From Saccharospirillaceae bacterium (GTDB taxonomy: Bacteria; Pseudomonadota; Gammaproteobacteria; Pseudomonadales; Natronospirillaceae): 33,033 nt of DNA. Positions 1-33,033 of the stretch are shown here, one piece after another; the stretch's first letter is position 1, and the number at the start of each line of letters is the position of its first letter. Position numbers and translations under genes: made by a program. A model generated the notes under the pieces. It saw only the letters and a program-made list of their open reading frames with translations, ran no database searches and was not told the origin of the DNA. Location of the stretch: contig SKIB01000116.1 in NCBI GenBank assembly GCA_007116635.1, positions 1 to 33,033 on the forward strand. Reading direction: 5' to 3'.

Positions 1-80
1 TCCGAACTCAGAAGTGAAACAGCGCATCGCCGATGGTAGTGTGGCATTCGCCATGTGAGAGTAGGTCATCGTCAGGCTCT
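1..80 (+). rRNA. rrf: 5S ribosomal RNA, 3' part
   Basis: The first ~80 bases match the 3' two thirds of a bacterial 5S rRNA: the CCGAACTCAGAAGTGAAAC core, the GCCGATGGTAGTGTGGC arm and the closing ATGTGAGAGTAGGTCATC with GTCAGGC near the 3' end. The 5' part lies outside the window. A strong terminator follows directly, so this is the end of a ribosomal RNA operon read on the plus strand. The exact mature 3' end is uncertain by a few bases. Confidence 0.95.
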
Positions 81-90
81 TAAATGAAGA

Positions 91-124
91 AACCCGTAAG
101 CTCAGCTTGCGGGTTTTTTTTTTT
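91..124 (+). terminator. rRNA operon terminator
   Basis: Stem AACCCGTAAGC / GCTTGCGGGTT with a three-base loop and one T-G wobble is followed by an uninterrupted run of about 11 T. It starts about 10 bases after the 5S end. Classical Rho-independent terminator. Confidence 0.93.
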
Positions 125-210
125 CTTATCGACAGTGGTACATTTAACAGGCCAAGCCATCCCACGTCCAGTCGCTGGATCTCTTGATGATTGTTTAAGT
201 TACCCATAAG

Positions 211-300
211 ACCCTGCGACTTCGCGCAGGGTGACTAGAACTGTCGCATGGTGACTGGGACTGGAGTAGGGTGACTTATTATTGCAGGATGATTGGATCA
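211..300. repeat. Dispersed hairpin repeat, copy 1, with degenerate tandem tail
   Basis: ACCCTGCG (211-218), loop ACTTCG, CGCAGGGT (225-232) form a perfect 8-bp stem. The following ~70 bases carry three or four degenerate units of about 20 bases built around GGTGACT/GATGATT. A second hairpin of identical geometry and nearly identical loop lies at 13507-13528. The two copies differ in the stem by a compensatory C-G to T-A change, which suggests the fold matters. No function is known to me. Confidence 0.55.
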
Positions 301-370
301 GTAGTTGGCCTGCCAGAGCCGCACCAGTATGAGAGGTGGCTTTTCTCGTCACAACAAAGCGTAAAAATAA

Positions 371-386
371 ACCGCCATAAGGCGGT
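371..386. repeat. Small CCGCC/GGCGG hairpin
   Basis: ACCGCC, loop ATAA, GGCGGT: perfect 6-bp stem. It resembles the hairpins at 5029-5150 (for example CCGCCCATAAGGTGG), so it may belong to the same small dispersed family of GC-rich intergenic hairpins. No T tract follows, so it is not a convincing terminator. Confidence 0.4.
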
Positions 387-665
387 CTATAAAGTGTAGC
401 AGTGCCTTTCCTTAAGCCCTTAGCTTGATATTATTCCCTGATACTGCTCCATGCAGTTCCTTGGTTTTCCAACATCCCTGTGAGTGTCCTTACCCTAATC
501 CATGTCCTTCAAGCTCCTGCAGACTTAGACATCATAACAAGGCATCAAATTTTGCCTATTAGCAAAATTACTATTTTGTAGTTCGATTTTGAAAATAATT
601 TAGGCGCCTATGACACATAGTCTTAAAAAATGATGTGCTTGTGCGCTATGGCTTGCTGGCAAACA

Positions 666-1631
666 TCAACCCAATAACTTTTGCGTCAGCATCGGCAGGT
701 CTTTAGCTAACCAGCGTGGGTCAAGACAGTGCTGTAGGTTGTCTTGTGTAAAGTTGACGAAGCGCTGTGCGGCCATGGGTAATTGATGCCCTGTACGCCT
801 AACATAATGCCAATGGCTGTGAAGCTCGAAGCCAGACACTGGCAAAATGGTGACTTCGTTTAAGAACCCCGCTAACACATGGCGCGATACCACCGCCAAG
901 CCAAGACCACTGGCCACGCCAACGCAAATGGCTTCATTACTAGCCATCTGTAGGCTGCTACTGAGCAAGAAGTCTTGATTTAATAGCCAGCTGTCAAACA
1001 GCATTCTGGTGGCTGATCCCGGCTCGCGCAGCAGAAATCGTTCAGCCGATAGCTGCTCAAATGACAATTCTTTGGCCAGGCTCAGGGGGTGCTGCTTTGG
1101 TGCAATGATCACTAAGGGATTATTGATGATTCTTGCTGCCCTACTGGAAGCACTACTGGGTGGGTGACTGAAGACATAGAGGTCGTCAGCCTGATGTTCA
1201 AAATAATCCAGAACCTGTTGTCTGTTGCCGATTTGCAGCCGCACTTCGATGTTTGGGTACTTTGCCTGAAAAGGTCCAATGATTCGCGGCAAAATGTATT
1301 GCGCGGTGTTAACTAGGGCTAGGCTGAATTGCCCTCTAAGACCCGATCGATAATCCTCAAGAAACTGGCCGAAAGAATCGAATTGTCCAAGGGTGTCTTG
1401 GCACAATTCGTACAGGGCTTCGCCTACAGGCGTCAAGGTCAGTTTGCCGTTATCGTGGCTTAATAAAGGCTCGCCTAAAGTATCTGCCAGACGTTTTAAC
1501 TGCTGTGACACCGTGGGTTGAGTTAAATGCAATTGCCTTGCTGCCAGACTTATATTGCCACAGCGCACTACCTGCACAAAAACCTGCAGCAGTCGAAAAG
1601 TAAGATGTCGAGTTTGCATACCGAAATCCAT
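666..1631 (-). CDS. LysR-family regulator, CbbR/RbcR-like
   Basis: A 321-residue LysR-type regulator. The N-terminal winged helix-turn-helix covers about residues 8-67 (SLAARQLHLTQPTVSQQLKR). The effector domain follows and carries marks of the CbbR/CmpR/RbcR subgroup: ILPRIIGPFQAKYPNIEVRL, then IGNRQQVLDYF, NPLVIIAPKQHPL and LLREPGSATRMLFDSW. Members of that subgroup control carbon-fixation or CO2/bicarbonate uptake genes. It is divergent from an MFS transporter gene, with an SbtA-type bicarbonate transporter next, so those two are the likely targets; that is inference. An alternative start at 1619 (MQTRHLTF) would give 317 residues. Neither start has a good Shine-Dalgarno sequence. The LysR family call is secure; the CbbR-like assignment is moderate. 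Confidence 0.9.
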   Translation of the reverse strand: MDFGMQTRHLTFRLLQVFVQVVRCGNISLAARQLHLTQPTVSQQLKRLADTLGEPLLSHDNGKLTLTPVGEALYELCQDTLGQFDSFGQFLEDYRSGLRGQFSLALVNTAQYILPRIIGPFQAKYPNIEVRLQIGNRQQVLDYFEHQADDLYVFSHPPSSASSRAARIINNPLVIIAPKQHPLSLAKELSFEQLSAERFLLREPGSATRMLFDSWLLNQDFLLSSSLQMASNEAICVGVASGLGLAVVSRHVLAGFLNEVTILPVSGFELHSHWHYVRRTGHQLPMAAQRFVNFTQDNLQHCLDPRWLAKDLPMLTQKLLG

Positions 1632-1725
1632 TGATTATTGTCTATATATACTGTTGTAAATCTTTATTTTTATCAATGCCTGATACCGGGTATTATGCAG
1701 CGGTCTAAAATTGCTGGAGAAATGC
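1632..1725. promoter_or_regulatory. Divergent promoter region with inverted repeat
   Basis: This 94-bp AT-rich gap separates the LysR gene from the MFS gene. It contains TATATATA near 1643-1650, usable as a -10 region, and a short inverted repeat ATACC-G-GGTAT at 1683-1693, 33 bases before the MFS start. This is the expected place for LysR binding, but I cannot define the operator precisely. Confidence 0.4.
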
Positions 1726-2898
1726 ATGCGTCCTATTCTTGCTTTGATTGCCTCGGTGGTGATCATGCTCTGTTTGGGTGGTGTTTATGCTTGGAGCCTC
1801 TTTGTTCCGGAATTGCGAGCGCAATATGGTTACAGCTCAGCGCAACTGCAATTTGTTTTTGGCGCTTTGATCGCCGTCTTCCCTTTGACCATGATTTTGG
1901 CTGCCAAGTTTCAGGCTAGGTTTTCAACCAGAGCTCTGGTGGCTGTTAGTTCGATCTTGTTTGCCCTTGGCTATGGCTTGGCGGCCATATCCCAGGGTAA
2001 TTATTGGTTGCTATTATTGGGTGTGGGTGTGCTAGGTGGAATGGCGACTGGCTGTGGTTATTTGGCAGCCATCACATTGCCAGTGCTGCATTACCCGAAA
2101 CAAAAAGGTTTGATGACCGGCGTTGCAGCAGCTGGCTTTGGCCTCGCTGCTGTATTGTTAACGTTTTGGGCAACCCCATTACTAGAGGTCGGGCTTACAG
2201 TTGGTGGAATTTTTGCTATTCAAGCTGTGGTATATGGCTTATTGATGGCCGGTGCCGCCCTATTGATGCATGGGCCCAAAGTCGAATTAGAACAGTCGGC
2301 TTCATTCCGTATTTTTGCTAAAGAAGCGGCCTTTATTCGTCTGTTCTTGGGCATTTTCTTTGGTACTTTTGCAGGCTTGCTCGTCATTGGTAATCTCAAG
2401 CCAATGGGTGAACTGCAGCATCTCACTAACTCCATACTCATCCTAAGTGTTTCTATCTTTGCTGTCGCAAATTTTGCCGGGCGTTTAAGCTGGGGCTACT
2501 GTTCAGATCGCTTGGGGGCACCTCTTAGTATCTTATTGGCCTTGGCCTTACAGTCCTTGGCGATTTTCTTGCTCGCCTTGGTACCCTTGAACGATGCCTT
2601 ATTCTTGGTATTAGCCTGTCTGATCGGCTTTGGTTTTGGTGGCAATTTTGTGCTCTTCGCTAAAGAAACTGCCCAGCTGTATGGTGTACACAATGTCGCC
2701 AAGGTGTATCCCTATGTCTTTCTGGGCTATGCCCTTGCTGGTATCTTTGGGCCATTAACAGGTGGATTGCTTTATGACTGGTTAGGTGGCTTTACTCAGG
2801 CTGCCTACATTGCAGCTCTGTTAAGCCTATTCGGTGCCCTAACCTTCGTCTGGGAGGTCTTGCCAAAAAAGCAGTCTAATACAGAAGTTAGGCCCTAG
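1726..2898 (+). CDS. MFS transporter, OFA (oxalate/formate antiporter) type
   Basis: A 390-residue inner-membrane protein with about 12 hydrophobic segments. The start region carries the OFA-family hallmark GGVYAWSLFVPELR, and GYGLAAISQGNYW with GVLGGMATGCGYLA follow in the N-terminal half. The C-terminal half has LSWGYCSDRLGAPLS, a typical MFS loop motif. I chose the ATG at 1726 because GGAG lies 6 bases upstream; an in-frame TTG at 1711 lacks a ribosome site. The OFA family transports small organic anions such as oxalate/formate, but many members have unknown substrates. The divergent CbbR-like regulator and the downstream SbtA-type gene suggest an anion or carbon-supply role; the substrate cannot be read from sequence. 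Confidence 0.88.
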   Translation: MRPILALIASVVIMLCLGGVYAWSLFVPELRAQYGYSSAQLQFVFGALIAVFPLTMILAAKFQARFSTRALVAVSSILFALGYGLAAISQGNYWLLLLGVGVLGGMATGCGYLAAITLPVLHYPKQKGLMTGVAAAGFGLAAVLLTFWATPLLEVGLTVGGIFAIQAVVYGLLMAGAALLMHGPKVELEQSASFRIFAKEAAFIRLFLGIFFGTFAGLLVIGNLKPMGELQHLTNSILILSVSIFAVANFAGRLSWGYCSDRLGAPLSILLALALQSLAIFLLALVPLNDALFLVLACLIGFGFGGNFVLFAKETAQLYGVHNVAKVYPYVFLGYALAGIFGPLTGGLLYDWLGGFTQAAYIAALLSLFGALTFVWEVLPKKQSNTEVRP

Positions 2899-2925
2899 GG
2901 CTTAGGCTGGTTAACAAGTTTTGTG

Positions 2926-2953
2926 GCCAACATAAAAGGTTGTTGGCCTTTAT
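2926..2953 (+). terminator. Intercistronic hairpin between MFS and SbtA genes
   Basis: GGCCAAC (2926-2932), 10-base loop, GTTGGCC (2943-2949), followed by TTTA. The stem is perfect but the T tract is short, so it may be a weak terminator or an attenuating hairpin rather than a complete stop between the two genes. Confidence 0.4.
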
Positions 2954-3014
2954 GGATCTAATGATTGTTAAACAATAATAAGACCCATTTAATAACAAAG
3001 AATAAGGAGTCATG

Positions 3015-3956
3015 ATGCCTGATATAGTGGTGATGTTTTTCCTGCTGGGCCTAATAGCGGGCCTGTTAAAATCCGATCTCAGCCTGCCAAAGGCCGCCTA
3101 TGACACCCTAAGTTTGATCTTGATGCTAACACTGGGCTTAAAGGGTGGTTTGGCCATGCATGGCAACCTAAGCTGGGCTCTGGTGCCTAGCCTGGTCACT
3201 GTGCTGGCTCTGGGTGTGACTCTGCCGCTACTGATGTTCCCTTTGTTTCGCTTTGTGATGCGTTTGAACCTAGCCGATGCCGCCAGCATGACGGCCCACT
3301 ATGGTTCGGTCAGTGCCGGTACCTTTGCGGTGGCCTGGGCTTTTGCATTGGGGAGAGGCATGCTGGTTGGCCCCGAGGCAACCCTGTTTTTGGTATTGTT
3401 GGAGGTGCCAGCCATTGTTGTGGCCTTGATGTTCTATAGCCGCTTCCGCCAGCAAAAGGCCGAGCAAAAGCCGATGCAGCTTTGGCATGAGACCCTGACC
3501 AATAGGGGCGTGATCCTACTGCTTGGTGGTGTCCTGATCGGTTGGCTCTATGGACCGGAAGAGGGTGCAGAGGTCAGCCTAATGTTTGTTCATGCCTTTA
3601 AAGCCATTTTAGCGCTGTTTTTGTTGGAGATGGGTCTGGTTGCTGCCGATACCCTAAGGCCCTTCCCATGGAAGCAATGGCGTTTGCTGAGCTTTGCCCT
3701 GCTTGCGCCCTTTGTTCTGGCTATGATTGGCTTGGCCGCCAGTGCAATTCTGGGCTTGCCAGCGGGTACGGCCTTAATATTAGCCAGTCTTTTAGCCAGT
3801 GCATCCTACATTGCGGCACCTGTAGCCATTCGCACAGCCGTGCCCGAAGCCAATATCGGCTTGGCCATGCTTTGTGCGCTGGGCTTAACCTTCCCGCTCA
3901 ATGTGTTAATTGGTATCCCTGTCTATGCCCATTTGGCGGTCAGCTGGCTAAATTGA
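3015..3956 (+). CDS. sbtA: SbtA-type sodium-dependent bicarbonate transporter (DUF897)
   Basis: A 313-residue inner-membrane protein with about 10 hydrophobic segments in two halves. It matches the SbtA/DUF897 family: LPKAAYDTLSLILMLTLGLK in the first half and LLASASYIAAPVAIRTAVPE, NIGLAMLCALGLTFPLN in the second. The family is known in cyanobacteria for high-affinity Na+-coupled bicarbonate uptake and occurs in many proteobacteria. ATG codons lie at 3012 and 3015; AAGGAG at 3004-3009 favours the second. No PII-like SbtB partner gene is visible next to it. It follows the MFS gene on the same strand after 116 bp holding a hairpin, so it may be co-transcribed or have its own promoter. The CbbR-like regulator nearby supports a bicarbonate role; heterotroph homologues may move other anions. 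Confidence 0.87.
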   Translation: MPDIVVMFFLLGLIAGLLKSDLSLPKAAYDTLSLILMLTLGLKGGLAMHGNLSWALVPSLVTVLALGVTLPLLMFPLFRFVMRLNLADAASMTAHYGSVSAGTFAVAWAFALGRGMLVGPEATLFLVLLEVPAIVVALMFYSRFRQQKAEQKPMQLWHETLTNRGVILLLGGVLIGWLYGPEEGAEVSLMFVHAFKAILALFLLEMGLVAADTLRPFPWKQWRLLSFALLAPFVLAMIGLAASAILGLPAGTALILASLLASASYIAAPVAIRTAVPEANIGLAMLCALGLTFPLNVLIGIPVYAHLAVSWLN

Positions 3957-4022
3957 TTTCATAATTTTTTTTGCTCGGGTAAGATGTAGAAAAAGATCAT
4001 CTATAATTGACCACCCATAATC

Positions 4023-4493
4023 ATGCATAGCCAACATGCCAAGCAGCCTAGCTCCATGGCTAGAATCTTGCTCTTCCTTGCCCTAGTCTGGCAAGGAATG
4101 CTGCTATGGCATGCCATCAGTATGCCGCTGATGTCTTGGTCGCCCATTCAGCTGTTGCCGGATCATCCGGCCTTGCATCAGTCTCATCAGCACAGCATCA
4201 GTACCTTGCCTGCTGCCATTCAGCAGCATTATTTGCCCTTCCTTGCGCCAATGGATTTGCCAAGCCATGCGGAGTTAACAGAGCAGATCGAGCAAGACCA
4301 TGAGCTGCACAGTAGCATGAGCGGCTTTTGCCCGCTGTGTTTGGTTGCCAGCCTGACAATACTGCTTTGCCTGTTGTTCGCCAGTTGGCTGTTGGCCAGT
4401 CCATCAAGCCTGTTGTTCCCTTTCCCATCGGCCAAGCCTCGTCATGGTTGTTGGTGGCGCCCTAGAGTGCGAGCCCCACCGCTGACTGCTTAA
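4023..4493 (+). CDS. DUF2946-like membrane-associated protein of a copper cluster
   Basis: A 156-residue protein with an N-terminal hydrophobic segment (about residues 13-36), a His- and Met-containing periplasmic stretch (HPALHQSHQHS, DHELHSSM), a CPLC motif near residue 103, a second hydrophobic segment and a short tail ending RAPPLTA. A CPxC motif before a hydrophobic helix and a C-terminal RAPP/RGPP tail are typical of DUF2946 proteins, which are often encoded beside copper-handling genes. The next two genes are a YcnI-like protein and a CopCD fusion, which fits. No ribosome site is evident; TATAAT at 4002-4007 could serve as a -10 for a very short leader. An alternative start is the ATG at 4056. 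A role in copper trafficking is inferred from context only. Confidence 0.65.
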   Translation: MHSQHAKQPSSMARILLFLALVWQGMLLWHAISMPLMSWSPIQLLPDHPALHQSHQHSISTLPAAIQQHYLPFLAPMDLPSHAELTEQIEQDHELHSSMSGFCPLCLVASLTILLCLLFASWLLASPSSLLFPFPSAKPRHGCWWRPRVRAPPLTA

Positions 4494-4581
4494 TTCCATT
4501 GCTATTTTTTATATCTGGCCAGGCCGGTGGCTTGGTCATGCATGACTATTTTTTTAGATTAAATTATTTGAGATTAAGACC

Positions 4582-5019
4582 ATGAAAACCATTGTTACTT
4601 TGCTTGCAACTCTATTGATCAGCACCACTGCCTTGGCCCATGTCACCCTGCAACAGCGCACCACCAGTCCGGGCATGTACCGCGCTGTACTGCAAGTCCC
4701 TCACGGCTGTGCTGGTAAGGCCACCACCGAACTGCGAGTCAGCATTCCAGCGCAGATGGACCGTGTAAGGCCAATGCCTAAAGCGGGTTGGCAGCTGGAG
4801 ATTACTCGTGAAGACGATCAAGTAACCGAGCTGCGCTGGTTTGGTGGCGAGCTGCTGGACGAGCACTATGATGAGTTCATTTTCCGTGGCCGCATAGCAG
4901 CCGATGCTCAGGGTGAACTGCTGGTGCCGGTATTGCAGTACTGCGGTGATGAAGTCTCGCGCTGGATCGAAGCCGATACCAGTACTCGCTACCCTGCGGC
5001 CCGAGTAGTGGTGCAATAA
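4582..5019 (+). CDS. YcnI-like periplasmic copper-binding protein (DUF1775)
   Basis: A 145-residue protein with a cleavable signal peptide ending LISTTALA, so the mature chain would begin with His (HVTLQQ). The DUF1775 core follows: TSPGMYRAVLQVPHGCAGKA, TELRVSIP, MPKAGWQLEI, YDEFIFRGRI and PVLQYCGDEVSRWIE. In Bacillus YcnI the N-terminal His, with Glu and Trp, binds Cu(II), and the mature His is kept here. The loop after GWQLEI is shorter than in many proteobacterial homologues. The two cysteines (VPHGC and QYC) could form a disulfide. It sits between the DUF2946 and CopCD genes and is presumably co-transcribed. Family assignment is firm; a direct copper role is inferred. Confidence 0.88.
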   Translation: MKTIVTLLATLLISTTALAHVTLQQRTTSPGMYRAVLQVPHGCAGKATTELRVSIPAQMDRVRPMPKAGWQLEITREDDQVTELRWFGGELLDEHYDEFIFRGRIAADAQGELLVPVLQYCGDEVSRWIEADTSTRYPAARVVVQ

Positions 5020-5028
5020 GCCAGTCCT

Positions 5029-5150
5029 AGCCGCCCATAAGGTGGCTTATCTAGGCTTCCGAGCTGCCGCTGGGCAGCTTAGCTGTACTCCTAAGCCGCC
5101 CCTTGGGCGGCTGTATATTCTTTTGCCCCGTGCAGGCCGCTAGGCGGTCT
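5029..5150. repeat. Cluster of four GC-rich hairpins between ycnI-like and copCD genes
   Basis: Four consecutive stem-loops fill this gap: 5029-5047 (AGCCGCC/GGTGGCT), 5062-5079 (AGCTGCC/GGCAGCT), 5094-5112 (AGCCGCCC/GGGCGGCT) and 5134-5150 (AGGCCGC/GCGGTCT). Stems are 7-8 bp with loops of 3-5 bases. The third is followed by GTATATTCTTTT and could be a partial terminator. Their similar sequences suggest duplicated units. They could tune expression of copCD relative to the upstream genes or stabilise the mRNA; that is inference. Confidence 0.6.
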
Positions 5151-5166
5151 GCCTTGTGAGGCCATG

Positions 5167-6684
5167 ATGAAAACATTAACGGCTAGACACGGCCAATCGC
5201 GGTCAGTGTTAATCCTTTTCCTCTGCGCCTTGCTCAGTGGTCCGCTTTGGGCTCATGCACAGCTGCTGGAGGTGCAGTGGTCGCCCAATCCGAGCACTGA
5301 GCAGGCACCCCAGACCCTAAGGCTGCTCTTTAACGAGCCCATTGAGCCTTTGTCGCTAAGGTTGATCGGCAGTCAGGGTGACCTTGAATTGCCAGCCTGG
5401 CAGCATCAGGCTGAGCGTTTAGAACAGAGTTTGCCTGAGTTACCGCCTGGCCACTATTGGCTAACATGGCGTGTGCGCTCGGTCGATGGTCATGTGGTCA
5501 GTGGTGATCTGCCTTGGCAATGGGGCGAACATCAACAACAAGAATGGCAGTTGCCGCAGGAGCCGGGCAATTGGCGTACTGTGGCTTGGCCGGGCTGGCT
5601 GCTGGCGGCCAGTACTTTACTGCTGATGCTGTACTTGGTTGGTAACTGCTTACTGCTACTGTCTGGCTTGCCGGTTCGCCCTTGGTTTGGGTTGCCTCTC
5701 CCTCTGCTGGTTGGCTTTCAGGCTTGGTGGCAGGCTGGCGGCCATGAGATTCAATGGCGGGCGCCGGTATTGCTGGCCATTGCATGGCTGCTGTATCGCT
5801 TAGCGTATTCTAGTTACCCGAAACTGGCGGCCATGTTGGTCAGCGGGCTGTTGCTTACTGCGGTAATTGGGCAGGGTCACTCGGCGGTTTGGCCACTCTG
5901 GTTGCAGTTGGTGTACGGCCTGCATTGGTTGCTGGCCGCGCTGTGGTTGGCGGCACTGGCGCATCTGTGCCGTTCATTGCCGAACTTAGATCAAGCAGCC
6001 TTGAGCCAGTGGCTTAGGCAGTTTAGTCAGCGCGCTTGGTGGCTGTTGCTGCTGGCCTTGGCGGCAGGCTCGGCCTTGCTCTGGCAGCAAAGTTGGCCCT
6101 GGCAAGCCAACAGTTATTCAGGATTATTATTGCTGAAGCTTGGTCTGTTGAGCATGATTTTGATGTTGGCCGCTTGGCATCGTTGGGCCTTGCTGCCGGC
6201 TTTGGTTGCTTGGCAACGGACCAATGCTGACCTAACTTGGACGGATTTACGCCGTCGTGCGGCCATTAGCCTGCATCTAGAGTTGGGTTTGCTGGTGATC
6301 ATGCTGCTGGTGACTGCCATCATGGCGCAACAGCCTCCAAGGCTGATAACACCCCTGCAGGCAACCCAGCCTGAGCCCTTGGCCTCTGGTGGCCGAGTAG
6401 GGCAGGGCAGTGTCAGTCCGTGGGACTATTGGTGGCATTGGCGCGAGCAGGACGGTCAGTGGCAGTTGCGCATGGGATTCAGTCAAGAACAAAGGGCCAT
6501 CCGGCCTGAGGCGGTAGAGTTGCGGCTGTGGCTGCAAGACCAAGAACTCAGCCTTGAGCATCAATGGCAGGGCAGTGTGTTGCAAGCCAGCCTGCCGCCC
6601 TTGGCAAGCGAGCAACTGGAGCTGGAAATACGCTGGTTGCGCAACGACTTTGCATGGTCCAGCCTACAGTGGCAACTGCCCTAG
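5167..6684 (+). CDS. CopC-CopD fusion copper-resistance protein
   Basis: A 505-residue fusion. A signal peptide ends GPLWA, so the mature chain starts with His (HAQLLEVQWSP), as in CopC. The CopC domain (about residues 31-125) ends with YWLTWRVRSVDGHVVSG, whose Asp and His are the usual further Cu(II) ligands. It is followed by a CopD-like integral-membrane region of about eight hydrophobic segments (residues ~140-385) and a C-terminal soluble part of roughly 110 residues. CopC carries copper in the periplasm and CopD is thought to pass it across the inner membrane. Of two adjacent ATGs (5164, 5167), the second is better spaced from GAGG at 5158-5161. Third gene of the copper-linked cluster; no metalloregulator gene or recognisable CueR/CopR box is seen nearby. 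Confidence 0.88.
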   Translation: MKTLTARHGQSRSVLILFLCALLSGPLWAHAQLLEVQWSPNPSTEQAPQTLRLLFNEPIEPLSLRLIGSQGDLELPAWQHQAERLEQSLPELPPGHYWLTWRVRSVDGHVVSGDLPWQWGEHQQQEWQLPQEPGNWRTVAWPGWLLAASTLLLMLYLVGNCLLLLSGLPVRPWFGLPLPLLVGFQAWWQAGGHEIQWRAPVLLAIAWLLYRLAYSSYPKLAAMLVSGLLLTAVIGQGHSAVWPLWLQLVYGLHWLLAALWLAALAHLCRSLPNLDQAALSQWLRQFSQRAWWLLLLALAAGSALLWQQSWPWQANSYSGLLLLKLGLLSMILMLAAWHRWALLPALVAWQRTNADLTWTDLRRRAAISLHLELGLLVIMLLVTAIMAQQPPRLITPLQATQPEPLASGGRVGQGSVSPWDYWWHWREQDGQWQLRMGFSQEQRAIRPEAVELRLWLQDQELSLEHQWQGSVLQASLPPLASEQLELEIRWLRNDFAWSSLQWQLP

Positions 6685-6732
6685 GCCAAGCGCCAATGCT
6701 CCCCAAGCCTGGCTATCAAGGCAAACCTTGGA

Positions 6733-7959
6733 TCAGCCATGCTGCCACTGGCGTATGAACTCGGACTTGGGGTCATAGCGTTGCTGTTGCCTGTTAATGT
6801 CAAACACATGAGGCTTTTGACTGGCCGGATGATGTCCGGCTATGTAGGCCCAATTGCCATAATTGCTGGCAGGATCGTAGTCCAGTAACTGCTGTTCAAA
6901 CCAGACCGCACCGTATTGCCAGGGCAGGCCTAGATCATGCACCAGATAAGAAGCCGTGATCTGTCGGGCGCGGTTACTGATGAAGCCGGTTTGCTGCAGT
7001 TGGTGCTGAATGGCGTTAATCAAGGGGTGCTTGGTTTGCGCCAGACACCAGTGTTGCAGCAAGCTGGCCTGCCTAGGGCTAAGTTCTGGCGTTTTGGCGT
7101 ATAGCCTTGCCTGCAGTTGTCGTGCCAGCCAGTGAAAGTAGTGCCGCCAATAGAGTTCATAAATCAATGCTTGGGTGGACTCGTTGCTGCCCAATTGTTG
7201 CTCATGGGCCCTGATCTGTTGGTATAGATGGCGCACCGACAGGCTACCAAGGCTGAGGCCAACACTCATGCCGCTGTAATTGCCTAAACCAAGGAAGGCA
7301 TTACGGCTTTGTTTGTAGTGCCTGACCTGCTGTTTGTGCCATAGGTACTGCTCTAGCCAGGGCTGATAATCACTGCTGCTGATGGGCTGCTGCCAGTCTT
7401 GGCGGCATGACTTGGTAGGCCAGTGCAGATCAATGCTCTGTGCCTGAATAGACTCGGGGTGCAGATCCAACTCGGGTTTGAGCGGCTCCTGATTCTGCAA
7501 GTAATAAAACGCCGTGAAGCGGCCAATGTGCTTAGCCCCACCTCTAGTTTGCTCTGGGCTTAACAGTTGGTTGTCGCCTAGGCACTGTATGCTGCAAGGT
7601 AGGGGTGTTTGACAAGGCAGCTTGGTCAGCCATTGAGTTTTTTGCTGGTCGTATTGCGCATCGGTCAGCAAAAGGCAACTTTGATTGGGCGGCAACAGCC
7701 TAGGGATCAGCTGTTGAGCGGGCTCTAGGCTGATGTTGAGGCACTGGCCCAGTTTGGCCAATTGTTGCTGCAAGTCGAGGGCAGCCCTGAGCCAAGCCTC
7801 AAGGCTCAGGCCGCTTGCTTGGGGTAGCCATTGGCTTTCAGGGTTGCTTGCTTGCCAAGGGCAGGCGAGCAAAATGATCGGACCCGGTGTTCTTAGGGCC
7901 AGGGCTAGGCTTGGGTTGTCTTGCAGTCGTAGTTGTCGATCCAGCCAAAGAATGCGCAT
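6733..7959 (-). CDS. Cryptochrome DASH / DNA photolyase family protein
   Basis: A 408-residue flavoprotein of the photolyase/cryptochrome family. The N-terminal antenna-type domain begins MRILWLDRQLRLQDNPSLAL. The FAD-binding helical domain has ELYWRHYFHWLARQL, FISNRARQITASYLVHDLGL, PWQYGAVWFEQQLLDYD and SNYGNWAYIAG. The SNYGNW signature and RARQ...ASYLVHDLGL are DASH-type, whereas class I CPD photolyases usually have SNNGGW. DASH proteins repair CPDs mainly in single-stranded DNA and may have light-signalling roles. The length is slightly short for the family. It converges on copCD with a 48-bp gap. Its upstream neighbour, the SBF gene, ends at a terminator 8024-8050, so it probably has its own promoter between them. 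Confidence 0.87.
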   Translation of the reverse strand: MRILWLDRQLRLQDNPSLALALRTPGPIILLACPWQASNPESQWLPQASGLSLEAWLRAALDLQQQLAKLGQCLNISLEPAQQLIPRLLPPNQSCLLLTDAQYDQQKTQWLTKLPCQTPLPCSIQCLGDNQLLSPEQTRGGAKHIGRFTAFYYLQNQEPLKPELDLHPESIQAQSIDLHWPTKSCRQDWQQPISSSDYQPWLEQYLWHKQQVRHYKQSRNAFLGLGNYSGMSVGLSLGSLSVRHLYQQIRAHEQQLGSNESTQALIYELYWRHYFHWLARQLQARLYAKTPELSPRQASLLQHWCLAQTKHPLINAIQHQLQQTGFISNRARQITASYLVHDLGLPWQYGAVWFEQQLLDYDPASNYGNWAYIAGHHPASQKPHVFDINRQQQRYDPKSEFIRQWQHG

Positions 7960-8023
7960 GCAGAGCTCGCTATTGTTTTCTTGCCTGTACGCAAGGGCTC
8001 AAATTTTGGCTTGGCCCTGCAAT

Positions 8024-8050
8024 AACAAAAAGGCTGCAGTAGCAGCCTTT
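8024..8050 (-). terminator. Terminator of the fadD-like/SBF transcription unit
   Basis: On the minus strand AAAGGCTGC, loop TACT, GCAGCCTTT is followed by a further T run (TTGTT). It lies just beyond the SBF gene stop at 8072 and before the photolyase start at 7959. Confidence 0.8.
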
Positions 8051-8071
8051 GGACATGATTAATGCAGTGCC

Positions 8072-8989
8072 CTAGGGCGCAGGGCTACCTGTACTGGCCG
8101 GTTCGATCTTGGCTTGATCCCTTGCCAGTTCCTCTCTAAAGGTCCACTTGCGGTAGAAAAAGGTCGCCGCCGTGGAATTGAGCACGATGAACAGGGAGTA
8201 CATCACTGGGATCAGCAGAATTTCTTGCTGAACGCTGCCGCTGAAGCTAAGGCTAACGATCAAGGCGGCCAAGGGGCCGTTTTGAATGCCCGTTTCTAGG
8301 GACACGGTGCGCGACTTTTGAGGATTTAAACCCAATAGGCGAGAAAAGAAGTAGCCAAAGTTAAAGCCAATCAGGCCGACCATGATGACCGCGATGTAAA
8401 CCGTCCAAGGGGTGGTCAGCAGTAACTGCCAGTTACGGGGTACCCAGGTGGCCAGTAAGAAAATAATCACCAGTGCACCCAAGATGCCGCCGGTCAGTTC
8501 CACCACGGCCCCGATGTTGGCATTTTTGCGCCTTAACCAGATGCCAATCAAGGTAGGAATCAAGAGCGCAAACAACAGTCTGGCGATCTGATCTGGCGGT
8601 ATGCGCAAGGCTTCATCAATGCCCTGAGTGTAGAGCTGCATCAGTAGCGGAACCATGACGAAGGCTGCCAGAGTCGAGCAAATGGTCATCATAATGCTCA
8701 GACTAAGCAGGCTGCGGGAAAAATAGGCAAAGATGTTGGAGGTGGTGCCACCGGGCATACAGCCGATCAAAACCATGCCGACCGTCTGAGCCGGAGTCAG
8801 ATTAAGCAGCCAAGACAAGCCAAAGGCGATCAAAGGCATCAGAGCGTACTGTGAGCTGAAACCTACGGCGATGGCTCGAGGTTGTTTAAAGGCAATGCGA
8901 AAATCTCGAAAGGTCAGGCTGGCGCCCATGCCGAACATGATAATGATCATCATGATCGACAGCAGACTTTCTTCAAAAGGGCTTAGCAT
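8072..8989 (-). CDS. Bile acid:sodium symporter (SBF/BASS) family transporter
   Basis: A 305-residue inner-membrane protein with about nine or ten hydrophobic segments. SBF signatures are clear: MFGMGASLTFRDFRIAFKQP near the start, IGCMPGGTTSNIFAYFSR in the middle, and SRTVSLETGIQNGPLAALIV in the crossover region that binds Na+ and substrate. Bacterial members carry diverse organic anions (pyruvate, pantoate, bile-acid-like sterols), so substrate is open. AGGAGG lies 6 bases before the ATG. It starts only 16 bp after the FadD-like gene on the same strand, so the two are probably one transcription unit: uptake of a carboxylate followed by CoA activation is an attractive but unproved reading. 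Confidence 0.9.
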   Translation of the reverse strand: MLSPFEESLLSIMMIIIMFGMGASLTFRDFRIAFKQPRAIAVGFSSQYALMPLIAFGLSWLLNLTPAQTVGMVLIGCMPGGTTSNIFAYFSRSLLSLSIMMTICSTLAAFVMVPLLMQLYTQGIDEALRIPPDQIARLLFALLIPTLIGIWLRRKNANIGAVVELTGGILGALVIIFLLATWVPRNWQLLLTTPWTVYIAVIMVGLIGFNFGYFFSRLLGLNPQKSRTVSLETGIQNGPLAALIVSLSFSGSVQQEILLIPVMYSLFIVLNSTAATFFYRKWTFREELARDQAKIEPASTGSPAP

Positions 8990-9005
8990 GGCAGCCTCCT
9001 AATCA

Positions 9006-10757
9006 TTAAGCAGCAGTGGATTGGCCCAAGGCCATGGCACGAACATCTTTACGCAGTACCTTACCCACAGGTGTTTTGGGTAGCTCAGCAACAAAGACGA
9101 CTTTCTTGGGAATCTTATAGGCAGCCAGCTCTTTTTTACAGTGCTTAATTAATGTAGCAGCGTCGAGGCCCTCTTCACGCAGCACCACATAGGCCTGAAC
9201 CTGTTCGCCGGTAAGGGGATCTGGCACCCCGACCACGGCGGATTCTTGTACCTGTTCAAGCCCTGCAATGGCCTCTTCTACCTCGTTAGGGTAGACATTA
9301 AAGCCGCTGACTAGAATTAGGTCTTTTTTACGGTCGACCAAGCGCAGGCGGCCATCGGGCTGCATGATGGCGATGTCGCCGGTGTAGAGCCAACCGTCAC
9401 GCAGGGCGTGCGCCGTTTCCTCCGGTTGCTGCCAGTAGCCCTGCATGATCTGTACGCCCTTGGCAATCAATTCGCCGGGCTGGCCCAGAGGCACGGTCTG
9501 GCCTTGGTCGTCTACCAGTCGCATCTGGGTGCCCGGTGTGGGTATGCCGATGCAGTCGGGTCTGGGGGCGGTCAGGGGGTTAAAGCAGAGCACGGGCGAG
9601 CTTTCGGTTAGGCCGTAACCCTCAACCAAGGGGCAGTTGATGGCCTTTTCCCAGCGCTCGGCCACGGTGGCGTGCAGTGCGGCACCACCCGCAAGGGCGA
9701 CTTTTAGATGCTTAGGCGGGAATGCGGTAAACCACTCTTCGTTTAACAGTGCGTTGTAGAGGGTGTTAACCCCGGTCATCCAACTGATGGGGTAGTTGTC
9801 AAAGGCGCGTTGGCAGTTTTGGATCGGGCGAGGGCTGGGCACTAGGATGTTGTGCGCACCCTGATGCCAAAATTCCAATAAGTTCACACTAAAAGCGAAG
9901 ATGTGGTACAGGGGCAGGGCGGTCAGAACGGTTTCTTGGCCGCTGAGCAGATGGCCTTGCACCAGACTGTCCATTTGTTCAACATTGCCGAGCAGGTTGC
10001 CGTGGCTAAGCACGGCGCCCTTGGCTACCCCTGTGGTGCCACCCGTGTATTGCAGCAAGGCCGTATCGGCGCGAGTTAGGCCTTGCCAATAATCCTTGAT
10101 GTTTAGGTTTTGTTCTTTTTGCCGCTGGCGACCCAGGTTAAGGGCTTGGTCCATGTCATGATGACTGAGCTGGTGCTTAGGGATCACTTGGTTCCAGTAT
10201 TTCAACACCAGCTTTAGCACGCCGCGTACCACGGGCGGAAACCACTGTGCCAGAGAGCTAACCACCACATGCTTAATGGGGGTTTGCTCAAGGATGTCTT
10301 GCAGCTTGTCGGTAAACATGTCGCAAACAATGATGGCCTTAACCCCAGCATCGCAAAACTGATGCTTCATCTCGCGGCGTTTGTAGAGCGGATTAACACT
10401 GGTAAGGATGCAGCCGGATTTTAATACACCCATCACGGCCACGGGCAAACTTAGGCAGTTAGGCATTTGCACCGCCACGCGATCGCCGGCCTGAAGGCCA
10501 AGCTCTGCTCGTAAGTAGTGGGCAAAGGCGGTCGACATTTCATCCACCTGAGCGTAGGTCAGGCTGCCGTTCATGCCATTGGGCATGCAGGTGGTAAAGG
10601 CTTTTTGCGCGCCGTATTTGGCTGCGGATTCGCTGAGCATCTCGGGGATGCTGTGCCAGTGGTGGCTGCTTTTGGCTTGGCCTTGGTGCAGGGCTAACTG
10701 GGCAGGGCTGTACAGTTTGACCCAGGGGGCTTGATCGTAGACGGCATCATTGGACAT
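9006..10757 (-). CDS. fadD: Long-chain fatty acid-CoA ligase (FadD-like)
   Basis: A 583-residue AMP-forming acyl-CoA synthetase. The P-loop/AMP signature YTGGTTGVAKGAVLSHGNL lies near residue 240; EGYGLTESSPVLCFNP follows, then YTGDIAIMQPDGRLRLVDRK with the fatty-acid signature KDLILVSGFNVYPNEVEEAI, and the catalytic C-terminal Lys in PKTPVGKVLRKDVRA. It activates fatty acids to acyl-CoA for beta-oxidation or lipid synthesis at the inner membrane. I chose the ATG at 10757 (MSNDAVYDQAPW); an in-frame TTG at 10775 adds six residues without better support. The SBF transporter gene follows 16 bp downstream. An inverted repeat at 10842-10855 lies in the upstream region. Chain-length preference cannot be read from sequence. 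Confidence 0.9.
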   Translation of the reverse strand: MSNDAVYDQAPWVKLYSPAQLALHQGQAKSSHHWHSIPEMLSESAAKYGAQKAFTTCMPNGMNGSLTYAQVDEMSTAFAHYLRAELGLQAGDRVAVQMPNCLSLPVAVMGVLKSGCILTSVNPLYKRREMKHQFCDAGVKAIIVCDMFTDKLQDILEQTPIKHVVVSSLAQWFPPVVRGVLKLVLKYWNQVIPKHQLSHHDMDQALNLGRQRQKEQNLNIKDYWQGLTRADTALLQYTGGTTGVAKGAVLSHGNLLGNVEQMDSLVQGHLLSGQETVLTALPLYHIFAFSVNLLEFWHQGAHNILVPSPRPIQNCQRAFDNYPISWMTGVNTLYNALLNEEWFTAFPPKHLKVALAGGAALHATVAERWEKAINCPLVEGYGLTESSPVLCFNPLTAPRPDCIGIPTPGTQMRLVDDQGQTVPLGQPGELIAKGVQIMQGYWQQPEETAHALRDGWLYTGDIAIMQPDGRLRLVDRKKDLILVSGFNVYPNEVEEAIAGLEQVQESAVVGVPDPLTGEQVQAYVVLREEGLDAATLIKHCKKELAAYKIPKKVVFVAELPKTPVGKVLRKDVRAMALGQSTAA

Positions 10758-10841
10758 CAAATACTCACTTAACAAAGCTTGTTTGTTTTATGCCTGAGAT
10801 AGTTAACTTATAGCACAAAGAACAGAGGTCGCTGACTTTGG

Positions 10842-10855
10842 TTAGCGTTTGCTAA
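10842..10855. promoter_or_regulatory. Inverted repeat upstream of fadD-like gene
   Basis: TTAGC, GTTT, GCTAA is a perfect 5-bp inverted repeat about 85 bases before the chosen fadD start, close to the likely promoter. The position suits an operator of a fatty-acid regulator. It does not clearly match the E. coli FadR or Pseudomonas PsrA consensus as I know them, so the protein is unassigned. Confidence 0.3.
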
Positions 10856-11031
10856 TACCATCAGGGTATAAAAAGGTGACAAAAAGGCAATATGGCTGTT
10901 ATACCATGACGAGCAGCGCAGAGAAAAGCCTTTATGATTAAGGCCTTAGGGCTGATAGCAGGGCATTTTAATGGCTGTAAGGGCTAAGGGATGCTTTGCT
11001 TATCCAAGATAAGATCCGAGTCAAGATCAAG

Positions 11032-11053
11032 CCCTTGGCTCATTTGCCAAGGG
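11032..11053 (-). terminator. Candidate terminator of the trpREG operon
   Basis: CCCTTGGC (11032-11039), loop TCATTT, GCCAAGGG (11046-11053) is a perfect 8-bp stem about 33 bases beyond the trpG stop. On the minus strand only a poor T tract follows (CTTGATCTT), so efficiency is doubtful. Confidence 0.45.
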
Positions 11054-11085
11054 TGTTTTGCAGTTCATTACAGCGCTGGCGATCA

Positions 11086-11745
11086 TTACAGTGCCAAAAA
11101 GTTAGCCACCAGCTCTTTGCCGGCTTCGGTGGCGAAGGACTCGGGGTGGAACTGTATGCCATGGATGGGGTATTGCCGATGCTGTACGCCCATGATGTCA
11201 AAGTCGCCGCCCTTGGCAATGACCTCAGGGCGGTCAAAGTCTTGCACGGCTAGATCACCCACCACGGCCGTGACCCTCAGGGAATTGGGCAGGCTTTGTG
11301 GCTCGGCCACCAGGGAGTGGTAGCGCATGATGTCCAAGGGATTAGGCACGCCAGCAAAGACCGAGCTGTTGTCATGAGTGACTGGGCTGATTTTACCGTG
11401 CATCGGTAGGCGCGCGCGTACTACCTTGCCACCAAATACATGGCAAATGCCCTGCATGCCGAGGCAGACGCCCAGCAGCGGGATGCTCGGCCCCAGCTCG
11501 CGAATGACCTGAGCGCAGACACCAAAGTAAGTCGGATCATCCGGTGAACCAGGCCCGGGTGAGATGATGATGCGGTCGGGCGCTAGGGCGCGAATTTGCT
11601 CTAGGCTTAGGGCGTCATTGCGTTTTACCAGCAGTTCAAACTGGCTTAATTTACCCTGCGAACGGCCCTGCTCCAAAATTTCACCCACAAACTGATAAAG
11701 GTTGTAGGTGAAGGAGTCGTAGTTATCAATGATCAATACTTTCAT
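11086..11745 (-). CDS. trpG: Anthranilate synthase glutamine amidotransferase subunit
   Basis: A 219-residue class I glutamine amidotransferase. It has the TrpG/PabA start LIIDNYDSFTYNLYQFVGE, the oxyanion region IIISPGPGSPDDPTYFG, the nucleophile motif LLGVCLGMQGICHVFGG with its Cys, VMRYHSL-type IMRYHSLVAE, and the His-Glu pair in GIQFHPESFATE. It releases ammonia from glutamine for the chorismate-binding subunit encoded just upstream; the two genes overlap by four bases (ATGA), which indicates coupled translation. In many proteobacteria one such subunit also serves PabB in folate synthesis; whether that is so here cannot be seen. Confidence 0.93.
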   Translation of the reverse strand: MKVLIIDNYDSFTYNLYQFVGEILEQGRSQGKLSQFELLVKRNDALSLEQIRALAPDRIIISPGPGSPDDPTYFGVCAQVIRELGPSIPLLGVCLGMQGICHVFGGKVVRARLPMHGKISPVTHDNSSVFAGVPNPLDIMRYHSLVAEPQSLPNSLRVTAVVGDLAVQDFDRPEVIAKGGDFDIMGVQHRQYPIHGIQFHPESFATEAGKELVANFLAL

Positions 11746-13124
11746 GACTGAGCCTCGGTAAACAAATCAAGCACTCGTTGCGTGCCGGCCAGTTTGCGCT
11801 GAATTTCTTGGTATTCGTCCGCGGCATTGGAGTCGAACACATTGCCACCGCAGGTTTGTACATAGGCCTTGCTGCCATGAGCAAACAGGGTGCGGATGGG
11901 GATGGCAAAGGTGCAGTCGCCAGTAAAGGCAAAGTGACCCAGAGCGCCACCATAGGGGCCGCGACCGTCTTCTTCTTGCTGGTTGATGATCTTCATGGCT
12001 TCGATCTTGGGTGCGCCGGTCAGGGTGCCGGCAGGGAAGTTGCTCGCTAGGGCCGAGAACATGTCTTCCTGATCGCTGATGATGCCTACGATTTCGCTGC
12101 TGATGTGCTGCACATGGCTGAAGCGCTTGATGTCCATTAGGCTGCGCACCTTGACCGTGCCAAAGCGTGCCACGCGGCCAATGTCGTTGCGATGCAGGTC
12201 GACCAGCATGTTGTGCTCGGCGATTTCTTTGGGGTCATTGAGCAATTTGCGCGCCAATTCTAGGTCTTCTTCGGCAGTGGCACCGCGTTTGGTGGTGCCT
12301 GCCAGAGGGTAGGTTTCCATTTCGCCTTGGCGCAAGCGAAACAGCAGCTCTGGGCTGGCGCCGATGATGCGCTGCTCACCGAACTTCATGAAGTACATTT
12401 GTGGCGATGGATTGGATTGGCGCAGCTGTTGGTAAAACTGCAGATAGTCGCCCTGGCATTGATACCAACGCTTAAAGCCCACCTCGCATTGAAAGATTTT
12501 ACCGGCGCGGATGTCTTCTTTGACCTTCTGTACTGCCTCAGCGTGCTGCTCGCGGTTCATGCTGTCGCCCAGACACTGCACCCTAAAGTCTTCTCGAATC
12601 TGGTCTGCTTGGCTGAGCAAGGCTTGCAGTTCTGGCAGGCGATTGTTCTGGTAGTAGAAGTACAGCAGTTCGCCGGTCATCTTGTCGTAGATCAGGCCGT
12701 CGGTGAACAGGCCAAAACGAAAAGCATCAAACATCTCACTGCTCTGAATGCTTAGGCTGGGCTCAAAGTAGTTCATGGCGTCGTAGCCCAGGTAGCCAGT
12801 TAAGCCGCCGCAATAGAGGCGTGAGATGACATTCTGCGGCATCAGTTCACGCAGGCGATAGTAAGGATTGGCGCACTGCTCAGACTCAAGTTGTCCATCA
12901 CGGTGCTGCAAAAACAGCTCTTGGCCACGGGCATAGAGTTGGTAATCTGGGTCAAAGCCGATGATGGAGTGGCGCGCCATGTGGCTTTCTTCACCCAAGG
13001 ACTCGAGCAAAAAGCATTGTTGGTATTGCTGTTCAATTTTCTTGAACAGGGCAAACACATCCAGCTCGGTGTTTAGGGGCAAATACTTAGGTTTGCGCGG
13101 CAGTTGTATGCGAGTTTGAATCAT
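11742..13124 (-). CDS. trpE: Anthranilate synthase component I
   Basis: A 460-residue chorismate-utilising enzyme. The N-terminal domain contains FLLESLGEESHMARHSIIGF; the LLES element forms the tryptophan feedback site in TrpE. The chorismate-binding domain has IFQCEVGFKRWYQ, IIGASPELLFRL, YPLAGTTKRGATAEED, EHNMLVDLHRNDIGRVA, FPAGTLTGAPKIEAM and GRGPYGGALGHFAF. The Ala in PLAGT is TrpE-like, where PabB normally has Lys (PIKGT), so anthranilate rather than aminodeoxychorismate synthesis is favoured. The gene lies 8 bp after trpR and overlaps trpG by 4 bp. No trp leader peptide or attenuator is visible; control appears to be by TrpR through the shared promoter. trpDCBA genes are not in the window. 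Confidence 0.92.
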   Translation of the reverse strand: MIQTRIQLPRKPKYLPLNTELDVFALFKKIEQQYQQCFLLESLGEESHMARHSIIGFDPDYQLYARGQELFLQHRDGQLESEQCANPYYRLRELMPQNVISRLYCGGLTGYLGYDAMNYFEPSLSIQSSEMFDAFRFGLFTDGLIYDKMTGELLYFYYQNNRLPELQALLSQADQIREDFRVQCLGDSMNREQHAEAVQKVKEDIRAGKIFQCEVGFKRWYQCQGDYLQFYQQLRQSNPSPQMYFMKFGEQRIIGASPELLFRLRQGEMETYPLAGTTKRGATAEEDLELARKLLNDPKEIAEHNMLVDLHRNDIGRVARFGTVKVRSLMDIKRFSHVQHISSEIVGIISDQEDMFSALASNFPAGTLTGAPKIEAMKIINQQEEDGRGPYGGALGHFAFTGDCTFAIPIRTLFAHGSKAYVQTCGGNVFDSNAADEYQEIQRKLAGTQRVLDLFTEAQS

Positions 13125-13132
13125 AATGGGCT

Positions 13133-13444
13133 CTACTCTGGGCCAGAGGTGGGCGGGCTAAGGGATGCAGGCTGCTGCGTCTGTTTGGGTTGCTGTGACT
13201 GTTTTGGTCGCTGCGCTAGGGCGCGTGCACCGCGAGATACCGTAGCGATGCCAACGCCCAGCTGTTGGGCAATCTGCCGCTGCGGCATTCCCTGCTGCAA
13301 CAAGCGGATGATTTGCAGCCGCTTGGCAATCTCTTGGTATTCGCTGGGCGACAATAATTGCTGCAAGGCCTGATGCAGTTGCTCAGGCCTTGACTGTTGC
13401 AATAAAAAAGTCAGCAGCTGTTGTTGCAGTTCGTTTGTATTCAT
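13133..13444 (-). CDS. trpR: Trp operon repressor
   Basis: A 103-residue TrpR-family repressor. The core matches E. coli TrpR: LLSPSEYQEIAKRLQIIRLL followed by the helix-turn-helix PQRQIAQQLGVGIATVSRGA. The tryptophan-contacting Arg residues (in KRLQ and SRGA) are kept, while the E. coli Ser positions after RG are Ala here. A Gln/Pro-rich tail of about 22 residues follows the fold. It is the first gene of an operon with trpE and trpG, whereas in enteric bacteria trpR is a separate gene. Its start codon lies inside a perfect palindrome that resembles the TrpR operator and has no Shine-Dalgarno sequence before it, so autoregulation and a leaderless mRNA are likely. Confidence 0.92.
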   Translation of the reverse strand: MNTNELQQQLLTFLLQQSRPEQLHQALQQLLSPSEYQEIAKRLQIIRLLQQGMPQRQIAQQLGVGIATVSRGARALAQRPKQSQQPKQTQQPASLSPPTSGPE

Positions 13445-13480
13445 GTACTAGTACATTATCAGAACCGATTTGGCTGTCAA
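13443..13480 (-). promoter_or_regulatory. trpREG promoter with TrpR-like operator
   Basis: ATGTACTAGTACAT (13443-13456) is a perfect 14-bp palindrome containing GTACTAGTAC, the half-site core of the E. coli trp operator family. It includes the trpR start codon (13442-13444). Upstream on the minus strand lies a perfect -35 TTGACA (13475-13480) and a -10 candidate TAATGT (13453-13458, 16-bp spacer; the better GATAAT at 13455-13460 has only 14). The operator overlaps the -10, and transcription would begin at or within about three bases of the ATG. Confidence 0.75.
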
Positions 13481-13506
13481 GGTTTGGTTTTACAATATGT
13501 TGAGGG

Positions 13507-13528
13507 ATCCTGCGACTGCGCGTAGGAT
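13507..13528. repeat. Dispersed hairpin repeat, copy 2
   Basis: ATCCTGCG (13507-13514), loop ACTGCG, CGTAGGAT (13521-13528) has the same 8-6-8 geometry as the hairpin at 211-232 and a loop differing by one base. It lies between the aer-like stop and the trpR promoter. The flank carries GATGATG, GCAGGATAA and GCTGGGTTA elements at about 20-base spacing, like the tail of copy 1. Confidence 0.55.
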
Positions 13529-13571
13529 GATGCCCTTGTTGGTGCAGGATAACGCCTGTGTTAGTGCTGGG

Positions 13572-15134
13572 TTAGCCAGTGCGTCGGAAGCGTTCAATGG
13601 TGTTGGTTTGTTGTTTTACCTGCTGTTCTAATTCATGGCTGGCCTGAATCACACTGTTGGATTGCGCGGTTAATTCCTGGGTTAACCGCAGCACCAGCTC
13701 ACTGTTTTGCCCAATCTCAGTGGTGGCCAAATGTTGTTGGTCGGTTTGATCCTTGATGGATTGCTGTTGTTGCTCTGCTAAGTGAATGACTTCAACCAAT
13801 TGCGAAAATATTTGTTCGGTTTCTTGGCTGTCCGCTTCGCTCTGAGCGCTGGTTTCTAGGCTGTTGTTAATGGCTTGAACCATGTTCTCAGTGTTGCGCG
13901 CCAGTTGTTCAATGATGCTACCAATGCTGCTGGTGCTCTGCTGAGTTTTTTGCGCCAGATGGCGAACTTCATCCGCAACCACGGCAAAACCTCGGCCCTG
14001 ATCACCGGCTCGGGCAGCTTCAATCGCGGCATTAAGGGCTAAGAGGTTGGTTTGCTCTGCAATGTCAGCAATCACGCCCAGAATTTTGCTGATCTCTTTG
14101 CTGTCATGCTCAAGGTGGGCTGCACTTCGTTGGGAAACCTGCATGGATTGCACCAGGGTTTGGCGCAGGTGATGGCTTTGCTGGAGCTGCTTTTGCCCTT
14201 GATCACTGGCTTGCTGGGCATTCTTCATCACGCCAAGCATCTGCTCATTGGCCTGTCGAATGCCCTCAATACTTTGGCTCAGTTGTTCTATGGCGGCAGC
14301 GATACTGCTGGTCTGTTGCTCTGTTTGACCAATGCTCTGTTGTTGCAAGTGCATTTGGCCATTGTTGCTCTCGGCCAGTTGCTTGACCCTTTTGCCCTGC
14401 TGGCCCAGTCGTTCCAGTACGGTATGCAAATGGCGGCGGTGAAAGCTGTCCAGCATACGAGTTTTAGCGGCAAGGTTGATTTGGCCTTGGTAAATGTAAC
14501 AACTGAGGTCGTCGCCATGAAAAGAACCCATCAGAGCGCTGATATTGCTGATCATGGTTTGAATGTATAGTCCAGCCATAAAGAGTTGTAATGGCCATAG
14601 GGCTTGCCACCAAACCGAACTGCCCAGTAAAACCAGAGCCAGTAAGATGGCCAATAGGGGTGTGCTGTAGATGAGACTGGTTTGATGTACCAACCAGACT
14701 CTGTGCAGCAGTCCAATGGCTGAACGGTTATTTTGCAGGCGCTGGTAGCAGGCTTCGGCCCGGTGAATGGCCTCTGGTTTAGCTTGTTGGCGTACCGACT
14801 CATAGCCCACGATCTGGCCCTGATCAAAAACAGGGGTGACATAGGCATCGACCCAATAATGGTCGCCATCAGAACAGCGGTTTTTGATCACACCGCGAAA
14901 GGGCTTGCCGGCCTTGAGTTGCTGCCACATGAACTCAAACACTTGCTGCGGCATATCGGGGTGGCGAACAATGTTATGTGCTTGGCCTAATAACTGCTGT
15001 TCGCTGAATTTGCCGATGCGGCAGAAGTCAGCATTGGTTTCAGTGATCACCCCCTTTAGATTGGTGATGGAGATCAGCTGATCTTGAGGGGTTAGGGTGA
15101 CTTCTTTGCCTGTCACGGGTCCATTGTTGCGCAT
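13572..15134 (-). CDS. Aer-like PAS methyl-accepting chemotaxis protein
   Basis: A 520-residue energy-taxis receptor. An N-terminal cytoplasmic PAS domain (about residues 15-120) matches Aer: [39 protein letters not shown] and GYESVRQQA; Aer binds FAD here to sense redox state. A hydrophobic membrane-anchoring stretch lies near residues 155-200. The signalling domain ends with the conserved hairpin [36 protein letters not shown], which contacts CheA/CheW. There is no C-terminal CheR-binding pentapeptide, as in Aer. Two ATGs (15140, 15134) are possible; AAGG is better spaced from 15134. It is a single gene without neighbouring che genes. FAD binding is inferred from PAS similarity. Confidence 0.88.
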
Positions 15135-15202
15135 GACCATTACCTTAGCAGTATCTGTATAAAAATCAGTTTAGACCAATTTTTTACTGGACAGGCATTA
15201 TT

Positions 15203-15241
15203 TTGCTGGCGATCATGGCGCCTAATTTTTAACGCCAGCAA
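15203..15241. promoter_or_regulatory. Inverted repeat in the uppP upstream region
   Basis: TTGCTGGCG (15203-15211) and CGCCAGCAA (15233-15241) are perfect complements 21 bases apart, ending 21 bases before the uppP ATG. It could be an operator or a 5'-UTR hairpin; no regulator is recognised. Confidence 0.35.
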
Positions 15242-15262
15242 TGATTCAGTAGGAGAGTAAAA

Positions 15263-16090
15263 ATGGATTGGTTACAGGTGTGGATTTTGGCCTTGATTCA
15301 GGGTTTGACCGAGTTTTTGCCCATTTCCAGCTCAGCGCATTTGATTTTATTGCCTGAGTTGACTCATTGGCAAGATCAGGGACTGGCCTTTGATGTGGCC
15401 CTACACATCGGCAGTTTGGCGGCGGTGATCATTTACTTCCGCCGCGACATTGGCCAGATGATTCAGTCCTTCTTTGCTAGCTTCAAAACCAGGCAACTGG
15501 ATGCCAGTGCCAAGTTGGCCTGGGGTGTGCTGCTGGGCACCATTCCAGTGGGCGTTTTTGGCTTGCTGTTTAAGGATTACATTAGCACAGAGATGCGCAG
15601 CCCCATTCTGTTGGCCTGGGCACTGATTGGCTTTGGCTTACTTTTAGGCTTGTCCGATTGGCGCGCCAAGCATGCTACCCATGCGCGTGAGGTTGAGCGC
15701 ATGACTTGGTGGGATTACCTGTGGATCGGTCTGGCTCAAGCTCTGGCCTTGATTCCTGGGACTTCGCGCAGTGGCATCACCATGACCGCAGCCCTGTTTT
15801 TGGGCCTAAGCCGTGAAGCAGCGGCGCGCTTTTCATTCTTGCTTTCCATTCCGGTCATCGCTTTGGCCGGTTTGCTGGAAACCAAAACGCTGATCAGTCA
15901 GGGTGCGGACACGCCCTGGGCCTTCGTCATTGCTGGCGCCATTATTTCTGGTGTCTGTGCCTACCTGTGCATTCATTATTTCTTAGCCTTCATTAAGCGT
16001 ATAGGCATGCAGCCCTTTGTCATCTACAGGGTGATCCTGGGCGTGTTTTTGTTGTGGATTTTCTGGTTAAAACCCAGTGTTGGTGCCTAA
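15263..16090 (+). CDS. uppP: Undecaprenyl-diphosphatase
   Basis: A 275-residue inner-membrane enzyme of the UppP/BacA family. Both catalytic regions are present: IQGLTEFLPISSSAHLILLP near the N-terminus with the catalytic Glu, and ALIPGTSRSGITMTAALFLG with the essential Arg. About seven or eight hydrophobic segments surround them. It dephosphorylates undecaprenyl diphosphate to recycle the lipid carrier for peptidoglycan and other polymers; the gene is known for bacitracin resistance when overexpressed. AGGAGAG lies about 6 bases before the ATG. The 3' end overlaps the next gene by 14 bp, so translation may be coupled. An inverted repeat at 15203-15241 sits just upstream. Confidence 0.95.
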   Translation: MDWLQVWILALIQGLTEFLPISSSAHLILLPELTHWQDQGLAFDVALHIGSLAAVIIYFRRDIGQMIQSFFASFKTRQLDASAKLAWGVLLGTIPVGVFGLLFKDYISTEMRSPILLAWALIGFGLLLGLSDWRAKHATHAREVERMTWWDYLWIGLAQALALIPGTSRSGITMTAALFLGLSREAAARFSFLLSIPVIALAGLLETKTLISQGADTPWAFVIAGAIISGVCAYLCIHYFLAFIKRIGMQPFVIYRVILGVFLLWIFWLKPSVGA

Positions 16091-16646
16091 GGCGAACGCT
16101 TACCTAGAGCTGCCCGCGAAGTTGGTGGCAGCTGGCTACACCTGGTCAGCAAGGCCAAGTGGCCATTGGGCACCGGCCATTGTCGAGCTGCTTAATCAGG
16201 TCATGGCCAGCAGTCAGGCCTTTTACCGTGAACGGCCGATGTCAGTGTGCGAATGCCAAAACTGGCTGGCCAACAAATGCAACCTGGGCCAACCGCTTTG
16301 GGTGCTGGAGCATCAACAACAGCTGGCGGCCTTTGCCAGTTGGCAACCCTTTCGTCCGCAAGAATGCACTCAGGGCAGCCTTGAACACAGCATCTATGTA
16401 GCGCCTGAGCATCAGAGGCGTGGCCTGGCCAGGCTGCTGTTGCAGCAGGTGCTTAGCAGTGCCCTGCAGCAAGGCGTTTGGCAGTTGTTGGCGGCCATTG
16501 ATCAAGGCAATCAGGCCAGTATTAACTTGCACAGTGCCTTTGGCTTTACGCAGGTGGGCTCTCTACCCCGGTTGGCGCGTAAAGGAGATCAGTGGTTGAC
16601 CCTTGAGATTTGGGCCAAGTCACTGCAGCCACCAGAGCCAAATTGA
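16077..16646 (+). CDS. GNAT-family N-acetyltransferase, phosphinothricin-acetyltransferase-like
   Basis: A 189-residue acetyltransferase. The acetyl-CoA site is clear: EHSIYVAPEHQRRGLARLLL, then QLLAAIDQGNQASINLHSAF and GFTQVG. EHSIYV...RRGLARLLL and NQASINLH place it near the PAT (phosphinothricin/methionine sulfone N-acetyltransferase, MnaT-like) branch, whose members acetylate small amino-acid-like compounds. The N-terminal ~20 residues before the domain vary. The start is uncertain: GTG codons at 16077 and 16083 both fall in the uppP 3' end without a clear ribosome site, and the next ATG would cut into the domain. It lies between uppP and mutM, 16 bp before the latter, probably one operon. 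Substrate not determinable. Confidence 0.82.
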   Translation: MLVPKANAYLELPAKLVAAGYTWSARPSGHWAPAIVELLNQVMASSQAFYRERPMSVCECQNWLANKCNLGQPLWVLEHQQQLAAFASWQPFRPQECTQGSLEHSIYVAPEHQRRGLARLLLQQVLSSALQQGVWQLLAAIDQGNQASINLHSAFGFTQVGSLPRLARKGDQWLTLEIWAKSLQPPEPN

Positions 16647-16662
16647 TAACCGAGTAACCAAG

Positions 16663-17481
16663 ATGCCCGAATTACCCGAAGTTGAAACCACCAAAAACGG
16701 CATTCGCCAACAACTGCAAGGCCAAACCATTGTCCAGTTGCAGGTGTATCAGCCCAATTTACGCTGGCCAGTGGACCCGGATTTGGCCAATCATATCGTT
16801 GATCAGCCCATTGGCACTCTGACTCGGCGCGCCAAGTACATCCTGATGCCTGTGGGGCAAGGTAGCCTAATCTGGCACCTAGGCATGTCTGGTAGTTTAA
16901 GATTATTGCCACCAGATGATGCCAGCCCGCTACGTAAGCATGATCATCTGCTCATCACTCTGGCCTCGGGCTGGCAGCTGCGCTATCACGACCCAAGGCG
17001 TTTTGGTGCCCTGCTGTGGCAGCCTGCTGGTGAGCAGCATCCCTGTTTGCGGCATTTGGGGCCAGAGCCGCTCAGCTCGGACTTTAACGCACACTACTTG
17101 CAAGCTGCTTTGGCTCGTAAGAGTCAGAGCATCAAGCAGGCCTTGATGCATAACCCATTGGTGGTGGGCGTGGGCAATATTTATGCTTGCGAGTCCTTGT
17201 TTTTGGCCGGCATTCATCCCGAGCGCCCAGCAAAGAGCTTAAGCCTTATTGAGCTAGAGGCACTGGTGCAGAACGTTAAGCAAGTCTTGGCGGCGGCCAT
17301 CACTCAAGGCGGCACCACTCTGCGTGACTTTGTTGGTGGTGATGGCCAGCCCGGTTATTTTGCTCAGCAGCTCTATGTCTATGGCCGGGCACAAGAGCCA
17401 TGCCGCCGCTGTGGTCAGAGCATTCAGCAACTCAAGCAGGGCGGCAGAAGTACCTTTTACTGCTCAGGATGCCAGTTCTGA
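16663..17481 (+). CDS. mutM: Formamidopyrimidine-DNA glycosylase
   Basis: A 272-residue base-excision repair enzyme that removes 8-oxoguanine and formamidopyrimidines and cuts the abasic site. The start is fixed by MPELPEVETT, because the proline after the removed Met is the catalytic nucleophile and Glu the acid. Lys57 is kept (RRAKYILM), as are NPLVVGVGNIYACESLF of the helix-two-turn-helix and the C-terminal zinc finger with four Cys (CRRCGQ ... YCSGCQF). Length is typical. An in-frame upstream ATG at 16603 lies inside the acetyltransferase gene and is not the start. Third gene of the uppP operon-like group. Confidence 0.96.
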   Translation: MPELPEVETTKNGIRQQLQGQTIVQLQVYQPNLRWPVDPDLANHIVDQPIGTLTRRAKYILMPVGQGSLIWHLGMSGSLRLLPPDDASPLRKHDHLLITLASGWQLRYHDPRRFGALLWQPAGEQHPCLRHLGPEPLSSDFNAHYLQAALARKSQSIKQALMHNPLVVGVGNIYACESLFLAGIHPERPAKSLSLIELEALVQNVKQVLAAAITQGGTTLRDFVGGDGQPGYFAQQLYVYGRAQEPCRRCGQSIQQLKQGGRSTFYCSGCQF

Positions 17482-17576
17482 AAGTAGAACATAAACCGCA
17501 GCTGAACCTTTGGCCATATTAATCATTTTGTCACTAGCAAACTATATAACAGTGGTTAGAATGCACCGGATCGTGA

Positions 17577-17594
17577 CCCTAGAGCCTCCTAGGG
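17577..17594. repeat. Hairpin upstream of the beta-barrel gene
   Basis: CCCTAG (17577-17582), loop AGCCTC, CTAGGG (17589-17594): perfect 6-bp stem about 36 bases before the start of the outer-membrane protein gene, probably in its 5' UTR. Confidence 0.3.
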
Positions 17595-17629
17595 GGAATG
17601 TTGAATAGTGTTTGTTTAATGGAGTTTTT

Positions 17630-18454
17630 ATGCGCTTAAAATATATTTCTGTTGCTGTTGCAGCCATTTCCTTCTCTTCACTGGCCTCTGCTGCGGTAGT
17701 GGTTCAAGCAGAGGGCGGCCAGATTCGCTTTTTGTCAGAAACGCCTGTGCAACCTGGTCAGACAGTGGAAGTAGAGTTGGTTGCTGACTCTGGTTATCAA
17801 TTGCCAACCAGTGTTGCCGGTACCTGTCCCGCTGGTACCCTTGAGGGTAGCATTTATACTTCTGGAGTCATTACCCAAGGGTGTTCTTTAGAGGTTAGTT
17901 TCCAGCCTAAAGCTAATGAATTAGAGCCTTTGCAGGGGTTTCAATTGTCTTTGCGTGTGCCTGCAGCACGTTTGACAGTAGAGGAAGGGAATACCGAAGT
18001 TGAAACTGAAACAGCTTTAATTGGTGGGTTAGGCTTAAATTATGTCGGCAATTTCGGTGACAGCACTGTAGGCTACCGTGTGGTGTCTGGTGCGCACTTT
18101 GGTAATTGGCAAGATTACGCCTATGTGGAGACTGATCTTGGTGCAGATCTGCGCTTCTTAACTCATCAGCGCTTCCGTCCTTATGTTGGTGCGCGCCTTG
18201 GTAAGGCATTTGTACTGGGAACAGAGATCGATTCATTAGTGGATGTGATACAAGAGATTCCTCAAACCTTCTCTGAGCAGTGGACAGTGGCTGGTCAGGC
18301 TGGTTTTACTGTCAGTCTAGCAGAGCAAGGCTTCTGGTCTAAGTCAGAATTTGAAACCTTTGGTCGTTATGCAGTGGGCCAGGGCTCTGCACCCAGTGGC
18401 CGCGAGCTGACTAACGCTTTCGAACTGGGCTACGCCATCAACATTGGTTTCTAA
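17630..18454 (+). CDS. Probable outer-membrane beta-barrel protein with N-terminal InlB-repeat-like domain
   Basis: A 274-residue exported protein of no family I can name. The signal peptide (MRLKYISVAVAAISFSSLAS, then AA) is clear. Residues about 23-95 resemble the bacterial InlB/B-repeat fold: AEGGQIRFLSETPVQPGQTV, DSGYQLPTSVAGTCPAGTLE, YTSGVITQGCSLEVSFQ; the two Cys could pair. Residues ~105-274 alternate polar and hydrophobic residues with glycines and aromatics (GLGLNYVGNFGDSTVGYRVV, RPYVGARLGKAF) and end in FELGYAINIGF, with a terminal Phe as used by the BAM machinery. GGAG lies 5 bases before the ATG at 17630. It stands alone between mutM and a terminator. Function unknown; a small porin- or OmpW/OmpA-like barrel is possible. 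Confidence 0.7.
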   Translation: MRLKYISVAVAAISFSSLASAAVVVQAEGGQIRFLSETPVQPGQTVEVELVADSGYQLPTSVAGTCPAGTLEGSIYTSGVITQGCSLEVSFQPKANELEPLQGFQLSLRVPAARLTVEEGNTEVETETALIGGLGLNYVGNFGDSTVGYRVVSGAHFGNWQDYAYVETDLGADLRFLTHQRFRPYVGARLGKAFVLGTEIDSLVDVIQEIPQTFSEQWTVAGQAGFTVSLAEQGFWSKSEFETFGRYAVGQGSAPSGRELTNAFELGYAINIGF

Positions 18455-18503
18455 GGCTTAGTTCTTTTGCCAGTAGCTTGACCTAGCTGGCCAACTGCCT
18501 ATG

Positions 18504-18537
18504 ACCACCCATCTGTTATCCAGTGGGTGGTTTTTTA
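18504..18537 (+). terminator. Terminator of the beta-barrel gene
   Basis: ACCACCCA (18504-18511), 12-base loop, TGGGTGGT (18524-18531) followed by TTTTTTATTT. Good Rho-independent terminator in the plus direction; its tail overlaps the stop codon of the convergent methyltransferase gene. The minus direction has no T tract. Confidence 0.88.
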
Positions 18538-19149
18538 TTTCTTTCGCGCCAGAACCGAGTAGTAATGCCAATGCTTGCTCTGGCCATTGGCCATAGCGCC
18601 TGGCCGATCGGTTTCCTTGACCTCAAGCAGGTCAAACTCCTCAAACATTGCCATGATCTCGGCCTGATCCAAGCTGGTGGTAATGGGATCTTCATGTTCA
18701 GCCCAGCTGTCTTTTACGCCTAAAAAATCGCCAGCAAATACGCCTCCAGATACCAGGCTGTTAACAATATTTCGCCAGATGGCAGCAAACTCCGTTGGCT
18801 GAGCAAAGAATAAACTGGCGTGGGCAATGATTAAGCCTGCTTTGGGGTAATCATAGGATTCAAAGCTACTGACTGTCAGCTTGGCTTGGGTGTCCAGCCG
18901 TGCTTTACCAGATTGTTCAGTAGCCAATCGCTGCATAGATAGCTCAATGGCCCTGCTGTTGTTATCAAAGCCATGAACCTCATAGCCCTGCGTCAGCAGA
19001 TAAAGCAAATCATTGCCAGTGCCGCAGCCACAATCGATGGCCAGCTTTAATGGGCTTTGCTGTGCGGCCACTGCGCGTTCGGTTAGAGGGCGATGAGGTT
19101 GGCTAAGGCTTTTCTGATGGTAATCTTGCCACTTATCTGTTGTGGACAT
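18535..19149 (-). CDS. Class I SAM-dependent methyltransferase
   Basis: A 204-residue Rossmann-fold methyltransferase. The SAM motif I is LAIDCGCGTGNDLLYLL (about residues 35-51), followed by the acidic residue of motif II in YEVHGFDNNSRAIELS. Later motifs read YPKAGLIIAHASLFF and SLVSGGVFAGDFLGV. The short size and GxDxxxxAI pattern recall TehB/Tam-like small-molecule methyltransferases, but no substrate can be assigned. It is a single gene convergent with the beta-barrel gene and divergent from dprA. No clear ribosome site beyond AAGGAA-like CTTTTTAAGGAACT upstream of the ATG at 19149. Confidence 0.82.
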   Translation of the reverse strand: MSTTDKWQDYHQKSLSQPHRPLTERAVAAQQSPLKLAIDCGCGTGNDLLYLLTQGYEVHGFDNNSRAIELSMQRLATEQSGKARLDTQAKLTVSSFESYDYPKAGLIIAHASLFFAQPTEFAAIWRNIVNSLVSGGVFAGDFLGVKDSWAEHEDPITTSLDQAEIMAMFEEFDLLEVKETDRPGAMANGQSKHWHYYSVLARKK

Positions 19150-19292
19150 CGGTAGTTCCTTAAAAAGGTTGCTAGAGAATCGTGCTAAAGAATTTTACTA
19201 AAGAAACTTAACTAGTTTCGTTATTCAGCTTTGCCAAATTTGCTGGCGCTGTCCATACTAGCATGCAGACAAATCCATGGAGGAAAGATTTG

Positions 19293-20447
19293 ATGAAGGA
19301 CCTATTGCTCGACCTATTTGATAACAGCGCTAAACCTCAGGTTAACAGCCAGCCCCATAACAGCAACCCTCAAGACAGCAAACAATGCTTGCCTCTGCTG
19401 GCCATGCTGCATGCCGGCATCAGCTATCAACCCCTTGCCGAGCGACTGCATCAGGGCATGCAGCCCAGCGCATTGCTAAACAGTCCCAGCTGCTTACCCA
19501 GTTCGGTTGCCGAGCTGGTGCGAGCGCTCAGTAGCAAGTCTCATTCGGCTTGGCAGCAGGCGGAACGCAGTTTGGCTCTGATGCAAGAGCGCAATATCCA
19601 GCTATTGTTACCCAATGACCCTTGCTGGCCGCAGCAACTTAGCCCCTTGCCGCAAGCACCGGGTTGGTTGTTTGTGCAGGGGCAGGTGCGAGTGTTGGCT
19701 AAGCCGCAATTGGCCTTGGTCGGCAGTCGTCATGCCAGTGCCGCCGCTTTGCGCCGCGCAGCCCAGTTGGCCGAGCAGTTGGCGCATCACGGCTGGGTAG
19801 TGACCAGTGGCATGGCACTGGGCATTGATGCCAAGGCGCATTTGGGTGCCATGGTGCAGGGTCATACCCTGGCGGTGCTGGGCAGTGGTCTGGCCAATCT
19901 GTACCCCAAACGGCATCTGGCACTGGCCAAGCAGATCGCCGAGCAGGGTGCTTTGATTAGCGAATACCCGCCCACTGAGGCGGCCTTAAACTGGCACTTT
20001 CCCGCCCGCAATCGCATCATCAGCGGCTTGGCTCAGGGAGTCGTGGTGGTGGAAGCCGATCTGCGTTCTGGCTCACTGATTACCGCTCGTTGGGCATTGG
20101 AGCAGGGTAGGGAAGTCATGGCCATGCCGGGCTCGCCAGACAATCCCAATGCCCGTGGCTGTCACCAGTTGATCAAGCAGGGCGCGGCTCTGGTCAATGA
20201 TGCCGAGGATGTGCTGGCCTTGATGGGTACCCAGCTGGCCAGTCCATTGCAGCAGGAGCAGCAGCCAGGCTCGGCGCTCAAGGGCTTGGCCAAATTGATC
20301 TGGCAGGAGCTGGACGAAGTGCCCATCAGCCTAGATGCTCTTTGTTTGCGCCTGGATCGCCCCTTGGCACAACTACTGCCGGTGATTCTGCAGCTGCAGC
20401 TCGACGGTTACATTGCCCAGCAAGGCCAGTGGCTGAGCCGTGCTTAG
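19293..20447 (+). CDS. dprA: DNA-processing protein DprA (Smf)
   Basis: A 384-residue DprA. The central Rossmann-like domain is well conserved: LALVGSRHASAAALRRA, VTSGMALGIDAKAHLGA, TLAVLGSGLANLYPKRH, SEYPPTEAALNWHFPARNRI and VVVVEADLRSGSLITARWAL. An N-terminal SAM-like part (about residues 25-100) and a C-terminal winged-helix part (about 315-384) flank it. DprA binds incoming single-stranded DNA and loads RecA during natural transformation. GGAGG at 19279-19283 supports the ATG at 19293 rather than 19263. It begins a cluster with tsaC, hemF and aroE, an order common in gammaproteobacteria. It does not show that the host is naturally competent. Confidence 0.93.
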   Translation: MKDLLLDLFDNSAKPQVNSQPHNSNPQDSKQCLPLLAMLHAGISYQPLAERLHQGMQPSALLNSPSCLPSSVAELVRALSSKSHSAWQQAERSLALMQERNIQLLLPNDPCWPQQLSPLPQAPGWLFVQGQVRVLAKPQLALVGSRHASAAALRRAAQLAEQLAHHGWVVTSGMALGIDAKAHLGAMVQGHTLAVLGSGLANLYPKRHLALAKQIAEQGALISEYPPTEAALNWHFPARNRIISGLAQGVVVVEADLRSGSLITARWALEQGREVMAMPGSPDNPNARGCHQLIKQGAALVNDAEDVLALMGTQLASPLQQEQQPGSALKGLAKLIWQELDEVPISLDALCLRLDRPLAQLLPVILQLQLDGYIAQQGQWLSRA

Positions 20448-20459
20448 CTTTCTTGCACC

Positions 20460-20493
20460 GCAAGGCGGATTATAGCTGCAGCGCAAGGCGGAT
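20460..20493. repeat. Direct repeat GCAAGGCGGAT in the dprA-tsaC gap
   Basis: GCAAGGCGGAT occurs at 20460-20470 and again at 20483-20493, 23 bases apart, in the 98-bp gap between dprA and tsaC. The AAGGCGG core recurs in the hairpins at 371-386 and, with variation, 5029-5047. Confidence 0.5.
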
Positions 20494-20545
20494 GACGATT
20501 GGGCCAGCAACAGGTAAACTAGGCTTTTATTTTTGAGCCTTAATT

Positions 20546-21103
20546 ATGCCGCTCTTTAATGCCTTTCAGCTTAAATTAGCCTTGGATCAGTTGCGTGCTG
20601 GTGGTCTGGTGGCCTACCCCACCGAAGCGGTCTGGGGTCTGGGTGCGGACCCTTTTCAGCAGTCAGCCTGTTTGCATTTACTGCGCTTAAAACGCCGACC
20701 GCAGCATAAGGGTTTGATTTTAGTGGCCAGCTCGATCCGACAGTTGGATTTTCTGCTGCACGACCTGCCGGCGGAGATTCGAGCCAAACTTGCCGCCAGT
20801 TGGCCAGGGCCTAACACCTGGTTGGTGCCGCATAAGCACCGTGTGCCACCCTGGGTGCACGGCGAGCATGACACCGTGGCCGTGCGGGTCAGCGCTCATG
20901 CCGGTGTGCGTCAATTATGTCATGCCTTTGCTGGGCCTCTGATTTCTACCTCGGCTAATCGTGCCACTGAGGCACCGGTACTCTCGCCCTTGGAATGCCG
21001 ACTACGATTGGGCTCTGAGGTGTTTTGGTTGCCGGGCCAGCTCGGCGGTCATGCTCAGCCCAGCCGTATTCGTCATTATTTAACCGATCAGCAACTGCGC
21101 TAG
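20546..21103 (+). CDS. tsaC: Threonylcarbamoyl-AMP synthase (YrdC/Sua5 family)
   Basis: A 185-residue YrdC-domain protein of TsaC length (E. coli TsaC is about 190). It makes threonylcarbamoyl-AMP from threonine, bicarbonate and ATP, the first step of t6A modification of ANN-decoding tRNAs. Visible family motifs: GGLVAYPTEAVWGLGADPF at the N-terminus, RLKRRPQHKGLILVAS with the basic loop, TVAVRVSAH and PLISTSANRATEAP. It lacks the extra Sua5 C-terminal domain. Start at ATG 20546 has no strong ribosome site. Between dprA and hemF in the conserved cluster. Confidence 0.93.
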   Translation: MPLFNAFQLKLALDQLRAGGLVAYPTEAVWGLGADPFQQSACLHLLRLKRRPQHKGLILVASSIRQLDFLLHDLPAEIRAKLAASWPGPNTWLVPHKHRVPPWVHGEHDTVAVRVSAHAGVRQLCHAFAGPLISTSANRATEAPVLSPLECRLRLGSEVFWLPGQLGGHAQPSRIRHYLTDQQLR

Positions 21104-21139
21104 TTGCTCAATCCAGCCAGTTTTTAGAGGAGGCGGTGC

Positions 21140-22108
21140 ATGTCACTCAATGAATCAGGGTCGCAACAGGCTCAGACTTTGGCCGATGCCGAGGCGGTGT
21201 TGGCCTATTTCAAAGGCTTGCAGGATCAAATTTGCCAAGCATTGGCCAAGGCCGATGGCTTGGCGCAGTTCCATGAAGATGCCTGGCAGCGCGACTCGGG
21301 TGGCTTTGGCCGCACTCGGGTGCTGGCCAAGGGGGCGCTGTTTGAGAAAGCAGGCGTGGGCCTGTCTCATGTTCGTGGTGACGCCTTGCCGCCCAGTGCC
21401 ACGGCGCATCGGCCACAGCTGGCGGGTTGCCCTTGGCAGGCCATGGGGGTGTCCTTGGTGCTGCATCCTGAAAATCCCATGGTGCCCACCAGCCACATGA
21501 ATGTTCGCTTTTTTATCGCCTATCCTGAAAACCAGCCCCCTGTTTGGTGGTTTGGCGGTGGCTACGACCTCACGCCCTACTATGGTTTTGCCGAGGACTG
21601 TGTGCACTGGCATCAAACGGCCAAATCGGCGGTTGAGCCCTTTGCCGCAAATCTGTATCAAGAGTTTAAGCAGTGGTGCGACCAGTATTTTTACCTCAAA
21701 CATCGCCAAGAGCCGCGCGGCATTGGTGGCCTCTTTTATGACGATTTTGATCGCCTTGGCTTTGCCGACAGCTTTGCCATGACCCGCTCGGTAGGGGACA
21801 GCTTTTTGGCCGCCTACTTGCCCATTGTTGAGCGTCGTCGGCATCTATCCTATACCCAGCAGCAGCGCGACTGGCAGGCAGAGCGCCGTGGTCGCTATGT
21901 GGAATTTAATCTGGTGTTTGACCGGGGCACCATTTTTGGCCTGCAGTCCGGCGTGGGCCGTACCGAGTCCATACTGATGTCCCTTCCGCCTCAGGTGCAC
22001 TGGACCTATGGCTTTAACCCAGCGCCAGACAGTCCAGAGGCACAGTTGCTCAGTGATTATTTGATTGCCAAAGACTGGCTGGCCCCTGAGCCGGACATTA
22101 GCAGCTAA
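21140..22108 (+). CDS. hemF: Oxygen-dependent coproporphyrinogen III oxidase
   Basis: A 322-residue HemF. It converts coproporphyrinogen III to protoporphyrinogen IX with oxygen in haem synthesis, in the cytoplasm. Conserved stretches include [90 protein letters not shown] and [12 protein letters not shown]. Length is slightly above E. coli HemF (about 300) owing to the N-terminus. AGAGGAGG lies about 6 bases before the ATG. It implies an organism that can live aerobically. Confidence 0.96.
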
Positions 22109-22141
22109 GGCTGCCTTTATAACCCTATGGAGGAATTTCCC

Positions 22142-22969
22142 TTGGCCAAGTTTGCCGTTTTTGGTCACCCCGTGGCCCATAGTAAATCGCCTTGGATCCA
22201 TCAGCAGTTTGCACAGCAATTTGCGCTGCAGCTTGAATACCAGGCTCTGGAATTACCGCTCGAGGGTTTTGCTCAGGCAGCCCTGCAATGCTTTACTCAG
22301 CACGATTTTTTGGGTGCTAATGTGACTGTTCCCTTCAAAGAGCAAGCCTTTGCCCTTTGTCAGCAGCTAACCCCAGAAGCTCAGGCGGCAGGGGCGGTCA
22401 ATACCCTGGTGCGCCAGCCTGAGGGCTTGCTGGGCCATAATACTGATGGCTTAGGCTTGGTGGCCGACCTAGAGCACAATTGCGGCCTAGTCTTGGCCGG
22501 TAAGCGCATTCTGCTCTTAGGTGCGGGTGGTGCGGTGCGAGGTGTGATCGGCCCACTGTTGGCCGCCGGTGCTCAGTTGGTGCTCAGTAATCGCACTCTG
22601 GCCAAGGCCGAACAGTTAGCCCAGCAGATGTCCGCCTTTGCGCCCCAGGCCGGTAGCATTCAAGCATTGCCGCTAGAGGCTCTGGGGTCGGGCTATGATT
22701 ATATCATCAATGGCACCAGCGCCAGTCTTTCCGGTCAGGCCATGGCCTTAGACCCACTGGCTTGGCAGGGCGTTCAGGCCAGCTACGACATGATGTATGG
22801 CCCGGGCTTAACCGCCTTTAATCAGCAAGCTCAGGCAGCAGGTGTGGCACAGCAGTTTGATGGCCTAGGCATGCTGGTGGAACAGGCGGCACTGGCCTTT
22901 GCATGCTGGTGGCAACGCCAACCTCAAACGCAACAGGTGCTGCAGCAGCTACGTCAGCAGCTTGGCTAA
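22142..22969 (+). CDS. aroE: Shikimate dehydrogenase (NADP+)
   Basis: A 275-residue AroE, reducing 3-dehydroshikimate to shikimate for chorismate. Substrate-binding Ser residues lie in KFAVFGHPVAHSKSP; the catalytic Lys is in ANVTVPFKEQAF and Asp in GHNTDGLGLV. The NADP-binding loop is LLLGAGGAVRGV with SNRTLAKAE, followed by YIINGTSASL and YDMMYGPGLTAF. I prefer the TTG start at 22142, since GGAGG (22129-22133) lies 8 bases upstream and MAKFAVFG matches the family N-terminus. The ATG at 22127 overlaps that ribosome site and has none of its own. Last gene of the cluster, followed by a terminator. Confidence 0.93.
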   Translation: MAKFAVFGHPVAHSKSPWIHQQFAQQFALQLEYQALELPLEGFAQAALQCFTQHDFLGANVTVPFKEQAFALCQQLTPEAQAAGAVNTLVRQPEGLLGHNTDGLGLVADLEHNCGLVLAGKRILLLGAGGAVRGVIGPLLAAGAQLVLSNRTLAKAEQLAQQMSAFAPQAGSIQALPLEALGSGYDYIINGTSASLSGQAMALDPLAWQGVQASYDMMYGPGLTAFNQQAQAAGVAQQFDGLGMLVEQAALAFACWWQRQPQTQQVLQQLRQQLG

Positions 22970-22996
22970 CCAGTGCCCAATCTGGATAAAGAATCT

Positions 22997-23027
22997 AGGC
23001 TCCTCATATCTTGATGGAGCCTTTTTT
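22997..23027 (+). terminator. Terminator of the dprA-tsaC-hemF-aroE cluster
   Basis: AGGCTCC (22997-23003), 12-base loop, GGAGCCT (23016-23022) followed by TTTTT. Perfect 7-bp stem about 28 bases after the aroE stop. Confidence 0.88.
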
Positions 23028-23061
23028 AGTTATGGATCTAGTGCTGTTAGATTTTCCTCTT

Positions 23062-23077
23062 TGTGATCTGTATCACA
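23062..23077. promoter_or_regulatory. CRP (cAMP receptor protein)-type binding site
   Basis: TGTGAT (23062-23067), CTGT, ATCACA (23072-23077) is an exact match to the conserved arms of the CRP/Vfr consensus and a perfect inverted repeat. It lies about 108 bp before the start of the GH18-like lipoprotein gene. If it acts at -41.5, transcription would start near 23111, with TTAAAT-like sequence around 23098-23104 as -10. Confidence 0.8.
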
Positions 23078-23184
23078 TCGAATGGCTGGTTAATGTTTTT
23101 AAATGAAATTGTTTTCATGAAGTGGCTCAATTCTTGATGCAAGGTATTGAGCTTGATAACAATTATAATTTAGGAAGCCTTAAC

Positions 23185-25203
23185 ATGACTCAGATCACCA
23201 GACCCAAAACCCTGTTGGCCGCAGTGGCCGCTGTCTCCGCCATGGGGTTGGCGGCTTGCGACTACAGCAAGTTGCCAGATCAGGGGCATATTCCTCAGCC
23301 CAGTCCAATAGCTCAACCATCCTCATCTGTTGGTGCGGATACCCTACCAACCAGTGTGCCGAGTGTTACCCTGACTCCCACAGCCGAGCCAACCTCGACT
23401 TTGGTACCGTCGCCCTCTCCTTGTAATACGGATGCGACCGATGTTCCAAGGCCAACATCTTCAGCGGGTTGTGGTGGTTCGATGCAACCAATGCCAAGCA
23501 CTTCACCAACGCCCTTACCCATACTCTTGCCCAGTTTTCCTGATTGGCAGCCTCCTACGCCAAAGCCAACCATTCCTGAAGTGCCAATTCCAACGCATCA
23601 GCCCTCGCCCAGTCCAATAGCTGGTCTGATTCGTTTCGAACCAGCTCAACCAGTGAGCTGGTGTCCGACTGAGGATAATTATGATCCACAGGCGACCTAT
23701 CAGACGGGCCAGCTGGTGATTTATCAGCAGGCAATTTATCGTGCAAGCTATAGGGTATCCCCGTACCTAGATTTTTTGCCAGGGCAAGAGGACAGCGGAC
23801 TGTCTGGTCAGCCCAGTAATCCTTGGCAATGGCTCGAGCCGGTTACTGATGATTGGTGTGCTGGTTTGGCAGTGGATGTGCAGGGTAATCTAATGGAGTT
23901 GGGAGGCTGGCCCTTTGTAAGCAACAGGGGGCTGCCTGTGGATTTGGCCGCTAGTCAGCATCGCTTGTCCGCCTATTATCCCGGCTATGCCATTTATTAT
24001 GGGCGTGAGTTCTTGCTTGAACATGTGCCTTTTGAGTCGATTGATGATTTGTTTTATAGCGATGTGCAAGTCAGTGATCAGGGCATTGTTTTGCAAGATG
24101 ATTGGGGCATGATCGAGCGAATCTTTGCGGGTGATAACTTTTACACCCACCTAAGAGGTAACTTCGGACAATTGACTCGGGCCAAGGTGGTACATGATGA
24201 TCAGCGAATTCATTTGCAAATTGGTACTCCTGGTTTGTCCGAGGCCTTGGCTACTGTGATCGCTACTGAGGAGGCTCGTGTTGGTTTTGCTCAGGGCGTT
24301 CGGCAGTTCTTTAATCAATATGCCTTGACCTTTGATGGTCTGCACCTGGATTGGCAATACCCCGAAGATCATTGGTCATTGGTGTGTGGCGGCAATGCAG
24401 AATGCGAACAGCAACACAGGCATGAGGATGCGACAAACATCCTGCTGTTGATGGCGCAGCTGCAGAGGGAAATGGACCTATGGCAGCAAGAGTTTAATCG
24501 ACCATTCTACCTAAGCCTGACCGTGGGTGAGCGGCAGGCCGAGCGCTTACACGCAGCAGATCTTGACTGGCCAGCTTTGATGCCCTTGGTCGATCAGGTG
24601 CATCTCTGGGCGCTGGATTATGCCAAGGGTAGTGACAGTCAGCCTGTGCACCATAGCTCCATTCGTGCCGCCGCACCTGGTGAGCAAAGTGCTGAAGGTC
24701 TGGTGACTAAGGCATTGGCCTTGGGTGCTGATCCCAGTAAGTTGATGCTTTCTGTCGCCAGTCATGCTGTGGGTTGGCAGGGTGTCTCAAGCCCTGAGGC
24801 GGATCCTTTTGCCGGTTTGGCTGAAGCGCCCTTTGGTCGTAGCCCAAATTGTCATGGCTATGCTCTGCTACCCTGCGGCCAGGTCGAGGATGGTATGATC
24901 ACCAGTGCCAAGGTGTACTTCTCGTATCGCTCCGACGGTCAGATCGATCTGGGTTGGCTCGAGTCACAGTTGATCCCGCGAATCAGTCTTGATTGGCAGT
25001 TTGTAGAGGACACTGTTCTTGGGCGCTCATACCTATGGCAGCCAGAATTAGGTCAGTTGATCAGTTTTGAATCACCTGATCTGGTGTTGGCGAAGGGGGA
25101 TCTTATTAGAGAGCATCAGTTGCAAGGCTTGTTCTTAACCGACATTGCGGCCAGTAGTTTTGGCACCGTCAATGTCAGTAATGCAGCCCTAAGACGCCGC
25201 TAA
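23185..25203 (+). CDS. GH18-like lipoprotein with chitin-binding-like module; catalytic Glu replaced by Gln
   Basis: A 672-residue lipoprotein. The signal peptide ends MGLAAC (Cys25, lipobox LAAC) with Asp at +2. A Pro/Ser/Thr-rich linker runs to about residue 155. Residues ~159-230 resemble a CBM5/12 chitin-binding module (ATYQTGQLVIYQQAIYRASY, then PWQWLEPVTDDWC). From ~235 a GH18-like barrel follows. Its active-site motif reads FDGLHLDWQYP: against the family pattern DGxDxDxE, Asp384 and Asp389 remain, the middle Asp is His387 and the catalytic Glu is Gln391 (CAA). The usual MxYD element is WALDYAK and the final barrel Trp motif is LFLTDIA. Hydrolysis is therefore unlikely; a chitin-binding role is inferred. 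The ATG at 23185 has GGAAG upstream; a start at 23122 would spoil the signal peptide. A perfect CRP site lies upstream. Confidence 0.83.
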   Translation: MTQITRPKTLLAAVAAVSAMGLAACDYSKLPDQGHIPQPSPIAQPSSSVGADTLPTSVPSVTLTPTAEPTSTLVPSPSPCNTDATDVPRPTSSAGCGGSMQPMPSTSPTPLPILLPSFPDWQPPTPKPTIPEVPIPTHQPSPSPIAGLIRFEPAQPVSWCPTEDNYDPQATYQTGQLVIYQQAIYRASYRVSPYLDFLPGQEDSGLSGQPSNPWQWLEPVTDDWCAGLAVDVQGNLMELGGWPFVSNRGLPVDLAASQHRLSAYYPGYAIYYGREFLLEHVPFESIDDLFYSDVQVSDQGIVLQDDWGMIERIFAGDNFYTHLRGNFGQLTRAKVVHDDQRIHLQIGTPGLSEALATVIATEEARVGFAQGVRQFFNQYALTFDGLHLDWQYPEDHWSLVCGGNAECEQQHRHEDATNILLLMAQLQREMDLWQQEFNRPFYLSLTVGERQAERLHAADLDWPALMPLVDQVHLWALDYAKGSDSQPVHHSSIRAAAPGEQSAEGLVTKALALGADPSKLMLSVASHAVGWQGVSSPEADPFAGLAEAPFGRSPNCHGYALLPCGQVEDGMITSAKVYFSYRSDGQIDLGWLESQLIPRISLDWQFVEDTVLGRSYLWQPELGQLISFESPDLVLAKGDLIREHQLQGLFLTDIAASSFGTVNVSNAALRRR

Positions 25204-25231
25204 GACACATGTAAGCTGAATTGGAATGCAA

Positions 25232-25259
25232 TAAAAAAGCGCTGTAAGAGCGCTTTTTT
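25232..25259 (+). terminator. Terminator of the GH18-like gene, first
   Basis: AAAAAAGCGCT, loop GTAAG, AGCGCTTTTTT: about 11 bp including the A/T flank, hence usable in both directions. It starts about 29 bases after the stop codon. Confidence 0.9.
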
Positions 25260-25296
25260 ATGGTCTGACATGGCTGTTGAGCGATGTTTTGGATAT

Positions 25297-25325
25297 AAAA
25301 AAACCAGCCAAGGCTGGTTTTTTTA
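25297..25325. terminator. Second tandem terminator, bidirectional
   Basis: AAAAAAACCAGCC, loop AA, GGCTGGTTTTTTT: a near-perfect palindrome flanked by A and T tracts, able to stop transcription from either side. It is about 40 bases past the first terminator. The rep gene ends about 415 bp away on the other strand. Confidence 0.85.
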
Positions 25326-25590
25326 ACTTGTTTTTGTTGTTAGCAAACACTGGTTGTTGTTGGTTTTTTGGCCTGTTGTTATTGTTGGTGGCCGTTTTTT
25401 AGCTTTGTTGTTGTCTTTGTTGCTCCCTTATTACAAAGCAGAAAGCGTGCCAATTTTTTACAGTCTGGTCATGGGCAATAAATGAACAATGATCAGGCAT
25501 GAAAATTGAAGTTCGTCACAAAAATATTACCTTTTGCTTATTAAATCAACAGTTAAATACTTGGCTCGCCCACCAGGCCTAGGATCGATC

Positions 25591-25627
25591 GTTACCTGTT
25601 ACCCTGAGTGTTACCGAATTTGTTACC
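25591..25627. repeat. GTTACC direct-repeat array
   Basis: GTTACC occurs at 25591, 25598, 25610 and 25622, the last three exactly 12 bp apart. GGTAAG/GTTACT follow around 25635-25646 and GGTAAC near 25679-25684. The regular phasing resembles an array of protein-binding boxes, although the site lies between the 3' ends of two genes. Confidence 0.45.
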
Positions 25628-25740
25628 TTGTGCTGGTAAGTGTTACTTTTAGGGCAAATTCATGGCTGGTTGCTGACTGGGTAACAGTTTGTCAGAGGAA
25701 GAAGTCTTAGGCGGGCTAGCGCAGGAGTGAGAGCCTGAGG

Positions 25741-27771
25741 TTAAGTGCGGCCCAGCATGCTGGCAAAGGCAGCCTTGGCCACGGCATCTACCGCTTCTTT
25801 GCTGGCTTTTTGCCCGGGCAGGCCTTCATAGCTGAGATCGGTTTGCGGCATTTCTTCAATAAAGCGGCTGGGGCTGCAGTCGAATATTTCGCCGTATTGC
25901 TTGCGCTTGGCGGCCCAAGTCAGGCACAGGCTTTTTTTGGCCCGAGTGATTCCAACATACATCAGGCGTCGTTCCTCTTCGAGGTTACCCTCTTCGATGC
26001 TGCTGCGGTGGGGTATTATGTCCTCCTCCGCGCCGATCAGGTACACATGGGGAAATTCAAGTCCTTTGCTGGCGTGCAATGTCATCAGTTGAATGGCATC
26101 AAAGTCGTCATCGTTTTCTTCTTGCCGCTCCAGCAGATCCCGCAGCATCAGCTTGCTCACCGCCTCTTGCAGTTGCAGCTCGCTTTCATCCTCGTCGTCA
26201 TTGTTCTCCAGCAAGCGCTCCAAGCCATCAAATAAGAACTGGGTGTTTTGCAATCGTTTTTCTGCCGCCTTGAGGTTGCTGCTGTCTTGGCGTAAAAATT
26301 CGTCGTAACCAAGGTTGCTGCACAGCTGGCGTAACAGCTGAATGGGTTTGTGGCTGGCGCGCAGTTGCTGGCTTAAATCCTCAATCAGCTCGGCAAATTG
26401 GCCTAGGGCCTGCTGTTGGCGCTGATCAAAATACAGCTGGCGTTTGGGGTGCTGGCAGGCGGCTAAAAGACTGCAGTGTTCGGCCTGTGCGCACTGATGC
26501 AGGGCCTGGAGGCTGGCAGCACCAATGTCGCGTCTTGGGGTGTTGATGATACGCAGTAGGGCGGCGTCATCACTGGGGTTAACCAATAAACGCAGGTAGC
26601 TGAGCATGTCCTTAATTTCGGCTTTGGCAAAAAAGCTGCTGCCACCGCTGATTTTATAGGGCAGGCCAAGCTGTTGTAGCTTGAGTTCCAGCAGTCGGGC
26701 TTGATGGTTGCCGCGATAAAGTATGGCAAAGTCACCATAGGCATAGCCCTGCAGCAGTTTGCGCTGTTGCAAATCAAGGCAAACCCGCTCCATCTCGTCC
26801 ATTTCGTCCTTGGTGCGTACCACCCGTATGGGCTCGCCATCGCCCATTTGACTCCACAGCTGCTTGGTAAAAAGGTGCGGATTGTTGTCGATCACCTGAT
26901 TGGCAACCCGCAGGATGCGGCTGGTGGAGCGATAATTCTGCTCCAGCTTAACGATTTTTAGTTGTGGAAAGTCTTGCTGCAGCTGGCCAAGGTTTTCTGG
27001 CCTGGCTCCTCGCCAACTGTAGATGGACTGATCGTCGTCACCTACCACCGTAAAGCGTGGAAACTCGCGCACCAGCAGCTTGACCAGCTGATACTGGCTC
27101 AGGTTGGTGTCCTGATATTCATCGACCAACAGGTAGCGCAGTTTGCGCTGCCAGCGTTCGCGCACGCTAGGCTGGGCTTGCAGTAGCTGTACCGGCAGAT
27201 TGATTAGGTCGTCAAAGTCGACGGCATTATAGGCCTTCAGCATGTCTTCGTACTGGACGAAAACCGCCGCGCCCACTTGCAGCATGGGGTCGTCTAACTG
27301 GCCAACCAGCTCATGCGGCTGGCGCATGTCGTTTTTCCAATTGGAGATTAGGTGCTGCACATGAGCGGCGTGTTCCAGATCATCAGGGTGCTCACGGGCC
27401 ATGATTTCTTTGATGACCTGCACGCAATCCTGCTGGTCAAAGAGAGTAAAGCCCGAGCGCAGGTGGGTGTGCTGCACCTCTTTGCGCAGCAGGGTCAGGC
27501 CCAGGTTATGAAAGGTGCAGACCATCAGACCACGGCTGCTGAGCTGCTGTTGGCGTAGCAGCTTGCTGGCCCGTTCTTTCATCTCGCGTGCTGCTTTGTT
27601 GGTGAAGGTCACAGCAGCGATCTGTTTGGCCTGATAGCCACATTGGCTGATCAAATAGGCAATTTTTTGCGTGATCACGCTGGTTTTGCCGGAGCCGGCA
27701 CCGGCCAGCACCAGCAGGGGGCCAGACACATGGCACACGGCTTGTTGTTGGCGGTCATTTAGGGCATTCAT
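25741..27771 (-). CDS. rep: ATP-dependent DNA helicase Rep
   Basis: A 676-residue superfamily 1A 3'-5' helicase, close to the usual Rep length (E. coli 673). Visible motifs: Walker A LVLAGAGSGKTSVITQKIAY, motif Ia AAVTFTNKAAREMKER, Rep-like HLISNWKNDMR, Walker B YLLVDEYQDTNLSQYQLV, motif III FTVVGDDDQSIYSWRGARPE, motif IV LEQNYRSTSRIL, and motifs V-VI LMTLHASKGLEFPHVYLIGA, EERRLMYVGITRAKKSL. Rep over UvrD is favoured by the N-terminus NALNDRQQQAV and SNWKND. It helps forks pass protein blocks. The ATG at 27771 matches the family start; 25 in-frame residues upstream look non-coding. No ribosome site is evident. The nested inverted repeat 27849-28023 lies just upstream. Confidence 0.93.
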   Translation of the reverse strand: MNALNDRQQQAVCHVSGPLLVLAGAGSGKTSVITQKIAYLISQCGYQAKQIAAVTFTNKAAREMKERASKLLRQQQLSSRGLMVCTFHNLGLTLLRKEVQHTHLRSGFTLFDQQDCVQVIKEIMAREHPDDLEHAAHVQHLISNWKNDMRQPHELVGQLDDPMLQVGAAVFVQYEDMLKAYNAVDFDDLINLPVQLLQAQPSVRERWQRKLRYLLVDEYQDTNLSQYQLVKLLVREFPRFTVVGDDDQSIYSWRGARPENLGQLQQDFPQLKIVKLEQNYRSTSRILRVANQVIDNNPHLFTKQLWSQMGDGEPIRVVRTKDEMDEMERVCLDLQQRKLLQGYAYGDFAILYRGNHQARLLELKLQQLGLPYKISGGSSFFAKAEIKDMLSYLRLLVNPSDDAALLRIINTPRRDIGAASLQALHQCAQAEHCSLLAACQHPKRQLYFDQRQQQALGQFAELIEDLSQQLRASHKPIQLLRQLCSNLGYDEFLRQDSSNLKAAEKRLQNTQFLFDGLERLLENNDDEDESELQLQEAVSKLMLRDLLERQEENDDDFDAIQLMTLHASKGLEFPHVYLIGAEEDIIPHRSSIEEGNLEEERRLMYVGITRAKKSLCLTWAAKRKQYGEIFDCSPSRFIEEMPQTDLSYEGLPGQKASKEAVDAVAKAAFASMLGRT

Positions 27772-27848
27772 CGGTTGGCTCAGACTCTGTTGGCTAGGGT
27801 TGTATTGTACTGCAGTGCAGGGAGAAATACGCACCAGCTTCGTCAAAG

Positions 27849-28023
27849 TTGTTTAGCAGTGCGGGTGCCAGCTTGTTGCTCGAGGCCTTTGTGCTGTTTG
27901 CTATGAGGCAGTCACCCGCAGGGAGCGGGTGTCTAGGCTACAGGGATGTACTTGCGCCGTGCCGAATAGCGAATAGCACAAAGGCCTCACAAACTGTTCA
28001 AGCATGGATACCCGCTACAACAA
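27849..28023. repeat. Nested imperfect inverted-repeat element between radC and rep
   Basis: The core arms 27882-27904 and 27966-27988 pair over 23 bp, with 14 perfect (GAGGCCTTTGTGCT / AGCACAAAGGCCTC) and only two G-T wobbles in the rest. A further stem CACCCGC/GCGGGTG lies inside the loop. The flanks outside the core also pair imperfectly (TTGTTTAGCAGTGCGGGTGCCA with the complement of TGGATACCCGCTACAACAA), making a palindromic element of about 175 bp. Its right edge runs over the last codons of radC. It looks like a MITE- or REP-like element, with no ORF inside. Confidence 0.6.
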
Positions 28024-28689
28024 GCCGCGCTGCGCCAAGCTGGTCACTACGCCATCACCAACCACCAAATGATCCAGTACCCGCACATCGATCAAGGCCA
28101 AGGCATCGCGTAAACGATAGGTGATCTGTTCATCGGCCTGACTGGGCTCGCTGATGCCTGAGGGGTGGTTGTGCGCCAGAATGCAGGCTGCGGCGCGCAT
28201 TTGCAAGGCCCTGGTGACCACCACGCGCGGGTAGACGGAAGCACCATCAATGGTGCCAAAAAACAGGGGTTCAAACCTTAGTAGTTGGTGTTGCTTGTTT
28301 AGCCAGAGTACGCAAAAGCGCTCGTGTTCCAGATCACGCAGGTGGCTCAGTAGTAATTGCTTGGCTTGTGCGGGGTCGCTGATACTGGGCCCTAGGGTCA
28401 GTTGCTGTTGTAGTTGGCGCTTCATTAGGGTCAGCATGGCTTGGATCTCGGCGTATTTGCAGGGGCCAATGCCGGGCTGGCGACAAAGCTGTTGTTGCTC
28501 GGCGTGCAGCAAGGGGCGCAGGCCGCCAAACTGCTCAAGCAAGTCCTGAGCCATCTGCAGTGCGCTTTTACCCTTGCTGCCGTGGCGCAGCAAAATGGCC
28601 AACAGCTCGGCGTCGCTTAGGCTGTCTGCGCCTTGAGCCAAAAGCTTTTCTCTGGGTTGTAAATGTTGTGGCCAATGTGCCATCGACAT
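28015..28689 (-). CDS. radC: RadC-family JAMM/MPN protein
   Basis: A 224-residue RadC. The N-terminal helix-hairpin-helix-like part (PREKLLAQGADSLSDAELLA, RQPGIGPCKYAEIQAMLTL) precedes a JAMM metalloprotease-like domain with ACILAHNHPSGISEPSQADE, where the two His and the Asp would bind zinc, and IDVRVLDHLVVGDGVVTSLA. The family was named for DNA repair, but the original radC allele was reassigned and the true role is unclear. AGGAGG lies 5 bases before the ATG at 28689. It is divergent from coaBC, the usual arrangement in gammaproteobacteria, and its 3' end merges with the inverted-repeat element. Confidence 0.93.
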   Translation of the reverse strand: MSMAHWPQHLQPREKLLAQGADSLSDAELLAILLRHGSKGKSALQMAQDLLEQFGGLRPLLHAEQQQLCRQPGIGPCKYAEIQAMLTLMKRQLQQQLTLGPSISDPAQAKQLLLSHLRDLEHERFCVLWLNKQHQLLRFEPLFFGTIDGASVYPRVVVTRALQMRAAACILAHNHPSGISEPSQADEQITYRLRDALALIDVRVLDHLVVGDGVVTSLAQRGLL

Positions 28690-28769
28690 AGGTACCTCCT
28701 TGTACAGGGTTCGATATTTTGTGAAGCACTGCGGAAATGTGAGTTTTTACTACCTACTACAGCGCCTGA

Positions 28770-28787
28770 TTTGCTAGTCTAAGCAAA
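28770..28787. promoter_or_regulatory. Inverted repeat in the radC-coaBC divergent promoter
   Basis: TTTGCT (28770-28775), AGTCTA, AGCAAA (28782-28787): perfect 6-bp inverted repeat 30 bases before the coaBC ATG, a suitable position for an operator. Regulator unknown. Confidence 0.3.
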
Positions 28788-28817
28788 CTTTTCAATCAAA
28801 TTTTAAGTTAGCATACT

Positions 28818-30044
28818 ATGGTAAAGCTTGCGCGGAAAAAAATTCTCCTTGGCATTGGTGGTGGTATTGCCGCCTACAAGTCCGCCATGCTGGTGCGCCT
28901 GTTGGTGGCTCAGGGTGCTGAGGTCCGAGTGGTGATGACCAAGGGAGGACAGGCCTTTATCCAGCCCTTAACCCTGCAAGCTCTGTCTGGGCATCCGGTG
29001 CATTGCGAGCTGTTGGACCCAGAGGCCGAAGCCGGCATGGGCCATATCGAATTATCACGCTGGCCGGATTTGATCCTGTTAGCACCAGCCACTGCCAATC
29101 TGCTGGCTCGGTTGGCCGCTGGCATGGCCGATGAGCTGCTGACCACTCTGGTGTTGGCCGCTAAGGTGCCTGTTTGGCTGGCGCCAGCCATGAACCAGCA
29201 AATGTGGCAAGCAGCCGTTACTCAGCGTAACCTGCACAGCCTGACGCAGCTCAATCCGCACTGGCAGTTCCTTGGGCCAGACTCGGGGTCACAGGCCTGC
29301 GGTGAGGTGGGGCCGGGCCGGATGCTGGAGCCGCAGGCCATGGTAGAGGCCATGATTGCGGCCTTAACGGCTGAGGCTTGGCAGCCTTTGGCTGGAAAAA
29401 AGATTCTGTTAACTGCCGGCCCCACGCAAGAGCCATTGGATCCGGTGCGGTTTTTAAGCAACCATAGCAGTGGCAAAATGGGCTATGCTTTAGCCGAGCA
29501 ATGCCAAGCTTTGGGCGCAGATGTGGTGCTCATTTCAGGGCCGGTTGAACTGGCTTGCCCTGCGGGCGTGCAACGCATTAGGGTGCAAACCGCGCGTGAG
29601 ATGCTGGCTGCGGTAGAACAGCATTTGCCTCAGTGTTTCGCCTTCTTTGCCGCGGCTGCGGTGGCCGATTTTTATTTGCCTGAGGTGGCCAAGCACAAGT
29701 TGAAAAAGGCCGAGCAGCAGTTGGACAGTTTGACCCTGAATTTGCTACCCAACCCTGACATTCTAGCCACAGTGGCAGGGCATCAGCAGCGCCCAAGCTG
29801 GGTGATTGGCTTCGCTGCCGAGACGGACAATTTATTGCCACATGCGCGGGCAAAGCGAGTGCGCAAAGGTGCAGATCTGATCCTAGCCAATCAGGTGGGC
29901 ATGTTTGACTCTGGCATGAAGGCTGAAAATAATGCCATCACCCTTATAGCTGACGACCATGAGCACAGTTTTGCCATGCAAGACAAAACCAGCCTGGCCA
30001 AAGAAGTAATGACTTACTTATGCCAGCAAATTTTTAGGAATTGA
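28818..30044 (+). CDS. coaBC: Bifunctional phosphopantothenoylcysteine decarboxylase / phosphopantothenate-cysteine ligase
   Basis: A 408-residue fused CoaBC (Dfp) enzyme of coenzyme A synthesis. The FMN-dependent CoaC half (to about residue 185) has [17 protein letters not shown], the active-site His in [27 protein letters not shown], the substrate-binding PAMNQQMW, and the catalytic Cys in [13 protein letters not shown]. The CoaB half has [20 protein letters not shown] with the [13 protein letters not shown] dimer/nucleotide loop, [19 protein letters not shown] and [12 protein letters not shown]. Length is typical. The stop codon is two bases before the dut ATG, so the genes are tightly coupled. 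No Shine-Dalgarno sequence is clear at its own start. Confidence 0.96.
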
Positions 30045-30046
30045 CG

Positions 30047-30502
30047 ATGAAAAAACGCATTCAGATTCGGGTGCTTGACCAGCGTTTGCTGGACTACGGT
30101 TTGCCGCAAGTGGCGACTGAGGGCAGTGCGGGGGTTGATCTGCGCGCCATCATCGATGCGCCGCTAGAATTAGCGCCTGGGCAGGCAGAACTGATCCCCA
30201 CGGGTATGTCGGTTTATATCCAGGATCCGGGCCTGGCGGCCATGTTGTTGCCTCGTTCGGGGTTGGGGCACAAACACGGCCTGGTGCTGGGTAACTTGGT
30301 GGGACTGATCGATTCCGATTACCAAGGGCCCTTGATGGTGTCCATCTGGAATCGCGGGCACAACAGTTTCACTTTGCAGCCGGGTGAGCGTTTGGCGCAG
30401 ATGATCATTGTGCCTGTGGTGCAGCCCGAGTTTGAGGTAGTCGAGGAATTTAGTGTTTCTGACCGTGGTCAAGGTGGCTTTGGTTCAACAGGTAGAGACT
30501 GA
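30047..30502 (+). CDS. dut: Deoxyuridine 5'-triphosphate nucleotidohydrolase (dUTPase)
   Basis: A 151-residue trimeric dUTPase that turns dUTP into dUMP and pyrophosphate, keeping uracil out of DNA. All five family motifs are present: SAGVDLRA (1, with metal-associated Asp), [11 protein letters not shown] (2), [19 protein letters not shown] (3, catalytic Asp and uracil-pocket Tyr), [12 protein letters not shown] (4) and [11 protein letters not shown] (5, C-terminal lid). The ATG at 30047 has AGGAA upstream; the in-frame TTG at 30041 overlaps the coaBC end and is less likely. It lies 13 bp before the AlgC-like gene, forming the conserved coaBC-dut-algC order. Confidence 0.97.
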
Positions 30503-30515
30503 CTAGGAGTTCAGC

Positions 30516-33005
30516 ATGGCATTTAACAAGGGTGTTACCAGAATTTGGGTGCTACAAATACTAAGCTTGCTGCCGGTTATGCTAGTGGCTGCAGTAATGA
30601 TGCTTTGGTCTCTGGCTGTAATGCAGTCCGAGCAAGAGCAGGAGTTGCTGCAGGCGCAGGATATGCAATTAAATCAGATGCAGCAGGTGTTACACGAACA
30701 TTATCAGCTGCATTCACAAACGGCTAAGGCTCTGGCTTCAACAGATTGGATTGCCGAGCAAATGCTGTTTGAATCCAGTCGGCAAGAAGCAGGAGAGACA
30801 TTGGCTGCAGCCCTGCCTTGGGTCGAGGCCAGTTATCTGATTGCTGCTGACCAAATGATTTCGCGTGATGATCAACTAAGCAGCAATCTTTCTTATCGCG
30901 AGCTTACGGCCATAGATGCAGCTCGAAGAGGGGTTAATACTTTTCCAGAATTATTGCAGCGCCCTGAGGGCGATATTTTATATTGGAGCCTGCCAATACA
31001 TCACCAGACCGGCACATTACTGGGGGCATTGCACTTGGTTATTGCCGCTGATTGGATGTTCGCTCCCTTGCAAGAGCAGGCATCGGAGCTTGGCTCCTTT
31101 CGTTTAATGCAACAATTTCCTGGTGCTGCCCCTCAGGCCATAGTCGAGGTGGGCCAGGGCTTTGGTCCCATACAGAAACTATCCTTACCCCACTCGTATT
31201 GGAGTGCTGAGTTTAGCGCCAGTGCTCAGCCAAGAGAGTTTTTCCCTTTGCTCAACATTGGCTTGCAGTCCATTATTTTACTGTTTGTAATTGCATTGCT
31301 GTGTCAAATCATCGCTGTTCAGCTGGTGAATCGTTGGTATTTGATGGATCTGCAGCGCTTGTCTGGCTGGATGCAGCGGATTGTTCTGGGTCAAAAGACT
31401 GAACTTGGTCAGCCTCACTTTCCCATCTTTGATGATGTCCGTCGTCAGGTTGAGTTGTCCCTGAGTCGAGACGATAAATCCATTTCTGCGGCTAACGATC
31501 TAACCTTTGATGCCGGAAAACTTACCCAGGCTGAATCTGAGTTAGACGAACTATTGCTGGGAGGCCTATTAGCTGGGGAGCCTTCAGTAGCTAATGAAAA
31601 GCCACGCAGTTCTGCCAAGCCCGTGCCTTTACGAGATCAGATTGTTAGGTTTGCCGATATTCGCGGTATTTACGGCGTTGATGTCGATGATTTTCTAGCG
31701 GATGGCTTGGCTCGGGCCATGGCCTCAGAAATGATCGAACAGGGAGAGTTTCGTGTCGTTTTGGCACATGATAACCGACCCAGTTCTCCTGCTTTGTATG
31801 CTTCTTTAGTTGCTGGCTTTACCAAACAAGGCTTGCAGGTGGTGGACTTAGGCCTGCAGCCCTTGCCAGTGCTGCATTTTTATATGCATATGCAAAATGT
31901 GGGTGCTGCGGTTATGGTTACGGCCTCGCAAAGTGCCCCTGAGTTTAACGGTTTTAAATGCTTTTTAGGCCAGCAAGCCTTGGTCGGTATGAATCTTCAG
32001 GCCTTATGGCGAAGAGTGATTAATCAAGATTTTGTCAGTCATGATGGTCATGCCAGTGTACAAAAGGTAGATCCGCAAACCGAGTACATCAAGCAAATGA
32101 TGTCGCAGATAAGGGTTAAACGATTAATTAAGGTCGTGGTTAATTGCAGTGCTGGTGTAAGTACACAGTTAGTTCGCAATTTGTTAACGGCCATGGATGC
32201 TAAGGTGATATTGATTAATGAGCGGTCAGAGGCAAATAAACCCTTGGCTACTCAGCCCTCACACCCTGTTAATATCACGCGGCTCTCTGATGAGGTTAGG
32301 CGCACAGGTGCAGACTTAGGTTTGGCCTATGATCCTGATGCCGACCTACTGGTGATGGTCGATAATCAAGGCCATGTGGTACGTAATGATCTTTTATTGC
32401 AGCTATTGGCTAAAGATCATCTTCGTCGCCAACCAGATGCGACCATCATCTGTGACGCTCGCTGTTCCGAACGACTCATAAGCAGTATCCAGAGCTTTGG
32501 CGGTCAGCCCGTTATTGGCCATACTGAAGTACATCTGTTGCGGCAAAAAATGTTACAAGAGCAAGCCTGTCTGGCGGGTGACAGCCTTGGCCATTTAATG
32601 TTTCCTATCGATTGGCACAGCTACCCAGATGCGCTTTACGCCACAGCACGTATTTTGCAACTTTGGAGTGCAACAGAACAAGATTTTAGTCAATGGACAG
32701 CCATCTGGCCAGCTGACAGTCGCACGCCAGAGTGGCGAGTAACCATCAATGACAAAGATAAGAAACAATTATTAACCAAGCTAAAGCAAAGCTTAATTCA
32801 GTTGCCAGGAGCAAATTTACAAGAGTTAGCAGACGGTATTCGTTTGAACCTTCAGTATGGTTGGTTTCTAATTAGGCCATCACTTGATGCCGATGAGCTC
32901 TGTATGACTTTTGAAGCTGAAAGTGAGTCCCAGCTCTTGCAGCTACAGCGATTGATAGCTGAACAAATTGCCAATGTTAACCCTAAATTAGCTTTACCCT
33001 TTTAA
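30516..33005 (+). CDS. Membrane-anchored AlgC-like phosphomannomutase/phosphoglucomutase with degenerate active site
   Basis: An 829-residue protein at the algC position. Residues ~10-31 and ~246-272 are membrane segments enclosing a ~210-residue periplasmic sensor-like region; a cytoplasmic linker to ~370 leads into an alpha-D-phosphohexomutase fold. AlgC orthologues can carry such an extension. The enzyme loops depart from consensus. The phosphoserine loop TGSHNP reads TASQSA (Ser471 kept, His and Asn lost). The metal loop DGDGDR reads DPDADL (Asp606, 608, 610 kept, Arg lost). The sugar loop GEMSGH reads GDSLGH (688-693). The phosphate loop RxSNTxP reads RPSLDAD (787-793). The early GRDGRLS reads AHDNRPS. 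Mutase activity is therefore doubtful. The gene is intact, with TAGGAG before the ATG. Possible roles: sugar-phosphate binding sensor or partner of a true AlgC elsewhere. Confidence 0.82.
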   Translation: MAFNKGVTRIWVLQILSLLPVMLVAAVMMLWSLAVMQSEQEQELLQAQDMQLNQMQQVLHEHYQLHSQTAKALASTDWIAEQMLFESSRQEAGETLAAALPWVEASYLIAADQMISRDDQLSSNLSYRELTAIDAARRGVNTFPELLQRPEGDILYWSLPIHHQTGTLLGALHLVIAADWMFAPLQEQASELGSFRLMQQFPGAAPQAIVEVGQGFGPIQKLSLPHSYWSAEFSASAQPREFFPLLNIGLQSIILLFVIALLCQIIAVQLVNRWYLMDLQRLSGWMQRIVLGQKTELGQPHFPIFDDVRRQVELSLSRDDKSISAANDLTFDAGKLTQAESELDELLLGGLLAGEPSVANEKPRSSAKPVPLRDQIVRFADIRGIYGVDVDDFLADGLARAMASEMIEQGEFRVVLAHDNRPSSPALYASLVAGFTKQGLQVVDLGLQPLPVLHFYMHMQNVGAAVMVTASQSAPEFNGFKCFLGQQALVGMNLQALWRRVINQDFVSHDGHASVQKVDPQTEYIKQMMSQIRVKRLIKVVVNCSAGVSTQLVRNLLTAMDAKVILINERSEANKPLATQPSHPVNITRLSDEVRRTGADLGLAYDPDADLLVMVDNQGHVVRNDLLLQLLAKDHLRRQPDATIICDARCSERLISSIQSFGGQPVIGHTEVHLLRQKMLQEQACLAGDSLGHLMFPIDWHSYPDALYATARILQLWSATEQDFSQWTAIWPADSRTPEWRVTINDKDKKQLLTKLKQSLIQLPGANLQELADGIRLNLQYGWFLIRPSLDADELCMTFEAESESQLLQLQRLIAEQIANVNPKLALPF

Positions 33006-33016
33006 TGAGAACCGCC

Positions 33017-33033
33017 ATGCCCCTAGATCGTCA
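33017..33033 (+). CDS. argB: Start of probable acetylglutamate kinase gene (partial)
   Basis: Only five codons are inside the window (MPLDR, then the window ends). The call rests on the conserved algC-argB order in gammaproteobacteria and on the similarity to ArgB N-termini of the form M-[TS]-L-[DE]-R. GAGAACC 6-12 bases before the ATG is at most a weak ribosome site. Confidence 0.4.

Follow-up and report, generated by a model that had tools for sequence, protein, structure and literature searches.

What does a gene at the algC locus encode when its reading frame is open from end to end, its phosphohexomutase loops are altered and its N-terminus resembles a membrane sensor? AlgC is known as a sugar-precursor enzyme, making building blocks for surface sugars. 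The window analyzed here is a stretch of 33,033 nucleotides, and the ORF in question (30516..33005, + strand, 829 aa) encodes an AlgC-type PMM/PGM orthologue with an eroded active site. It has an ATG start with AGGAG just 5' of it, and the frame stays open across all 829 codons. The ORF begins 13 bases past the end of dut (30047..30502, +; NF001862 HMM), which is preceded by dfp (coaBC; 28818..30044, +; TIGR00521), the first gene of a conserved neighborhood. The contig ends 28 bases past the stop codon, cutting off a possible next gene of which only the first codons can be read in the sequence (33017..33033, +). In mapped AlgC-bearing relatives (L160, L161, L162, L163) the gene that follows is of the ArgB type, an identity given by HMM (TIGR00761) in G007, G015, G002 and G008. 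Within the order dfp-dut-algC-argB, dfp and dut are therefore present in the window, whereas argB is seen in relatives only, the window contig ending first; in Pseudomonas the order is dut-algC-argB. Among solved chains, residues 365-829 match P. aeruginosa PMM/PGM best (phmmer E 6e-80). Given this alignment and the dfp-dut neighborhood, the window protein is, judged from sequence, an AlgC orthologue at the expected locus, to the extent that the contig covers it.

Pfam PGM_PMM_I-III are matched in the window protein, domain IV not being reported, and its NF046027 score is 282.5 bits against a curated cut-off of 600. A score under an NCBIfam cut-off was rejected as evidence for loss of function, because the intact orthologues of G007 and G009 also fall below this one (460 and 504), which therefore does not discriminate. 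Scans for promoters and terminators turned up no signal clearly stronger than in shuffled sequence, no relatives in viral contigs were confirmed, and the one genome_contigs match, a distant mutase locus in a Ruminococcus MAG, was uninformative. Elsewhere in the window, a 693-aa ORF (23122-25203, +) combines a Pro/Ser/Thr-rich N-terminal part with a glycosyl hydrolase family 18 domain (Pfam PF00704, E 1.9e-31).

The loops were compared in one alignment of the window protein with 107 orthologues (108 in total, 104 of them intact); 80 orthologues were chosen for long frames among the better-scoring matches listed, and 27 from low-score genomes were added to offset that choice. All five loops that the earlier note had described as altered read that way in the window ORF. 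AHDNRPS replaces GRDGRLS at residues 417-423 (31764..31784, +), with D419 and R421 kept; the first Arg of this loop is indeed lost, although it is no family invariant, being R in 51 of 104 intact copies. The phosphoserine loop is TASQSA in place of TGSHNP (469-474; 31920..31937, +), so that the Ser is kept and the His (H472) and Asn are lost, and the metal loop is DPDADL in place of DGDGDR (606-611; 32331..32348, +), with three Asp kept and both Gly and the Arg changed. The alignment thus bears out that the phosphoserine and the three metal ligands remain. In the sugar loop, GDSLGH replaces GEMSGH (688-693; 32577..32594, +), and the Glu contact, which had been called gone, has undergone only the mild change E689D, with S691 changed to Leu and H693 kept. 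The phosphate loop is RPSLDAD in place of RASNTTP (787-793; 32874..32894, +); here R787 is kept, and of the SNT contacts that had been reported missing N790 and T791 are lost but S789 is still there.

The phosphoserine, metal, sugar and phosphate loops by which an active mutase would be recognized are thus all altered. Compared with long intact AlgC proteins of the same order (such as G007, G009 and G003), which share with it two transmembrane segments, linker, mutase and, as far as the contig reaches, gene order, the window copy departs at 10 of 22 scored positions, whereas intact copies depart at 0-3 of 22. When the variable positions are dropped and Thr is allowed for Ser at 691, 18 catalytic positions are left, and 8 of these are changed (H472Q, R611L, K649R, H672V, E689D, S691L, N790L and T791D). 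Changes at positions invariant in the 104 intact copies that the earlier note had left unmentioned are Y380A and G671E, besides K649R and H672V. A PMM/PGM that still works, only more slowly, would fit the retention of the phosphoserine, the metal ligands, R787 and S789, but R611L, K649R, H672V and N790L strike positions identical in 104/104 intact orthologues and T791D one identical in 102/104, and, according to PMC6443537, the loops concerned are those that hold the metal, the sugar hydroxyls O3/O4 and the phosphate throughout the phosphohexomutase superfamily. We regard such residual activity as very improbable.

The changes in the window copy are not the only ones of their kind. In the order sample 206 genomes gave a match; 126 of these were read, and three further genomes (G091, G146, G210) had matched through a CpsG-type gene. 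Among 135 orthologues (15 from the window's family and 120 from outside it), 125 differ at none of the 18 catalytic positions, although 3 of these, from outside the family, are fragmentary on their contigs and lack 9-13 positions; 6 differ at one or two and 4 at six to nine. The last four, called dead copies below, all fall inside the window's family (4/15 against 0/120 elsewhere), so that the close relatives, to which the earlier note had pointed as a check, supply three more: besides the window genome (G000, 8/18) they are G015 (6/18), G002 (9/18) and G008 (9/18). Altogether 15 of the 22 family genomes carry algC, 11 of them in an intact form, with G010 and G021, at 2/18 changed, counted as intact. 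The phosphoserine has become Gly in G008 and Asp in G015, and the two dead copies that lost the phosphoserine also lost a metal Asp. N790 is lost in all four and S691 in three. Outside the family, changes amount to four copies with a single one, H672R.

Two smaller observations belong with this survey. The AlgC proteins of G021 and G010 (L023, L025), from the genus of G015, carry K481R and T791G, which may mark the beginning of such a loss. The substitution H672R occurs in an otherwise intact AlgC active site in four genomes of family f24 (L205, L207, L209, L212).

An AlgC tree built without the active-site columns places the four dead copies on separate branches, its starred branches forcing four changes, and a tree of Rep helicase from the 22 family genomes agrees with separate losses. 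In the AU test the four dead copies as one clade were rejected (p-AU 1e-6), as were the pairs G002 with G008 (p-AU 0.023) and G000 with G008 (0.006), values to be read with caution because G000 and G008 have long branches and the groups were named after the tree was seen. The trees show active-site loss to be separate events on four branches of one family. This pattern bears on a further alternative, that the protein is an enzyme with changed chemistry or substrate (acting on another phosphosugar, or as a phosphatase or bisphosphate synthase), in favor of which the window copy keeps the phosphoserine, three metal Asp, K481 and H693. One shared chemistry should keep a common set of residues, however, and the four copies lost different ones, which disfavors the changed-substrate mutase that the earlier note had allowed for and makes this explanation improbable in our view, though a new chemistry confined to the window copy would escape the argument.

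If catalysis was lost, the work may have passed to another enzyme, and a search of the same genome, also proposed in the earlier note, identified candidates. Besides GlmM (TIGR01455, over cut-off), the window genome encodes a CpsG-type mutase whose loops are in place (683 bits, cut-off 801) and a third mutase truncated at a contig edge. The earlier note had reasoned that a genome making GDP-mannose-type sugars with no other phosphomannomutase would point to an active enzyme; with the CpsG-type mutase and GlmM present, the pseudo-mutase reading is not refuted on this ground, and it gains support from the sequence, from the recurrence and from this second mutase. A CpsG/ManB-type mutase was found in 22/22 family genomes, with its loops in place in all of them except for the phosphate loop in G008, which lies beyond a contig end. 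Across the order the type occurs in 149 of 244 genomes, and because genomes outside the family such as G024, G025, G026 and G031 have it and keep AlgC intact, a second mutase would be permissive but not sufficient for the loss. Demand for the product may also differ. GMP_PMI (TIGR01479) was detected in 20/22 family genomes, 19 over cut-off, including the other three with dead copies; at E <= 1e-40 it was not found in the window genome (97% complete) or in G012. Since no GMP_PMI was found there, the window organism may make little GDP-mannose, with low mannose-1-phosphate demand.

A second mutase and low demand would suit the main rival explanation, that of a redundant gene destined for loss: CpsG/ManB would have taken over, the active site of AlgC would be relaxed, and the dead copies would be functionless snapshots taken before deletion. 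The history of the gene in the family lends this explanation weight. At a threshold of E <= 1e-30, algC is absent from 7/22 family genomes, which fall into 4 separate groups on the Rep tree; at E <= 0.001 each of these genomes shows only two other mutase genes. We probed the dfp-dut regions by tblastn with ten family AlgC proteins and found no algC trace at E <= 0.1 in G001, the sister of G015 on the Rep tree, or in G005, G006 and G011, while G004 and G012 gave single near-chance matches (E 0.07 and 0.09). In G013 a broken algC remnant lies between dut and an ArgB-type gene (L158, 2325-2727); it consists of two short stretches separated by a large deletion, with one stop and a nearly intact metal loop, DGDGDQ. 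An ArgB-type (amino-acid-kinase) gene follows dut in G001 and G005 as well, and a different gene does so in G004 and G011. The gene being missing from 7/22 genomes and broken in one of these, AlgC function appears dispensable in the family. Judging by the G013 remnant, decay does happen in the window's family, and its look is unlike the four open frames; since the metal loop of the remnant is nearly intact, a dead full-length copy is not a necessary step toward deletion. At the dead algC of G008 (L162, 1104-4947) no dut lies between dfp and algC, and no dut match was obtained in that genome (90% complete) at E <= 1e-10.

Whether the dead copies are kept or decaying can be judged further from their substitutions. 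Under free drift about 31 nonsense codons would be expected in the window copy, 15 in G015, 26 in G002 and 38 in G008, and none was observed; the estimate is rough, leaving out indels and taking catalytic residues as freely drifting. At columns outside the loops that are 98% conserved in intact copies, G015, G002 and G008 keep 42/46, and at loop columns of the same threshold 21/29, 20/29 and 20/29, respectively (Fisher p 0.05, 0.025 and 0.025; at a 95% threshold 0.08, 0.12 and 0.027). On this evidence the fold seems to have been preserved in these three while the active site was released from constraint. The window copy keeps 29/46 outside and 19/29 inside the loops, with no selective active-site loss, although 29/46 conserved columns still compares with 46/197 consensus matches in variable columns, which speaks against a redundant gene drifting freely.

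On a fixed tree the active-site branches measure 1.72 for the window copy and 0.65, 0.80 and 0.76 for G015, G002 and G008, against 0-0.17 for intact copies. The mutase-core branch of the window copy is 1.31 against 0.42 for its sister G007 (their Rep branches being 0.53 and 0.36), whereas the core of G008 (0.48) is not faster than its Rep branch (0.57). No branch in the AlgC tree is longer than that of the window copy (3.83), whose fastest part is the N-terminus (2.97 against 1.31 for the mutase core). By these comparisons none of the four is as eroded as the copy in the window, for which decay is a real possibility. The earlier note's argument for selection rather than decay therefore stands in part: the stop-free frames and the active-site-biased loss in three of the four dead copies favor it, while the even erosion of the window copy and the broken remnant in G013 do not, so that decay stays a live rival. 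We nonetheless consider this main rival, in which the dead copies simply await deletion, less likely than the reading preferred below.

The architecture of the protein is the other part of the question. The two-transmembrane N-terminus described earlier is real by hydropathy, with segments at residues ~12-30 (30549..30605, +) and ~253-271 (31272..31328, +), and between them a periplasmic dCache-type sensor domain is predicted at residues ~37-240 (30624..31235, +; model mcc341ab3045a). The N-terminal model (residues 4-338, pLDDT 88.8) comes closest to the KinD sensor domain 4jgq (Z 15.0 over 190 residues, rmsd 3.5) and next to chemoreceptor domains (Z 12-13), so in the model the N-terminus is a dCache fold between two transmembrane helices. 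Pfam dCache_1 was weak in 13/27 orthologues (best E 1e-4) and not reported for the window protein. The likeness to dCache receptors such as KinD and the amino-acid chemoreceptors (Z 12-15, from the predicted model) lies in the periplasmic fold; unlike in those receptors, the cytoplasmic part is a mutase fold and not a kinase or chemotaxis domain. A linker predicted to be disordered (residues 320-365; 31473..31610, +; pLDDT <50 in model mdae2abc9fc14) leads to a four-domain phosphohexomutase fold (residues 372-829; 31629..33002, +) recognized from comparison of the model with 1k35 and from Pfam PGM_PMM_I-III. This part of the full model is confident and matches P. aeruginosa AlgC PMM/PGM (1k35) across the whole domain (Z 50.5, rmsd 1.8, 34% identity over 450 residues), although models from an alignment of mostly intact relatives may look well folded even for a decaying member. 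The window copy differs from 1k35 in its eroded catalytic loops, and the solved AlgC chains cover the mutase part only (463 residues in 1k35).

At least two hydrophobic segments precede the mutase in 27/28 of the first orthologues, so the sensor-like N-terminus is no oddity of the window protein. On that comparison long AlgC proteins in this order normally begin with the sensor part, which is no new fusion; the suggested tie to a membrane sensor is right in that the sensor part is present, but it is an ordinary feature of the long form. The order also contains short AlgC orthologues without it (L033; 19/27 low-score frames are <=521 aa). Of an 11-column N-terminal signature conserved in 70% of intact long forms, the window copy keeps 8, G015 10, G002 9 and G008 7, too few columns for a verdict.

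The linker carries an acidic-hydrophobic motif, about DILDID..D.D.DLLG, that recurs across the order. The pattern, chosen after the linkers were inspected, matches 40/108 orthologues against a shuffle mean of 1.7, and an earlier, cruder one matched 17/108. The motif, a possible docking site, is clear in the dead copies of G015 and G002 and not in those of the window genome or G008, and with only two of four we rejected it as a common retained function.

The reading we prefer, with somewhat more confidence than doubt, is that the pseudo-mutase still folds and has been retained as the cytoplasmic part of a membrane-bound Cache protein, in which it probably serves as a scaffold for binding or regulation. 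On this account mutase catalysis would really be gone from the dead copies, its work would have passed to CpsG/ManB, freeing the AlgC active site, and selection would still keep a membrane Cache receptor with the mutase fold as its binding or regulatory module. In such a protein a small ligand would be sensed on the periplasmic side by the Cache domain, while in the cytoplasm the pseudo-mutase would bind a partner or control it, possibly in a way that still depends on a phosphorylated ligand. Such dependence is conceivable because two of the three metal Asp residues, D606 and D610, persist in all four dead copies together with R787 of the phosphate site; binding of a metal or phosphate ligand may likewise persist, as D419, R421, D606, D610 and R787 are identical in 108/108 copies, dead ones among them. 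The sensing of sugar phosphates suggested in the earlier note is a conceivable role.

Phosphohexomutases without activity have been described in vertebrates. PGM5 (aciculin) is one with a structural role (PMC7761743, PMC5570346), and it differs from the present case as a vertebrate PGM1 paralogue with a largely kept active site, not an orthologue with repeated loss. Herring PGM5 is described in PMC7761743 as inactive with substrate binding retained. PMC8573169 describes GlmM as a binding partner and inhibitor of the membrane cyclase CdaA, a likeness in that a phosphohexomutase fold regulates a membrane signaling protein; unlike the window protein, GlmM is there a phosphoglucosamine mutase of Firmicutes without a sensor domain of its own. 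These examples show that a phosphohexomutase fold can regulate a membrane signaling enzyme (GlmM-CdaA) and can persist when inactive (herring PGM5). Among the matches listed from open-licence PMC literature, which leaves subscription papers outside, we found no account of an inactive AlgC, of recurrent loss or of a Cache domain in AlgC.

Four losses of catalytic residues with the frame and the membrane sensor kept hint at a second, non-enzymatic job, and the dead copies would be natural separation-of-function variants for finding it. They also offer an example of a bacterial metabolic enzyme that has turned into a pseudoenzyme several times under a visible permissive condition, a second mutase in 22/22 family genomes, with outright gene loss and one half-decayed copy available in the same family for comparison. 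A broader proposal is possible, and we advance it tentatively: the long AlgC of this order may be a Cache membrane receptor whose mutase fold doubles as a signaling or scaffold output separable from catalysis, of which four lineages freed by a second mutase independently kept the signaling half only. If this is true, the dead copies would reveal an unrecognized function of ordinary AlgC.
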